This document shows positions 1 through 64,000 of a DNA stretch of 64,000 nucleotides, in pieces. The position numbers were made by a program, and so were the translations under genes. Numbering within the stretch: the stretch's first letter is position 1; each line of letters starts with the position of its first letter. Below the pieces are notes generated by a model, which saw nothing but the letters and a program-made list of their open reading frames with translations, searched no databases and had not been told where the DNA came from. Origin of the DNA: Bradyrhizobium sp. ORS 278 (lineage in GTDB: Bacteria; Pseudomonadota; Alphaproteobacteria; Rhizobiales; Xanthobacteraceae); contig NC_009445.1 in NCBI RefSeq assembly GCF_000026145.1, positions 124,001 to 188,000 of the forward strand. The letters run 5' to 3'.

Positions 1-13
1 GACTTTGTAAACC

Positions 14-439
14 ATGTCTCGTGTTCCTTCGCTCTCCAGTCCGTTTCTGCTGGGCTTCGACGAGATCGAGCGCGTGCTCGACCGCGTCGTCAAAGGTGCC
101 GACGGTTATCCGCCATACAATATCGAGCGGTTCGAGCGCACCAATGGCCAGCCCGAGCGGCTCCGGATCACGCTGGCGGTGGCGGGTTTCACCCGTGACC
201 AACTCGATGTCACCATTGAGGAAAACCAGCTCGTCATCCGCGGCCGGCAGCAGGACGACAAGACCCGGCAATACATTCATCGCGGCATCGCCGCGCGCCA
301 CTTCCAGCGCACCTTCGTGCTGGCGGAGGGAATGCATGTGCTTGGTGCGGACCTGAAGAACGGGTTGTTGTCGGTCGATCTGGCCAGGCCCGAGCCTGAG
401 CGGATCGTTAAGACAATCGCTATCAATGAACACGAATAA
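14..439 (+). CDS. Hsp20-family small heat-shock protein
   Basis: A 141-residue small heat-shock protein (IbpA/HspA type), an ATP-independent holdase that binds unfolding proteins in the cytoplasm. The alpha-crystallin domain spans about residues 40-130. Near its end, NGLLSVDL resembles the conserved A-x-x-x-n-G-v-L motif. The length matches rhizobial class A Hsps. The ATG at 14 is only 13 bases from the window edge, so any ROSE-type thermosensor in the leader lies outside view. The DUF1150 gene follows 58 bases downstream on the same strand, a common pairing in Rhizobiales, so co-transcription is likely. Confidence 0.93.
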   Translation: MSRVPSLSSPFLLGFDEIERVLDRVVKGADGYPPYNIERFERTNGQPERLRITLAVAGFTRDQLDVTIEENQLVIRGRQQDDKTRQYIHRGIAARHFQRTFVLAEGMHVLGADLKNGLLSVDLARPEPERIVKTIAINEHE

Positions 440-497
440 TGGTTTGATGGAACGAGTAGCGGACTCGACCGCTTGAGTCTCAGAAGGAGTCGAGACC

Positions 498-761
498 ATG
501 ACTGAGGGTAATGTTGCGTCTGAATCCGGCGTCTCCCTGGAGTCGCTGGCCACCTTGGGCGAGGGTCACATCGCCTATGTGAAGCAGATCCGCTCCGAAG
601 ACGTGCCGGGCCTGTTTCCGCAAGCGCCGCGCATCGCGCCGGGCCTGAAGCTGTTCGCGCTGCATGCCGCCGACGGCACGCCGATCATGCTGACGGACAG
701 CCGTGAAGCGGCGATCGCCAATGCGTGGAGCCATGAGCTTCAGGCCGTGAGCGTGCACTGA
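498..761 (+). CDS. DUF1150 family protein
   Basis: An 87-residue small cytoplasmic protein matching the DUF1150 family by length, by its IAYVKQIRSEDV segment and by its position directly behind a small heat-shock gene. The function of the family is not known. The start is supported by an AGAAGGAG Shine-Dalgarno-like run just upstream of the ATG. A strong hairpin with a T tract about 85 bases downstream closes the transcription unit. No signal peptide or membrane segment is visible. Confidence 0.85.
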   Translation: MTEGNVASESGVSLESLATLGEGHIAYVKQIRSEDVPGLFPQAPRIAPGLKLFALHAADGTPIMLTDSREAAIANAWSHELQAVSVH

Positions 762-845
762 ACCAAGCCGGAGAGCCGCGTCTTCAGCGACGGCTCCTTG
801 CGAGACTCATTCTTGCGACATCAGGCGGCTGATGCACTGATACGA

Positions 846-878
846 GGGCGGCTCCCGACCAGGGAGCGGCCCTTTTTT
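846..878 (+). terminator. Rho-independent terminator after the hsp20-DUF1150 unit
   Basis: GGGCGGCTCCC and GGGAGCGGCCC form an 11-base stem with one mismatch and a 5-base loop, followed by six T residues. It lies between the DUF1150 stop and the next start. Confidence 0.85.
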
Positions 879-911
879 CTCGCCCGACCACGCGGCACAT
901 GACGGTGCTGA

Positions 912-1421
912 ATGACGGTGCTGATCACTCCGACGACCGCGACCGAGCTGCGGTCGAATGCCTCACTCGCCGCCGGCCTGCTCGCGCTCAACAACGCCCA
1001 TGCCGCCGAGCTGTCCTGGCTCACACCCGAATCGCTCCTGCACCTGCTGACTCAATCCTGGCGCAGCTGGCGGATCGGCACCGCCGATGCGCTGCTGATC
1101 GCGCTGGACGAGACCGCGGACTACGACAATCCCAATCACCGCTGGTTCCGCGCGCGTTACGACCGCTTCGTCTATGTCGACCGCATCGTCGTGGCCGAGG
1201 ACGCGCGCGGCCGCGGGCTGGCGCGGCGCCTCTATGAGGAACTGATTCGAGAGGTGACTGCGGCGGGCCACGATCGCGTCGTCTGCGAGGTGAATCTCGA
1301 TCCGCCCAACCCGCAGTCGGACGCGTTCCATGCCGCGCTCGGCTTCACGACGCTCGGAACCGCAAGCATCCACGACGGCGCCAAGACGGTGCGCTACATC
1401 GGCCGATCAGTGCGGAGTTAG
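912..1421 (+). CDS. GNAT family N-acetyltransferase
   Basis: A 169-residue GCN5-related acetyltransferase that would transfer an acetyl group from acetyl-CoA to an unidentified amine. Motif A is clear at about residues 90-110: a beta strand (YVDRIVVAE) followed by the pyrophosphate-binding loop RGRGLA. The C-terminal half has the usual FHAALGF segment of motif B. The substrate cannot be read from sequence. It is convergent with ptsN (stops 17 bases apart) and separated from the upstream heat-shock unit by a terminator, so it is probably transcribed alone. Confidence 0.85.
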   Translation: MTVLITPTTATELRSNASLAAGLLALNNAHAAELSWLTPESLLHLLTQSWRSWRIGTADALLIALDETADYDNPNHRWFRARYDRFVYVDRIVVAEDARGRGLARRLYEELIREVTAAGHDRVVCEVNLDPPNPQSDAFHAALGFTTLGTASIHDGAKTVRYIGRSVRS

Positions 1422-1438
1422 AACAGCCGGAGAGGGCC

Positions 1439-1900
1439 TCAGGCCGCGGACGCCGGTGGCAGGGCTAGCACCGAATAGATCGCCTGGGCATCGCGCGAGG
1501 CGCGCAGCTTCTTGGCGACGTCCTGGTCGCGCAGCAGGCGGGCGATGCGCGCCAGTGCCTTCAGATGATCGGCGCCGGCACCCTCGGGGGCGAGCAGCAG
1601 GAACACCAGGTCGACCGGCTGGCCGTCCATCGCCTCGAAATCGATCGGCCGCTCCAGCCTGGCGAACAGGCCGAACAGCTTCTCCAGCTTCGGCAGCTTG
1701 CCATGAGGAATCGCGACGCCGTAGCCGACCGCCGTGGTGCCGAGCTTCTCCCGCTGCAGCAGGACCTCGAACACGCTGCGCTCGTTCTGGCCGGTCAGCG
1801 CGGCCGCGCGGGCCGCCAGCTCCTGAAGCGCCTGCTTCTTACTGATGACCTTCAAAGCCGGCAGGATCGCCTCGGGTGCGACCAGATCGGTAATCGGCAT
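1439..1900 (-). CDS. ptsN: Nitrogen PTS protein EIIA-Ntr (PtsN)
   Basis: A 153-residue EIIA-Ntr, the terminal phospho-acceptor of the regulatory phosphotransferase system (PtsP-NPr-PtsN). The phosphorylated histidine is His66 in the motif VAIPHGK, set in a PTS EIIA type-2 fold of normal length. In proteobacteria PtsN controls potassium transport, carbon/nitrogen balance and ppGpp signalling through its phosphorylation state. It lies downstream of rpoN and hpf on the same strand, the classic rpoN-hpf-ptsN order, but 330 bases separate it from hpf, so it may have its own promoter. Confidence 0.96.
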   Translation of the reverse strand: MPITDLVAPEAILPALKVISKKQALQELAARAAALTGQNERSVFEVLLQREKLGTTAVGYGVAIPHGKLPKLEKLFGLFARLERPIDFEAMDGQPVDLVFLLLAPEGAGADHLKALARIARLLRDQDVAKKLRASRDAQAIYSVLALPPASAA

Positions 1901-2230
1901 AGGGCGTTCCGAGGTGATTGAACCGTCAGTGTGCGAAATAGGTCGGGACAGACCGGCGTCAAGAAGTTGAGGCGGCAGGCGGGCTTACCCCGTGTCCGAT
2001 GCGAGGGGCTTCTACCCCAACGCAACGTCGGTGCCAACTCCCGCAAGCGTGTTCCCGCCGCCTATCCTTAAGATCGCCGAGCGTGGCGGCCTGAAGGCGC
2101 CAACGCCCGAACCCTGCGCATGGCACCCTATCGCAGCCGTGGCGTGAGGTCGCAAGCGCATGGTCAAGCACCTGACGCGGAACCGATTTTCCGCGTCGCG
2201 ACCGGAACCCCGGTGCCGCCGTCCGTACGA
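1901..2230. other. 330-bp gap between hpf and ptsN
   Basis: No convincing gene. It holds the ptsN leader and a perfect 9-bp hairpin at 2174-2197. Codon pattern is irregular and the short open frames here look accidental. Confidence 0.6.
2174..2197 (-). terminator. Hairpin downstream of hpf
   Basis: GACGCGGAA and TTCCGCGTC form a perfect 9-bp stem with a 6-base loop, 33 bases past the hpf stop on the minus strand. There is no T run after the stem, so it could be a REP-like hairpin protecting the 3' end instead of a true terminator. Confidence 0.45.
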
Positions 2231-2833
2231 CTACGGCTTGACCGCCGGCGGATCGACCCAACCGATATTGCCGTCGGCGCGGCGATAGATGATGTTCACG
2301 CGCCCGCTGGAGCCGTGCTGAAAAACCATGCAGGGTGCACCGGAAAGATCGAGCTCCAGCACCGCTTCGGAGACCGACAGCCGCTTCAGCGCGGTGGTGT
2401 TCTCGGCAATGATCACGGGATTGTAGCCGGTGATCTCCTCGTCGCCCTCGGCCGGCGCCTCGATGACGTAGCTCGGCGCGTCGAGAACGGCCCCCTCGAG
2501 ACCGGCAAGCGCGGCATTGGCGGCGTGAGATTTGCGCGCCGAGCGGTCCTTCAGCCGGCTCTTGTAGCGGCGCAGCCGCTTCTCGATCATCAGCAGCGCC
2601 TGGTCGGCGCTCGCATAGGCGTCCGGCGCGTTCGATTCGGCTTCGAGCGTGATCCCCGAATCAAGGTGCAGTGCGCAATCGGTCTTGAACCCGAAGCCGT
2701 CCTTGGACAGCGTGACGTGACCGGAATAATTGCCGTCGAAATATTTGCGCAGCACCTCGTCGGTGCGCTCGCTGACGCGGCCGCGCAGCGCTTCGCTGAC
2801 GCTGATGCTTTTTCCGGAAATCCGCAGGGTCAT
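2231..2833 (-). CDS. hpf: Long-form ribosome hibernation promoting factor
   Basis: A 200-residue long HPF. The N-terminal S30AE/RaiA domain (about residues 1-110, starting MTLRISGKSISV) binds the 30S decoding site. The C-terminal dimerisation domain (about 145-197, ending in YRRADGNIGWVDPP) pairs two 30S subunits to make 100S ribosomes in stationary phase. The linker between the domains is rich in charged residues and alanine. It follows rpoN by 90 bases and is the usual rpoN neighbour. The ATG is unambiguous. Confidence 0.95.
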   Translation of the reverse strand: MTLRISGKSISVSEALRGRVSERTDEVLRKYFDGNYSGHVTLSKDGFGFKTDCALHLDSGITLEAESNAPDAYASADQALLMIEKRLRRYKSRLKDRSARKSHAANAALAGLEGAVLDAPSYVIEAPAEGDEEITGYNPVIIAENTTALKRLSVSEAVLELDLSGAPCMVFQHGSSGRVNIIYRRADGNIGWVDPPAVKP

Positions 2834-2923
2834 GTGTCGCCTCGATTCATGTGAACCGAGTATGACACTAAGCCTATTTGGTTAAGGCGCAATCGCGGGG
2901 CACGGTCAAACTGACCGTAGCGG

Positions 2924-4564
2924 TCAAACTGACGCGGTATCCCGGGTGCGGTCGGCGCTGGCAGGCGACGACAGGGCATGGGCCAGCATGCTCTGCTTAT
3001 CGCGGCGGCGCTGGACCGACGACGGAATCCGCATCGCCTCCCGGTATTTCGCGACCGTGCGGCGGGCGATGTCGATGCCGGCAGCGCGCAGCTTCTCGAC
3101 GATGGTATCGTCGGAGAGAATTGCGGAGGGATCTTCCGCATCGATCAGTTGCTTGATGTGATGCCGCACTGCTTCGGCTGAATGCGCCTCGCCGCCATCG
3201 GCCGAGGCGATCGAAGCGGTGAAGAAATATTTCAGCTCGAAGGTTCCGCGATTGGTCGCCATGTATTTGTTGGCGGTGACGCGCGACACCGTCGATTCGT
3301 GCATCTGGATCGCATCCGCAACGGCCTTCAGGTTCAAGGGCCGGAGATGTGCGACGCCATGAGTGAAGAAGCCGTCCTGCTGCCGCACGATCTCGGTCGC
3401 GACCTTCAGGATCGTGCGCGCGCGCTGGTCGAGCGCGCGCACCAGCCACGTCGCGTTCTGCAGGCAATCGGTGAAGTAGGATTTGTCGCCGTCCTTGCGG
3501 ATCGTCTTCGACAGCTCGGAGTAATAGACCTGGTTCACCAGGACGCGCGGCAGCGTGTCGCTGTTGAGCTCGACCAGCCAGCCGCCATCCGGGCCCGGAC
3601 GCACATAGACGTCGGGCACCATGGTCTGCGTGCGCGTGGTGCCGAATTTGAGGCCGGGCTTCGGATCGAGCCTGCGGATCTCGCCGATCATGTCGACGAG
3701 GTCCTCGTCGTCGACGCCGCACAGCCTGCGAAGTGCGGCGAAATCGCGCTTCGCCAACAAGTCGAGGTGCTCGATCAGAGCCTGCATCGCCGGATCGTAG
3801 CGATCGAGCTCGCGCAGCTGGATCGCAAGACACTCACTCAGATTGCGCGCGCAGATGCCGGGCGGATCGAAGGTCTGCAGCACGCCGAGCACCGCATCGA
3901 CATCGGCCTGCTCGGCGCCGAGACGGTCGGCGGCCTGGCCGAGATCGACCGGCAGATAGCCGGCCTCGTCGACGAGATCGATCAGGTACTGGCCGATCAT
4001 GCGATCGGCCGGCGAGACGAAGGCGACCGCGGCCTGCTCGGCGAGATGATCCGACAGCGTGGTTTCCGCCGCGACGAAGGCTTCGAGGTTGTAGTCTTCG
4101 TCGCCGGAGGCGCCGCCGCCCCATTCCGTGTAGGTGGTCGGCGCGGCGTCCTGCGCATTGCGCGCCGCGGCCTCCGCCGGCTCCTCGGAGAACACGTTGT
4201 CGAGCCCGGTATCGAGCGTCTGTTCGATCTCCGTGCGCGAGCCGAGATCGCGGCTCATCCAGTCCTCGGGCGCGCTCTCGTAACTCTCGCCGCCGCTGCT
4301 GCCCGCGCCATCGCCAAAATCATCGCCGCTGGCTTCGCCGCCTTCGGAGAACTCGCCGCGCTCGGCCATCTGCTGCTCGCCGGCGACCGGCGCTTCCGGG
4401 CCATCGTTCGCGCGCTCGAGCAGCGGATTGCGCTCGAGCTCTTCTTCGACGAACGTGGAGAGGTCGAGGTTGGACAGCTGCAGCAGCTTGATCGCCTGCA
4501 TCAGCTGCGGCGTCATCACCAGCGACTGTGACTGGCGGAATTCTAGTCTCTGCGTCAACGCCAT
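2924..4564 (-). CDS. rpoN: RNA polymerase sigma-54 factor
   Basis: A 546-residue sigma-54 that directs RNA polymerase to -24/-12 promoters used for nitrogen fixation and assimilation, C4-dicarboxylate transport and related genes, and needs an AAA+ activator. Region I at the N terminus is glutamine- and leucine-rich (QSLVMTPQLMQAIKLLQL). An acidic, low-complexity region II follows (about 55-150), then the core-binding domain. The RpoN box ARRTVAKYREA lies near residue 505. It is about 45 residues longer than E. coli RpoN, mostly through region II, as in other rhizobia. lptB lies 211 bases upstream. Confidence 0.97.
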   Translation of the reverse strand: MALTQRLEFRQSQSLVMTPQLMQAIKLLQLSNLDLSTFVEEELERNPLLERANDGPEAPVAGEQQMAERGEFSEGGEASGDDFGDGAGSSGGESYESAPEDWMSRDLGSRTEIEQTLDTGLDNVFSEEPAEAAARNAQDAAPTTYTEWGGGASGDEDYNLEAFVAAETTLSDHLAEQAAVAFVSPADRMIGQYLIDLVDEAGYLPVDLGQAADRLGAEQADVDAVLGVLQTFDPPGICARNLSECLAIQLRELDRYDPAMQALIEHLDLLAKRDFAALRRLCGVDDEDLVDMIGEIRRLDPKPGLKFGTTRTQTMVPDVYVRPGPDGGWLVELNSDTLPRVLVNQVYYSELSKTIRKDGDKSYFTDCLQNATWLVRALDQRARTILKVATEIVRQQDGFFTHGVAHLRPLNLKAVADAIQMHESTVSRVTANKYMATNRGTFELKYFFTASIASADGGEAHSAEAVRHHIKQLIDAEDPSAILSDDTIVEKLRAAGIDIARRTVAKYREAMRIPSSVQRRRDKQSMLAHALSSPASADRTRDTASV

Positions 4565-4775
4565 GGGAGCAAGAACATTCCCTTACTGGTCCAATTCTTG
4601 CTTATCCTAATCTGCGGACGATGTACACGGCTTGACGAATAAGAAAAACGGAGTATGGCGCGCTGCGGAAGACGAGATTACCGCCCGCGCAAGGTGCGCG
4701 CGAACCGCTTGAAACGCAGACTTTTGGTCTGATGTCGCACAGGCGACAAAGCCGGCGGATACCGCGTCCGCAATC

Positions 4776-5825
4776 CTACAGCCTGAATTCCTCACCGAGA
4801 TACAGCCGGCGCACGTCGGGATCGGCGACGATCTCCTCAGGGCTGCCTTCAGTGAGAATCTGTCCGGCATAGACGATGTAGGCGCGGTCGGTGAGCCCCA
4901 GCGTCTCGCGGACGTTATGATCGGTGATGAGCACGCCGATGCCGCGATTGGTGAGATGGCGCACCAGCTGCTGAATGTCGCCGACCGCGATCGGATCGAT
5001 GCCGGCGAACGGCTCGTCGAGCAGCATGTAGTTCGGCCGCGTCGCCAGCGCGCGCGCGATCTCGACGCGGCGGCGCTCGCCGCCGGACAGCGCGATCGAC
5101 GGCGACTTGCGCAACCGCGTGATGGTGAATTCCTCCAGCAGCGCGTCGAGCTCGCGCTCGCGCTTCTTGCGCGAGGGCTCGACCACCTCGAGCACGGCCC
5201 GGATGTTCTGCTCGACCGTGAGGCCGCGGAAGATCGAGGCCTCCTGCGGCAGATAGCCGATGCCGAGCCGGGCGCGCTGATACATCGGCAGCCGCGTGAC
5301 GTCGTGGCCGTCGAGCTCGATCGCGCCGCGATCGGCCTTGATCAGCCCGGTGATCATGTAGAACACGGTGGTCTTGCCGGCGCCGTTCGGCCCGAGCAAA
5401 CCGACCGCCTCGCCGCGCCGGACATAGATCGAGACGCCGCGCACGACCTGTCGACTACCGAAGCTCTTCTCGATCGAATGAACGGCGAGGAAGCCGGGAC
5501 GGCGCAACAGCTGCGGGCCAGCACCGGCACCATTGCTCCTGGGCTTGGCCGGCATCGGCTGCGAGGCCGGGCGCTTGCGCTGGATCTGCTCGGTGTTTTG
5601 CGGCGACCGCGGATTGATGCGCGGCGCCGGCTGCTGCTCGCCGCGCGCAGACTCGTTGCGGACGGACTCGCTGCGGACGGACTCGGCGAGGGCGGCGAGC
5701 GGATCGTCGCTCATGGAGCCGGCGAATGGATCGTCAATGGCCGTGATGTCGTCGCGCCGTCGCGCCGAGCCGCGCTGTCCGCGCTTGGCGGGACGCCCAC
5801 GAAACATGCCGAGTAGATCCACCAT
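4776..5825 (-). CDS. lptB: LPS export ABC transporter ATP-binding protein LptB with long N-terminal extension
   Basis: A 349-residue ATPase of the LptBFGC complex, which extracts lipopolysaccharide from the inner membrane. The ABC domain starts near residue 112. It has Walker A (GPNGAGKT), the signature [15 protein letters not shown] and Walker B ([11 protein letters not shown]), and ends with GEEFRL as LptB proteins do. About 105 residues precede it: polar, low complexity, rich in Arg/Ser/Pro, with a small internal repetition ([15 protein letters not shown]). E. coli LptB has 241 residues and lacks this segment. No internal ATG restores the standard length cleanly, so the extension appears genuine. 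Confidence 0.93.
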
Positions 5826-6188
5826 CCCCGCTTCGCTTACGCCCTTCGAAGCTGCCCGTCACCGACCGCAGCGCTGGCTCGCCCGCTCACCGCGAGCGAA
5901 CGCATCTCGCCTGTCTTGCGCGCCAACCGGAAGCGCAAGACCGGCCAAAGCGCGGCGGACCGCGCTCCGGAGTTGTCGTCTGACGGCGAGGTCGCGGTCG
6001 CAACTGAAGGTCGCGATCGATCGCAAAATCGCAATCGGCGCTCCTCGTGTCGCATCCTTCGCCCCCCGAGGCAACGTCATCGGCTGCCCGGCGGCGCGGC
6101 CCTGCGACAAGGACGGCCAGCCCGCTAGATAGAGGCAGGTGCGGCGCGGTTCAACTGGAGCCGCAAGCCTTTTACTAAATAGTTGAGT
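5826..6188. other. 363-bp noncoding gap between lptA and lptB
   Basis: lptA and lptB are usually adjacent or overlapping, but here they are separated by 363 bases. Small minus-strand frames exist at 5837-6110, but they are arginine-rich, have no recognisable domain and overlap one another. Treated as noncoding leader of lptB. No terminator was identified. Confidence 0.5.
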
Positions 6189-6887
6189 TCACTTTGGTTT
6201 GTTGGCGCCCAGCGACAGCGGCGCGCCGACCGAGACCGGCGAACCGGTGCCGCCGGGCGATGATCCGCAGCCGCCATTGCCGCCCGAGCCCGACCCGGCC
6301 TGCGGCAGCAGCACCTGCACGCCGCGCCCGCCGTCCGACTCGACCCGCGACACGCCGGTGGTCATGTCGACGGTCAGGCGGTCGCCGCGCATCACGTTCT
6401 TGCACTGGGTCAGCACCACGCCGCCCTGCATCGTGATCATGTTGGTCTTGGTGTCGTAGACCGCGGTCTCGCCGGTCACGACCTGGTCCTTCTGCGTCAC
6501 CTTGACGTCGCCGCGCGCCTCGAGCCGCCGGATCGCCGAGCTGCCGTCCGGCCCCGGCGTCGCGGCCGGCGTGGCCTTGGTCGCCTTCGCGCCGCCCTGC
6601 TGGGCGCCGCCATCATAGAACACCACCAGCGACTTCGAGGTCATGGTGGTGTCGCCCTGCACGACCTTCACGTTGCCGGTGAAGGTCGCCTCCTTCTTCT
6701 TGTCGCGCATCTCCAGCGAGGCCGCCTCGATCTGGATTGGCTGGTCGCGGTTCTGCGAGAAGCCCTGCAGCGCATTCGGCACGCCGGTGGTCGCGCTCTG
6801 CGCCTGAAGCGAATCGGCGAACGCGACCAGCGCCAGCGCGGCAAAACCGGCAGCGCGACAGAGCGCGGGAACGAAACGGTATGTCAT
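6189..6887 (-). CDS. lptA: LPS transport periplasmic protein LptA
   Basis: A 232-residue periplasmic bridge protein that carries LPS between LptC and LptD. A signal peptide is visible (hydrophobic FAALALVAFADSLQAQ, cleavage about residue 29). The OstA/LptA jellyroll follows from IEAASLEMRDKKKEATFTG to about residue 185. The C terminus is a Gly/Pro/Ser-rich tail that may be disordered. It starts 4 bases after the lptC stop, so the two are translated as a pair. Confidence 0.92.
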   Translation of the reverse strand: MTYRFVPALCRAAGFAALALVAFADSLQAQSATTGVPNALQGFSQNRDQPIQIEAASLEMRDKKKEATFTGNVKVVQGDTTMTSKSLVVFYDGGAQQGGAKATKATPAATPGPDGSSAIRRLEARGDVKVTQKDQVVTGETAVYDTKTNMITMQGGVVLTQCKNVMRGDRLTVDMTTGVSRVESDGGRGVQVLLPQAGSGSGGNGGCGSSPGGTGSPVSVGAPLSLGANKPK

Positions 6888-6891
6888 CGGA

Positions 6892-7620
6892 TCACTTCAC
6901 GTTGCGGGCCGAACGGCCCGGATCGGCGCTCGCCGTGGTGGCGGGAGCGGCCGGAGCGGCATTCATGTTGTCGAGATTCATCACCACATTGCCCTCGAAG
7001 CGGATCACTTCGCCATTGTCGGTGATGCGCAGGCGATCGGCCGACAGCGTGCCGTTGGTGAGCTTCACATCGACCCGCTCGTCCGAACTGACGGTGCCCT
7101 TGGCCATGTCGACCGAGGCCCGGCTGAGCCGCGCCTCGTAGCCGGTCGAGGTCGTCAGCAGGATGTCCTTCTTGAGCTCGAGCTGTTGCTGCTTGGTATC
7201 GAACAGGCCGGTCGCGGCCTTCAAGGTCACCGTCGACTGATCCTCCATCAGCACCTTGGCGCGGAGGATGTTGAGCTCGACGTGATCCGGATCGGTGAGG
7301 TCCTGCACGGCGCTGTGGGCGACGAGATCGTAGGGCCGCTGATCCGGCGTGAAGCCGGTCAGATGCGGCGTCTCCATCGTGATCTTTCTGCCGGAGATCA
7401 CGACATTGCCGGTCAGATTGCCGGTGTCGACCGCGACACGGAAATCGTTGAAGAAGGCGACGTAGATAACGACTGTCATGGCGACGCCCACGACGGCCGG
7501 CACCGCGATGCGCAGCGCGCGCACGAAGCGGCTATGGCGCGCCGCGACGGCGAAGCGCGCCTGCAGACTGGGATCATAGGCGGGGTTCTGGACCGAGTTC
7601 ACCAGGGCTCCGACGGGCAC
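6892..7620 (-). CDS. lptC: LPS export protein LptC
   Basis: A 242-residue bitopic membrane protein that links the LptBFG pump to the LptA bridge. One transmembrane segment lies at about residues 36-58 (ALRIAVPAVVGVAMTVVIY), followed by the periplasmic LptC/YrbK jellyroll. The start codon is GTG at 7620. It is followed immediately by lptA. Confidence 0.88.
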   Translation of the reverse strand: MPVGALVNSVQNPAYDPSLQARFAVAARHSRFVRALRIAVPAVVGVAMTVVIYVAFFNDFRVAVDTGNLTGNVVISGRKITMETPHLTGFTPDQRPYDLVAHSAVQDLTDPDHVELNILRAKVLMEDQSTVTLKAATGLFDTKQQQLELKKDILLTTSTGYEARLSRASVDMAKGTVSSDERVDVKLTNGTLSADRLRITDNGEVIRFEGNVVMNLDNMNAAPAAPATTASADPGRSARNVK

Positions 7621-7760
7621 GGGACATGCGCGAAACAGCGCTCATCCTATCACGGCCGTGCCGGCCATTGCAGCCCGGAACTGCCGCGAAATCGCGACGC
7701 AGAAGCCGTTCAATCATTAAGAGAGATTAATGATCCTGAACGCGCCCGGCCGTCGCACCC

Positions 7761-8375
7761 TCACGAATGCGCAAAGATGTCGTCGGCCTCGAATCCGCCC
7801 AAATCGAGCGTCGCGCGATGCGGCAGGAAGGCGAAGCAGGCCTGCGCCAGCGCCAGCCGGCCTTCGCGCGCCAGCATCACGTCGAGCTTCTCGCGGAGCG
7901 CATGCAGATGCAGAACGTCGGAGGCCGCATAGGCCAGCTGCGGCTCACTCAGGCTATCGGCGCCCCAGTCGCTCGACTGCTGCTGCTTGGACAGATCGAT
8001 GTTGAGCAGCTCGCGGACGAGATCCTTCAGTCCGTGGCGGTCGGTATAGGTGCGTGCCAGCCGCGACGCGATCTTGGTGCAATAGACCGGTTGCGGCATC
8101 ACCCCGAAAGTATGAAACAGCGTCGCGACGTCGAAGCGCGCGAAGTGGAAGATCTTGGTGATGGCGGTATTGCCGAGTAGCGTCTTCAAATTCGGCGCGT
8201 CGGTGTGCCCCTTGGGGATCTGCACCACATCGGCCGAGCCGTCGCCGGGCGACAGCTGCACCACGCACAGCCGGTCGCGGTGCGGATTGAGCCCCATCGT
8301 CTCGGTGTCGATCGCGACCGACGAGGTGTAGCGGGAGAGATCGGGCAGGTCGCCCCGATGCAGGCGAACGGTCAT
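7761..8375 (-). CDS. Ribonuclease D, short form without HRDC domains
   Basis: A 204-residue 3'-5' exonuclease of the DEDDy family. Motif I is DTETMGL, motif II includes FHFARFDVATL and motif III is YAASDVLHLHAL, giving the catalytic acidic residues and tyrosine. Full RNase D is about 370-385 residues with C-terminal HRDC domains; this protein ends after the exonuclease domain, a short form seen in other alphaproteobacteria. I use the ATG at 8375 over a TTG at 8384. It probably trims tRNA or other small RNA 3' ends. The gene stands alone, 141 bases upstream of lptC. Confidence 0.88.
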   Translation of the reverse strand: MTVRLHRGDLPDLSRYTSSVAIDTETMGLNPHRDRLCVVQLSPGDGSADVVQIPKGHTDAPNLKTLLGNTAITKIFHFARFDVATLFHTFGVMPQPVYCTKIASRLARTYTDRHGLKDLVRELLNIDLSKQQQSSDWGADSLSEPQLAYAASDVLHLHALREKLDVMLAREGRLALAQACFAFLPHRATLDLGGFEADDIFAHS

Positions 8376-8867
8376 GGCGGTCAAAACCTCGGTCGAAGCG
8401 ATGTCGAACGCGACGGGCCGGGGCGACGTCGCAGGAAACGGCCAGCAAGCGGCCAGGAACCGGCTTTAGCCCGGCGCTGGTAACCATCCGGCAAACACGC
8501 CGGTCCTCAGGATCACCCGATGGGAATGCCAGCCGCGCCGCCCGGACGCAAGGGCCGGCCTGGGCCGGCAGCCGATCCAGGGCGGCGCCCCGCCCGGCCC
8601 GGCCATCTCGGCGCGCCCTGAGAGCGTGGTCCTCCGCCGGAAGACTGCGGCAGCGCGTCGCCCCGCTTTCGTGCGTCGCGCAAATCTTTTCCAGGCGATC
8701 GATGCTACTCTAGCATTGATCGATGCCGCCTTTGGCTTTGACAGACAATGCAGCCCACCCTAGGCACGAGGCTGGCGCTTGATCTCGCGGCATTTGCGGT
8801 GGAGCGACCCAAGTCGGCCCGCAGACTCTGCTCAACGACGACAAAATCACACCAGGAGGAAGCTCAG
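8376..8867. other. Divergent intergenic region between the RNase D gene and dctP
   Basis: 492 bases with no convincing gene. It must hold the promoters of both divergent units. The only structure I see is an imperfect palindrome near 8698-8724. Confidence 0.55.
8698..8724. promoter_or_regulatory. Imperfect palindrome upstream of dctP, possible operator
   Basis: ATCGATGCT-actct-AGCATTGATCGAT: a 5-bp inner stem with repeated ATCGAT outer arms offset by two bases. It lies about 145 bases before the dctP start in an otherwise GC-rich region. A regulator-binding site is an inference only. Confidence 0.3.
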
Positions 8868-9839
8868 ATGAAGACAATCACAGGTATCATTGCAGCCGCC
8901 GTGCTGGCGGTCACGTCGCCGCTGGCGATGGCGCGGGATTTCCGCTCCGCCGACGTGCACCCCGCCGACTATCCGACCGTCGAAGCCGTCAAGTTCATGG
9001 GCAAGCAGCTCGCGGCCGCGAGCGGCGGCAAGCTCGGCGTCAAGGTGTTCCCGAACGGCGCCCTGGGCTCGGAAAAGGACACGATCGAGCAGCTCAAGAT
9101 CGGCGCGCTCGACATGATGCGGATCAACTCGTCCCCGCTCAACAATTTCGTGCCCGAGACCGTCGCGCTGTGCCTGCCTTTCGTGTTCCGCGACACGCAG
9201 CACATGCGCACCGTCCTGGACGGCCCGATCGGCGACGAGATCCTGGCCGCCATGGAGCCAGCCGGCCTGATCGGCCTCGCCTACTATGACAGCGGCGCGC
9301 GTTCGATCTACACCGTCAAGGCGCCGGTCAAGTCGCTGGCCGACCTCAAGGGCCTGAAGATCCGCGTGCAGCAGTCCGACCTTTGGGTCGGCATGATCCA
9401 GAGCCTCGGCGCCAACCCGACGCCGATGCCCTACGGCGAGGTCTACACCGCGCTCAAGACCGGCCTCGTCGACGCCGCCGAGAACAACTGGCCGTCCTAT
9501 GAATCCTCGCGCCATTTCGAGGCCGCCAAGTTCTACAACATCACCGAGCACTCGCTCGCTCCGGAAGTCCTCGTGATGTCCAAGAAGGTCTGGGACACCC
9601 TGAGCAAGGACGACCAGGCGATGATCCGCAAGGCGGCCAAGGAGTCGGTGCCGGTCATGCGCAAGCTCTGGGACGAGCGCGAAGAGGCCTCCCGCAAGGC
9701 CGTCGAGGCCGCCGGCGTCCAGGTCATCACGGTCGCCAACAAGCAGGAATTCGTCGACGCGATGAAGCCGGTCTACCAGAAGTTCGCCGGCGACGAGAAG
9801 CTCTCGAGCCTCGTCAAGCGCATCCAGGACACGAAGTAA
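8868..9839 (+). CDS. TRAP transporter solute-binding protein (DctP family)
   Basis: A 323-residue periplasmic binding protein for a tripartite ATP-independent transporter. The signal peptide is MKTITGIIAAAVLAVTSPLAMA. The body has DctP features: GALGSEKDTIEQLKIGALDM near residue 65 and the conserved arginine/asparagine region LKGLKIRVQQSDLW near 160, followed by an alternating helix-strand C-terminal half. The ATG at 8868 follows AGGAGGAAGCTC, an excellent ribosome site, and is preferred over an upstream in-frame ATG at 8748. The substrate is probably an organic acid. dctQ follows after 108 bases. Confidence 0.93.
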   Translation: MKTITGIIAAAVLAVTSPLAMARDFRSADVHPADYPTVEAVKFMGKQLAAASGGKLGVKVFPNGALGSEKDTIEQLKIGALDMMRINSSPLNNFVPETVALCLPFVFRDTQHMRTVLDGPIGDEILAAMEPAGLIGLAYYDSGARSIYTVKAPVKSLADLKGLKIRVQQSDLWVGMIQSLGANPTPMPYGEVYTALKTGLVDAAENNWPSYESSRHFEAAKFYNITEHSLAPEVLVMSKKVWDTLSKDDQAMIRKAAKESVPVMRKLWDEREEASRKAVEAAGVQVITVANKQEFVDAMKPVYQKFAGDEKLSSLVKRIQDTK

Positions 9840-9947
9840 GCGCCACGAAGTAAGCTCCACCAAGTCACAGCACCAACTCAAAACGACGACGGCCGGCTCC
9901 GGCGTCGCCACCAGGCGACGCCGGATGACCGCAGGGGAGGGACGGGA

Positions 9948-10493
9948 ATGACAGATCCACATGTCGGAGATCACGAGCATGGGGAGGGACGCCCATCAAG
10001 CGGCCCGCTGACACGGATCAACGCCGTGGTCGCGCGCCTGGGCATGTATCTGTCCGTCGCCGGCCTGCTCGTCATCGTCACGATCGTGTTCTACCAGGTG
10101 TTCGGCCGCTATGTGCTCAATTCCAGCCCGACCTGGACCGAGAACCTGGCGCTGGTCCTGATCCTCTATGTCACCCTGATCGGAGGCGCCGTCGGCGTCC
10201 GCGACGCCGGACATATCGGTATGGATAGTCTCCTGGTGATGCTGCCCGACAGCACGCGCGAGAAGATCGAGCTGGTGATTCACGTGCTTGTCGCCTTGTT
10301 CGGGGTCGCCATGGCCTACAATGGCTGGATCCTCGGCGCCTCCGTCGGCACGGTGAAGATCCCCAATCTCGGCCTGCCCGAAGTCGTCCGCTACATCCCG
10401 CTGATCGCCTCCGGCATCCTGATCGTCTCCTTCTCAATCGAGCACATCATCGCCCTGCTGCGCGGTGAAGAGGTCGTCCCGTCATGGAACTGA
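9948..10493 (+). CDS. TRAP transporter small permease (DctQ)
   Basis: A 181-residue integral membrane subunit with four predicted hydrophobic segments, beginning near residues 30-52, 65-83, 103-123 and 143-163. The conserved TWTENLALVL motif of DctQ proteins is present between the first two. It holds the large permease and the binding protein together. The ATG follows GGGAGGGACGGGA. It overlaps dctM by 10 bases, so translation is coupled. Confidence 0.92.
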   Translation: MTDPHVGDHEHGEGRPSSGPLTRINAVVARLGMYLSVAGLLVIVTIVFYQVFGRYVLNSSPTWTENLALVLILYVTLIGGAVGVRDAGHIGMDSLLVMLPDSTREKIELVIHVLVALFGVAMAYNGWILGASVGTVKIPNLGLPEVVRYIPLIASGILIVSFSIEHIIALLRGEEVVPSWN

Positions 10494-11776
10494 TCATTCT
10501 CGGCGCCACCTTCTTCGGCTTCCTGATCCTCGGCGTCCCCGTCGCATTCGCGATCGGCCTCTCCGCCATCTGCACCATTCTCTATGAAGGTCTGCCGGTC
10601 GCGGTGATCTTCCAGCAGATGATGTCCGGGATGAACATCTTCTCGTTCCTGGCGATCCCGTTCTTCGTCTTCAGCGGCGAGCTGATGCTGCATGGCGGCG
10701 TCGCCGACAAGATCGTGCAGCTCGCCAAGAATCTGGTCGGCCACATCCGCGGCGGCTTGGGCATGTCGAACGTCGTGGCCTGCACCTTGTTCGGCGGCGT
10801 CTCCGGCTCCCCGGTCGCCGACGTCTCGGCGATGGGCGCGGTGATGATCCCGATGATGAAGAAGGAAGGGTTCGACACCGACTACGCCGTCAACGTCACC
10901 ACCCATGCCTCGCTGGTCGGCGCGCTGATGCCGACCAGCCACAACATGATCATCTATGCGCTCGCCGCCGGCGGCAAGGTGTCGATCGGCGCGCTGATCG
11001 CCGCAGGCCTGCTGCCGGCGCTGGTGCTGATGGTCTGCATGCTCGTCGCCGCCTACGCGGTCGCAGTGAAGCGCGGCTACCCGGCCGGCAAGTTTCCCGG
11101 CTGGGCGGAAGTAGCTCGCTCGTTCGCGGCGGCGCTGCCCGGCCTGCTGATCGTCGGCATCATCCTGGCGGGCATCCTCTCCGGCGTCTTCACCGCCACC
11201 GAATCCGCCGCCGTCGCGGTGACCTACACGATCGTGCTGACGTTCTTCATCTACCGCACCATGACGCTGAAGAACTTCCTGCGGGCCGCCGCCAAGGCGG
11301 TGAAGACCACCGGTGTGGTGCTACTGCTGATAGGCGTCTCGACGATGTTCCAGTATCTGATGGGACTCTACGAGGTGGCGGATTTCGCCGGCGACCTGAT
11401 GAGCAAGGTCTCGTCGCAGCCCTGGATGATCTTCCTGCTGATCAACATCATCCTGTTCCTGCTCGGCACCTTCATGGACATGGCGGCGACGATCCTGATC
11501 TGCACCCCGATCTTCCTGCCGATCGCGATGAAGGCCGGCATGGACCCCGTGCAGTTCGGCATGCTGATGCTGATCAACTGCGCGCTCGGCCTCAACACCC
11601 CGCCGGTCGGCACCACCCAGTTCGTCGGCTGCGCCATCGGCGGCATCTCGGTCGGCGCGGTCATGCGCACCATCCTGCCGTTCTACGCCGCCCTGATCGC
11701 CGCCCTGATGTTCGTGACCTACGTCCCGGCGTTCTCGCTGTGGCTGCCGCGATTGCTGATGGGGTACAAGGGATGA
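10484..11776 (+). CDS. TRAP transporter large permease (DctM)
   Basis: A 430-residue DctM, the sodium-coupled transport subunit of the IT superfamily, with about 12 hydrophobic helices throughout. Typical motifs are seen: FSFLAIPFFVFSGELM near residue 50, GGVSGSPVADVSAMG near residue 105 and LNTPPVGTTQFVG near residue 370. The length is normal. The operon dctP-dctQ-dctM is complete. Downstream is a 317-bp gap with a dispersed repeat. Confidence 0.95.
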   Translation: MELIILGATFFGFLILGVPVAFAIGLSAICTILYEGLPVAVIFQQMMSGMNIFSFLAIPFFVFSGELMLHGGVADKIVQLAKNLVGHIRGGLGMSNVVACTLFGGVSGSPVADVSAMGAVMIPMMKKEGFDTDYAVNVTTHASLVGALMPTSHNMIIYALAAGGKVSIGALIAAGLLPALVLMVCMLVAAYAVAVKRGYPAGKFPGWAEVARSFAAALPGLLIVGIILAGILSGVFTATESAAVAVTYTIVLTFFIYRTMTLKNFLRAAAKAVKTTGVVLLLIGVSTMFQYLMGLYEVADFAGDLMSKVSSQPWMIFLLINIILFLLGTFMDMAATILICTPIFLPIAMKAGMDPVQFGMLMLINCALGLNTPPVGTTQFVGCAIGGISVGAVMRTILPFYAALIAALMFVTYVPAFSLWLPRLLMGYKG

Positions 11777-11859
11777 CCGACAGCGTTCGCCATCCTTGGC
11801 CGCAAGCTTCGTCGGCGAACCGTACCTGAGATGCCCGGCTGATAGCCTCGTCCACGGCT

Positions 11860-12006
11860 GTCGTCCCGGACAAGCCCACCGACGCAACGCGTCGGTGGGC
11901 GCTGATCCCGGACCCATAACCACCGGCCGTCGTGAGGCGCGCGGTACTGGCCGCGTGCCCATTCCAGAGATCACGCGGTATGGGTCCCGGCGTTCGCCGG
12001 GACGAC
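11860..12006. repeat. 146-bp dispersed repeat, copy A (direct repeat with 15889-16034)
   Basis: It begins GTCGTCCCGG and ends CCGGGACGAC, so the ends are inverted repeats. It contains an inner hairpin (GCCCACCGACGC / GCGTCGGTGGGC) and the string ATCACGCGGTATGGGTCCCG. Copy B at 15889-16034 has the same order and orientation. The hairpin arms differ between copies in a compensating way (CCCACCGACG versus CCTGCCGACG with matching partners). Elements of this kind are common in Bradyrhizobium intergenic DNA. Confidence 0.85.
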
Positions 12007-12093
12007 ACCGGTGGGTGTGGCGCCAGCCTCGCGCCAAGCAGAATCGCCAGGCATTCTTCGACCAGAGGCGCGCCGCAAGAGCGACACTCACAC

Positions 12094-12858
12094 CTACTTC
12101 GGCTCCTGCAAGGTCACGCCATAGCGGGCGTAGATGCGCTCGACGGTGCCGTCGGCGCGCAGGCGGGCCAGCGCGGTCTCCATGGCCTCGCGCAGCGCGT
12201 CGTCCGGGCGGACCATGCCGATGGCCACGTTCCAGTTCAGGCTTGGCTCGCTGTCGTCGAGGGCAATGATCCGGAGCGTCTTGTCCGGATGGGTCTGGTT
12301 GTAATAGGCGGCATTGGCCGGCGTCACCGCGGCGGCAGCGATCTCGTGATTGGCCAGCGCATCGAGGCTGTCGATCTCGAAGCCGAAGGTCGATATCGGC
12401 ACATGGCGCTGGCTGATCAGCATCGCCGCGATCGATCCGACCTGAACCCCGACCTTCGTCGTCTGGTCGAGGCCGGAAATGGACGTGAGCCTGCTATCCT
12501 GCGGCACCGCCAGCGCCACGCCCGTGTGATAGTAGGGCTTGGTCGTCTTCAGCCGAATTTCCCCCAGCGCCTCGGGATCGGCGATGACGTCCATGACGAG
12601 GTCGCAGCCGGCCGCGCGCATCTGGAACATGGTGATGATCCAGTCGAGCCGAAGCGACACGCCGAGCTCGCGCGCCAGCGCCTGCCCCATCTCAACCTGG
12701 AAGCCCGGCGGGTCGCCGGCCTTGCTGGCGAAGGGCAGCGAATTGGGATGGGCGCACAGCCCGATCTGGCCGAGCGAACGGATCGCGTCGAGCGAGCGCG
12801 CTTCGGCTGAACCGATCAGGACGCTGATGGCGGCGAGCAGCGCGAGCAGTCGTGTCAT
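12094..12858 (-). CDS. XoxJ-like periplasmic substrate-binding protein associated with quinoprotein dehydrogenase
   Basis: A 254-residue periplasmic protein of the SBP_bac_3 fold with a short signal peptide (MTRLLALLAAISVLIGSAEA). A CAHPNSLPFAS segment follows at the start of the mature domain, as in the MoxJ/XoxJ group. XoxJ proteins are thought to help activate or load the quinoprotein dehydrogenase rather than feed an ABC importer, and no permease or ATPase gene is nearby. It lies 82 bases downstream of the cytochrome c gene. An amino-acid-binding role is the main alternative. Confidence 0.8.
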   Translation of the reverse strand: MTRLLALLAAISVLIGSAEARSLDAIRSLGQIGLCAHPNSLPFASKAGDPPGFQVEMGQALARELGVSLRLDWIITMFQMRAAGCDLVMDVIADPEALGEIRLKTTKPYYHTGVALAVPQDSRLTSISGLDQTTKVGVQVGSIAAMLISQRHVPISTFGFEIDSLDALANHEIAAAAVTPANAAYYNQTHPDKTLRIIALDDSEPSLNWNVAIGMVRPDDALREAMETALARLRADGTVERIYARYGVTLQEPK

Positions 12859-12940
12859 GTCGTGGTCTCTCTGAGCATCAGCCTCACTCTGGTGTGCGGC
12901 TCGGCGAGGCCGGCCACGCGGGGCGCCGTCGCAACGCCGC

Positions 12941-13342
12941 CTAATCAGGCTTCAACGCCCGAATGTAGGCGATGATCGCGTCGATCTGCACGTCGGTGAA
13001 GGCCTCGCCGAATGCCGGCATCGCGCCGGGCTTGCCGACCTTGATCCGGTTCCGGATGAAGTCGTCGCTGCGTTGCGTGTCCATGAGCTGCGGGCCCTTT
13101 CCGGCGACCCGGCCGGCGTCTGAGTGGCACCAGCCGCAGCTCGATGCGAATAATTGCTGGACGTCGAACGGCTCGGCCTGAGGCGCGGGCGCAGCGGATT
13201 GTGCGAACACCGGTGCGATGCAGGCCAACATAGCCGCCGCAATCGCTGACCACCGCGCCGATATCTTGCCAGTCTGCAGCGCCCCTTTGACGTTCCTTCC
13301 CGTCAGGTTCTTCAACATAAGCCTGATCTTTTCATGCTTCAT
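12941..13342 (-). CDS. Periplasmic c-type cytochrome (XoxG-like electron acceptor)
   Basis: A 133-residue cytochrome c with one haem motif, CGWCH, and a likely axial methionine in GAMPAFGEAF. A hydrophobic signal segment (WSAIAAAMLACIAPVFAQ) leads to cleavage after about residue 48, behind an unusually long basic n-region. The start is uncertain: ATG 13342 and ATG 13318 are both possible. From context it is the electron acceptor for the quinoprotein dehydrogenase upstream, as XoxG is for XoxF, passing electrons to a terminal oxidase. Confidence 0.82.
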   Translation of the reverse strand: MKHEKIRLMLKNLTGRNVKGALQTGKISARWSAIAAAMLACIAPVFAQSAAPAPQAEPFDVQQLFASSCGWCHSDAGRVAGKGPQLMDTQRSDDFIRNRIKVGKPGAMPAFGEAFTDVQIDAIIAYIRALKPD

Positions 13343-13457
13343 CGAGTCCCGTCTCATCCAGCAGATCCGCTTCAATTCCGACCCATCGTGCGGGGCGGAC
13401 GCCACGAAGGCTATTACATCTTACGATCGGAGTGGTCGCGCTCGTCCGCCTCCACAT

Positions 13458-13582
13458 CGCATGGCCGGGCTTGTCCCGACCATCCACGTCGTTCAGCACG
13501 CTGAGAGCTGCGTTGATGCCCGGGCCTTCGCCGCGCCGAAGCGGCTTCGGCCGCGCAGGCGGGACGAGCCCGGGCACGACGG
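13458..13582. repeat. Imperfect palindromic repeat between the cytochrome and dehydrogenase genes
   Basis: The left arm contains ATGGCCGGGCTTGTCCCG and the right arm CGGGACGAGCCCGGGCACG, with an inner GC-rich hairpin (GCGCCGAAGCGGCTTCGGC). It resembles widespread Bradyrhizobium intergenic repeats and splits what would otherwise be a compact operon. Confidence 0.6.
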
Positions 13583-13688
13583 ATTAACTAACTGCCACAA
13601 TGGTTTTGACGACAGCCCGGCCTCCATTCGTGACAGCCAGCGCAGAGCACGGGGACCGGCGAAACCGGCCCCCGCGATCTCCAATGAT

Positions 13689-15410
13689 TTACTTCAGGCT
13701 ATAGACGATGAGCGCGCCGTCATCCCTCGGCATGCTCTTGTAGACGCCGCCGAAGGTCGGAGCATAGTCGTCGGCCGCCATGCCGCCGAAGCCGGCCGTG
13801 ATGGCGATGTACTGCTTGCCATTGACCGCATAGCTGATGATGCCGCCCTGATGGCCGGTGCCGTCGGAGTGATTCCACAGCTCGGTGCCGCTCTCGGCAT
13901 CATAGGCGTGAACCGTGCCGCGCGAATCCGGCACGAACACGAGATTGCCGCCGGTCGAGAGCACGCTGGCGAGCGGCGGCTCGGGGAAGCGCACCTCCCA
14001 CTTTTTGGCGCCGGTGACGGGATCCCGGGCATCGAGATGGCCGTAGATCTCGCCGCCCGGCGGCTTGGCGATTGCGAAGTTGGCCCCGATGTTCAGCTGC
14101 GCCTGCGGCGCCACCACCGGCGTCGTCTTGACGATGTCGAGCGTCATACACCATTCCTGACCGAGCTTGTAGTACAGGCCCGTCTTCGGATTGTAGGAGC
14201 CGGCGTTCCAGCTGACGCCGCCGGAGATGTGCGGGCAGAGCGGCTCGGACACCTTGCCGGCGGTGAAGTCGCGGCGCCCGATCAGCTCACCGGTCTTGGG
14301 GTCGATGTTCTTGACGAAGTTGCTGTTCTCGGTGATGCGCCAGACGTTCTGCACCTTCGCTTCGCGGTCATAGACGAAGATGTAGCCGCTCTTGTTGGGA
14401 TGGACCGTCAGCTTCTTGCCGTCGCGATCGAGCATCACGAACTCGCCGACCGCGCTGTCGAAATCCCAGGCATCGTGCGGCAGCTCCTGGTGATGGAATT
14501 TCAGCTTGCCGCTGTCGATATCGAGGCCGATCACCGACGACGTGTAGAGATTGTCGCCGGGGCGCGCGCCTTGTGTCTTCCAGTCGCCGCCCGACCAGTC
14601 GTAGAGCGGCGCCGGGTTGGCGGTGCCCCACCAGACCGTCGAGGTCTCGCTGTCATAGGTGCCGGGCATCCAGCCGCCACCGCCGCCGGTACGCCAGGAA
14701 TCATTGCCCCAGCTCTTCTGGGCCTCGTCGGTGCCGGCGACCGTCAGGAACTCCCACTTCTTCGCGCCGGTCGCGGCGTTGACGCCGAAGATCGGGCCGC
14801 GGCCCGGCCATTCGCCGCCCTGCGCGCCGATCACGACATTGCCATTGGCATAGAGCGGCGCGCCGGTGAAGCCGACCGTCAGCTTCTGCGAGTCGAGCAG
14901 CTTGGTCTCCCAGGCCAGCTTGCCGGTCTTCATGTCGAGCGCGATCAGCCGGCCGTCCATGGTGCCGACGAACACCTTGCCTTCGCCGATGGCGACGCCG
15001 CGATTGTAGGGCGAGTGGGTCTGCCGCGCGACCAGCGCCTCGTCCAGCTCGGGGAAGTAGGACCAGATCACCTCGCCGGTGGCGCCGTTCAGCGCAAACA
15101 CGCGGCTGTAGGAACCGGTGTAGTAGAGCACGCCGTCGGCGGCCAGCGGCATCGACTGCAAACCGCGGGTGGAGCGTCCGGGGATGTGAATCCAGGCGAC
15201 GCCGAGATTGCCGACATTGCTGGCGTTGATCTGCGCGAGCGGACTGTAGTGATAGGACTTGTAGGAGCCGTGGTAGGTCAGCCAGTCGTTCTGGCCGCCG
15301 GCTTCGATGCGCGCCGTATCGACCGTTTGTGCCGCGGCCACCGACGCGGCCAGTGTCGTGGTGATGGCAAGCGCGATGGGCGCAGCCAGACGTCTCCGTT
15401 GCTTCATCAT
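13689..15410 (-). CDS. PQQ-dependent alcohol dehydrogenase, lanthanide type (XoxF/PedH-like)
   Basis: A 573-residue periplasmic quinoprotein (signal peptide to about residue 27) with the eight-bladed propeller of methanol/ethanol dehydrogenases. Metal and catalytic residues are identifiable: Glu200 in AQGGEW, Asn265 in GTANPAP, catalytic Asp316 in HDAWDFDS, and Asp318 two residues later. The extra aspartate marks lanthanide-dependent enzymes; calcium enzymes have Ala or Ser there. The vicinal Cys-Cys disulfide near the PQQ site is missing: the equivalent segment reads RQTHSPYNRG. It oxidises a primary alcohol or aldehyde, substrate unknown. Cytochrome and XoxJ-like genes follow downstream. 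No PQQ synthesis genes are in the window. Confidence 0.9.
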   Translation of the reverse strand: MMKQRRRLAAPIALAITTTLAASVAAAQTVDTARIEAGGQNDWLTYHGSYKSYHYSPLAQINASNVGNLGVAWIHIPGRSTRGLQSMPLAADGVLYYTGSYSRVFALNGATGEVIWSYFPELDEALVARQTHSPYNRGVAIGEGKVFVGTMDGRLIALDMKTGKLAWETKLLDSQKLTVGFTGAPLYANGNVVIGAQGGEWPGRGPIFGVNAATGAKKWEFLTVAGTDEAQKSWGNDSWRTGGGGGWMPGTYDSETSTVWWGTANPAPLYDWSGGDWKTQGARPGDNLYTSSVIGLDIDSGKLKFHHQELPHDAWDFDSAVGEFVMLDRDGKKLTVHPNKSGYIFVYDREAKVQNVWRITENSNFVKNIDPKTGELIGRRDFTAGKVSEPLCPHISGGVSWNAGSYNPKTGLYYKLGQEWCMTLDIVKTTPVVAPQAQLNIGANFAIAKPPGGEIYGHLDARDPVTGAKKWEVRFPEPPLASVLSTGGNLVFVPDSRGTVHAYDAESGTELWNHSDGTGHQGGIISYAVNGKQYIAITAGFGGMAADDYAPTFGGVYKSMPRDDGALIVYSLK

Positions 15411-16244
15411 GGCACTTCCTCCGCTACGTTCTTGATGTGTGGCCGCCGCGTTGTCGCGCGCCGCCTTCGCCGGATCGTCTGCCGCTACGCCGAGCTCGTG
15501 TGATGCGCCGTGTGTCGACGGGACGAGAGGCGGAACAACCTAACGTCGAATTGTACCGCTGTGAATGCATGGCAAGGGACGTCCTCCCGATCACGCCGGG
15601 CATGCGTCCCGCACCTTATAAGCAATGCAGCAAGCCGGATTGCGCCAGCAAAGGCCGTCACGTGCCATGCTGCGCGGGCAATCGCTGATGAGAGCACCGC
15701 AATCATTGGCGTTTGCTTGACTTATTTGCGGCTTTGGAGCGGCGCCGCGACTCCAAAGCATTCTGTCAGTGATGCTGCCCGATCGCGCGTGCAAAATACA
15801 AAATGAGACTCAACGTCAAGACAGCGTGACCGGCGAACAGGATCCCCCACGGCGGCGAGGCGAACGACCCGTCGCCCCGCACAGGTCTGTCGTCCCGGAC
15901 AAGCCTGCCGACGCAAAGCGTCGGCAGGCGTCGATCCGGGACCCATAACCACAGGAGGCCGTGAGGCGCGCGGGACGAGCCGCCTGCCCCTTGCAGACAT
16001 CACGCGGTATGGGTCCCGCGTTCGCGGGGACGACACCGATGGCGGGACGAGCAGTTGGCATCACTCACCCCGGTGTAGAAGTCGAGTCGATCAAAGGTAC
16101 CGGCGCCGACGTCTTGGTGTCAGGTTGTGAGTTATAAGGCTGCGAAGGCGACACGTCCGCTGGTCCGGAACCGAACTCGCCTCGTGGCGCGTGCCGTTGC
16201 GGTGCGCTCGCCGACGTCAACATTTTGAATGAAGAGGAGCTTGC
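15411..16244. other. 834-bp region upstream of the quinoprotein dehydrogenase
   Basis: No gene that I can support. It holds the dehydrogenase promoter region, dispersed repeat copy B (15889-16034) and the leader of the dehydrogenase at 16245. Small frames at 15437-15806 lack a recognisable domain and overlap on both strands. Confidence 0.55.
15889..16034. repeat. 146-bp dispersed repeat, copy B
   Basis: Same element and same orientation as 11860-12006. It starts GTCGTCCCGG, carries the inner hairpin CCTGCCGACGC / GCGTCGGCAGG, and ends CGGGGACGAC. Together with copy A it brackets the quinoprotein dehydrogenase cluster. Confidence 0.85.
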
Positions 16245-17123
16245 ATGGCGGCGATCGGATTCATCGGTTTGGGCGTCATGGGCGAGCCGATCTGCCGCAA
16301 TCTGGCGCGAAAGTCCGGCGCCACCGTGCTCGGCTTCGACCGCGCGGATGCGCCGCTGCAGCGGCTCGCCGCGGTCGGCGTCATCAGGGCCGCGTCGCTC
16401 GCCGAGCTGGCGCGCGAGGCCGAATTGATCTTCATGGCGTTGCCGAGCGGCAAGCATGTCCAATCCGTGTGCGACGGGGATGACGGCCTGCTCCGCCACG
16501 CGGAGGCACGTCACACCATCGTGGACCTCGGCACCTCGCCGGTACAGGCCACCCGCGAGCTCGCGACGCATTTTGCAGCGAAGGGCGCCGCTTTCGCCGA
16601 TGCGCCGATCGCCCGCACCCGCCAAGCGGCCGAAGACGGCACGCTGAGCGTGATGGTGGGCGCCGACGCGGCGACGTTCGAACGGCTGCGGCCGCTGATC
16701 GCGATGTTCGCGACCGACATCACCCATTGCGGTGGCGTCGGCGCCGGCCAGGTCGTGAAGATCCTCAACAACATGGTGCTGATGCAGACCGTGGTGGCGC
16801 TCGGCGAGGCGCTGGAGACCGGCAAGCGCGCGGGCCTCGATCCCAAGCTGCTGTTCGAGACCCTCGCCAAGGGCTCCGCCGACAGCTTCGCGCTGCGCAA
16901 CCACGGCATGAAAGCGATGCTGCCCGACACATACCCAGAGCGCGCATTCTCGACCGAATATGCACGCAAGGACATCGGTTATGCGCTGGATCTCGCCAGG
17001 TCCGTGCAGATCGATCTGCCGGGCGCGGAGCTCGCCGACAGACGATTGGGAGAGGCCATCGAGGCGGGCTATGGCGATCTGTATTGGCCGGTGCTGGCGC
17101 GCGTGATTGGAGCGTCAGGCTAG
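16245..17123 (+). CDS. 3-hydroxyisobutyrate dehydrogenase family NAD(P)-dependent oxidoreductase
   Basis: A 292-residue beta-hydroxyacid dehydrogenase. The N-terminal Rossmann fold starts IGFIGLGVMGEPICRNLA with the GxGxxG dinucleotide loop. The family substrate motif is modified to DAPIARTRQAAEDG near residue 120. The catalytic-lysine helix is GAGQVVKILNNM near residue 170. The family includes 3-hydroxyisobutyrate, tartronate-semialdehyde and sulfolactaldehyde reductases, and the substrate cannot be chosen from sequence. The ATG follows GAAGAGGAGC. The gene stands alone, about 830 bases from the divergent quinoprotein gene. Confidence 0.88.
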   Translation: MAAIGFIGLGVMGEPICRNLARKSGATVLGFDRADAPLQRLAAVGVIRAASLAELAREAELIFMALPSGKHVQSVCDGDDGLLRHAEARHTIVDLGTSPVQATRELATHFAAKGAAFADAPIARTRQAAEDGTLSVMVGADAATFERLRPLIAMFATDITHCGGVGAGQVVKILNNMVLMQTVVALGEALETGKRAGLDPKLLFETLAKGSADSFALRNHGMKAMLPDTYPERAFSTEYARKDIGYALDLARSVQIDLPGAELADRRLGEAIEAGYGDLYWPVLARVIGASG

Positions 17124-17448
17124 GCATGACCTGTTGATAGGGTTTTGTTGGACTGGCGCTTGACTGGTAACGGCGCCTGTGATGGCCGCCTGACAAGGGC
17201 GTCCTCCGCGCTCGTGACGAGCGCCGGCGTTCGGATTTGATGGGTGGACCGCAGAAGTGTCACGGTAACGTCCAAAGGCGTTCATGATGGACGCCCGGTC
17301 AGCCTCAACTATGGGCAGATCAGGGCTCTGCGGTCGCAGGGCTTGGTGCCACCGCGATTGCGAAACAGCTCCGATATTCGGGGCGCGATCTCAAAGGCCA
17401 TGAATGCGGGCCGAATGTGTGGCCGTAGCCGATCCCTGCCGATCAAAG
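17124..17448. other. 325-bp intergenic region
   Basis: No supported gene. A plus-strand frame at 17244-17498 (84 codons) overlaps the end of the hypothetical gene below, has no recognisable domain and no clear ribosome site. A small hairpin (GCGCTCGTGACGAGCGC) lies near 17207. Confidence 0.45.
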
Positions 17449-18024
17449 CTAATCGGGATCTATGTCAACCTCAAACTCTGGATGCCGCGTCCAGGTGAAG
17501 TAAGCCCTGGTATCCGTAACTACTCGGCGATGTCCGTCAGACACCGTAAACGCCGGATTGCCTTGACGCCAATACTGGATGACCCTGCGCGGCAAGCTGT
17601 TCATGCTGGGGCCAGCAGGGCAACACCAAACGTTTGGTGGATCGCCATAGTCCAGCTTTTTTTCCCGGATCGCTTGTCCGATCGAACCGGATGGCCATTC
17701 TTCCGCGGAGAGCACCCGGGAGCAGCCAGCGAAGGCGACGTGGAAGAGCCGACTACAGCTTTGGCATGTCACCTCAACCAGGGCGGCTTCATTCGCGTAA
17801 ATGTTGGCGACCCTGCTTGGATGGAAATCGCAATAGCGCGGCACCGCGTGTTCATCGAACCAAACCGGCTCCTCCGGCATCCGGGAAAGAATATCCTCAT
17901 AACATCGGTTCAAAGCCACCTCCTCCGGCTGCGGCAGTCGCGCTTTCAAAACGAGCGACATCAAAAGTCGTCGTCGCACTAGCCATCTATTAGATCGCGA
18001 CGACTGAGCTATGATCGGCTCCAC
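17449..18024 (-). CDS. Hypothetical cysteine-containing protein, low-GC orphan
   Basis: I do not recognise this 191-residue protein. It looks like real coding sequence: balanced composition, charged and aromatic residues, and a long open frame where the other frames break. Features are a CQSC pair near residue 90, further cysteines at YCDFHPSR and WCCPAG, and many Trp/Tyr residues, suggesting a small zinc-binding fold. The start is GTG 18024 or ATG 17961 (MSLVLKARL). One hand-counted 60-base line is about 55% GC, below its neighbours, suggesting transfer. It stands alone beside a repeat-rich stretch. Confidence 0.6.
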   Translation of the reverse strand: MEPIIAQSSRSNRWLVRRRLLMSLVLKARLPQPEEVALNRCYEDILSRMPEEPVWFDEHAVPRYCDFHPSRVANIYANEAALVEVTCQSCSRLFHVAFAGCSRVLSAEEWPSGSIGQAIREKKLDYGDPPNVWCCPAGPSMNSLPRRVIQYWRQGNPAFTVSDGHRRVVTDTRAYFTWTRHPEFEVDIDPD

Positions 18025-18264
18025 TTCTATATCCTAGATTTCACGCCTGCATATTGCAGACCGGCGATATCGAGATGTCGCAGATCTCATCCTGTCGGCT
18101 TCCGGCACGATGCCAGCCAACACGAAGCTTCGCTCGCAAAGAGCGTGGGGCTATTTTAAGATGTCCCATGCACGAACTGCCCGTCGTGCCAGTCTGTCGC
18201 AGACTCCACGCTTGTGCCGTCGGGCAAATCACCTGCACATTTCCGCGCGTCCCTGCTGCCGCAT

Positions 18265-18662
18265 GAGGGGCGTGTCGCGACCGTCACGAGACGTTGGCAG
18301 TGGGATGCGATGGGCGTGTGTCGGCGCGGCGTGATTGAGTTCGCGCGGACGAACGGCGATGCACGCACGGTCAAGTCGCGCGGTCCTGATATCCCGATGC
18401 TGATGTCAACTCACGGCGGAGCTTTGGCTTCGCGTGGGGATGGTGGCCAGCAAGCCGGCGCACCAGGGAGAACGCGAAGCAGCCGTTAAGACCGTTGCGC
18501 AGGGAGGGCCGGATGAACCGGCGCGTACCTGTGGTTCCTGCCGCCAGCATTTTTTCTCGCTGGCGGGCCATGGGTGCAGTCGGCACCCGGCTCTCCCTGC
18601 GCCCTCAATGCTGATGAGGGCGAGACGAGAAGCATGGCTCGGGCGCGGAATGCGTCGCGAGG
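18265..18662 (+). ncRNA. Structured dispersed element, copy 1 (candidate ncRNA)
   Basis: About 398 bases homologous to 46050-46445. Stems seen directly: 18387-18393 with 18402-18408 (TGATATC/GATGTCA); a long closing stem 18497-18512 with 18587-18602 (GCGCAGGGAGGGCCGG/CCGGCTCTCCCTGCGC); inside it 18541-18548 with 18559-18566 (CCGCCAGC/GCTGGCGG) and 18572-18577 with 18583-18588 (GGGTGC/GCACCC, which shares two bases with the closing stem); then GCCCTC/GAGGGC at 18601-18621. The two copies differ at paired positions in ways that keep pairing. The plus-strand assignment follows the direction in which I read the stems. Transcription is not shown. Confidence 0.55.
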
Positions 18663-18812
18663 CTGAGGATGTTTGCCCGAGATTTTTCAAGTAGCAGCAC
18701 GCTGTTCGCGATGACGAGAATGATCCGCATGCAAGACGCCGATTGCGACCGCAGACGCGTGGCGCTCGGTCGTCGCGCGATTGAGCCAGGCTCTCGCGCC
18801 AGCGACGGTGCA

Positions 18813-18851
18813 CTCCCCTCCCCCTTGCGGAGAGGGGTCGGGGGTGGGGGT
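18813..18851. repeat. Palindromic repeat, left member of facing pair
   Basis: A pyrimidine/purine-biased palindrome (CTCCCCTCCCCCTTGCGGAG followed by a G-rich tail), inverted relative to 18937-18976. Same family as 46533-46577. Confidence 0.7.
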
Positions 18852-18936
18852 CTCCGGGCGATGACGCTGATGACGAGCGTCGGCACCTTCGAAGAAGATG
18901 AAGCAAGGTGCGCATCATGTGCAGCGGGACTCGTGG

Positions 18937-18976
18937 ACCCTCACCCCCAACCCCTCCCCGCAAGGGGGGAGGGGAG
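18937..18976. repeat. Palindromic repeat, right member of facing pair
   Basis: ACCCTCACCCCCAACCCC followed by CTCCCCGCAAGGGGGGAG, the inverted partner of 18813-18851. The pair could form a cruciform or a long hairpin around about 85 bases. Confidence 0.7.
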
Positions 18977-19125
18977 CGGACCGTCAGCGCGGCGAGATCG
19001 AGAACTGCAACGAGATGGATGTCATGACTCGCATGGAGCTCACTGCGAAAGCAGCCGATGGCGCAGCGTCTGCCACGCACGGAGAACGTCGTCCCGCGCC
19101 TGCGGCAGATACAGCGATGTCAGGG

Positions 19126-19151
19126 AAAATCAAATCCGAGCCTCAGCTCGG
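19126..19151 (-). terminator. Terminator of tRNA-Leu
   Basis: On the minus strand CCGAGC-TGAG-GCTCGG forms a 6-bp stem followed by ATTTGATTTT. It lies 32 bases past the tRNA 3' end. Confidence 0.7.
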
Positions 19152-19182
19152 CGGCGCCACGCGGAGCTCGAAGAGCGAAGCG

Positions 19183-19269
<87 letters not shown>

Positions 19270-19485
19270 ATGTGGGGGCGGTGTGTACGGATCGAACGGT
19301 CGCTTGTCAAACCGCTGAAGGCCCAAGATGACAATTTTTCTCATGCGGTACGCAAAAACACGGCTCCCTTTTCCGCGGTGCGGGCGATGGGCTATACAGC
19401 AGCGAAAGATGGCGGGCCGCGGGGTGCGAATCGCCGCTGACAGGCTTCTCGTCCGGGGCGGATCGACCGCCCGGCTATCCCAGGA

Positions 19486-20463
19486 ATGATCCCAATGGCA
19501 TCGAATCTGGACACCCTCGTCACCGTGTTCGGCGGCTCCGGCTTCGTCGGCCGCAATGTCGTCCGGGCGCTGGCCAAGCGCGACTACCGCATCCGCGTCG
19601 CGGTGCGCCGGCCGGAGCTCGCGGGCCATCTGCAGCCGCTCGGCCGCGTCGGCCAGATCCACACCGTTCAGGCCAATCTGCGCTATCCCGACTCGGTCGC
19701 GGCCGCGCTGCGCGACAGCCATGTCGCGATCAACCTGGTGGGCATCCTGACCGAGAGCGGCGCGCAGACGTTCGACGCCGTGCAGGCCGAGGGCGCGGCC
19801 ACCGTGGCCAAGGCCGCGGCCGCCGCCGGCGCGCGGATGGTGCAGGTCTCGGCGATTGGCGCGGACGCCGAGTCGGCCTCGGCCTATGCGCGCGCCAAGG
19901 CCGCCGGCGAGGCTGCCGTGCTGGCCGCGGTGCCGGAGGCGGTGATCATGCGTCCGTCGGTGGTGTTCGGCCCCGAGGACCAGTTCACCAACCGCTTCGC
20001 CGGCCTTGCGCGGATCGCGCCGTTCCTGCCGCTGGTCGGCGGCGGCGAGACCAAGATGCAGCCGGTCTATGTCGGCGACGTCGCGACCGCGGTGGCTGAC
20101 GCCGTCGATGGCAAGGCGCAGCCGGGCGCGACCTACGAGCTGGGCGGACCGGAGGTGCTGAGCTTCCGCGAGATCCTGAAGATCATCCTCGACATCACCG
20201 ACCGCGACCGCGCGCTGCTGCCGCTGCCGTTCGGCTTGGCGAAGCTGCAGGCCACCTTCCTCCAATTCGCGCCGGGCCCGCTGAAGCTGACGCCCGACCA
20301 GGTCGAGCTGCTGCGCCATGACAACGTGGTGTCAGAGGCCGCGAAGGCCGCCGGGCTGACCTTGCAGGGCCTCGGCATCACGCCGGATTCGCTCGAGGCC
20401 GTCGGCCCGCAATATCTCTGGCGCTTCCGCCCGGCCGGGCAATTCCAGCGCAAGAATGCGTGA
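19486..20463 (+). CDS. NDUFA9-like NAD(P)-binding protein (complex I associated)
   Basis: A 325-residue atypical short-chain dehydrogenase. The Rossmann start is TVFGGSGFVGRNVVRALAKR, a GGxGxxG loop. Conserved segments follow (VNLVGIL-like INLVGILTES near residue 85, SAIGAD near 122, and RPSVVFGPEDQFTNRFA near 164). This is the pattern of the mitochondrial complex I 39-kDa subunit NDUFA9 and its alphaproteobacterial homologues. The classical YxxxK pair is modified to YARAKAAGE. Possible roles are NADPH binding, respiratory complex assembly or quinone-related chemistry. The ATG at 19486 follows CCAGGA. Confidence 0.85.
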   Translation: MIPMASNLDTLVTVFGGSGFVGRNVVRALAKRDYRIRVAVRRPELAGHLQPLGRVGQIHTVQANLRYPDSVAAALRDSHVAINLVGILTESGAQTFDAVQAEGAATVAKAAAAAGARMVQVSAIGADAESASAYARAKAAGEAAVLAAVPEAVIMRPSVVFGPEDQFTNRFAGLARIAPFLPLVGGGETKMQPVYVGDVATAVADAVDGKAQPGATYELGGPEVLSFREILKIILDITDRDRALLPLPFGLAKLQATFLQFAPGPLKLTPDQVELLRHDNVVSEAAKAAGLTLQGLGITPDSLEAVGPQYLWRFRPAGQFQRKNA

Positions 20464-20470
20464 GAGGCCC

Positions 20471-20568
20471 GTAGGGTGGGCAAAGCGAAGCGTGCCCACC
20501 ATCCTGCGACGGCAGTCTAAGTGAAGACGGTGGGCACGGCGCTGCGCGCCTTTGCCCACCCACCCTAC
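20471..20568. repeat. GTAGGGTGGGCAAAG-type palindromic repeat
   Basis: It starts GTAGGGTGGGCAAAGCGAAG and ends GCCTTTGCCCACCCACCCTAC, with inner arms CGTGCCCACC/GGTGGGCACG. It fills the gap between two convergent genes. A diverged relative lies at 32391-32528. Confidence 0.8.
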
Positions 20569-20575
20569 GCAATGA

Positions 20576-21382
20576 CTACTTCCCCAGCGCCAGCGCGATC
20601 AGGCCGAGGGTGCCGACGATGACGCGCCACCAGGCGAACAGCACGAAGCCGTGGCGGGTGACGTAGCCAAGGAAGGCCTTCACCACGATCATCGCGGTGA
20701 TGAAGGAGACCACGAAGCCGATCGCGATGAGGCCGAGATGATCGGAGGTCATCTCGGCGCGGCTCTTGTAGAAGTCGTAGACGAAGGCGCCGACCATGGT
20801 CGGGATCGCCAGGAAGAAGGAGAACTCCGCCGCCGAGCGCTTGTCGCCGCCGAGCAGCATCGCCGCCACGATGGTCGAGCCGGAGCGCGACACGCCGGGG
20901 ATCATGGCGAGACACTGCGCGACGCCGATCCACAGATACATCATCAGCGGATAGCGCGTGGCGTCGTGCTCCCGGGGCTTGAGATCGATCTGATCGACCC
21001 ACAGCAAGATGGCACCGCCGACGATCAGGGAGAAGCACACGACCCAGGGATCGAACAGCAGCGCCTTGATGTATTTGCCGGCGATGAGGCCGATGATCAC
21101 GGCCGGCAGGAACGCGATCAGCACGCCGATGATGAAGCGGCGGTCGTCGGGATTGGTGAGCGCGCCGATGGCGACGCGCGACAGCTTGAAGAAGTACAGC
21201 GCGACGATGGCGAGGATGGCGCCGAGCTGGATCAGGATCGCGAAGCTCTTCCAGAAGCCGTCCTCGCCGAGGCCGAAGAAGCGCTCGGCGAGCAGAAGAT
21301 GGCCGGTCGAGGATACCGGAAGGAATTCGGTGACGCCCTCGACAATGCCGAGAAGCACCGCCCGCAGCGTATCTGACATCAT
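20576..21382 (-). CDS. uppP: Undecaprenyl-diphosphatase UppP/BacA
   Basis: A 268-residue inner-membrane phosphatase that recycles undecaprenyl diphosphate to the monophosphate carrier for peptidoglycan and O-antigen synthesis and gives bacitracin resistance. Both family signatures are present: GIVEGVTEFLPVSSTGH at the N terminus, and PGVSRSGSTIVAAMLLGGD in the middle with the catalytic arginine. About eight hydrophobic helices are seen. Tandem ATG codons at 21382 and 21379 are the likely start; the frame extends upstream only through a TTG. Confidence 0.96.
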   Translation of the reverse strand: MMSDTLRAVLLGIVEGVTEFLPVSSTGHLLLAERFFGLGEDGFWKSFAILIQLGAILAIVALYFFKLSRVAIGALTNPDDRRFIIGVLIAFLPAVIIGLIAGKYIKALLFDPWVVCFSLIVGGAILLWVDQIDLKPREHDATRYPLMMYLWIGVAQCLAMIPGVSRSGSTIVAAMLLGGDKRSAAEFSFFLAIPTMVGAFVYDFYKSRAEMTSDHLGLIAIGFVVSFITAMIVVKAFLGYVTRHGFVLFAWWRVIVGTLGLIALALGK

Positions 21383-21740
21383 GATCGGATCCAGGATTGC
21401 CGGCAAAACGCCGCCCTTCTCGCCTATTCGGCTGCCGCCCGCAATTGCAAAAAGCGTCGGGAGCGGTCACATCGCATGAATGAACCCGCGCCCGCCCGAG
21501 CCTGCGAATCAGGACGGAGCGAAGCCGGACCTCGGATCCCACGCGCCGATTGCTGTTCCCCGAACCTCGTTTCCCGCATGCCGACCCGCCGCCCTACTGC
21601 TTACACTTTCGCCGACCATGCGCTAATGGTCCGAATCGCGGACGCCGCTTGGGCGCCGGTATCGGGACGATCCATCGGCGCGCGCCGGTGGTTGATTGTT
21701 CGTTAAGTGCCAAGCCGCCGCGCGATCGTCGAAAGGCTCC

Positions 21741-22433
21741 ATGTACACGCTCTACCACCATCCCTTCTGCCCGCATTCACGCTTCGTCCGGCTGGTGCTC
21801 GGCGAATACGGGCTCGATCTGCGCCTGGTGGAGGAACGCGCCTGGGAGCGTCGCGAGGCGTTCCTCGTGCTCAATCCGGCGGCCACGACGCCGGTGCTCG
21901 CCGTCGAGGACATGCCGCCGGTGCCTGGTGTCGGGGTGATCGCGGAATTTCTCGACGAGACCTGCGGGGTCGAAGCGGGCGACCGCCGGCTGATGCCGGC
22001 GACGCCGGCCGAGCGCATCGAGGTGCGGCGGCTGATGGACTGGTTCAACACCAAGTTCTTCGAGGAGGCCTCGAACCTGCTGGTCACCGAGCGCATCTAC
22101 AAGCGCTTCATGAGCGAGGAGGATGGCGGCGGGCCGCCGTCGACCGACGTCATCCGCGCCGCAAAGACCAATGTGCGCTATCACCTCGCCTATATCGGCT
22201 GGCTGGCGCAGCGGCGCAATTTCCTCGCCGGCGACCGCCTGACCTATGCCGACCTCGCCGCCGCCGCGCATCTGTCGGCGATCGATTATCTCGGCGACGT
22301 GCCGTGGATCGAGGACGATGCCGCGAAGGCGTGGTATGCGCGGGTGAAGTCGCGGCCGTCATTCCGGCCGTTGCTGTCCGACTGGCTGGCCGGCGTGCCG
22401 GCCTCGCGCACCTACGTGGATCTCGACTTCTGA
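21741..22433 (+). CDS. fzlA: FtsZ-binding protein FzlA (GST-like)
   Basis: A 230-residue glutathione-S-transferase-fold protein. It begins [20 protein letters not shown], has [14 protein letters not shown] in the thioredoxin-like domain and ends in the short conserved tail TYVDLDF. In Caulobacter FzlA binds FtsZ filaments and links them to septal wall synthesis, and it lacks ordinary GST activity. Identification rests on the N-terminal and tail pattern plus the following queG gene. I take the ATG at 21741, where the conserved sequence begins, over an in-frame ATG 45 bases upstream. Confidence 0.85.
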
Positions 22434-23560
22434 GCGGCCACGCGCCAGACGCCCTGAGGTCGGCGCTGGCGGCCGAAGCGCATCGGCTCGGCTTCGATGG
22501 TGTCGGGATCACCGCGCCGGTCATCAGCCCCGAGCGCGCCGCCGCCTTCGAACGCTTCATCGCGTCGGGCCAGTACGGCGACATGGATTGGCTCGCCCGC
22601 GAGCCCTCGCGGCGCACCGATCCACGGACGTTGTGGAGCGAGGTCCGCAGCGTCATCATGCTCGGCGTGAATTACGGCCCGGATGAAGACCCGCGCACGA
22701 TTCTCACCCAACGCAGTGGCGCCGCGATCTCCGTCTATGCTCGCGGCGACGACTATCACGACGTTATAAAGAAGAGCCTGAAGACGCTCGCGCGCTGGCT
22801 GGTCGCCAACACGGGTGGCGACGTGAAGGTGTTCGTCGATACCGCCGCCGTCATGGAAAAGCCGCTGGCGGAAGCCGCCGGCCTCGGCTGGCAGGGCAAG
22901 CACACCAATTTGGTATCGCGCGGCTTCGGCTCGTGGCTGTTCCTCGGCGCGATCTACACCACGCTCGAGCTGCCCGCCGATGCACCGGAGCGCGATCATT
23001 GCGGATCGTGCCGGGCCTGTCTCGACAGCTGCCCGACCGCGGCCTTCCCGGCGCCCTACACCCTCGATGCGCGGCGCTGCATCTCGTATCTGACGATCGA
23101 GAACAAGGGACCGATCCCGCGCGAGTTCCGCAAAGCCATGGGCAACCGCATCTATGGCTGCGACGACTGCCTGGCCGCATGCCCGTGGAACAAGTTCGCG
23201 CTAGAGGGCCGCGAGGCCAAGCTGGCGGCCCGAGAGGCGCTGCGGGCGCCTTCGCTGGCGAAGCTGGCCGAACTCGACGACGCCGCCTTCCGCGCGCTGT
23301 TCACGAAGTCTGCGATCAAGCGCATCGGACGCGACCGTTTCGTGCGCAACGTGCTGATTGCGATCGGCAACTCAGGGGATGCCGGGTTGGCGCCGGCGGC
23401 GAAGCGGCTCACGTCTGACCCGAGCCCGCTGGTCCGGGGCGCCGCCGCCTGGGCGCTGGAGCAGCTCCTCAATCGCCACGCCTTCGCGCAAGCGGCCGAC
23501 GCGGCGCTGGCGATCGAAGCCGATGATGGCGTCCGCGCCGAGTGGGAAGCCGGATGCTGA
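22430..23560 (+). CDS. queG: Epoxyqueuosine reductase QueG with probable CTG start
   Basis: About 376 residues. It reduces epoxyqueuosine to queuosine in tRNA, using cobalamin and two 4Fe-4S clusters. The DUF1730 N-terminal region is followed by the ferredoxin-like clusters [17 protein letters not shown] and [11 protein letters not shown] near residues 185-250, and a C-terminal HEAT-like segment ([13 protein letters not shown]). There is no in-frame ATG, GTG or TTG between the fzlA stop and the conserved internal Met of GDMDW. CTG 22430, overlapping the fzlA TGA, is the best candidate; CTG 22454 and CTG 22466 are alternatives. Translational coupling with fzlA is likely. Confidence 0.9.
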
Positions 23561-23571
23561 GCACTGCCGCC

Positions 23572-24357
23572 TCACCCCATCTCGCCGACCGCGGCCAGCA
23601 TGCGCGCGATGTCCTGCGGCCGCGACAGCCGGTGGTCGCCGTCCTGGATCATGGTGAGCACCACATCCTCAGCAGGCAACCGTTGCGCCAGCGCGAAGGC
23701 GTGCTGCCACGGCACGTCCGGGTCCTGCGCGCCTTGCAGGATGCGGACGGGGCAGCCGACATTGATGGCGCTGCCGAGCAGCAGGTGATGGCGGCCGTCC
23801 TCGATCAGCGCCCGCGTGATCGGATAGGGTTCGCCATACTCGGACGGCCGCATCCAGACGCCGTTGGTCTCGATCTCCCGGCGGACCTCCAGCGAGAAGC
23901 CTCTCCACATCAGCTCCTCGGTAAAGTCGGGGGCTGGCGCGATCAGGACCATCCCGGCCAGCGTCGCCTCGCCGGGGTGCTTCGAGAGCTCGCGCGCCAG
24001 CAGCAGCGCCATCCAGCCGCCCATCGACGAGCCGATCACGACCTGGGGCCCGCGGCAGAACTGCCGGAACACCGCCACGCTCTCCTCCAGCCAACGGCCG
24101 ATCGTGCCGTCGACGAAGCGGCCGCCGGACTCGCCATGGCCGGAATAGTCGAACCGGACGCAGGCGCGGCCGCGCTCGGCCGCCCAGGCTTCGAGCGCGA
24201 CCGCCTTGGTGCCCTTCATGTCGGAATTGAAGCCGCCGAGCCAGAACAGCCCCGGTGCCGTCCCCGAACGTGCACGCACCGCGATCTGGCGCGCGGACTC
24301 GGCGATGCCGACGGTGATGAAGGCGGGGAGATCGGTCGTTTCTGCAGCTTGGTTCAT
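23572..24357 (-). CDS. Alpha/beta hydrolase, ABHD10-like
   Basis: A 261-residue serine hydrolase. The nucleophile elbow is GSSMGG (serine near residue 115). The catalytic acid is likely in [11 protein letters not shown] and the histidine in [10 protein letters not shown]. The oxyanion-region sequence [10 protein letters not shown] and the FDYSGHGES motif resemble the ABHD10/AcylTE-like group of thioesterases. The substrate is not predictable. It is divergent from infC and convergent with queG (11 bases between stops). Confidence 0.85.
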
Positions 24358-24682
24358 GGATCGTTACCCGGTGGCGGACGTTGTGTGGGCGAACCGACGT
24401 TCTCCGTCAATCGGGTCGGTGCGAGGCTGCCGCTTGCGAAAGGGCCTTGCGCACTCTATGTCCGCGGGCGGAACCACCATGGCCGGCGGCGCATTTGAAC
24501 GCCGTTCCCGGCCGGATGGTCTCCTCGGGGGACGACGCCGTCACGCTGACATGCTGCGCGTGCGACGCAAGTGCCGCGGCGGCCGGGCGGAATTTCAACG
24601 CACCCGGGCCCGCGCGACCTTGCCCGCAAAGGCATCTTCCTTCAAACTAGCCGCCTTCTTCCACAACCTTGGAGAACTACCC
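24358..24682. other. infC leader and divergent promoter region
   Basis: 325 bases upstream of infC with no supported gene. The infC reading frame is open upstream of its conserved start, but that stretch has no family similarity and is treated as untranslated leader. Confidence 0.55.
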
Positions 24683-24685
24683 ATT
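24671..24685 (+). promoter_or_regulatory. Ribosome site with ATT start codon of infC
   Basis: GGAG at 24671-24674, an 8-base spacer, then ATT at 24683. The spacing is ideal for ATT and no standard start lies near. This supports AUU-based autoregulation by IF-3. Confidence 0.85.
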
Positions 24686-25222
24686 CGCCGCCCCAATCGA
24701 GCCCCGCCCGCTGCCGTCAAAGACGGGCCGCGCACCAATGATGAGATTCGCAATGCGCAGATCCAGCTGATCGACGCCGAAGGCACCAACCGTGGTGTCG
24801 TCGAGACCGTTGTCGCCATCAAGATGGCGGCCGAAGCAGGCATGGACCTGGTCGAGATTTCGCCGAACAATTCGCCTCCCGTCTGCAAGATCATGGACTA
24901 CGGGAAGTACAAATATTCGGCGCAGAAGAAGGCCGCCGAGGCCCGCAAGAAGCAGAAGGTCGTCGAGATCAAGGAGATCAAGCTCCGTCCGATGATCGAT
25001 GACCACGACTACGACGTGAAGATGCGGGCGATGCAGCGCTTCTTCGAGGAGGGCGACAAGGTCAAGATCACCCTGCGCTATCGCGGCCGCGAAATGGCGC
25101 ACCAGGAGATCGGGACCAAGCTGCTCGACAAGGTGAAATCCGACGTGGCGGCGTTCGCCAAGGTCGAGCAGGACGCCAAGTTCGAGGGCCGTCAGGTCGT
25201 CATGGTCCTGGCTCCGCGCTAG
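24683..25222 (+). CDS. infC: Translation initiation factor IF-3, ATT start
   Basis: A 179-residue IF-3, which keeps 30S free of 50S and proofreads start codons. The N-terminal domain carries [20 protein letters not shown], and a lysine-rich linker ([15 protein letters not shown]) leads to the C-terminal domain with [17 protein letters not shown]. There is no ATG, GTG or TTG at the right place. An ATT at 24683 sits 8 bases after GGAG and gives the expected length. AUU is the classical infC start through which IF-3 represses its own translation. A terminator follows at 25251. Confidence 0.96.
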
Positions 25223-25250
25223 AGGCGCGAGGGACCACGCTTCAAACCGG

Positions 25251-25279
25251 GCCCGCCACGCGTTGGCGGGCTTTTCTCT
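25251..25279 (+). terminator. Rho-independent terminator after infC
   Basis: GCCCGCCA and TGGCGGGC form an 8-bp stem, followed by TTTTCTCTT, 28 bases after the infC stop. It separates infC from the rpmI-rplT operon. Confidence 0.88.
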
Positions 25280-25314
25280 TGAGGCGACGGACCACGGCCG
25301 TCTTTTGGCCGGTG

Positions 25315-25680
25315 TCAGGACCGCGTCGCCTGCCACCGCCCGCTGCAGCTCCCGGCCGAGCCTTTGCCGCTCCACCGGCCGAAGCCGGAGGTCGAGCCCA
25401 GCCGCCCGTTCCCGCTGGCCGAGGAGCCGCCTTGCGAGACCCGCACGGTGACGGCGCCGCCGCGGCCAACCGTGCCGGTGATGTTGGCGGAGCTAGCCGA
25501 GGTCACGCGGCCGCCGCTGATCTGGATCGGGAAGCTGTAGCCCTGGTCGCAATTGCCGGCCTCGGTGATGATCAGGACGGTCCAGGCACCGTCGAACCCC
25601 GCGGCGCGGGCCGGCGCGGAAGACCAGATTGCAGCCGCGGCCAGGATGGCGGCGGGAGCTGAGCGAGTGATGCGGACCAT
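25315..25680 (-). CDS. Small secreted hypothetical protein
   Basis: A 121-residue protein with a clear signal peptide (APAAILAAAAIWSSAPARAA, cleavage about residue 26). The mature part is Gly/Ser-rich with two cysteines (GNCDQGYSF and GSCSGRW) that could form one disulfide. A repeated pattern of short beta-prone segments (ISGGRVTSAS, ITGTVGRGG) suggests a small beta fold. The function is unknown. It lies on the minus strand between infC and rpmI, breaking up the usual infC-rpmI-rplT order. Confidence 0.75.
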   Translation of the reverse strand: MVRITRSAPAAILAAAAIWSSAPARAAGFDGAWTVLIITEAGNCDQGYSFPIQISGGRVTSASSANITGTVGRGGAVTVRVSQGGSSASGNGRLGSTSGFGRWSGKGSAGSCSGRWQATRS

Positions 25681-25943
25681 GGGCGGACCTCGGCTTGGTT
25701 AACGGAAGCTGATCTTGGGTCGGACTAGCTGTTTCCATGGTTCGACATTGCCAAGTTCGATCGTCTCTGGCATAAGCGCGGCCTTCGTCGCCCGGCTGAT
25801 CAAGGGCTGCCGTGGCGATGTCCCTGTGCGGGTGGATCCTCGTTTGGATCCGAAACCTGAGCACAACCAACGCTCTAACGAGCATTTTCGCCTGATGGCG
25901 CCGCTTTCGCGGGCGGCTTGCCATTGGCATCAAGGAGAGCCAA

Positions 25944-26144
25944 ATGCCCAAGCTGAAGACCAAGTCCGGCGCTAAAAAGCGCTTCAAGGTGACCGGGACC
26001 GGCAAGGTGATGCACGCTCAGCGCGGCAAGCGCCACGGCATGATCAAGCGGACCAAGAAGCAGATCCGGCAGCTGCGCGGCACCCGCGTGCTGTTTAAGA
26101 CCGACGGCGACAACGTCAAGAAGTACTTCTTGCCGAACGCCTGA
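25944..26144 (+). CDS. rpmI: 50S ribosomal protein L35
   Basis: A 66-residue L35, starting [20 protein letters not shown], with the [19 protein letters not shown] core. The length and sequence are typical. The ATG follows AAGGAGAG. rplT follows after 72 bases. Confidence 0.99.
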
Positions 26145-26216
26145 CCGGCCTCTCGCTTCCGAACCCCGGCCGCGCGCGGCGCGGCTCGTCATCACCTCTG
26201 AACAAGGATTTCCGTC

Positions 26217-26576
26217 ATGTCTCGCGTCAAACGCGGTGTGACCGCCCACGCCAAGCACAAGAAGGTCTACAAGGCCGCCAAGGGTTTCTACGGCCGCCGC
26301 AAGAACACCATCCGCGCCGCCAAGGCCGCCGTCGAGAAGGCCGGCCAGTATGCGTTCCGCGATCGCAAGCGCAAGAAGCGCACCTTCCGCGCGCTCTGGA
26401 TCCAGCGCCTGAACGCCGCCGTGCGTCCGTTCGAGCTGACCTACAGCCGATTTATCGACGGCCTGTCCAAGTCCGGCATCACCGTCGACCGCAAGGTGCT
26501 GTCGGATCTCGCGATCAACGAGCCCGCCGCGTTCGAGGCGATCGTTGTGAAGGCCAAGGCGGCGCTCGCCGCCTGA
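26217..26576 (+). CDS. rplT: 50S ribosomal protein L20
   Basis: A 119-residue L20, an early assembly protein of the 50S subunit. Signature segments are [19 protein letters not shown] and [20 protein letters not shown]. In many bacteria L20 represses the rpmI-rplT mRNA. The leader before rpmI (25681-25943) contains a small GGATCC hairpin, but no L20-binding structure could be assigned. Confidence 0.99.
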
Positions 26577-26602
26577 TCGCCTTCCGCATCGTGAGGACTT
26601 CA

Positions 26603-26631
26603 AAAGCGGCCGACACCCTCGGCCGCTTTTT
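26603..26631 (+). terminator. Terminator after rplT
   Basis: AGCGGCCGA and TCGGCCGCT form a 9-bp stem with a 5-base loop, then TTTTT. It lies 30 bases past the rplT stop. Confidence 0.92.
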
Positions 26632-26719
26632 GCTGTCTAGCGCGATCACTCGTTTCGCTTGACCCCCGTCGCCGTCGCGGCGACAACCCAGCCGCCTTTG
26701 CCCCGCGGAGATCTTGCCC

Positions 26720-27802
26720 GTGTCCGACCTCGCCTCGCTCGAAACCTCGATCCTCGACCAGATCGCCGCCGCTGGCGACGAAGCCGCGCTGGAAGCGGTG
26801 CGCGTCGCGGCCCTCGGCAAGAAGGGCTCGATCTCGGCGTTGCTCGCCACGCTCGGCAAGATGTCGCCGGACGAGCGCAAGACGCAAGGTGCTGCGATCA
26901 ACCTCGCCAAGGACAAGGTCACGCAGGCGTTGTCCGCGCGCCGCGACGTGCTCAAGGCCGCCGCGCTCGATGCCCGCCTCGCCGCCGAGACCATCGACGT
27001 CACCCTCCCGCTGCAGGATACGCCAGCCGATACGGGGCGCATCCATCCGCTCAGCCAGGTGATGGACGAGCTGACCACGATCTTCGCCGACATGGGCTTC
27101 TCGATCGCCGAAGGTCCCGACGTCGAGACCGACGACTACAACTTCACCAAGCTGAATTTCCCGGAAGGCCATCCGGCGCGCGAGATGCACGACACGTTCT
27201 TCTTCAATCCGAAGGAGGACGGCTCGCGCATGCTGCTGCGGACCCACACCTCGCCGGTGCAGGTACGCACGATGCTGAGCCAGAAGCCGCCGATCCGCGT
27301 GATCTGCCCGGGCCGCACCTACCGCATCGATTCGGATGCGACCCACACGCCGCAATTCCACCAGGTCGAAGGCCTCGTCATCGACAAGGGCTCGCATCTC
27401 GGCCACCTCAAATGGATCCTGCACGAGTTCTGCAAGGCGTTCTTCGAGGTCGACCACATCAACATGAAATTCCGGCCGTCGTTCTTCCCGTTCACCGAGC
27501 CGTCGCTCGAGGTCGACATCCAGTGCCGCCGCGACAAGGGCGAGATCCGGTTCGGCGAGGGCGAGGACTGGCTTGAGATTCTCGGCTGCGGCATGGTGCA
27601 TCCGAACGTGCTGCGCGCCTGCGGCATCGATCCCGACGAGTACCAGGGCTTTGCCTGGGGCATGGGCATCGACCGCATCGCGATGCTGAAATACGGCATG
27701 AGCGATCTGCGCCAGCTGTTCGAAGGCGACGTTCGCTGGCTGTCGCATTACGGCTTCAAGCCGCTGGAGGTGCCGACCTTGGCGGGAGGACTGAGCACGT
27801 GA
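26720..27802 (+). CDS. pheS: Phenylalanine--tRNA ligase alpha subunit
   Basis: A 360-residue catalytic alpha subunit of the (alpha-beta)2 synthetase. It has an N-terminal coiled-coil arm (residues 1-90), then the class II core with motif 2 around [12 protein letters not shown] and motif 3 in [16 protein letters not shown]. Start choice: GCGGAG at 26705-26710 is well spaced for GTG 26720 and too close to TTG 26714, so GTG is preferred. It overlaps the ASCH gene by 4 bases. Confidence 0.97.
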
Positions 27803-28215
27803 GCGTCGAGATAGTTCCTGCAGCCTACCGCGGCTTGCGGTCGTTCGCGTTCGGCGACGGTCCTGAGCTTGCCGACAAATTGCTCGACCTCGTCATCAAG
27901 GGCGTCAAGACGGCGACCTGCAGCACCGAGGACGAGCCCAACACCTCGAAGCCCGGCGAGCGCTGGATCGTTCTCGACGGGCAAGGCCGCCCGCGCTGTG
28001 TCATCGAGAGCACCGAGATCAGCTATCGCCGCTTCGATGAGGTCGATGCAGCCTTCGCCTTCGACGAGGGCGAAGGCGACCGGAGCCTGAACTACTGGCG
28101 CGAGGCGCACCGAACCTATTTCACCCGACTGGGCAAGTTCAGCGACACCATGATGTTGATGTGTGAGCGCTTTCGTCTTGTCGAGGTCTTTGCTGATCGC
28201 AGGATTGCATCATGA
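27799..28215 (+). CDS. ASCH domain protein between pheS and pheT
   Basis: A 138-residue ASCH-fold protein (residues about 10-130). ASCH domains resemble PUA domains and bind RNA or modified nucleosides; the YqfB branch hydrolyses N4-acetylcytidine. Consistent sequences are the [21 protein letters not shown] start, [10 protein letters not shown] and the [18 protein letters not shown] segment. The GTG start overlaps the pheS stop by 4 bases and its own stop overlaps the pheT ATG by 4, so the three genes are translationally coupled. The role is unknown; context suggests tRNA or translation. Confidence 0.88.
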
Positions 28216-30620
28216 AATTCACACTGTCCTGGCTGAAGGACCATCTCGACACCGATGAGCCGGTGGAGAAACTCGCCGACAAGCTCACCATGATCGGCCT
28301 TGAGGTCGAGCATCTCGAGGACAAGGCGAAGCTGCTCGCGCCCTATAAAATCGCGCGCGTCGTCTCCGCCGAGCAGCATCCCAACGCCGATCGCCTGCGC
28401 GTCTGCATGGTCGATACCGGTGACGGTGGCGCGCCGGTGCAGGTCGTGTGCGGCGCGCCGAATGCGCGGGCGGGGCTGGTGTCGGTGTTCTCGCCGCCGG
28501 GCACCTACATTCCCGGCAAGAACATCACACTGTCGGTCGGCACGATCAGAGGCGTCGAGAGCCGCGGCATGCTGTGCTCGGAGGCCGAGCTCGAATTGTC
28601 GGAGAACCACGACGGCATCATGGAGCTGCCGGCCGATGCGCCGATCGGCAAGCCCTATGCGGAGTGGGCCGGGCTCGGCGATCCCCTGTTCGAGATCAAT
28701 CTGACGCCGAATCGCCAGGACTGCACGGGCGTACACGGCATCGCGCGCGATCTCGCCGCCGCCGACATGGGGAAGCTGAAAGACCCCGGCATCAAGCCGA
28801 TCAAGGGCGAATTCCCCTGCCCCGTGAAGGTCGCGGTCGAGGACGAGAAGCTGTGCCCCGGCTTCGCACTGCGGCTGGTGCGCGGCGTCAAGAACGGCCC
28901 GTCGCCGAAATGGCTGCAGCAGCGCCTGGCCTCGATCGGGCTGCGCCCGATCAACGCACTGGTCGACGTCACCAACTACATGACCTTCGATCGCGCGCGG
29001 CCGCTGCACGTGTTCGACGCCAGGAAGGTCAAGGGCAATCTGGTCGTCCGCCGCGCCCGCGACGGCGAGACGCTGCTGGCGCTCGACGGCCGCACCTACA
29101 CGCTCGACCATTCGATGTGTGTCATCGCCGATGACGCCGGCGTCGAATCGCTCGCCGGCATCATGGGCGGCGAAGCCTCGGGCTGCGACGAGGGCACCAC
29201 CGACGTGCTGATCGAATCGGCGCTGTGGAACGAGATCAACATCGCCCAGACCGGCCGCAAGCTCGGCATCAATTCCGACGCGCGCTACCGCTTCGAGCGC
29301 GGCGTCGATCCGGCCTTCATGGTGCCCGGCCTGGAGATGGCGACCAAGCTCGTGATCGATCTCTGCGGCGGCTCGCCGTCGGAGAACGTCGTCGTCGGCA
29401 ACGCCTATGGCGACGACCGCATCATCGACTTCCCCGTCGCCGAGGTGAAGCGCCTCGCCGGCATCGAGGTGCCGTTCGCAGAGATGCGGCACATCCTGAC
29501 CCATCTCGGCTTCACGCTGGCCGGCAGCGGTCCGGTGGTGAAGGTCGCGGTGCCCTCGTGGCGCAGCGACGTGCACGGCAAGGCCGATCTCGTCGAGGAG
29601 ATCGTCCGCATGGTCGGCGTCGACAAGGTGCCGATGACGCCGTTCGAACGTGGCGACGCGCCGCGCAAGCCGGTGCTGACGCAGCTGCAGCTCCGCACCC
29701 GCCGCGCCAAGCGCGCGCTGGCCGCGCGCGGCATGGTCGAGGCCGTGACGTGGTCGTTCATATCCAAGCCTGCCGCCAAGCTGTTCGGCGGCGGCAAGCC
29801 GGAGCTTGCGCTCGCAAATCCAATCGCGTCCGATCTCTCCGACATGCGCCCCAGCCTCTTGCCCGGCCTGATCGCGACCGTGCAGGCCAATGCCGATCGC
29901 GGCTTCGGGGATGCCGCGATCTTCGAGGTCGGACAGACCTTCAGGGGTGATCGTCCGGAGGATCAGTTCGTCGCCGCCAGCGGCATCCGCCGCGGTATCG
30001 CCTCGTCGAAGGGTCACGGCCGGCATTGGACCGGCTCGCAGCCGGCGAACGCGTATGACGCGAAGGCCGACGCATTCGCGGTGCTCGCCGCGGCGGGTGC
30101 GCCGATGAGCTCATTGCAGATCGTCGCCGGGGGACCTGCCTGGATGCATCCGGGCCGCTCCGGCACGATCCAGATGGGACCGCAGAACGTGCTCGGGCAT
30201 TTCGGCGAGCTGCATCCGCGCACGCTCGAAGCGCTGAAGGCCGATGGTCCCCTGGTCGCGTTCGAGGTCATCCTCGATCGCATTCCCGCGGCCAAGGCGA
30301 AGCCGACACGCGCCAAGCCGGTGCTGGAGCTCTCGGCCTTCCAGCCGGTCTCGCGCGACTTTGCCTTCATCGTCGACCGCAAAGTGAAGGCCGGCGATAT
30401 CGTGAAGGCGGCGCAGGGCGTCGACAAGAAGCTGATCTCCGACGTGACCGTGTTCGACGTCTATGAGGGCAAGGGCATCGAGGACGGCAAGAAATCGGTC
30501 GCCATCGCCGTCACCCTTCAGCCGCGCGACAAGACCATGACCGACGAGGAGATCGACGCCGTCGCGGCGAAGGTCACCGCCGACGTGGCCAAGAAGACCG
30601 GCGGCACGTTGCGCGGATGA
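28212..30620 (+). CDS. pheT: Phenylalanine--tRNA ligase beta subunit
   Basis: An 802-residue beta subunit. Domains in order: tRNA-binding OB fold (about 40-150, with [18 protein letters not shown]), B3/B4 editing domain (about 200-380), B5 (about 400-470), class II-like core, and the ferredoxin-fold anticodon-binding domain at the C terminus ([14 protein letters not shown] to the end). The length is normal. The ATG overlaps the ASCH stop (ATGA), and its own stop overlaps the next gene in the same way. Confidence 0.98.
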
Positions 30621-31408
30621 GCCTGCAAGAGCTCATCCGAACCGAGCTCATCCCTGCCGATCTCAGCCTGTTCGCGACGGTTGCACTCGCCATCGTCGCT
30701 CTCATCGCAGCGACCGCTCGCGGCTTCTCCGGCTTCGGCGCCGCGCTGATCTTCATGCCGCTGGCCAGCAGTTTTGCGACGCCGCGCCTCGTTGCTCCGC
30801 TGTTGCTGGTCATCGACTTCGTATCGATGGCGCCGACGGTCCCCGGTGCCTGGCGCGAGGCGGACCGCAAGGCGACGGCCGTGATCGTTACCGGCGCGCT
30901 GATCGGCGTGCCCCTGGGCACCTATTTTCTTACGCGGCTCGACCCGGTCACGGTCCGCTGGATCATCACCGGTTTCGTGGCCGCGCTGCTGGCCTTGCTG
31001 ATCTCCGGCTGGCGCTATCGCGGCAAGGACTATGCGGGCCTGTCGGTCGCGGTCGGCGCCGTCTCCGGCTTCTGCAGCGGCGTCGCGCAGACCGGCGGCC
31101 CGCCGATCGTCGGCTACTGGCTCGGACGCCCGATCGAGGCGAAGATCGCACGCGCCAATATCGTGCTGTTCTTCGGCGCGTCCGACTGCTTCGCGATGGT
31201 GAGCTACGCAACGAGTGGTCTGATCACCTGGGATTCGCTCAAGCTCTCGCTGCTGATCGGCCCGGTCTACGCGCTCGGCGTCGCCTTCGGCGCCACGTTG
31301 TTCGGCCGCGCCAGCGAGCGCCTGTTCCGCGTGATCTGCTATGCGCTGATCGCCATCGCCGTCATCTTCGGCCTCCCGGCCCTCGACGGCGTGCTCGGCC
31401 GCGGCTAG
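30617..31408 (+). CDS. TauE/SafE family sulfite or sulfoacetate exporter-like permease
   Basis: A 263-residue membrane protein with about eight hydrophobic helices in two repeats. Each repeat begins with a family-type motif: [17 protein letters not shown] near residue 35 and [22 protein letters not shown] near residue 150. TauE/SafE proteins export sulfite, sulfoacetate or related anions. The ATG overlaps the pheT stop by 4 bases, so it is expressed from the pheST operon; a link to aminoacylation is not evident. Confidence 0.87.
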
Positions 31409-31441
31409 CCTCGCGGCAACGAGACCGGCCGGGAGGACGCC

Positions 31442-32386
31442 ATGATCAATCGCCGCACGATGCTGTCGCTTGCAATGGGAACGGCTGGAGCCATGGTCGC
31501 ACCATCGGTGTTCGCGCAAGGCCCCAAGACGGGAACGCGCATCATCTTCCTGGGCACCAAGGGTGGCCCGCGTGTCGGCATCGGCGCGTCCAACCCGGCC
31601 AATCTGGTCGTCGTCAACGGCACGCCGTTCGTGATCGATTGCGGCATGGGCGTCAGCCGTCAGCTGGTCAGCGCCGGCGTGCCGATCCCGTCGGTGAAGT
31701 ACATCCTGATCAGCCACCATCATTCCGATCACAATCTGGAATACGGCAATCTGTTCTACAACGCCTGGGCCGCGGGGCTGTCGACACCGATTCAGTCGTT
31801 CGGACCGAAAGGCCTGGAGGCGATGACGCGGAGCTTCTGGGAAACCAACAAGTTCGATGTCGACACGCGCATCGATGACGAGGGCCGGCCCGATCCTCGG
31901 CCAATGCTGATCGCCAAGGATATCGATGCCGACGGCGTGGTGGTGAAGACGGCGGACGTGACGGTGACTGCGTTCCGCACGCCTCATCCGCCGATCACCG
32001 ACAATTTCGCCTACAAGTTCGAGACACCGGACGGCACCATCGTGTTCTCGAGCGACACCGCCTATAATCCGAAGCTCGCCGATTTCGCGAAGGGCGCCGA
32101 CGTGCTCGTGCACGAATGTCTCTACGTGCCGGCGGTCGATCGTCTGGTGATCAAGACCAAGAACGGCTCGACCTTGAAGAAGCATCTGCTCGAGAGCCAC
32201 ACCACGACGGAGGACGTCGGGCGCATTGCTGCCGCAGCCGGCGTCAAGACGCTGGTGCTGAGCCACTTCGTGCCCGGCGATGATCCCGAAGTGACCGACG
32301 AGGATTGGACCCGCGACGTCAAGAAGAACTACACGGGCCGCATCCTGGTGGCGAAGGATCTGATGGAATTGAAGCTGCCGGTTTGA
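31442..32386 (+). CDS. Exported metallo-beta-lactamase-fold hydrolase
   Basis: A 314-residue MBL-fold enzyme with a Tat-like signal (NRRTMLSLAMGTAGAMVAPSVFA). The zinc motif is SHHHSDHNLEYG near residue 97. Later ligands are in FSSDTAYN, VHECLY and LSHFVPGDDP. The pattern matches the RNase Z/arylsulfatase-like (AtsA) branch of the superfamily, which hydrolyses phosphodiesters or sulfate esters. The substrate is unknown. It begins 33 bases after the TauE gene, so co-transcription is possible; sulfate ester hydrolysis beside a sulfite exporter would make sense but is inference. Confidence 0.85.
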   Translation: MINRRTMLSLAMGTAGAMVAPSVFAQGPKTGTRIIFLGTKGGPRVGIGASNPANLVVVNGTPFVIDCGMGVSRQLVSAGVPIPSVKYILISHHHSDHNLEYGNLFYNAWAAGLSTPIQSFGPKGLEAMTRSFWETNKFDVDTRIDDEGRPDPRPMLIAKDIDADGVVVKTADVTVTAFRTPHPPITDNFAYKFETPDGTIVFSSDTAYNPKLADFAKGADVLVHECLYVPAVDRLVIKTKNGSTLKKHLLESHTTTEDVGRIAAAAGVKTLVLSHFVPGDDPEVTDEDWTRDVKKNYTGRILVAKDLMELKLPV

Positions 32387-32390
32387 CTCA

Positions 32391-32528
32391 CGTCGGGTGG
32401 GCAAAGCAGCCGCCGGAGGCGGCAGCGTGGCCACCGTCTCTCCGCGAGCTCGTCGGCTCGATGGTGGGCACGGCGCCCCTTCGATCTCGGATGTGGTCAG
32501 AGCGTGGGATCGCCTTTGCCCGCCCTAC
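32391..32528. repeat. GGGTGGGCAAAG-type repeat (relative of 20471-20568)
   Basis: It starts GTCGGGTGGGCAAAGC and ends GCCTTTGCCCGCCCTAC, with the inner sequence ATGGTGGGCACGGCG. It fills the gap between two convergent genes, as the related copy at 20471 does. Confidence 0.7.
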
Positions 32529-32541
32529 TTACCACCGCAAG

Positions 32542-33951
32542 TCAATCCTCGGGCGAGGCTGACCGCACCTTGCGGCGGCCAAGACGCTTCCGCTCACTCG
32601 CCTGCTCCGGCTCGGGATCCTTCAACGCCCCGATACGGCGCAGCGCCGCCTCGGCAGTGCGCTCGCCGGTGTCCCAGGCGCCGTCGACGGTCCCCCACAG
32701 CGTCTCATGCGTCGCTTCACCCGCGAGAAACAACGGCCCTAGCGGTTCGCTCAGAATCTTGCGGGCGCCCTGGCTGCCGGGCGCTGCGGCGGACATGGCG
32801 CCGAGAACACCGGGCACCTGATTCCAGCGCGTGGCGGCCGACGACTTCACCGCGGCCGCCGCTTCGCTGCCGAACAGCTTGCCGATCCATTCCTTGCCGA
32901 AGGCCGTCATCGCGGCCTCGCCTTGCGCCGAGAGCTCGCGGCCGAAGCCGCCGGCGACGTCGATCGTGCACAGCGAGGAGCCGCCGATATTGGCGAGCAG
33001 CAGCCCGGTGCGGTTCGAGCTGCTCTGCTCGACGATCACGTCATCGCGCGACAGGCCGAGCGGATTGCCGGTCAGCATCAGCGCAATGTGATCGGTGCTG
33101 CCGAGGCTCAGCTTCGCCGCGGCGTCGAGCTGACGCTTCGGCAGCTCGGGCGTGAACTTGATGGCGCCCGAGGTCAGCACGTTGGTGGAGACGGTGAGAA
33201 TGACGGCGCGCGCGGCGATTCGGCCGGCCGGCGTCTCGACGGCCACCTCGCGATTGCTCCAGACGATGCGTGTCGCCGGAGTCGACAACGACACCGGAAG
33301 CCCGTCGCCGAGCTTGGCGACCAGCGTGCCAAGGCCCTGGCGGCAGGCGAGCGGCGCGCTGCGGTCCTGCGCGCGCGCCTTGTCCATCACCGAGAGATCG
33401 GCGAGGTCCTTGCCGGTCGCGCCGGCGCCGAGCACGAAAGCGGTCGTGCTGGTCCAGTCGCCGAGGTCCTTTGGAAGCGCCGCGGCGCAGGACGTATCGA
33501 GCTTGCCGCGCGAAGCTTCGTCAATGGCGCGGTTGGCGCGAACGAGTCCGGCAAGGAACTGCTCGGTTTCGCCGGGCCGCGCATTGCGACGGCCGACACG
33601 GATCTTCTGGCCGACGGGCGCGGCGACGACGTCGAGACCGACGCCGCGGGCAAGCTTGCCAATGGGATTACTGTCGGCGCCGAACAGCCAGCGCGCGCCG
33701 CGGTCGAACGGCACGCTGAAGGTGGTCAGATCGGTGCTGCAACGGCCGCCGATCTGCGACGACGCCTCGAGCAGCACGACCTTGCGGTTGGCCGCCACGA
33801 TGCGGCGCGCCGCCGCGATGCCGGCCGCGCCGGCACCGATCACGACAATGTCAGCGTCGCGTGGAGGTGCGGCGGCCAGTGTCCGACCGAACATGGACGT
33901 GGCGGCAAGCGCCGCGGACGCAGAGAGGAAGCCGCGACGCGTGAAGCTCAT
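32542..33951 (-). CDS. Tat-exported flavin monoamine oxidase family protein
   Basis: A 469-residue FAD enzyme. The Tat signal is FTRRGFLSASAALAATSMFG. The FAD-binding motif is IVVIGAGAAGIAAARRI near residue 35, followed by the RGARWLFG substrate-loop region. The C-terminal GPLFLAGEATHETLWGTVDGAW closes the FAD site, as in amine oxidases. It probably oxidises a primary or secondary amine in the periplasm, releasing hydrogen peroxide. The C-terminal tail is very basic (SERKRLGRRKVRSAS). It is convergent with the MBL gene and divergent from the following hydrolase. Confidence 0.88.
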   Translation of the reverse strand: MSFTRRGFLSASAALAATSMFGRTLAAAPPRDADIVVIGAGAAGIAAARRIVAANRKVVLLEASSQIGGRCSTDLTTFSVPFDRGARWLFGADSNPIGKLARGVGLDVVAAPVGQKIRVGRRNARPGETEQFLAGLVRANRAIDEASRGKLDTSCAAALPKDLGDWTSTTAFVLGAGATGKDLADLSVMDKARAQDRSAPLACRQGLGTLVAKLGDGLPVSLSTPATRIVWSNREVAVETPAGRIAARAVILTVSTNVLTSGAIKFTPELPKRQLDAAAKLSLGSTDHIALMLTGNPLGLSRDDVIVEQSSSNRTGLLLANIGGSSLCTIDVAGGFGRELSAQGEAAMTAFGKEWIGKLFGSEAAAAVKSSAATRWNQVPGVLGAMSAAAPGSQGARKILSEPLGPLFLAGEATHETLWGTVDGAWDTGERTAEAALRRIGALKDPEPEQASERKRLGRRKVRSASPED

Positions 33952-34145
33952 GACATGGTTTCCGAAAGCTTTTGCGAGATGCGATTTTCACGGAATTTGC
34001 CGCATCTGCCGCAGCGCGGCAACGAGAATGGTAAACACGATGAGACGGGGAACGCTTCGACTATGAACCAAATTGCAACCGCAATCGACCATCATGGAAG
34101 CAGGGACAAAGGCAAGCGGCCGGTCAAGGTCGCCCGGGGACCGTC

Positions 34146-35123
34146 ATGGGTATCGTGCTCGACCAGATCGGCAAGCTGATTGCCGCTTATCTCCAGAAGG
34201 AGATACCAGGCTATGAGCCGTTCACGCCGAGCGATCCAGATTACCTCCGCAAGGATATCCAGCCCGGCGACGTGCTGCTCGTTGAAGGCAACAGCCGCAT
34301 CTCAGGCATCATCAAGTACCTCACGCAATCGACGTGGTCGCATGCGGCGCTCTATGTCGGGCCGATCGACGGTGCCGTCGAGCCCGATGGCGAGCCGCAT
34401 GTGCTGGTGGAGGCCTATGTCGGCGACGGCGTGATCTCGGCGCCGCTGTCGAAATACTTCGCCTATCACACCCGCGTCTGCCGCCCGGTCGGGCTGACCT
34501 TCGAGGATCGCCACACCGTCTGCCGCTACGCCATCAACCGCATCGGCTTCGGCTACGACACCAAGAACATCATCGACCTGATGCGCTATCTGATCCCGAT
34601 GCCGATCCCGCAGCGCTGGCGGCGGCGCATGATCGCGCTGGGGTCTGGCGATCCGACCAAGATGATCTGCTCGGCGCTGATCGCGCAGGCTTTCGACGCG
34701 GTGCGCTATCCGATCCTGCCGAAGATCACGCGGGCGCCGTCGCGGCGCGCCAAGCGCGAGATCCTGCATATCCGCGACTCATCGCTGTATATGCCGCGCG
34801 ACTTCGACATCTCGCCCTATTTCGAGATCGTCAAGCCGACCATCGTCAACGGCTTCGACTACACGATGCTCCACTGGGCCGACAAGCAGAAGCCGCTCGC
34901 GGAGGTAGCGGGCGAGTTCGCCGTGTTTCCAGGATCCGTCAAAGCGCCGCCGCTCGTTCCTGAGACGGTTGACGAAGAAGCGGCGCAGCCGGCTGCGGCT
35001 GAGGAAGTAGTCGAGGTCCTCGGCGAACGCCTCGTGGTGAGCGAGCATTTCCTCGTTTCCGAGCCGGTTCGCAAGCTCGCGCCGCGTCCGGCCGCACGCC
35101 GCCGCAACAGGGTTGCGGTCTGA
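34146..35123 (+). CDS. Permuted papain-fold (YiiX/YebB-like) cysteine hydrolase
   Basis: A 325-residue protein with the circularly permuted NlpC/P60 arrangement, in which the histidine precedes the cysteine. GDVLLVEG begins the domain near residue 40, the catalytic His is in STWSHAALYVGP near 63, and the Cys is in TKMICSALIAQAF near 178. Such enzymes act on amide or ester bonds of lipids or peptidoglycan-linked molecules. No signal peptide is seen; amphipathic N-terminal residues (IGKLIAAYLQKEI) may touch the membrane. The C-terminal 60 residues are Pro/Glu/Arg-rich and probably disordered. Confidence 0.82.
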   Translation: MGIVLDQIGKLIAAYLQKEIPGYEPFTPSDPDYLRKDIQPGDVLLVEGNSRISGIIKYLTQSTWSHAALYVGPIDGAVEPDGEPHVLVEAYVGDGVISAPLSKYFAYHTRVCRPVGLTFEDRHTVCRYAINRIGFGYDTKNIIDLMRYLIPMPIPQRWRRRMIALGSGDPTKMICSALIAQAFDAVRYPILPKITRAPSRRAKREILHIRDSSLYMPRDFDISPYFEIVKPTIVNGFDYTMLHWADKQKPLAEVAGEFAVFPGSVKAPPLVPETVDEEAAQPAAAEEVVEVLGERLVVSEHFLVSEPVRKLAPRPAARRRNRVAV

Positions 35124-35125
35124 GC

Positions 35126-35401
35126 TCACCGGTCTGAGCGGCTGATCACATCCATCAGTTCCGCGATCTTCTGCCGCTGATCGGCCTTGTCGCCCGACGC
35201 GATCGCGTGCTCGACGCAGTGGGAGACGTGATCGCGCAGTATTTCCTCCTCGACGCGGCGGAGCGCCGCGCGCACCGCCGAGATCTGGGTCACGATGTCG
35301 ATGCAGTAGCGGTTGTCCTCGACCATCTTCGACAGGCCTCTGACCTGCCCTTCGATCCGGCTCAAACGTTTCTGACAGGAAGTCTTGATGTCGTCGCGCA
35401 T
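35126..35401 (-). CDS. csoR: CsoR-family copper-sensing repressor
   Basis: A 91-residue all-helical repressor. The copper ligand set of CsoR is complete: Cys33 (RYCIDI), His58 and Cys62 (DHVSHCVEH), with the correct 25- and 4-residue spacing. Residues [12 protein letters not shown] form the DNA-contacting basic helix. Cu(I) binding would release the operator in the 51-bp gap between this gene and the divergent copper ATPase. Nickel/cobalt RcnR-type relatives carry a different ligand set, which supports copper. Confidence 0.93.
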
Positions 35402-35409
35402 GGGCCTTA

Positions 35410-35428
35410 TATACCCATACAGGGTATA
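35410..35428. promoter_or_regulatory. CsoR operator between csoR and the copper ATPase gene
   Basis: A perfect 7-5-7 palindrome, TATACCC-ATACA-GGGTATA. It matches the CsoR-type operator pattern (ATACCC/GGGTAT arms) and lies in the 51-bp gap between the two divergent starts, so one site could repress both. Confidence 0.85.
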
Positions 35429-35452
35429 GGTTTCAAGAGGCGAGGCCGGGCG

Positions 35453-38137
<2,685 letters not shown>

Positions 38138-38159
38138 GGCGGCGTATAGCCTATCCTCC

Positions 38160-38239
38160 GTCACTGCGAGGAGCGAAGCGACGAAGCAATCCAGAGTCCC
38201 AACGCGGCCCCTGGATTGCTTCGCTGCGCTCGCAATGAC
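38160..38239. repeat. GTCACTGCGAGGAGCGAAGC palindromic repeat
   Basis: The left arm is GTCACTGCGAGGAGCGAAGC followed by GAAGCAATCCAG. The right arm is CTGGATTGCTTCGC followed by GCTCGCAATGAC. It is an 80-bp near-perfect palindrome of a family very common between genes in Bradyrhizobium. Confidence 0.85.
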
Positions 38240-38347
38240 AGAGGAAGCAGTGGGGGCGCATTCACGTGGGGTGGGGAGGATGGGCTTGCCGAAGCCTCAC
38301 AGCATGTCTACCTCCACTCGCGTGTCTGGCAGAGAGGTTCCACCACC

Positions 38348-39100
38348 ATGATCGACGCCGCCTTTAAGGCGCTTTCGCAGATTCTGTCGCCGCCGATGCG
38401 CTCGATTCTGTATCGCTCGATCGGGCTGGCGCTGGTGCTGGTCACGGTGCTGGCGATCGGCTTGCAGCGGCTTTTGAGCTGGCTCGCCACTGCTGGCGAG
38501 GGCTGGGCCGAGGCGATGCTCGGGCCGGGCTCGCATGGCGCGCTGGAGGTGCTGACCTGGATCATCTCGATCGCGGCCGGCTTCGGCGTCGTGTTCGGCG
38601 GCATCATGCTGATGCCCGCGATCACCTCGCTGATCGCGAGCCTCTTTGTCGACGATGTCGCCGATCTCGTCGAGCGCGAGCACTATCCGGCCGAGCGTCC
38701 CGGCGTCGCGCTGCCGTTCGGCATCGCCATCGCCGAAGGCCTGAAAGCCGCCGGCCTCACCATTCTCGTCTATCTGATCGCCCTGCCCTTCGTGTTCCTC
38801 GCGGGCGCCGGCTTCGTGATCTTCTTCATCGCCACAGCGTGGCTGCTCGGCCGCGAATATTTCGAGCTGGCCGCGATGCGCTTCCGTCCTCCCGCGGAGG
38901 CCAAGGCGATGCGGCGCGACAATGCGGTGACGGTGTTCACCGCGGGACTGATCATCGCCGCCTTCGTGACTATCCCTATCGTGAACCTGGCGACGCCGCT
39001 GTTCGGCATGGCCTTCATGGTCCATCTGCACAAGCGGCTATCCGGACCGCGACCCGAGCTGATCGAGCCGTCGCCGGAGCGACGGCTGCGCAGCCTCTAG
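38348..39100 (+). CDS. EI24 domain membrane protein (CysZ-like)
   Basis: A 250-residue membrane protein of the EI24/CysZ superfamily with four to six hydrophobic segments, notably 17-40, 57-85, 130-165 and 193-222. The AARPRIF-like motif here is AWLLGREYFELAAMRF near residue 172, a conserved part of the family. CysZ proteins transport sulfate; alphaproteobacterial EI24 proteins are mostly uncharacterised. The ATG at 38348 is the start of conserved sequence. The last 63 bases overlap the end of the convergent MFS gene. Confidence 0.8.
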   Translation: MIDAAFKALSQILSPPMRSILYRSIGLALVLVTVLAIGLQRLLSWLATAGEGWAEAMLGPGSHGALEVLTWIISIAAGFGVVFGGIMLMPAITSLIASLFVDDVADLVEREHYPAERPGVALPFGIAIAEGLKAAGLTILVYLIALPFVFLAGAGFVIFFIATAWLLGREYFELAAMRFRPPAEAKAMRRDNAVTVFTAGLIIAAFVTIPIVNLATPLFGMAFMVHLHKRLSGPRPELIEPSPERRLRSL

Positions 39101-40657
39101 CGCCATCCGCTGCGGCGTCGCGCTGACAGGTTTGTTGCGCGCGAACGGGATCAGCAGAAAGCCGAGCAGCGCGATGCCGGCGAGCAGCGACCACGCCTCG
39201 TTGACGCACAGCGCCAGCGAGGCCTTCTCCACCAGCGGGCGGACATAGGCGATCGCCTGCTCCTCGGAGATGTTGCGGGGACGGTTGCGCAGCAGTTCCG
39301 GCGCGAGACCGATCGCCTTGGCGGCGGCGGTGTCGCCGGCCATCAGCCGGTCGCGGAACGCCTGCGCGTGCAACGTCACGCGGCCGTAGATGATGGTGTC
39401 GATCAGCGCGATGCCGATGGCGCCGCCGAGATTGCGCATCAGGTTGAACAAACCGCTGGCATCCGCCACCTCGGCGGGCGGCAGGTCGCCAAGCGCGATC
39501 CGCGTCGGCGGCAAGAGGCAGAACATGATGCCGACGCCGCGCACGACCTGCGGCCAGAACATCTCCTGATAGTCGGCGCTCGGCGGCTGGAACGCGCTCG
39601 CCGCCAGGCCGGCGCTGAACAGCACGAAGCCGAACGCCGTCAGCAGCCGCGCGTCGACCTTGCCGTCGAGCGCCGTCACCAGCGGCGCGGCGACCAGCTG
39701 CGCGACTCCCGTCACCAGCATGATCTTGCCGATCTCGAACGCGTCATGGCCGCGCACGAAGGCGAGGAACACCGGCATCAGATAGACCGAGCCGAACAGG
39801 CCGATGCCCAGGCAGAAACTCGACACGCAGCCGAGCGTGAAGGCGCGGCGCTGGAAGCTGCCGATGCGCAGGATCGGATCAGCCGCGGCGAGCAGGCGCT
39901 GGATCAGCAGCGTGAGGCATGACGCGCTGAGCACCAGAAGCGCGAGGCAGTTCGACGACAGCCAGCCGCTCTTCGGTGCCGCCTTCAGCCCGAGCTCGAG
40001 GCCTGCCAGCGACACCGCGAGCAGCAGCAGCGCCAGCAGATCGAGCTTGTCGAGCTCCTCCAGATCCATGCCCTGCTTCGGCAGCAGCGCCGGCGTGGCG
40101 GCCGCCGCGATGAGGCCAGGGACGATGTTGATCAGGAACAGCCACGGCCATGACCAGGTGTTGGTGATGAAGCCGCCGACCACGGGCCCGATCGTCGGCG
40201 CGAGCACCGCGACCACGCCAGCAATCGTGGTGGCCACCGCATGCAGACGCGACGGAAACAGCAGGAACACCGCGGAGAACACCACGGGGATCAGGAGGCC
40301 CCCGAAAAATCCCTGCAGTACGCGGAACGCCAGCAGCATGTGAAAGCTGCCGCTCAGCGCGCAGCCGAGCGAAGCTGCCGTGAACACGCTGACGGCGCCT
40401 GTGAACAGCCAGCGCAAGGTGAACACGCGCGTCAGCAGGCCGGTCAGCGGAATCGCGATGATCTCGGCGATCAGATACGCCGTCTGGATCCAGCTCATCG
40501 CGTCCGGCGTGATGCCGAGCGCCTCCTGGATGGTCGGCAGCGACGTCGCTACCACCTGGATGTCCAGGATGGCCATGAACATGCCGACGCACATCAGGAC
40601 GAAGCCGAGCCAGGTGGCGAGGCTCGGTCTATCCTCCGGCTCGGCGGCTGCGCTCAT
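39038..40657 (-). CDS. DHA2-family MFS multidrug/lipid exporter
   Basis: A 539-residue, 14-helix drug:proton antiporter of the EmrB/QacA type. It starts with a helix containing MCVGMFMAILDIQVVATSLPTI (the DHA2 motif D region), and motif C is near GPVVGGF. It is the last gene of a three-gene operon with a type III polyketide synthase and a methyltransferase; its ATG overlaps the methyltransferase stop (ATGA). It therefore probably exports the polyketide lipid. The C-terminal coding end overlaps the convergent EI24 gene by 63 bases. Confidence 0.9.
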   Translation of the reverse strand: MSAAAEPEDRPSLATWLGFVLMCVGMFMAILDIQVVATSLPTIQEALGITPDAMSWIQTAYLIAEIIAIPLTGLLTRVFTLRWLFTGAVSVFTAASLGCALSGSFHMLLAFRVLQGFFGGLLIPVVFSAVFLLFPSRLHAVATTIAGVVAVLAPTIGPVVGGFITNTWSWPWLFLINIVPGLIAAAATPALLPKQGMDLEELDKLDLLALLLLAVSLAGLELGLKAAPKSGWLSSNCLALLVLSASCLTLLIQRLLAAADPILRIGSFQRRAFTLGCVSSFCLGIGLFGSVYLMPVFLAFVRGHDAFEIGKIMLVTGVAQLVAAPLVTALDGKVDARLLTAFGFVLFSAGLAASAFQPPSADYQEMFWPQVVRGVGIMFCLLPPTRIALGDLPPAEVADASGLFNLMRNLGGAIGIALIDTIIYGRVTLHAQAFRDRLMAGDTAAAKAIGLAPELLRNRPRNISEEQAIAYVRPLVEKASLALCVNEAWSLLAGIALLGFLLIPFARNKPVSATPQRMALEAAQPSLRRRLDQLGSRSG

Positions 40658-41172
40658 GCCGTCTGGCCGCCGATGCCATCGCCAGCGACGCCGGACAGCG
40701 CCTCGGATTCGGCGCGGATGCGGATGAACAGCACGGCGGCGTTCAGCCCGGAGAAGATCAGCGCGAGCAGCGGCAGATGCAGCGCCAGCGGCAGCAGCGC
40801 AATCTCGGCGGTCACGACCAGGTAGTTCGGATGCGAGATGTAGCGATACGGCCCGTCGTTCACGAGCGGCGCGCCGGGCAGGACGATGATGCGCGTGGTC
40901 CAGCGCGGCCCGAGCGTCGCCAGCACCCACCAGCGCAGGCCTTGAAGCGCAACGAATGCGCTGAGCAGCCAGGGATCGACCTCCTGGTCGACGCCGAGCA
41001 GCCACAGCGACACCAGCCAGGCCGCATGCATCGAGATCATGAGGGGATAATGATCCGCGCCGACCTCGACCGCGCCCATGGCGCGCAGGCGCTTCGTATT
41101 ATGCCGGGCGAGCACGAGTTCGCCGAGCCGTTGCATGGTGACGAGCGCGAGGACGAAGGCGGCGAAGGTCAT
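40654..41172 (-). CDS. Isoprenylcysteine carboxyl methyltransferase family protein (BpsB/SrsB-like)
   Basis: A 172-residue membrane methyltransferase of the ICMT/phospholipid-methyltransferase type, with about four hydrophobic helices. The conserved SAM/lipid motif GPYRYISHPNYLVV lies at about residues 108-121, and a glutamate-containing RIRAESEAL follows near the end. In Bacillus (BpsB) and Streptomyces such enzymes O-methylate alkylpyrones made by the neighbouring type III synthase. It overlaps the synthase stop (ATGA at 41169-41172) and the MFS start, so the three are tightly coupled. Confidence 0.88.
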   Translation of the reverse strand: MTFAAFVLALVTMQRLGELVLARHNTKRLRAMGAVEVGADHYPLMISMHAAWLVSLWLLGVDQEVDPWLLSAFVALQGLRWWVLATLGPRWTTRIIVLPGAPLVNDGPYRYISHPNYLVVTAEIALLPLALHLPLLALIFSGLNAAVLFIRIRAESEALSGVAGDGIGGQTA

Positions 41173-42221
41173 GCGGCGTGCCTCAATGAAACGCAAGCAG
41201 CGGTGAAACCCGGGCCGAGCGCCGTCAGCACCGATCGCGGCGGCAGGCCGCGCGCGCGGGCGCGCTCCAGCACGAACAGCACGGTCGGCGCCGACATGTT
41301 GCCGTAGTCGGCGATGATCTCGCGCTCATGATCGAGCGTGCCCTGCCCGATCGACAGCGCGCGCTCCAGCGCCGTGATCACCTTGGCGCCGCCGGGATGG
41401 CAGACGAAGCGGTCGACATCAGTAGCTGACAGCTTCATGTTGCCGAGGATCTCGTTGACTGCGGGGCCCATATTCTCGGTGACGAAGTCCGGAATGGTGC
41501 GCTGGAAAATCACGCCAAAACCTTCGGGGTCGACGCTCCAGCCCATGATATCCAGCGTATCCGGCCACAGCTTCTCTCCGGTCGCCTCCACGCGCGTCGC
41601 CCCGCCGTCACCGGCGCGCAGAATCGCCGCGGCAGCGCCATCGCCGAACAGGCTCAGCGCGACGATGTTGGCCTTGCTCAGCTCATCGTGGCGCACTGCC
41701 AGCGTGCACAGCTCGAACGTCACGAACAGCACGTTGGTGCCGGGCCGGGCCTGCGCCAGCCGTGCGGCGATCGACAGGCCGGAGACGCCGCCGGCGCAGC
41801 CGAGCCCGAACACCGGCACGCGCGAGACGTCGGAGCGGAAGCCCATGCGGCCGGCGACGCGCGCCTCCAGGGTCGGCGTCGCGATGCCGGTCGAGCTCAC
41901 GCTGACGATGGTGTCGATCTCATCAGCTCTGAGATCAGCCTGCGCCAGCGCCTTGTTCGTTGCCTCGACGAACAGCGCCTCGGCGCCAGCGAGATAGGCC
42001 TCGGTGCGCTCCGGCCAGCCGCGCCGCTCCATGTACCATTCGATCGGCTTGACGCCGTAGCGGGCGCGGATGCCGGTGTTGGCGAACAGGCTCGCCATCG
42101 TGTCAAACTGCGGAAAGCGCGGCGCCAGCACCACGCGCGCGGCCTCCATCACCTCGTTCTGGCGGAACTGATGCGGTGGCACGGCGGTCGCGAGCGACAC
42201 GAGTGCGGCGGTATGGTCCAT
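41169..42221 (-). CDS. Type III polyketide synthase
   Basis: A 350-residue chalcone-synthase-fold enzyme. The catalytic triad is Cys142 (GLGCAGG), His275 (CHPGGAK) and Asn308 (YGNMSAP). The GFG region appears as PEGFGVIF near residue 233. It would extend a fatty acyl-CoA with malonyl-CoA to give an alkylpyrone or alkylresorcinol. Followed by an ICMT-type methyltransferase and an MFS exporter, it looks like a lipid-polyketide operon of the bps/srs kind. The chain length and product cannot be read from sequence. Confidence 0.93.
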   Translation of the reverse strand: MDHTAALVSLATAVPPHQFRQNEVMEAARVVLAPRFPQFDTMASLFANTGIRARYGVKPIEWYMERRGWPERTEAYLAGAEALFVEATNKALAQADLRADEIDTIVSVSSTGIATPTLEARVAGRMGFRSDVSRVPVFGLGCAGGVSGLSIAARLAQARPGTNVLFVTFELCTLAVRHDELSKANIVALSLFGDGAAAAILRAGDGGATRVEATGEKLWPDTLDIMGWSVDPEGFGVIFQRTIPDFVTENMGPAVNEILGNMKLSATDVDRFVCHPGGAKVITALERALSIGQGTLDHEREIIADYGNMSAPTVLFVLERARARGLPPRSVLTALGPGFTAACVSLRHAA

Positions 42222-42603
42222 GCAACTGATCCTTCCCCGTCCCGGCGCCCAAAAGTCCGAGAACGCGAAAAATCATCACGCGCCACTCACATCGCCCGGA
42301 TTGCGGGTTTCATCTTATGACCAATGCGGGCGGCGATGTGGCCCGGCGATGGTGAGAGCGCGTCGGAGCGTGACGTAAAGGTGACTATCAATCGCGGCGT
42401 CACTGCTCCCTCGACAACGGTCTCCAGCATGCCCCACTGTCATCGTCCGCGAAGGCGGACGATCCAGTACGCCGCGGCCTCTCGGTTCAATCACCACGGC
42501 CGCGGCGTACTGGATGCCCCGCCTTCGCGGGGCATGACAGCGGAGCTGGACAGCGAGAGGTCGAGCCGGAAACGACCGCTGCCTGGGGCAGCCGCGCTCC
42601 TGA
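42222..42603. other. 382-bp gap with a long palindrome
   Basis: It holds the promoter region of the polyketide operon on one side and a 104-bp palindromic repeat (42437-42540) near the nth end. No supported gene. Confidence 0.55.
42437..42540. repeat. 104-bp long palindromic repeat
   Basis: The outer arms are CTGTCATC and ATGACAG. Inside, ATCCAGTACGCCGCGGCC pairs perfectly with GGCCGCGGCGTACTGGAT around an 18-base loop. Each outer half also carries its own small hairpin (CCGCGAAGGCGG and CCCCGCCTTCGCGGGG). It lies between two genes on the same strand. Confidence 0.85.
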
Positions 42604-43437
42604 TCACGCCGTCTTCTCCGGCCAGCGGCAGAGGTCCTTGATCAGGCACAGCTCGCAGCGCGGCTTGCGGGCGAGGCAGGTGTAGCGGCCGTGCAGGATC
42701 AGCCAGTGATGGGCGTGCAGCATGAACTCCGCCGGGATCACCTTCTCCAGCCCGAGCTCGACCTCCAGCGGCGTCTTGCCCGGAGCTAAGCCCGTGCGGT
42801 TGCCGACGCGGAACACATGGGTGTCGACCGCCATCGTGTGCTCGCCGAACGCCATGTTGAGCACGACATTCGCGGTCTTGCGCCCCGCGCCCGGCAGCGA
42901 CTCCAATTCGGCGCGCGTGCGCGGCACCTCGCCGCCGAACTCGGCGATCAGCTTTTGCGACAGCGCGATCACGTTCTTGGCTTTGGTGCGGAACAAGCCG
43001 ACGGTCTTGATGTAGTCGCGCACCGTGTCCTCGCCGAGCGCGAGCATCTTCTGCGGCGTATCGGCGACCGCGAACAGCGGCCGCGTCGCCTTGTTGACGC
43101 CGGCGTCGGTCGCCTGCGCCGACAGCACCACGGCCACCAGCAAGGTGTACGGGTTGAGATGCTCGAGCTCGCCCTTCGGCTCCGGATTGGCCTGAGCGAA
43201 CCGGCTGAAGGCCTCGCGGATCTCCATGGGTGTCCAGGGTTTCGTCGCCTTGAACGCTTTCTTGACCGGCTTGACCGAGCCTGCCTTCAGCTTGGCCGCC
43301 GGGCTGATCTTGGCAGCCTTCTTGACCGTTTTGGATGCGGATTTGGACGCTGCTCCCGGCGCCGCCTTGGCCGCCTTTCTGGCGGGCGTGCGAACCGGGG
43401 CCGGCTTGGCGCGTTGGGGGCGGGTGATTTTGGCCAT
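42604..43437 (-). CDS. nth: Endonuclease III
   Basis: A 277-residue bifunctional DNA glycosylase/AP lyase that removes oxidised pyrimidines. The helix-hairpin-helix is LPGAGRKTANVVLN near residue 165, the catalytic aspartate is in VDTHVFRVGNR, and the 4Fe-4S loop is CLARKPRCELCLIKDLC at the C terminus. The N-terminal 60 residues are Lys/Ala/Pro-rich, an extension beyond the E. coli protein (211 residues). I take ATG 43437, 22 bases from the divergent DUF2244 start. Confidence 0.96.
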   Translation of the reverse strand: MAKITRPQRAKPAPVRTPARKAAKAAPGAASKSASKTVKKAAKISPAAKLKAGSVKPVKKAFKATKPWTPMEIREAFSRFAQANPEPKGELEHLNPYTLLVAVVLSAQATDAGVNKATRPLFAVADTPQKMLALGEDTVRDYIKTVGLFRTKAKNVIALSQKLIAEFGGEVPRTRAELESLPGAGRKTANVVLNMAFGEHTMAVDTHVFRVGNRTGLAPGKTPLEVELGLEKVIPAEFMLHAHHWLILHGRYTCLARKPRCELCLIKDLCRWPEKTA

Positions 43438-43459
43438 GATCCGGGTATACTGAGGCCCC

Positions 43460-43993
43460 ATGACGCCAGGCAATGCTTTTGCGTATCAGGAGACCGGCAC
43501 TGACGCCGCTGATCCCGAGCTGTTCTCGGCCCGGCTGAGGCCGCATCGCTCGCTTGGCCGCACCGGCTTCCTGGCGCTGATGGCCGTGGTCTGCGCCATC
43601 AGCTTCATCGGCGGCATCGCCTCGGTGATGATGGGCGCCTGGCCGGTGCTCGGCTTCTTCGGCCTCGACGCGCTCGCGATCTACTGGGCCTTCCGCGTCA
43701 ACTTCCGCCGCGCCAACGCCTATGAGGACGTGACCATCACGCTGACCGAGCTGCGCCTGCGCCGCGTCAGCCACAAAGGACACGTCATGGAATGGCGCTT
43801 CAACCCGCTGTGGGTCCGCCTCGACCAGGAAACCCACGAGGAGTTCGGCATCGAGCGCCTCTACCTCGTCGCCCGCGGCCAGCGCGTGTCGATCGCGAGC
43901 TTCCTGGGGCCAGAGGAAAAGGCGAGCTTCGCGAAGGCCCTAACGGCGGGGTTGCAGGCCGCGAAGCGCGGCCCGGTGCTCAATCCGCTGTAA
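43460..43993 (+). CDS. DUF2244 domain membrane protein
   Basis: A 177-residue protein with two adjacent hydrophobic segments (about 32-75, TGFLALMAVVCAISF and WPVLGFFGLDALAIYW), followed by a cytoplasmic beta-rich domain with RRVSHKGHVMEWRF near residue 95. This is the DUF2244 pattern. The function is unknown; the family is often found near respiratory or DNA-repair genes in alphaproteobacteria. It shares a 22-bp divergent promoter region with nth. Confidence 0.85.
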   Translation: MTPGNAFAYQETGTDAADPELFSARLRPHRSLGRTGFLALMAVVCAISFIGGIASVMMGAWPVLGFFGLDALAIYWAFRVNFRRANAYEDVTITLTELRLRRVSHKGHVMEWRFNPLWVRLDQETHEEFGIERLYLVARGQRVSIASFLGPEEKASFAKALTAGLQAAKRGPVLNPL

Positions 43994-44093
43994 CTTTGCG
44001 TTCCCGATCCACCACACCCACCGTCATTCCGGGGCAGGGCTGCAGGCCTTGAAACCGGACTTCCGAGTTCATGGTCCTCGGTGCAATGCTGAC

Positions 44094-44136
44094 CCTCATG
44101 GTGAGGAGGCGCGGAGCGCCGTCTCGAACCATGAGG
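44094..44136. repeat. CCTCATGGT...ACCATGAGG palindrome, copy 1
   Basis: A 43-bp inverted repeat with GC-rich inner arms (GGCGCGGAGCGCC). Same family as 44242-44287. Confidence 0.8.
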
Positions 44137-44241
44137 CCACAGCGGGGCCTCGCCCTTCGAGACGCCCGCCTGTGGCGGGCTCCTCAGGGTGAGGAGTGAG
44201 AGCTGTCCGCAGATGGCCCGTATGCAGCCCCTTCCTTGCCG

Positions 44242-44287
44242 CTCATGGTGAGGAGCGCCGCCTCAGCGGCCCGTCTCGAACCATGAG
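44242..44287. repeat. CTCATGGT...ACCATGAG palindrome, copy 2
   Basis: A 46-bp inverted repeat with inner GCGCCGCCTCAGCGGC. Same orientation and family as 44094-44136. Confidence 0.8.
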
Positions 44288-44383
44288 GCCCGGAAAAACG
44301 CCGCGCGACCGCCCGCGCCACCCCTAGCCCCCCAATCAGAAATCGGGTGGAGTGCCCTCCCCGGCCGCCCTACATCCGGACTC

Positions 44384-45283
44384 ATGATGACCCTCGCCAT
44401 TCACGATTCCGCCCTGGCCAAGCCGGGCCCGCAACAATCCGCCGCGCTGCGCGACTACGATGCAGTGCGCCGCGCGATCGCGTTCATCTCCGAGCACTGG
44501 CGCCGGCAGCCGACCATCGAGGACATGGCCGACGCCGCCAGCCTGACGCCGGACGAGCTGCACCATCTGTTCCGGCGCTGGGCCGGGCTGACGCCGAAGG
44601 CGTTCATGCAGGCGCTGACGCTCGACCACGCCAAGGGCCTGCTGAAGGGCTCGGCCAGCGTGCTCGACGCCGCGCTCGACTCCGGCCTGTCGGGTCCCGG
44701 CCGCCTGCACGATCTGTTCGTCACCCACGAGGCGATGTCTCCCGGCGAATGGAAGACCGGCGGCGCCGGCACCACCTTGCGCTACGGCTTCCATCCCTGC
44801 CCGTTCGGCATGGCGCTGGTCATGGCCACCCCGCGCGGCCTCGCCGGCCTGGCCTTCGCCGACCCCGGCGAGGAGGCTGGCGCGCTCGCCGACATGAAGA
44901 GCCGCTGGCCCCGCGCCACTTACGTCGAGGACGTCCCCGGCACCGCGGCGCTCGCGCAGCGCATCTTCGACAAGAACCACTGGCGCCCCGAGCAACCCTT
45001 ACGCGTCGTCCTGATCGGCACCGATTTCGAGGTCCGCGTCTGGGAAGCCCTGCTCAAGATCCCCATGGGCCGCGCCGTCTGCTACTCGGACATCGCGACA
45101 AGGCTGGAGTCACCGAAGGCCTCGCGCGCGGTCGGCGCGGCGGTGGGCAAGAACCCGATCTCGTTCGTGGTCCCGTGCCATCGCGCGCTGGGGAAGACGG
45201 GCGCGTTGACAGGGTATCATTGGGGCCTCACGCGCAAGCAGGCGATGATCGGGTGGGAGGCTGGGCAGGTGGGGATGGGGTAG
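44384..45283 (+). CDS. Ada-like methylated-DNA--protein-cysteine methyltransferase with AraC-type HTH
   Basis: A 299-residue fusion. Residues about 25-125 form an AraC-type helix-turn-helix region (TIEDMADAASLTPDELHHLFRRW). About 130-290 is the O6-alkylguanine-DNA alkyltransferase domain with active site VPCHR (Cys near 262) and the DNA-binding wing region KASRAVGAAVGKNP. It repairs O6-methylguanine by self-methylation. The Ada N-terminal phosphotriester domain with its zinc cysteines is absent, so it cannot sense damage as E. coli Ada does. Confidence 0.92.
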   Translation: MMTLAIHDSALAKPGPQQSAALRDYDAVRRAIAFISEHWRRQPTIEDMADAASLTPDELHHLFRRWAGLTPKAFMQALTLDHAKGLLKGSASVLDAALDSGLSGPGRLHDLFVTHEAMSPGEWKTGGAGTTLRYGFHPCPFGMALVMATPRGLAGLAFADPGEEAGALADMKSRWPRATYVEDVPGTAALAQRIFDKNHWRPEQPLRVVLIGTDFEVRVWEALLKIPMGRAVCYSDIATRLESPKASRAVGAAVGKNPISFVVPCHRALGKTGALTGYHWGLTRKQAMIGWEAGQVGMG

Positions 45284-45379
45284 GCGTATCTACAATGCGC
45301 TATCTGGGTGACGTAGGCTGCGTTGAACGAGCCTTCCGAACTCGCCTGGCGGCGTGAACCCGATCGTACAGGCATCGCT

Positions 45380-45823
45380 CTATCTTTCTCTGATGCTTGG
45401 ATCGGCTTCTAGCGCCACGCGTTTGGGTAAAGCGACCTGAGCGAGACCACTCGTTTTTGAGATGTAGACGACCCATTCGTCGCCCACCCTCGGTATTACA
45501 TAGCCGAGATCGCATGCTGCCGAGCCTTGGCCACCGTAGAGGGTGACTTGGCTGCCGGAGTATGCGCCTCGAAGCAAACTCTTCTTAGTGGCCGTGGCTT
45601 GCCATGGGTGCGCGTCGGAGAATTGCTCACCAGTGTAGATTGCTTGTTCTACATGAACCAACAGGACCGCAGTCACGTCGTCTCTGCGATAAGCGTCGGA
45701 CACGCGCTCCTTCGCCCCCATGAACACTCGACAGGCGCTTGCTGGTTGCACCATCAGCAATAGTGCAATGAATGCTCCGATGGTTCGCGTGAAATGCTGA
45801 AGGCCTTTCTGGAGCCGGGTCAT
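45380..45823 (-). CDS. Secreted hypothetical protein, possible TIMP/NTR-like fold
   Basis: A 147-residue exported protein. The signal peptide is about residues 1-30 (FIALLLMVQPASA), so the mature protein would start with cysteine (CRVFMGAKERV). That resembles NTR/TIMP-like domains, in which the N-terminal Cys is structural. A second Cys is in AACDLGYV. The identity is tentative and the function unknown. One hand-counted 60-base line is about 52% GC, clearly lower than its neighbours. It stands alone and is followed upstream by structured element copy 2. Confidence 0.65.
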   Translation of the reverse strand: MTRLQKGLQHFTRTIGAFIALLLMVQPASACRVFMGAKERVSDAYRRDDVTAVLLVHVEQAIYTGEQFSDAHPWQATATKKSLLRGAYSGSQVTLYGGQGSAACDLGYVIPRVGDEWVVYISKTSGLAQVALPKRVALEADPSIRER

Positions 45824-46049
45824 GGGTCGGTTCTCAGCTTTAGAGTGGCAAGTAGACCCTCTTTCTAACTGCGATATCTGCGCATGTCAGCTGGCATGAC
45901 ATGTCGGTTGAGATCCGCCTCAACGGACTGCTTTGTACTCGCGTCATTCGAAGGCGCATTCGCTATCCTCACTGAGGCGACTTCTCGAAAAGAAGTCTAT
46001 TGCGTTTTTTCAGAATTTATGGTTTCATCCGCACATCCCGCCTCAACGA

Positions 46050-46445
46050 GAGGGGCGTTGCGCGCGATCGTCACGACACGCGAGGTGGGGAGGCGATGGC
46101 CGCGGTCTGCCGCAGCGTGTCTTCGGGCGCGCCGACGAACGGCTGGACCGTGGACGTGAAGTCGCAGCGTCCTGACACCCCGATGCTGGTGTCACCCGCG
46201 CAATGCGCAAGCATTGTCGCGGCATTGTGGCCAACAAGCCCGGCGCACCAGGGAGACTGCGTATAAGCGTGAAGACCATCGCGCAGGGAATGCCGGTTGT
46301 TCTCGGCTGAACCTGTGGTGACTGCCGCCTGCTTTTTTGTCTGCAGGCGGGCCATGGGTGCGGCCAGCATCCGGCATTCCCTGCGCCCTCTCGATTTTTC
46401 GGAGGGACATGGCTGGAGCACGACTCGGGCGGATGCGCCGCGAGG
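46050..46445 (+). ncRNA. Structured dispersed element, copy 2 (candidate ncRNA)
   Basis: Homologous to 18265-18662. Stems: 46173-46179 with 46188-46194 (TGACACC/GGTGTCA); the closing stem 46281-46296 with 46371-46386 (GCGCAGGGAATGCCGG/CCGGCATTCCCTGCGC, 16 perfect pairs); 46325-46332 with 46343-46350 (CCGCCTGC/GCAGGCGG); 46356-46361 with 46367-46372 (GGGTGC/GCATCC, which shares two bases with the closing stem); and CCCTC/GAGGG at 46386-46406. Relative to copy 1, pairs change together (for example A-T to T-A in the inner hairpin). Transcription is not shown. Confidence 0.55.
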
Positions 46446-46532
46446 TCGCGGAGCCGTGGGCGGGGCTGTTTGAGATGTGAATCGGGGGAATTGCGCGGAG
46501 AGTCCGCCAGCTGTCGCCGCGCGGACGGTGCG

Positions 46533-46577
46533 CTCCCTCTCCCCGTTTTTCACGGGGAGAGGGCTGGGGTGAGGGGC
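46533..46577. repeat. CTCCCTCTCCCCG palindrome, left member of facing pair
   Basis: CTCCCTCTCCCCG-tttttca-CGGGGAGAGGG then CTGGGGTGAGGGGC. It is nearly identical to the reverse complement of 46682-46726. Confidence 0.85.
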
Positions 46578-46681
46578 AGCCGCGCGGGTGGTGCGACTAG
46601 TGAAGCTTGATAGTCGCTCATACGGATCGCGAGGCGCGGGATGAGTGAACGGAGCACTTCTCCAACACTTCCCGTGCGGTG

Positions 46682-46726
46682 GCCCCTCACCCCGACCCTC
46701 TCCCCGTGAAGAACGGGGAGAGGGAG
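46682..46726. repeat. CTCCCTCTCCCCG palindrome, right member of facing pair
   Basis: GCCCCTCACCCCGACCCTCT followed by the CCCCG-tgaagaa-CGGGG hairpin and AGAGGGAG. Inverted relative to 46533-46577, with about 104 bases between them. Confidence 0.85.
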
Positions 46727-46818
46727 TGCAGCGGCGCTTGGGGAACGGCGGGTATCCAACTCAGAGGAGCAACGTCGAACGTGACCGAAGCGCGATCGCA
46801 ACGTTGACGTTGCCGCGC

Positions 46819-47442
46819 TCAGCCCGCCAGATCCAGCTTCGACTCCACCGTCGAATCCGCCTTCAGGCGGTAGATGATCGGAACGCCGGTGGCGAGCTCG
46901 CGCTTCAAAATGCCTTCCGGGGTCAGCTTCTCCAGCACCATGATCAAGGCGCGGAGCGAGTTGCCGTGGGCGGCGACCAAAGTGCGCTGGCCGTTGAGGA
47001 CGCCGGGGAGGATTTCCTGGACGTAGTAGGGCAGCGCGCGGGCGAGGGTGTCCTTGAGGCTTTCGCCGCCGGGCGGGGGGACGTCGTAGGAGCGGCGCCA
47101 GACGTGGACCTGCTCCTCGCCCCATTTGGCGCGGGCGTCGTCCTTATTGAGGCCGGAGAGATCGCCATAGTCGCGCTCGTTGAGCGCGAGGTTCTTCGAC
47201 GTCGGCAGGCCGGGCTGGCCGAGCTCGTCGAGGATCAGCTTCAGGGTGTGCTGGGCGCGGGTCAGCTCGGAGGTGAAGGCGACATCGAAGGACAGGCCAT
47301 GCGCCTTCAGCTTGCGGCCGGCGTCCTTGGCTTCGCTGACGCCCTGCGCGGTGAGGTCAGGATCCTTCCAGCCGGTGAACAGGTTCTTCAGGTTCCACTC
47401 GCTCTGGCCGTGGCGCACCAGCACCAGGAGACGTTCGCTCAT
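46819..47442 (-). CDS. gpmA: 2,3-bisphosphoglycerate-dependent phosphoglycerate mutase
   Basis: A 207-residue dPGM interconverting 3- and 2-phosphoglycerate in glycolysis and gluconeogenesis. The phosphohistidine motif is [10 protein letters not shown] at the N terminus, the acid/base region is [11 protein letters not shown] near 87, and the second histidine is in VAAHGNSLR near 150. It is shorter than E. coli GpmA (250) because the insert region is compact, as in other alphaproteobacteria. I prefer ATG 47442 over GTG 47457. dapB lies 24 bases upstream, so the two are likely co-transcribed. Confidence 0.95.
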
Positions 47443-47466
47443 TGCTAACAGATCCACTTGGTTTGA

Positions 47467-48285
47467 TTAGAACAGGTCCTTGAGGCCGAGCACGTCGTCC
47501 ATCGTGTAGTAGCCCGGCGGCTTGCCATGGGCCCACAGCGCCGCCTTCAGCGCGCCATGGGCGAAGATCATGCGGTCCTCGGCCTGGTGCGACAGCACGA
47601 GGCGCTCGGACGGACCGGCGAAGATGACGCTGTGATCGCCGGCCGCGGTGCCGCCGCGCAGCGAGGCGAAGCCGATGTCGCCGGAGCGGCGCGCGCCGGT
47701 GATGCCGTCGCGGCCGCGCGCGGAGTGACCGTCCAGCGTGATGCCGCGTCCTTCCGCCGCCGCGCGGCCCAGCATCAAGGCGGTGCCCGAAGGCGCGTCG
47801 ACCTTGTGCTTGTGATGCATCTCGAGAATCTCGATGTCGAAATTCGCGTCGAGCGACTTCGCCACTTGCTTGACCAGCGCCGACAGCAGATTGACGCCGA
47901 GGCTCATATTGCCGGACTGGACGACGATGGCGCGCTTGGTGACGCTCTTGATCACGGCGTCGTCCGACGCCGACAGGCCTGTCGTGCCGACGACGTGGAC
48001 GATGCCGCGCTCGGCGGCGATGGCGACATTGGCGATGGTCGCGGCCGGCACGGTGAAATCGAGGATGCCGTCGGCCTCGGCCGACATCGCCCAGAGATCG
48101 GCCGAGAGCTTGATGTTGTTGGCGGGCAGGCCGGCGAGCAGGCCGGAATCCTTGCCGATCAGCTCAGAGCCCGGAGCTTCGAGCGCGCCGGCGAGCTCAG
48201 CGCCGTCGCTGTCGGCAATGGCGCGCACCAGCGCCCGGCCCATGCGGCCGCCGGCTCCTGCAACGATCAAGCGCATCCTGGACAT
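47467..48285 (-). CDS. dapB: 4-hydroxy-tetrahydrodipicolinate reductase
   Basis: A 272-residue DapB of the lysine/diaminopimelate pathway. The NAD(P)H loop is [12 protein letters not shown] at the N terminus. The catalytic-site segment [16 protein letters not shown] lies near residue 153. The C-terminal end [11 protein letters not shown] is typical. ATG 48285 is preceded by GGAGGAACGCGAC, which fixes the start over the longer frame. Confidence 0.97.
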
Positions 48286-48366
48286 GTCGCGTTCCTCCGC
48301 CCCTTCAGGGCTATAGCCGGGGCTGGCCATTGCGGCAACCGAGGCGGCCGCCGGGCCGGGCTGCGC

Positions 48367-48669
48367 TCAGGGCTGCGGGCCGTCATAGCCCTCGATGATC
48401 ACCAGGTCGCCCTCCGAATGCGGCGCGCGCATCGCCACCAGGCGCTGATATTCCGGCGAATTGTAGCAGGCGAGCGCGGTCTCGTAGTCCTTGAACTCGA
48501 TCACGACGTTGCGCGAGCGCGAGGTGCCTTCGCGGGTTTCGTACTGGCCGCCGCGGACCAGGAATTTGGCGCCGTACTGGTGGAACACCGCGCCGTTCTG
48601 CGCGACGTATTCCTTGTAGCCGTCCATGTTGTGCACGTCGATGCGGGCGATCCAATAGGCCTTGGGCAT
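48367..48669 (-). CDS. DUF1330 domain protein
   Basis: A 100-residue dimeric alpha-beta barrel (ferredoxin-like) protein. It begins KAYWIARIDVHNMDGYKEY and contains the family segment RNVVIEFKDYETALACYNSPEYQ. DUF1330 proteins are small soluble proteins without an established reaction. It lies 33 bases downstream of pyrF on the same strand, so it may be co-transcribed with it. Confidence 0.9.
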   Translation of the reverse strand: MPKAYWIARIDVHNMDGYKEYVAQNGAVFHQYGAKFLVRGGQYETREGTSRSRNVVIEFKDYETALACYNSPEYQRLVAMRAPHSEGDLVIIEGYDGPQP

Positions 48670-48702
48670 CCCTGGGGTCTCCTTGGTATGAGGCGCTTCT
48701 GC

Positions 48703-49434
48703 TTACGAGCGATTGGTCTTGCCGACCAGCGCGACGGCGGTGGCGATGTCGGCGACGATGGCCTCCGCCGCGGCGGCGGGATCGGCGGCGCCGGTGACGG
48801 GGCGGCCGACAACGAGGCGGTCGGCGCCGCCGGCGATCGCCAGCGCCGGGGTCATGATGCGCTTCTGGTCGCCAACGTCGGAGCCCGCTGGGCGGATCCC
48901 GGGGGTGACGAGCTGCATATCGGGGCCAACCAGCGGGCGGACCAGCTGGGTCTCCTCCGGCGACAGGATCAGGCCGTGGATGCCGATGTCCCTCGCCTGC
49001 ACAGCGCGGTGGGCGACGAGCTCCTTGACGGTCATCGCATAGCCGGCGGTGGCGAGGTCGGCATCGTCGTAGGAGGTCATCACGGTGACGGCGAGCAGCT
49101 CGAGGGGGGAGCCGGCGGCGCCGGCGAGCGCGGCCTTCATGCTTTGCGAGAAGCCGTGCACGGTGAGGAAGCGGACGCCGAGTTTTGCGATCTGCCGCGT
49201 GGCGCGCTCGACGGTGTTCGGGATGTCGTGCAGCTTGAGGTCCATGAACACTTGCTTGCCGTCCGCGGCGAGCCGCTCGGCGAGGCCGAGGCCGCCGGCA
49301 TAGGTCAACTCCATGCCGATCTTGTAGAACGTCACGGCATCGCCGAGGGTTGCGATCATCACCTCGGCGTCCGCCACGCTGGGGACGTCGAGGGCCACGA
49401 TCAGGCGGTCGCACGGAGCAATCTCGGTCGGCAT
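48703..49434 (-). CDS. pyrF: Orotidine-5'-phosphate decarboxylase
   Basis: A 243-residue TIM-barrel decarboxylase making UMP in pyrimidine synthesis. [16 protein letters not shown] opens the barrel. The catalytic D-K-x-x-D array appears as [13 protein letters not shown] near residue 65. The phosphate-binding end is [17 protein letters not shown]. The length is normal. It lies just 6 bases downstream of the FMN reductase gene. Confidence 0.96.
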
Positions 49435-49440
49435 GTCACC

Positions 49441-50019
49441 TCAATTGGTGTGTTGGGCGGAATGGATCAGCTGCTTGACCAGCGCGTCGAGCGCGGCGAT
49501 GTCGGCGGGCAGCCTGAGCCGGTCCATGTCGTTGTACGCCTTGTCGGCAAAGGCAAGCGCGAGCTGGCTGGGGATCACCAGGGCGTTGCACGCGGTCAGC
49601 ATCAGGCGCAGCGCCGAGAGCCCGCGGACGCCGCCGAAGCGGTTCTCGGACGCCGAGGCGATGGCGAACGGCCTGTTGCGAAACACCGCGCCGCGGCCCT
49701 CCGGCGGCTCGTCGACGCGCGACAGCCAGGCGATGGCGTTGCTGACGAGCGGCGGGACGGAGGCGTTGTATTCGGGCGGCACCAGCAGCACACCATGATG
49801 CGCTGAAATCATGCGCTTGAGATTGACCGCCTCGCGCGGCACGCCCGCGGCAGCCTCGACATCGGCCTCGTAGAGCGGCAGCGGAAAATCAGCGAGCGAG
49901 ATGCGGGTGACATCGGCGCCGGCCTGCACGAACTGATGGGCAGCGAAGGCGGCGAGCCGGACGTTGTGGGAGCCGGACCGGGTCGAGCCGGGGATGATCA
50001 GGATCTTGAGGGCGGACAT
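49441..50019 (-). CDS. NAD(P)H-dependent FMN reductase family protein
   Basis: A 192-residue flavodoxin-fold reductase. LIIPGSTRSGSHNVRLAAF forms the FMN phosphate loop, and VPPEYNASVPPLVSNAIAWLSR is the characteristic second signature (PEYN motif). The family includes chromate/azo/quinone reductases (ChrR/ArsH-like). It probably protects against quinone or electrophile stress. ATG 50019 is the start of conserved sequence. pyrF follows 6 bases after its stop. Confidence 0.9.
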   Translation of the reverse strand: MSALKILIIPGSTRSGSHNVRLAAFAAHQFVQAGADVTRISLADFPLPLYEADVEAAAGVPREAVNLKRMISAHHGVLLVPPEYNASVPPLVSNAIAWLSRVDEPPEGRGAVFRNRPFAIASASENRFGGVRGLSALRLMLTACNALVIPSQLALAFADKAYNDMDRLRLPADIAALDALVKQLIHSAQHTN

Positions 50020-50064
50020 CGGGCGGACGGGTCTGCGACCCGCCGCGCACATCGCGGCTGCCGG

Positions 50065-50694
50065 TCAGGGCTTGCGATACACCCAGACGCGCGCCGGCGG
50101 AAGGTTCATCCAGATCCGCTCGGACGCCTGGGTGGTGACGCCGGGCAGCGATTTCGGAATCGGCGGCACGACGGAATAGGTGAACTGCACGAAGGGGGCG
50201 TTAGGCGACATCGCCGCGAAGGCGTCGCGCACCAGCTTCATGCGGGTGAGCATCGGCTTGGTCACCAGCGGCAGGCCGGAGACGACCGCCGAAGCCGGGG
50301 CGCCCAGCACGTTCCACAACGTGTCGCGCAGGCGATAGGCATCACCCTGCACGACCTTGGCGTGCGGGTAGCGATCGCGCAGCAGCGCGCAGAAACTCGG
50401 ATTGTATTCGACCAGGACGAGACGTTTCTGATCGATCCCGTGCTCGACCAGAGCCGCGGTGATCGCGCCGGTGCCTGGCCCGAGCTCGATGACCGGGCCC
50501 GTGCCATGCGGATCGACATACTGCGCCATGGTGCGCGCGAGCAGCCGGCCCGACGGCATCACGGCGCCCATATGCAGCGGCTTCTCGATCCATGAGCGGA
50601 GGAAGCGCACCTCGTCGTCCAGACGAAGAGGCTTTTTCGACGCACGCACGGACGTTTGCAGGGGCATCTCAGTACCAGACGGGACCGTTTTCAC
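50065..50694 (-). CDS. PmtA-like phospholipid N-methyltransferase (SAM-dependent)
   Basis: A 209-residue class I methyltransferase with the rRNA-adenine-dimethylase-like fold. Motif I is VIELGPGTGAITAALVEHGI near residue 69. The IEKPLHMGAVMPSGRLLA segment before it is typical of the rhizobial phosphatidylethanolamine N-methyltransferase PmtA. This would make methylated PE and phosphatidylcholine. It lies downstream of dnaJ, a recurrent rhizobial arrangement. The start is uncertain: GTG 50694 or ATG 50667. Confidence 0.8.
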   Translation of the reverse strand: MKTVPSGTEMPLQTSVRASKKPLRLDDEVRFLRSWIEKPLHMGAVMPSGRLLARTMAQYVDPHGTGPVIELGPGTGAITAALVEHGIDQKRLVLVEYNPSFCALLRDRYPHAKVVQGDAYRLRDTLWNVLGAPASAVVSGLPLVTKPMLTRMKLVRDAFAAMSPNAPFVQFTYSVVPPIPKSLPGVTTQASERIWMNLPPARVWVYRKP

Positions 50695-50852
50695 GGCGAT
50701 GTCAGAAAAGAGTCACAAAGACGTATAGGTCGCAGGCGGGGCGGTCAAGCCGAACCGTAACTCACGATTAAGGCTACGGGGTCCGAGCTCATACCGTTGA
50801 ATTTGATAATTTTTTGCATGTGCAGGGCAGCAAAATCGCAGCAATCGCACGA

Positions 50853-50874
50853 CGCTCGGCATGACTGCCGAGCG
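50853..50874 (-). terminator. Hairpin after dnaJ
   Basis: CGCTCGGCA-TGAC-TGCCGAGCG: a perfect 9-bp stem 11 bases past the dnaJ stop. No T run follows directly, so termination is plausible but not certain. Confidence 0.5.
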
Positions 50875-50884
50875 GGCGCACCGC

Positions 50885-52015
50885 TCAGCTCGCGGCCTTG
50901 CCGAAGAAGTCCTTCACTTTGGTGAAGAAGCCGGCGGCCTCCGGCTGGGTCGCCCCGGACGACAGCTTCTCGAACTCCGCCAGGAGCTCCTGCTGCTTCT
51001 TGGTGAGGTTCTGCGGCGTCTCGACCACGATCTGGACGTACATGTCGCCGGTCTGGCGCGAGCGCAGCACCGGCATGCCCTTGGCGGCAATGCGGAAGCG
51101 GCGGCCGGATTGCGCACCGGCGGGAATCTTGACCTTGGTCTTGCCGTTGTCGATCGTCGGCACCTCGAACTCGCCGCCGAGCGCCGCGGTGACCATCGAG
51201 ATCGGCACCCGGCAATGCAGGTCGGCGCCGTCGCGCTGAAAGAACTCGTGCGGGGTGAGCGACAGGAAGATGTAGAGGTCGCCCGGCGGACCGCCGCGCA
51301 GGCCGGCCTCGCCCTCGCCGGCGAGACGGATGCGGGTGCCGTCCTCGACGCCCTGCGGAATGTTCACCGACAGCGTGCGGTCGCGCGTCACCCGGCCGGA
51401 GCCGGAGCAGGACGGGCAGGGATCCTCGATCATCTGGCCGCGGCCATGGCAGCCGGGACAGGTGCGCTCCAGCGTGAAGAAGCCTTGCGCCTGGCGGACG
51501 CGGCCGGCGCCGCCGCACATGGCGCAGGTCTTCGGCTTGGTGCCGGCCTTGGCGCCGGTGCCGGAACAGGGCTCGCAGGTCACCGAGACCGGGATCTCGA
51601 TCTGCGCGGTCTTGCCGAGGAAGGCCTCCTCCAGCGTGATTTCCATGTTGTAGCGCAGGTCGGCGCCGCGCTCGCGGCCGGTGCCGCCGCGGCGCTGCCC
51701 GGCCATGCCGAACAGGTCTTCGAAAATGTCGGAGAAAGACGACGCGAAGCCGGCACCGAAGCCGTGCGGGCCACCGCCGGCGCCCTGCTCAAACGCGGCA
51801 TGGCCATAGCGGTCATAGGCGGCGCGCTTGTCGGCGTCGCGCAGCACCTCATAGGCCTCGTTGATCTCCTTGAACTTGACCTCGCTGGAGGCATCGCCCG
51901 GATTCTTGTCCGGATGCCATTTCATGGCGAGCTTGCGGAAGGCCGACTTCAGCTTGGTCTCGTCGGCGTCGCGCTCGACTTCCAGGGTCTCGTAGTAGCA
52001 GCGCTTGGTGGACAT
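50885..52015 (-). CDS. dnaJ: Chaperone protein DnaJ
   Basis: A 376-residue type I Hsp40 that delivers substrates to DnaK and stimulates its ATPase. The J domain has HPD in [13 protein letters not shown]-rich linker (about 78-120) follows. The zinc domain has four CxxCxGxG repeats ([32 protein letters not shown]). The C-terminal substrate domains complete it. I use ATG 52015; an in-frame TTG precedes it. It lies 142 bases downstream of dnaK. Confidence 0.97.
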
Positions 52016-52084
52016 CAATCAACCCGCCCGAACATCGTCAGACCTCAACGGCTCGCGCGCTTGCCGCGCGCCGGTTCAATGAAA

Positions 52085-52135
52085 ATGACCCCCATCCAAC
52101 GAGACGCTGACAGCGCTCTTTGGCATGGGGGTCAT
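52085..52135 (-). promoter_or_regulatory. Inverted repeat between dnaK and dnaJ
   Basis: ATGACCCCCAT and ATGGGGGTCAT are perfect 11-bp arms separated by 29 bases, between the dnaK stop and the dnaJ start. It could be an attenuator or RNA-stabilising hairpin setting DnaK above DnaJ. No T tract follows on the minus strand apart from CATTTTCATT. Confidence 0.5.
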
Positions 52136-52157
52136 GGCTCTCGGCCTCTACCGTCGA

Positions 52158-54053
<1,896 letters not shown>

Positions 54054-54154
54054 GGTCTCATATCCTTCTTTTTGCGGCAGGTTGGGTGGGGCCCTGACGG
54101 CGCCCCCATCCAAAACCCCCTCAGATCAAATGCTCGCGATATTGCGACGATGAG

Positions 54155-54186
54155 CGTCATATAGGAGGGGGGGAGGCACCCGCAAG
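54155..54186 (-). promoter_or_regulatory. RpoH-type heat-shock promoter of dnaK
   Basis: On the minus strand CTTG (54186-54183), a 17-base spacer and CCTATATGACG. This fits the alphaproteobacterial sigma-32 pattern CTTG-N17/18-CYTATNT. It lies about 100 bases before the dnaK ATG. Confidence 0.75.
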
Positions 54187-54590
54187 GACCGGAGCGGACC
54201 TGGACGCGCGGAAAAAACCGCGGATTTTTCGCGGCTCCGGTAAGGGCCCGGGCACGACGGCCGACCACATGGCCGAGGTGGCGCGCGGACCAGCTTCCGC
54301 GGCCGAAAACCGCCGCGAACCGTGTGCCGGACGGCCGCAAAGCAGCCCTCATTGCGGCACGCCCGGAGGTAACTGAGATCATGCTTAGCAGAGCCATAAT
54401 TGCTGGTCGGGACCCTGTCCGCTTCATGGACCTCCCGTCTCGCCGGCCGGAACTTCAGGTCGCACCCATCGGCCTGTTGCCGGCGCGGCAAACCCGTTAA
54501 AAGGCGTCTCGTCCGCGGACGGCCGTCGCGGGGACGATCACGGCCGTCGACCGGGCATCGAACTCGACCAATGAACGAGGCAGCTTCTTC
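54187..54590. other. Gap between dnaK promoter and the secreted-protein gene
   Basis: About 400 bases without a supported gene. A 64-codon frame at 54400-54594 overlaps the next start and has no domain features. Confidence 0.5.
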
Positions 54591-55526
54591 ATGATGTTCT
54601 CCCGACTTGTCGCCGTGGCGCTGGCATCGATCGCCCTGCTCGAACCGGCGCTGGCAGCGGATGCCATCTACCCGTCCGGCGTCCGCATCGGACTCGCACC
54701 GCTGGTCGGGCTGGCCAAGGCGAAGAATTTCCCCGGCTTCGAGACCGAGGATGGCAGCGTCAAGGTGCTGCTGACAGAGCTGCCCGCCAAGGCCTATGGC
54801 GAGGTGAAGACTGCGTTCACCGCCAATCCCGGCGGCACCGGCGGCATCAAGCCGGAGAGCATCGAGACATCGGCGGGCACCGCCTACTATACGGTGGAGA
54901 ACGGGCGCGACGGCGCCACTCCCGTACGGCGTTACTCGATGATCCTGCCCGGAGCTGGCTTCTCGGGCTATGTGGCGGTGCAGGTTCCCGAAACCGCGGG
55001 CAAGATCTACACCGACGACGCCGTGCGCCAGATGTTCGCCTCCGCCGTGGTCCGCAAGGAGGTCCCGGTCGACGAGCAGTTGTCGACGATGCCGTTCAAC
55101 GTCACCGAGCTCTCCGGCTTCAAGACGGTCCGCACGCTCGGACCGGGCGCGCTGATCCTCGCCGATGGCGACGAAGAGAAGGGGTTTGAGGCGGCGCCAT
55201 TCGTGGTGATCGGGCTGGTGGCCGGCGCAGCACCGGAGGCCGGCGACCGCGGCCGTGTCGCGCAGCAGGCGGCGACGACCATCCCCGGCGTCCGCGAGGC
55301 CCGCATCACGATGTCCGAGCCGATTCGCATCGACGGCCTGCCGGCCTATGAGACCCGCGTCGAGGCCGTGAGCGGCAAGGACAATACCCCCGTGACGGTG
55401 GTGCAATGGCTGCGCTTCGGCGGCCCGAGCACGCTGCGCATCATCGGCAGCGCACCGCGCGACCAGTGGTCGGCGGCGTTCCCGCGCTTCCGCGCGGTGC
55501 GCGACGGGATCCAGCCCAAGGGCTAG
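54591..55526 (+). CDS. Secreted protein of unknown function
   Basis: A 311-residue exported protein. The signal peptide is about residues 1-22 (LVAVALASIALLEPALA). The mature protein is rich in beta-prone segments and has no cysteine, no recognisable catalytic motif and no repeats. Tandem ATG codons at 54591/54594 follow GAGGCAGC. The pattern of a two-part domain (about 30-150 and 160-305) is compatible with a lipid- or polysaccharide-associated periplasmic protein, but I do not recognise the family. Confidence 0.75.
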   Translation: MMFSRLVAVALASIALLEPALAADAIYPSGVRIGLAPLVGLAKAKNFPGFETEDGSVKVLLTELPAKAYGEVKTAFTANPGGTGGIKPESIETSAGTAYYTVENGRDGATPVRRYSMILPGAGFSGYVAVQVPETAGKIYTDDAVRQMFASAVVRKEVPVDEQLSTMPFNVTELSGFKTVRTLGPGALILADGDEEKGFEAAPFVVIGLVAGAAPEAGDRGRVAQQAATTIPGVREARITMSEPIRIDGLPAYETRVEAVSGKDNTPVTVVQWLRFGGPSTLRIIGSAPRDQWSAAFPRFRAVRDGIQPKG

Positions 55527-55536
55527 ACGAGGCCCC

Positions 55537-56232
55537 TCAAGCCTTGCGCGCCAGCGCAACATATTGGGCCCCAAGCGGCAGCCAGCCGAGCAGCTCCTCG
55601 ATCGGCCTGAGCCAGGCCAGCGCGCGCGGGAAGAACAGGCTGTAGTGGATGCGCGGCGCGTCCCAGCCAGCGTCGCGCAATCGCTGCGCCAGGGCACGCG
55701 CAGAGATCAGCTGGGCATTCTCGTCGAACGGGCAGGTGTTCACGGCGTGGACCGTGAGCGGATTGAGCGGATTGTGCTCGAACACTGCGATCAGCCCGCC
55801 GGACCGGGTGATCCGGTGCAGCTCGCGCAGCCAGCCGACATGCTGGTCGTGCGGGATGTGGTGGAACACGCAGGCCGAAAACACGAGGTCGAAGCGGCCA
55901 GCTTCGCTCGGGATGTGATCCTGCTCGATCAGCAGGCTCTCGCCGCCGCCGGGATGACGCTGCCGCGCAAGCGCAAGGCTGCGCTCGGAGACGTCGGCAT
56001 TGGTCAGCGCGGCTTGCGGAAAATACCGCCGGAAAAACGGAATCGAGTTGCCGATGCCGGCGCCGAAATCGCAGATCTGCGCCACGTCGAGCCCGCGGAG
56101 ATCGGCGATCTGCCGCAGCATCCGGATCTTGTACTCCGCGAAATATTCCGGGCCTTCGCCGGTCACCGCGATGTTGGCGCGGTGCTGATCCTCATAGGCG
56201 TCTGCGAAACGGTCAAACTCGGCCTTGTCCAT
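55537..56232 (-). CDS. Class I SAM-dependent methyltransferase
   Basis: A 231-residue methyltransferase. Motif I is VAQICDFGAGIGNSIPFF near residue 47. Post-motif acidic and hydrophobic segments follow, and FDLVFSACVFHHIPHDQH is the motif II region typical of methyltransferase-11/12 domains. ATG 56232 (MDKAEFDRFADAYEDQH) is the conserved start; upstream open sequence is not similar to the family. The substrate may be a lipid or sugar, in view of the glycosyltransferase across the divergent promoter region. Confidence 0.85.
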   Translation of the reverse strand: MDKAEFDRFADAYEDQHRANIAVTGEGPEYFAEYKIRMLRQIADLRGLDVAQICDFGAGIGNSIPFFRRYFPQAALTNADVSERSLALARQRHPGGGESLLIEQDHIPSEAGRFDLVFSACVFHHIPHDQHVGWLRELHRITRSGGLIAVFEHNPLNPLTVHAVNTCPFDENAQLISARALAQRLRDAGWDAPRIHYSLFFPRALAWLRPIEELLGWLPLGAQYVALARKA

Positions 56233-56422
56233 CGTCCGCGGTCCCGTTCTGGCACGAGGTCCGGCAAGTCCAGGCCGCGGGGCCTGTTCTTGATCGTCTC
56301 GCCTGCATAGCTCGTAAATCCTTAACCGGAGGTCTGCATCGCAAGCCGCATCGTGCCAGCGACCCGAATCTGCAGCACCGGCAACCGCCGGTTGGTGAAC
56401 AATTAACTGCCCGTGCCTGAAA

Positions 56423-57550
56423 ATGCTGGTCGTACCCGGTCGCGGTCGCAAGAGGCCTTGGATTTTGACAGAGCAGCAGGACGAGACGCCGCGCCCCGGC
56501 AGGATGTTCGTCTCGATCGTTGTGCCCTGCTACAACGAGGCCGATGGCTTGCGCGAGTTTCATCGCCGGACGACGGCGGCGGCGCGTGCGCTGTGCGGCA
56601 ACCGGTTCGAGCTGATCCTGGTCGACGACGGCTCGACCGACCAGACTTGGCCGATCATCAACGAGCTGCTCGCCGAGGATCGCAACGTCGTCGCGGTCAA
56701 GCTGGCGCGCAATCATGGCCATCAGCTGGCGCTCACCGCGGGACTGTCCACCGTGCGCGGCGATCTGGTGCTGGTGATCGACGCTGACCTGCAGGATCCG
56801 CCGGAGCTGCTGAAGCCGATGTACGAGACGATGGCGCGCGAGGGCGCCGACGTCGTCTACGGACAGCGCCGTAGCCGTGCCGGCGAGACCCGCTTCAAGA
56901 CATGGTCGGCGGAAGCGTTCTACCGCCTGCTCGCCCGCATCACCCGCGTGCAGATTCCGGTCGACACCGGCGACTTCCGGCTGATGAGCCGGCGCATCTC
57001 GGACCAGCTGGTGCAGATGCCGGAGCACGACCGCTTCATCCGCGGCATGGTGGCCTGGCTCGGCTACAAGCAGGTGGCGTTCGAATACGACCGCGAGCCG
57101 CGCTTCGCCGGCAGCACCAAATATCCACTGCTGAAGATGATCAGCTTCGCCGCCGACGCGCTGATCTCGTTCTCCATGGTGCCGCTGCGGATCGCGACCT
57201 ATGTCGGGGCGCTCCTGACGACGGTGCTGAGCTTCGTCGGCGTCGCCGCCGTGATCAGCTGGATCTTCTCCGGCACCGTGCCGGGCTGGACCAGCCTGAC
57301 GCTGCTGGTGGTGATGATCTCCTCGGTGCAGCTGCTCGTGCTCGGTCTGATCGGCGAATATGTCGGCCGCATCTACATTCAGTCCAAGAACCGGCCGCTG
57401 TTCATGATCTCGCAGATCCACCGCCGCGGCCGCGTGCCGCAGCTGTCGACCGACCGGCTGCCGGAGACCGAGAGCCCGCCGCTCAACACCCTGCTGGCGC
57501 AGTCCGGGCCGGAGCTGCGCCGCTCGCTGCGCGAGGAGACCTCGTCGTGA
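56423..57550 (+). CDS. GT2 polyprenyl-phosphate glycosyltransferase (GtrB/ArnC-like)
   Basis: A 375-residue membrane glycosyltransferase. The GT-A domain starts FVSIVVPCYNEADGLREF. It has VDDGSTDQTW, the DxD-type VIDADLQDPPE near residue 115, and GQRRSRAGETRFK. Two transmembrane helices (about 258-285 and 291-315) anchor it. These enzymes transfer a sugar to undecaprenyl or dolichyl phosphate. The start could be ATG 56423, TTG 56465 or ATG 56504. It overlaps the next methyltransferase by 4 bases. Confidence 0.9.
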   Translation: MLVVPGRGRKRPWILTEQQDETPRPGRMFVSIVVPCYNEADGLREFHRRTTAAARALCGNRFELILVDDGSTDQTWPIINELLAEDRNVVAVKLARNHGHQLALTAGLSTVRGDLVLVIDADLQDPPELLKPMYETMAREGADVVYGQRRSRAGETRFKTWSAEAFYRLLARITRVQIPVDTGDFRLMSRRISDQLVQMPEHDRFIRGMVAWLGYKQVAFEYDREPRFAGSTKYPLLKMISFAADALISFSMVPLRIATYVGALLTTVLSFVGVAAVISWIFSGTVPGWTSLTLLVVMISSVQLLVLGLIGEYVGRIYIQSKNRPLFMISQIHRRGRVPQLSTDRLPETESPPLNTLLAQSGPELRRSLREETSS

Positions 57551-58146
57551 AGGAGCTGCTGAAGCACCCGGCGCTGTATCAGGCCTATCAGAACGCCGGC
57601 GGCTTCTTCGGCGCGCGGATCAAGGCGATCCGCGACTATCTCACCTTGCGCCCGGGGATGCGCATCATCGATATCGGCTGCGGCCCCGGCTACATCCTGC
57701 GCCATCTGCCCGAGGGGATCGACTACACCGGGTTCGATGTCGATGCGGCCTACATCGCCCATGCGCAGCGCGCGTTTGGTCATCTCGGCGCGTTCCATTG
57801 CCGCCATTTCGACGCTGACGCCGCCCGCGAATTGGCCGGTGCCGACGTCGTGATGATGAACGGCGTGCTGCATCACATCGGCGATGACGAGCTGAAGACC
57901 ACGCTGGCCAACATCCGCGATGTGCTCGCGGCCGACGGCGCGCTGTTCACGCTCGACGGCTGCTATCGCGAGGGGCAGTCGCGGATCGCAAAATGGCTGC
58001 TCGACAACGACCGCGGCGATTTCGTGCGTGACCGCGCCGGCTATTACGACCTGCTGCGCAGCGCCTTCAGCCGAGTAAGGCTGGAGATCCACGACGACTA
58101 TTCGCGTGTGCCCTACACGTTCGCGATCGGCGTCGCGCGGAAATAG
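57547..58146 (+). CDS. Class I SAM-dependent methyltransferase coupled to the GT2 gene
   Basis: A 199-residue methyltransferase. Motif I is MRIIDIGCGPGYILRHLPEG near residue 39, and ADVVMMNGVLHHIGDDEL is motif II. The GTG start overlaps the glycosyltransferase stop (GTGA), so the two proteins are made together and probably act on the same lipid-linked sugar. It is convergent with the following membrane protein, with no gap between stops. Confidence 0.88.
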   Translation: MKELLKHPALYQAYQNAGGFFGARIKAIRDYLTLRPGMRIIDIGCGPGYILRHLPEGIDYTGFDVDAAYIAHAQRAFGHLGAFHCRHFDADAARELAGADVVMMNGVLHHIGDDELKTTLANIRDVLAADGALFTLDGCYREGQSRIAKWLLDNDRGDFVRDRAGYYDLLRSAFSRVRLEIHDDYSRVPYTFAIGVARK

Positions 58147-59664
58147 TCATTTTGTCCGTTCGAGAATGTCGACACCCTCGACCGTTCCGACCAGCCTGTA
58201 CGGCTTGAGCAGCTCGACCAGCTCGGCATCGGCGCGGGCCCAGTCGCCCCAGCCATCGCGCAGATTGTCGACCAGGACAATGTCCGGCGCGGCCGCCTTG
58301 AAGTCCGCGATCAGCCAGTTGCGCTCGAGCGCCAGATAGCCGTTCAGCTTCGCTTCGGTCGCCGCGTCGACCGCGGTCCGCTCGCGCGTCAGCCGGACGA
58401 ATTCGCGGATCCACAGATTCTCCTGGCGAGACACCCAGGTGCCGCCGAGATCCCGCACCATCGGATGCCCGATCGCCGCCTCGCCGCTCAGCACCAGCAG
58501 GCGCGGCTGCGGCTTGAGCTTGGCCAACGCCTCCGGCAGCGGGCCGACATGGACGCGGGCGTTGAACCATTGCAGGCCGAGCGCGAAGGCGGCCGTCAGA
58601 ATCAGCATCGACGCCGTGCCGGAGCGGCGAACGGCCGCGCTTGGATCGGCATGAACCAGCATGGCATTGCCCATGGTGAGCATGGCCATGGCGACCATCG
58701 GATAGGAGTGATACGACCAGCCGCGCCGCTGCAGATAGAACGAGATCGCAAAGCCTAGCGACGCCAGCACCAGGACGAGCAGCGGGCCTTCGAGCCGTCC
58801 GCTCCGCCTTGTCAGCGCGATCGATGCGAGCGCGACGACGAGCAGCAGCGTCGCCGCGTTGACGAAGATCACCGACGCCGACATCGACCACGACAGATAG
58901 GTGTCGCGCACCAGCGGATAGGTGACGGTGAAATATTCAGGATAGAGCAGATAGGTGCCGACGCTCACGATGCACACGATCACGCCGGCGATGATGTTCT
59001 CCGGCACGAACAGCTGCCGCCAGCTGCGCGCGCGGATGGCGCCTGCCAGGATGCAGAACGCCGCCGGAAAGGTGAAGAACGGCTTGAACGCGAGCGTGAT
59101 GCCAACGCCGATTCCGGCCGCCAGGATGGCCCACGCCGGAACCTCCTCGCGATTGCTGCGCAGCGCATACACCGCGAGGCCCGGCAGGAAGGTCAGTGTC
59201 GCGAAGTGCTCGCGCTGGCCGAAGACGTGCATCGGCAGGATGGTGACAACGGCCGCGGCCCAGACCGCGAACGGGCCCCAGCTCAGCGCCGCCATCCGCG
59301 GCGACAGCCGGACGATGCGTGACGTTGCGTAGAGCGAGACGGCTGCCAGCACCAGCAGCTGTGCGTCGATGACGTGCCGGGGATCGACGTGCAGCAGACG
59401 GCCCAGCGCGACGCCGGGCAGATAGGCGAACGCCGCCATCGGCGGGTTGATCTCGATGATGTCGCGATAGAGCTTCTGACCGTCGAGCATGCGCTCGCCG
59501 ACGACCAGCAGCCAGCTGACATCGGTGTTCAGCGGCACGACCTGGCGCAGCAGGACAGCGGCGACGAACACGACGCCGATCAGTAGCCACGGCGCGACCG
59601 CCAGCCGCTCACGCGCCGGCGGAGCCAGCGTCTGGCGCGTCACGGCGTCGATCGGGGTGCTCAT
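58147..59664 (-). CDS. Multi-pass membrane protein, GT39/ArnT-like
   Basis: A 505-residue protein with about 10-11 hydrophobic helices and a soluble C-terminal region of about 130 residues. A first periplasmic loop contains EINPPMAAFAYLPGVALG after VPLNTDVSWLLVVGER, resembling the acidic first loop of GT-C polyprenyl-sugar transferases (ArnT/PMT/RgtA). It would use the lipid-linked sugar made by the neighbouring GT2 enzyme to modify LPS or another surface glycan. The function is inferred from topology and context. Confidence 0.72.
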   Translation of the reverse strand: MSTPIDAVTRQTLAPPARERLAVAPWLLIGVVFVAAVLLRQVVPLNTDVSWLLVVGERMLDGQKLYRDIIEINPPMAAFAYLPGVALGRLLHVDPRHVIDAQLLVLAAVSLYATSRIVRLSPRMAALSWGPFAVWAAAVVTILPMHVFGQREHFATLTFLPGLAVYALRSNREEVPAWAILAAGIGVGITLAFKPFFTFPAAFCILAGAIRARSWRQLFVPENIIAGVIVCIVSVGTYLLYPEYFTVTYPLVRDTYLSWSMSASVIFVNAATLLLVVALASIALTRRSGRLEGPLLVLVLASLGFAISFYLQRRGWSYHSYPMVAMAMLTMGNAMLVHADPSAAVRRSGTASMLILTAAFALGLQWFNARVHVGPLPEALAKLKPQPRLLVLSGEAAIGHPMVRDLGGTWVSRQENLWIREFVRLTRERTAVDAATEAKLNGYLALERNWLIADFKAAAPDIVLVDNLRDGWGDWARADAELVELLKPYRLVGTVEGVDILERTK

Positions 59665-59759
59665 GGGACCGTCCTCTGCGAGAGTGGGCCCACGCTAGCG
59701 GAGTTTGGTTAAGGCACGCTTTGTTGCGGCCTGCCGGTCCGCTCGCCTGGTCCCCACTC

Positions 59760-59857
59760 GTCACCCCCGGGCTTGACCAGGCTTGACCCGGGGGTCCATC
59801 CACTTTGGAAGCGTTTCGCGAAGCGGGATGGATCGCCGGGTCAAGCCCGGCGATGAC
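59760..59857. repeat. GTCA...TGAC palindromic repeat near grpE
   Basis: The left arm contains CCCCCGGGCTTGACC and GGTCCATCC. The right arm contains GGATGGATCGCCGGGTCAAG then CCCGGCGATGAC. A short tandem GGCTTGACC duplication is seen in the left arm. Family common in Bradyrhizobium. Confidence 0.75.
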
Positions 59858-59885
59858 AGTCCCTGGGAGACGACACGCCCAGGTT

Positions 59886-59928
59886 CAAAAACGCTTGGGG
59901 CGCCGCATCCGAACTGGATGGGCGCCCC
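59886..59928 (-). terminator. Terminator of grpE
   Basis: On the minus strand GGGGCGCCCATCC-agttc-GGATGCGGCGCCCC, then AAGCGTTTTT. A long stem with one mismatch and a T run, 31 bases after the grpE stop. Confidence 0.85.
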
Positions 59929-59958
59929 GTGTCGCATGAACTGATGGAGCCAGCGGCC

Positions 59959-60579
59959 TCAGGCCGCGCTGTTCGACTGGTCGTTGCTCGCGGCGGGCGC
60001 CGCCTTGGCGCCGCCCTTGGAGACGCCGACCAACGCCGGGCGCAGCACGCGCTCGCCGATCATGAAGCCGGCCTGCACGACCTGCACCACGGTGCCGGAT
60101 GGCACCGACGGATCGGGGACCTCATACATCGCCTGCTGGAAGTTGGGATCGAACTTCTGTCCCGTCGGATCAAACTTCTTGACGCCGTTCTTCTCCAGCG
60201 TGTTGAGCAGCGAGCGCTCGGTGAGCTCGACGCCCTCGATCAGCGACTTCAGGCCCGCATCGGCATTGGCGCGAGTCTCGGCCGGCACGGCATCGAGCGC
60301 GCGCTGCAGATTGTCGGCGATGTCGAGCACGTCGCGGGCGAAACCGGTGATGCCGTACATCCGCGCATCGGCGACCTCGCGCGCGGTCCGCTTGCGCAGG
60401 TTCTCCATCTCCGCCAGCGTGCGCAGCATCTTGTCACGCGCCTCGGCCGCTTCCTTCGCATAGGCCTCAGCCGAGCCGGTCTCGGGGTCGTCGGGCATGA
60501 TATAGGGCTTCGAGACGACGGGTTCGCTGGCCTGCGCCGGGTTTTCCGGATCGTTCTGATGCAGGTCGGGATCGGTCAT
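59959..60579 (-). CDS. grpE: Nucleotide exchange factor GrpE
   Basis: A 206-residue GrpE that releases ADP from DnaK. The N terminus is acidic and disordered. A long coiled-coil helix (about 45-95, [22 protein letters not shown]) is followed by the beta domain with the conserved [24 protein letters not shown] 60579 is the conserved start. hrcA lies 130 bases upstream on the same strand. Confidence 0.97.
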
Positions 60580-60626
60580 GGACAGACTTCTCGCAAGTTC
60601 GGCGGGTTCTGGGAATGTCGGGCGGG

Positions 60627-60655
60627 ATATCGTGCTTTGAACCACGAAAATCAAG
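60627..60655 (-). promoter_or_regulatory. Possible heat-shock promoter of grpE
   Basis: On the minus strand CTTG (60655-60652) followed after 19 bases by CGATAT. The -35 matches sigma-32 but the -10 is weak and the spacing long. It lies about 50 bases before the grpE start. Confidence 0.35.
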
Positions 60656-60709
60656 CACGACCTGACGATCGCGCCGGCGGCGCTGTCGCCGGGTTAACCA
60701 TGTCGGATG

Positions 60710-61798
60710 TCAGCCGCCCATCAGGCGGCTGAGCAGGCGCGCGGCATAATCGACCGTCGGAATGACCCGGGCATAGTTGAGACGGGTCGGACCGATGACG
60801 CCGAGCACGCCGACGATACGACCCGTGGCGTCGGAATAAGGCGAAACGATCGTCGACGAGCCGGATAGCGAGAACAGTTTGTTCTCCGAGCCGATGAAGA
60901 TGCGCACGCCCTCGGCGCTCTCGGCGCGGCCGAGCAGATCGACGACGCCGCGCTTGGTCTCGAGATCGTCGAACAGCCGCCGGACGCGCTCGAGGTCATC
61001 GAGCGCATGCAGGTCCTCGAGCAGATTGGCGTGGCCGCGTACGATCAGCTGGCGATCGTCACTGTCGCCGCCGGACCAGCTCGCCACGCCGGCGGCGATC
61101 ACCTTCTGCGTCAGCTGATCGAGCTCGGCGCGATCCTGCGCCAGCGCGGTCTCGAGCTCCAGCCGCGCTTCCGCCAAAGTGCGGCCGCGGATCCGCGCGT
61201 TGAGGAAGTTGGAGGCCTCGGTCAGCGCCGACGAGGGCACGCCGGGCGGCAAGGTCAGCACGCGGTTCTCGACCTGTCCGTCCTCGCCGACCAGGACGAC
61301 GAGCGCCTGCTCCGGTTCCAGCCGCACGAACTCGATGTGCTTCAGCCGGGTGTTGGACTTGGCGGTGAGCACCACGGCGGCCGCACGGGTAAGCCCCGAC
61401 AGCCGCGTCAACGCCTCGTCCAGCGCGGCCTCGACCGACTGGGCGCGACCGACTGCGGCGAGCTGGCTCTGGATCGACTGCCGCTCGGCTTCGGTCATGT
61501 CGCCGACCTGCATCAGGGCGTCGACGAAGAACCGCAAGCCTGCCTCGGTCGGCAGCCGGCCGGCCGAGGTGTGCGGCGCATAAATCAGGCCGAGCTGCTC
61601 CAGATCGGCCATCACGTTGCGCACCGAGGCCGGCGACAGGGGAACCGCGATCAGCCGCGAGATGTTGCGCGAGCCGACCGGCTCGCCGGTCGCGAGATAG
61701 CTCTCGACGATCTGCCGGAAGATCTCGCGCGAGCGCTCGTTGAGCTGGGCCAGCCCCGCCGGCGGTGTCATCAGGTTGATCGGATCGTGGTGGGCCAC
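60710..61798 (-). CDS. hrcA: Heat-inducible transcription repressor HrcA
   Basis: A 362-residue HrcA that represses groESL-type operons through CIRCE. The N-terminal winged helix has [24 protein letters not shown] and [18 protein letters not shown]. The GAF-like middle and dimerisation domains follow (FIGSENKLF and SSTIVSPY). The GTG start at 61798 is preceded by GAGGAGG at good spacing. I found no CIRCE (GCACTC-N9-GAGTGC) in its upstream region or before grpE, so regulation of these genes is probably by RpoH. Confidence 0.96.
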
Positions 61799-61986
61799 CA
61801 GATATCCTCCTCACCCATCTGCATATAATTTGGCCATGCGGCGGCCCGGTGGCAAGCCGATCTTGCGGGCGGCGCGTGGCGTGATTCGCGCCCGGTTAAG
61901 CCCTTGATTAAGCCCTTGCCGCTGCCGGTCGCGGCTCCTACAAGGCCGGTCAAATCGGTCCATTGCCTTTTTCACGGAGAGAACCC

Positions 61987-62700
61987 ATGCGGCCGAGCCG
62001 CCGTGCACCGGACGAAATGCGGGCCGTGAGCCTGGAACGAGGCGTCGTGAAATACGCCGAGGGCTCCTGCCTGGTGAAGTTCGGCGACACCCATGTGCTG
62101 GTCACCGCGACCCTGGAGGACCGGCTGCCGCCCTGGCTCAAGGGGCAGGGCCGCGGCTGGATCACCGCCGAATACGGCATGCTGCCGCGCGCCACCCTGG
62201 AGCGCACCCGCCGCGAGGCGTCAGCCGGCAAGCAGACCGGCCGCACGGTCGAGATCCAGCGCCTGATCGGCCGCTCGCTGCGCACCGCAATCGACCTGGA
62301 AGCGCTCGGCGAGCGCCAGATCACGGTCGATTGCGACGTGCTGCAGGCCGATGGCGGCACCCGCACCGCTTCGATCACCGGCGCCTGGGTGGCGTTGGCC
62401 GACTGCATCCGCTGGATGAAGGCGCGCAACATGATCAAGACCGAGGTGCTGCGTACCAACGTCGCCGCGGTCTCGTGCGGCATCTACAACGGCACGCCGG
62501 TGCTCGACCTCGACTATGCCGAGGATTCCGAGGCCGAGACCGACGCCAATTTCGTCATGACCGGCGACGGCCGCATCATCGAGGTGCAGGGCACCGCCGA
62601 GAAGACCCCGTTCAGCGAGGCCGAGTTCCTCGCGCTGATGGCGCTGGCGCGCAAGGGCGTCGGCCGGCTGGTCGACCTGCAGAAGATGGCGGTCGCGTGA
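61987..62700 (+). CDS. rph: Ribonuclease PH
   Basis: A 237-residue phosphorolytic 3'-5' exoribonuclease that trims tRNA 3' ends. It starts [19 protein letters not shown]. The catalytic/phosphate region is [16 protein letters not shown] ([19 protein letters not shown]), with basic [26 protein letters not shown] before it. The length is normal. The ATG follows GGAGAGAACCC. It overlaps rdgB by 4 bases. Confidence 0.98.
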
Positions 62701-63341
62701 GCAGTTCCCACCGCCAGATCACCGGGCGCCTCGTGATTGCGACCCACAATGCGGGCAAGCTCGTCGAGATGCGCGAGCTGCTGGCGCCCCACGGCGTCGA
62801 GGCGGTGTCCGCCGGCGAGCTCGGACTCGGCGAGCCGGAGGAGACCGGCGACACCTTCCAGGCCAATGCGCGGATCAAGGCCGTCGCGGCCGCAGAGGCC
62901 GCGCAGCTGCCGGCCTTCGCCGACGATTCCGGGATCGTCGTCCACGCGCTCGACGGCGCGCCGGGCATCTACTCGGCGCGCTGGGCCGGTCCGGGCAAGG
63001 ATTTCGGGGCCGCGATGGCGCAGATCGAGCGGCTGCTGCAGGAGCGCGGCGCTGTCACCGCCGACAAGCGGACGGCGCATTTCGTCTCGGCGCTGTGTGT
63101 GGCCTGGCCGGACGGCCACATCGAGGAGGTCGAGGCGCGCGTCGACGGCACCCTGGTCTGGCCTCCGCGCGGCACGGCCGGCTTCGGCTACGACCCGATG
63201 TTCCTCCCTGACGGCCACGACCGCACCTTCGGCGAGATGACCAGCATCGAGAAGCACGGGCTGCCGCCGCTCGGCCTCGGCCTGTCGCACCGGGCGCGCG
63301 CCTTCGTGAAGCTCGCGGAGATCTGTCTTGAGCAGCGCTGA
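62697..63341 (+). CDS. rdgB: XTP/dITP diphosphatase (RdgB/HAM1 family)
   Basis: A 214-residue house-cleaning pyrophosphatase that hydrolyses ITP, dITP and [16 protein letters not shown] is the N-terminal signature. [27 protein letters not shown] is the catalytic/base-binding region, followed by the conserved [10 protein letters not shown]. The GTG start overlaps the rph stop (GTGA). The rph-rdgB-hemW order is the usual one in Rhizobiales. Confidence 0.97.
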
Positions 63342-64000
63342 GAGCGAAGCGTTCGGAGTCTATGTGCACTGGCCGTTCTGCCTGTCGAAATGTCCGTATT
63401 GCGACTTCAACAGCCACGTCCGCCACGCCGCCATCGACCAGGACCGTTTTGCTCGCGCCTTCGCGCAGGAGATCGCCAACACTGCGGCGCGCACCGGGCC
63501 GCGCACCGTCAGCTCGATCTTTCTCGGCGGCGGCACGCCGTCGCTGATGCAGCCGCAGACCGTCGGCGCCATTCTCGATGCCATCGGCAAACACTGGCAC
63601 GTCGCCCCCGATGTCGAGGTGTCGCTCGAAGCCAACCCGACCAGCGTCGAGGCCACGCGCTTTGCAGGCTATCGTGCGGCCGGCGTCAACCGTGTCTCAC
63701 TCGGCGTCCAGGCGATGGACGATGCGTCGCTGAAGATGCTGGGACGACTGCACACCGCAGAAGAAGCGATGAAAGCGGTGGCGATCGCGCGGGGCGCGTT
63801 CGAGCGCTATTCCTTCGATCTGATCTATGCGCGGCCCGACCAGACGGCTGCGATGTGGACCGAGGAGCTGACGCGCGCGATCGGTGAAGCCGCCGAGCAT
63901 CTGTCGCTGTACCAGCTGACGATCGAGGAGGGCACGCCGTTCTTCGGGCTGCACGCCGCCGGCAAGCTGAAGACGCTGGACGAGGGCCTGGCGCGCACGC
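63328..64000 (+). CDS. hemW: HemW radical SAM haem chaperone-like protein, truncated by window end
   Basis: The first 224 residues of a HemW (long annotated as HemN-like coproporphyrinogen oxidase, now regarded as a haem chaperone). The radical-SAM cluster motif is [10 protein letters not shown], CxxxCxxC, with Cys after the third giving CPYCDFN rather than the HemN CxxCxC. The SAM-binding [10 protein letters not shown] and LEANPTSVE follow. The TTG start at 63328 is preceded by GCGGAG and overlaps rdgB by 14 bases. The gene runs off the window, so its C terminus is not seen. Confidence 0.93.

Follow-up and report, generated by a model that had tools for sequence, protein, structure and literature searches.

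A dispersed family of putative structured RNA genes in Bradyrhizobium and its relatives, with an orientation-dependent spacing of copies

What kind of element is a hairpin-rich intergenic sequence of some 400 bp that stands twice, in one orientation, within 64 kb of a Bradyrhizobium chromosome, and what might it do there? The window analysed here is a stretch of 64,000 nucleotides from Bradyrhizobium sp. ORS 278 (C1:124001-188000 of genome G000, one contig of 7,456,587 bp). An earlier note on this DNA had described a structured element present twice, at 18265-18662 and 46050-46445; both copies, their shared orientation and the three paired stem changes quoted between them are found in the sequence, and "twice" is right for the window but not for the genome, in which a covariance model detects at least 121 copies.

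Architecture and fold of the two copies

In copy 1, all parts of which lie on the + strand, alignment (A2) and covariation place a putative structured RNA of ~426 nt at 18238..18663, its ends inferred from the alignment. This is somewhat longer than the interval of the earlier note, which begins within the first helix, the 5' strand of which lies slightly upstream (at ~18248 in copy 1 and ~46034 in copy 2), and which leaves out a promoter-like signature upstream of that strand, reading CTTG-N11-AAATCA in copy 1 (18211..18231). The arms of an upstream hairpin lie at 18387-18393/18402-18408, and a long helix supported by covariation (helix 13, 18497..18602) surrounds an inner hairpin and a U-rich loop, the arms of the long closing stem being at 18497-18512/18587-18602 and those of the inner hairpin at 18541-18548/18559-18566. 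Copy 2, also on the + strand, has its structured RNA at 46030..46457, the ends again taken from alignment A2, and a degenerate signature (ATTG-N11-AATTTA) at 45999..46019, in the same position as in other copies; it is followed by GGGCTGTTTGAGATGTGAA (46463-46481), within which lies the boxA-like tail GCTGTTTGAGATGTGAA at 46465..46481 on the + strand. A tRNA-Leu(CAG) gene (19183-19269, - strand) is found ~0.5 kb downstream of copy 1, and 3' of copy 2 there is a 68-nt inverted repeat pair (46526-46733).

Compared with 100 dinucleotide-preserving shuffles each, the two copies fold more stably (copy 1, z -5.07; copy 2, z -4.87). Across 31 copies, a shared branched fold of ~430 nt comprises 110 pairs in 17 helices, with 96.5% of 3383 cells paired, as against 37-48% when the structure is slid by 1-3 columns. 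Changes on both sides occur in 51 of the 110 pairs (shuffled mean 28.9) and in 279 cells (90.8 when shuffled), and the covariation score is 0.314 (0.174 when shuffled); each of these values was reached in 0 of 500 shuffles, so that a lack of covariation, which the earlier note had named as telling against a folded element, is not what the alignment shows. Helix 13 alone has both-side changes in 7 of its 16 pairs, with 98.6% of its cells paired. Since this structure was predicted from the same 31 sequences, 30 pairs of the G000-derived structure were also tested on 35 copies from other genomes, aligned without the structure: 97.8% of 1047 cells pair, double changes fill 61 cells against 2-7 in slid versions, and G.U exceeds A.C by 157 to 7.

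A DNA hairpin would be expected to show G.U and A.C in about equal numbers, so this excess argues for selection on the + strand RNA, which is likely to be the folded form. When helices are picked by Watson-Crick pairs alone the test is weaker (G.T 42, A.C 16, one of seven helices running opposite in direction), and this, together with the many palindromes, the REP-like repeats often lying 3' of the element and the fact that none of the 121 copies overlaps a gene called by our own gene finder, is what a REP/BIME-like hairpin repeat acting as DNA would have in its favour. Such a repeat is nonetheless very improbable given the G.U excess in independent copies, a branched fold of more than 400 nt, and a promoter signature and boxA in register. 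The "folded RNA or DNA hairpin array" of the earlier note is supported in that sense, covariation and the G.U excess favouring the RNA alternative. Its observation that no reading frame is conserved extends to the whole family: in any one of six frames the RNA can be read through without a stop in just 6 to 16 of the 121 copies, somewhat more than in mononucleotide shuffles (3.6-5.3) and far from a shared frame, which rules out a protein-coding element.

The Rfam search that had been suggested for the element found no family matching it in the window, where a tRNA alone was detected, and a search of six loci at E<=1 returned just tRNA and, in L002, a plant miRNA match of 47 bits against a gathering score of 137. 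With no match at gathering score in the window (Rfam 15) or the six loci, a known RNA family was rejected, and the Rfam models of group II introns and HEARO RNA were likewise without a match there. The assignment of both copies to a family of predicted structured non-coding RNA genes is supported.

Copy number, distribution and transcription signals

A first BLASTN search of G000 gave matches in all of the best 40 of 147 candidates, at 72-100% identity. A covariance model of the 3' domain (R1, 143 positions), which matches copy 1 at C1:142459-142601 (window 18459-18601) and copy 2 at C1:170244-170385, gave 149 matches in the best 150 of 7300 candidates, 121 of them at 92-165 bits and the other 28 at 37-54 bits on the opposite strand of copies, because the element is palindromic. 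The copy number of G000 is taken as at least 121 in 7.46 Mb, 59 copies being on the + strand and 62 on the - strand. A broader model (R2), with copies counted at 62 bits or more and opposite-strand matches at 45 bits or less, yields 35 copies in G015, 54 in G177, 44 in G005, 37 in G192 and 45 in G019, and this range between species, from 35 to at least 121, implies that most loci are dispensable. In a first BLASTN search over the genus 24 of 25 genomes, our own included, had a match, and R1 under strict filters, with the best 16 candidates per genome, found the element in at least 68 of 198 genomes and at least 18 of 47 genera of the family. The likeness to Bradyrhizobium sequences mentioned in the earlier note is borne out by the named records among the matches listed (80 of at least 120), which are from Bradyrhizobium, Rhodopseudomonas, Nitrobacter and metagenome-assembled genomes named only to class or phylum. 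Phage records and plasmid records, each searched with one copy, gave no match.

A sample of 1.41 Mb centred on intact copies holds 90 of them and one 5' relic; further intact copies were not found in it, and all 88 further matches of the 3' profile are the opposite strand of known copies, the genome-wide R1 search covering full-length matches only. The 398 kb within the four largest gaps of G000 gave no match to R1, R2 or either half-profile, and no relic. The sole truncated relic seen (G000:C1:6800754-6800898, - strand, in L209) consists of ~145 nt from the 5' part, including a promoter-like motif, and is situated 2.7 kb from an intact copy, on that copy's 5' side.

Anchoring on the first helix succeeded in 117 of the 121 copies of G000, and in these, counted from the GAGGGGCG strand, CTTG or CTTT is most frequent at about -54..-50, and AAATYA is so at -39..-35. 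CTTG-N11-AAATCA was found at 25 places at elements and 1 elsewhere (1.41 Mb, both strands, 90 copies), and sites near the sigma70 consensus can be seen by eye at the signature position in four loci from other genera (L081, L086, L094 and L097); a simple sigma70 scan called no site at copy 2, the motif of which is degenerate. One of the two rRNA operons of G000 has CTTGAC-N9-AAATCA at -341 from the 16S gene, and the signature is absent before the second. The sites of the element also bear a loose resemblance to the RpoD-type promoters TTG-N(16-18)-TATA of Cuklina et al. 2016 (PMC4842269), in the main text of which the words repeat and repetitive do not occur. By its sequence, the putative promoter signature resembles that of a stable RNA.

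Within 200 nt downstream of the core, the motif TSTTTGANA is present in 22 of 121 copies in G000, 12 of 30 in G015, 2 of 30 in G177 and 5 of 18 copies from other species or genera, against a background of 0.08-0.18% of random 200-nt windows. Both rrn leaders of G000 carry GGGCTGTTTGACAAGTGAAG ~0.2 kb before the 16S gene and fit the pattern GCTGTTTGANANNTGAA; with up to 1 mismatch allowed, this pattern matches the window just once (0.02 expected), at the tail of copy 2 (46465..46481). A minority of copies match the boxA-like site of their own genome's rrn leaders; we read the tail as a putative boxA, which suggests transcription of the stable-RNA type. No terminator was identified for the copies. 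As far as sequence can establish it, the element is a family of dispersed RNA genes, each predicted to have a promoter signature and an untranslated RNA of ~400-430 nt with a branched fold, and a minority of copies to carry a boxA sequence like that of rRNA leaders.

Spacing, orientation and mobility

The gaps between copies in G000 have a CV of 0.53 against 0.99+-0.09 at random, and the largest measures 168 kb where random placement gives 330 kb on average (0 of 20000 for each); this even spacing is significant in G000, G015 and G177, and not in G005, G192 or G019. Gap length depends on relative orientation (strand permutation, 0 of 20000), the medians in G000 being 22 kb where 3' ends face each other (convergent, 32 neighbour pairs), 66 kb in direct pairs (57) and 76 kb where 5' ends face (divergent, 32), and the order convergent < direct < divergent is found in all six genomes (P 0 of 5000, 0.013, 0.003, 0.001, 0.028 and 0.10). 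Convergent, direct and divergent pairs closer than 50 kb number 30, 12 and 5 in G000 against 24.4, 48.7 and 24.4 at random positions, and 15, 9 and 0 in the five other genomes pooled against 14.6, 29.2 and 14.6 expected (P 1.2e-5 for direct and 4.5e-7 for divergent pairs, convergent pairs being as expected). Close direct pairs are down to about a quarter to a third of expectation and divergent pairs to a fifth or none, and counts come close to expectation by 75-100 kb. The contrast between convergent and divergent pairs alone, which is unaffected by the surplus of same-direction neighbours, has P 2e-5 in G000 and 6e-5 in the five others pooled; genome by genome, four of the six show it significantly (P 0, 0.016, 0.006 and 0.028), and G192 (0.36) and G019 (0.14) do not. 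Copies exclude one another within ~50 kb on the promoter side only, strongly in G000 and in the five other genomes when pooled.

Among nine simulated insertion settings, the best had a 45-kb zone on the 5' side and one of 0-5 kb on the 3' side (rms z 1.15-1.34, against 4.5-5.0 for two-sided zones and random placement), and gave 44 direct neighbour pairs against the 57 seen. Recombination between copies was rejected as a cause of the spacing, as it should not separate convergent from divergent pairs, and search artefacts that thin neighbours would hit both kinds alike and so should not give the observed asymmetry. Local duplication is ruled out as the source of close pairs: neighbouring copies show no greater similarity than pairs drawn at random (mean similarity rank 62 of 120 over the RNA region, 59 with flanks), which points to dispersal genome-wide. 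Both rRNA operons of G000 (G000:C1:5053833 and 6694991) have a + copy 16-18 kb on their 5' side and break the rule; strong rrn-type transcription alone therefore does not set the zone, which would belong to the element itself and not come with every strong rrn-type promoter. In L392, the sequence after the 16S gene reads N.

In G005 (contrast 21/33, P 0.004) and G192 (20/26, 0 of 500), orientation follows the chromosome arm among copies of type B, which have a longer core of 148 nt or more, but not in the shorter-core subclass, with 11 copies in each of the two; if the contigs start near the origin, the orientation of type B would be co-directional with replication. Overall, orientation is arm-polarised in three of six genomes, G000 showing no such polarity (P 0.83). 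The direction of flanking genes has no clear link with the copies (28, 27, 27 and 16 of the 98 with both neighbours called), gene-strand polarity around them follows no consistent trend, single bins reaching ~2.6 standard errors, and GC skew does not switch at copies beyond random places (P 0.145; P 0.028 by a second skew measure). An alternative is that the many copies encode a regulatory or sponge RNA acting in trans, their arrangement being a by-product of genome evolution. The conserved fold, the promoter signature, the intactness of copies and the lack of a link with flanking gene orientation would all suit such an RNA, but orientation-dependent spacing is not predicted by a trans role and copy number differs 3.5-fold between species, so that we consider it improbable.

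Copy 2 lies between ada and gpmA, in an intergenic region of 1535 bp (45284..46818). At the gpmA loci scanned (the best 30 of 55 genomes with a match), none of 29 relatives has the element within 1.5 kb of gpmA, our own genome being the only holder among the 30 loci, and in the 27 relatives where ada could be placed the gap between the two genes is 38-1172 bp, and 240 bp or less in 24. Copy 2 is therefore most simply read as a lineage-specific insertion, absent in 27 of 27 resolvable relatives. Occupied and empty sites, the mark of mobility for MITEs and insertion sequences, were compared for copy 2 and point to its mobility; the ends of the insert are imprecise, and neither terminal inverted repeats nor a target duplication was seen there. 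A 147-aa ORF between ada and copy 2 (45380-45823, - strand) has foreign codon usage and a signal-like start, and is too big for most relatives' ada-gpmA gaps.

Other copies are older, with flanks that are shared between species. Among the flanks of 121, 30 and 30 loci from three species, 26 locus pairs share a flank; with direction preserved, the shared flank is the 3' one in 19 pairs and the 5' one in a single pair. Seventeen pairs were compared over ~20 kb, one of which (L068/L137) holds the element in opposite orientation; in the remaining 16, which were selected by a matching 3' flank, the 3' side is syntenic for 5-9 kb, whereas on the 5' side 7 lack any colinear stretch in the first 10 kb, and 9 regain homology at a distance of 0.5-4.8 kb from the core. 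On the 5' side of copies there are ORFs whose codon usage looks foreign, and the distance to the next native-codon gene, with a median of ~300 bp on both sides, has a 90th percentile of 1649 bp on the 5' side against 672 bp on the 3' side. Because the 5' flank varies at shared loci, the DNA adjoining the promoter side seems to be exchanged more easily.

This variable 5' side, the loss of 5' synteny in those 7 of 16 pairs chosen by their 3' flank, the foreign codon usage and the one-sided range of ~50 kb would be in keeping with copies that are start sites of a one-way DNA process (transfer, packaging or local replication) running some 50 kb into the promoter side. The failure of one copy to match any phage or plasmid record speaks against this explanation, as does the point that overlap of such zones need not be harmful, and we hold it to be quite improbable. 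A fixed cargo on the 5' side is ruled out, ten foreign-looking proteins scanned per library being heterogeneous, with a single methyltransferase match in PADLOC, and convergent pairs were not found to flank islands, ordinary genes lying between them (20 proteins, 5 of 11 pair regions). Several loci of G177 deserve mention: in L125, which is 95% identical to L138 over 1.7 kb, an ORF resembling an IS1182-type transposase, itself part of the 1.7 kb, runs up to the 5' border of the copy; and in L110-L138 and L092 palindromes, tagged CGTC/GTAG or of other kinds, follow soon after the last hairpin, by eye, in many of the 30 copies. At one intergenic site in two species (L374 of G015 and L387 of G177) the element stands in opposite orientations.

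On sequence grounds, the element is a non-autonomous unit of ~0.5 kb that spreads to sites between genes, and one-sided target immunity of such a mobile element is a close rival to the reading we prefer, that copies mark chromosome domains. In that rival, a MITE-like element would be moved by a transposase acting in trans, which is barred near an existing copy by immunity on the promoter side only, while the RNA is required for mobility or rides along. The lineage-specific site at gpmA, the genome-wide dispersal, the close resemblance of some copies (in 30 G177 copies, the top 30 of 380 locus matches reach 89-97% identity), the opposite orientation at L068/L137 and a ~50-kb range that is alike at copy numbers from 35 to 121 all favour it. 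Immunity at insertion would, however, spare about half of the direct pairs, where 12 of 48.7 and 9 of 29.2 remain, so that a constraint on the final arrangement explains these (small) numbers better; no terminal inverted repeats or target duplication were seen at the occupied gpmA site, the ends of which are imprecise, there are almost no relics, and copies that average 72% identity over the RNA region (60-97%) still keep the fold. On balance we find this rival possible but doubtful.

Possible roles and comparison with known systems

The reading we prefer, to which a probability of roughly 0.38 may be given, is that the copies are dispersed RNA genes, identified by sequence, which would act through their transcription as oriented marks of chromosome domains. 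Strong, antiterminated, untranslated transcription at each copy, the folded RNA, or both, might set up such a mark over ~50 kb on the copy's promoter side; a second copy within this zone would be harmful or not tolerated, leading to one-sided exclusion and, where copies are many, to even spacing. The transcript or its transcription would in this way act on the chromosome over ~50 kb. The arm orientation of type B, such as heavily transcribed genes also have, speaks for a domain mark, as does the intactness of copies (90 intact, one relic). Against the domain mark stand the two rRNA operons that break the rule, the dispensability of most loci, the restriction of boxA to a minority of copies, the second rrn operon without the signature, a contrast that reaches significance singly in four of the six genomes and even spacing that does so in three, arm-polarised orientation in three of six, the failure to identify a terminator, and the shortfall of direct pairs in the simulation. 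A rather unlikely extension would make the element a form of oriented chromosome punctuation, in which each copy, a mobile RNA gene resembling an rrn leader, would reserve ~50 kb on its promoter side against any second copy, and copies with facing 3' ends may lie close as paired boundaries.

Whichever reading holds, no description was found, in the open-licence literature that was searched, of these folded RNA genes, which number up to at least 121 in a genome of a well-studied group of soil bacteria. To our knowledge, no known repeat family follows a one-sided exclusion of ~50 kb. This arrangement gives a hint of a directional role in the organisation or marking of the chromosome, and the copies offer natural, replicated and oriented sites for studying how bacterial chromosomes are shaped by transcription or by RNA or, alternatively, how a mobile element measures distance in one direction.

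Several known systems resemble the element in part. In the target immunity of Mu and Tn7, a copy keeps others off over tens of kb on both sides; the distance-keeping is alike, but that of the element is one-sided and no transposase lies within it. REP325/naRNA4 of E. coli is a repeat-encoded, structured nucleoid RNA linked to chromosome architecture, which differs from the element in size and in the distribution of its copies, and for which we know of no oriented exclusion. The oriented loop anchors of animal chromosomes are loosely comparable with the punctuation outlined above.

The GTAG/CGTC-tagged REPs and Br-REP1 and Br-REP2, as described in PMC3733652, which covers small REPs, and in Hahn et al. 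2016 (PMC5082802), which treats the two Br-REPs and ten sRNAs of Bradyrhizobium, are like the element multi-copy, intergenic, palindromic and found in the same genera. They are, however, palindromes of 20-40 bp, whereas the element is a branched RNA of ~430 nt with a promoter signature, and its unit of ~430-520 bp with 17 helices rules out membership in any of these classes. Our sequence comparison with Hahn et al. covered the REPs: Br-REP1 has 17 matches in 15 of 392 loci, and in the three of these where it lies near a core of a 3-kb locus (L066, L078 and L118) the distance past the 3' end of the core is 110-180 nt; a search of the window for part of Br-REP2, allowing up to 3 mismatches, gave no match. 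Work on transcription-made domains and on conflict between SMC and transcription (PMC10948358, PMC5583512) likewise holds that transcribed units shape contacts and that direction matters; unlike here, a dispersed, dedicated and oriented element is not known to us from such work.

A further comparison is with the leader of rRNA operons and its boxA, the site of NusB-S10 antitermination: it has the same boxA-like sequence, and the element shares its promoter signature with one of the two rrn operons of G000. The element differs in having no rRNA after it, a different and longer fold between promoter and boxA, and copies that move, and its copies obey the exclusion that rrn operons do not.
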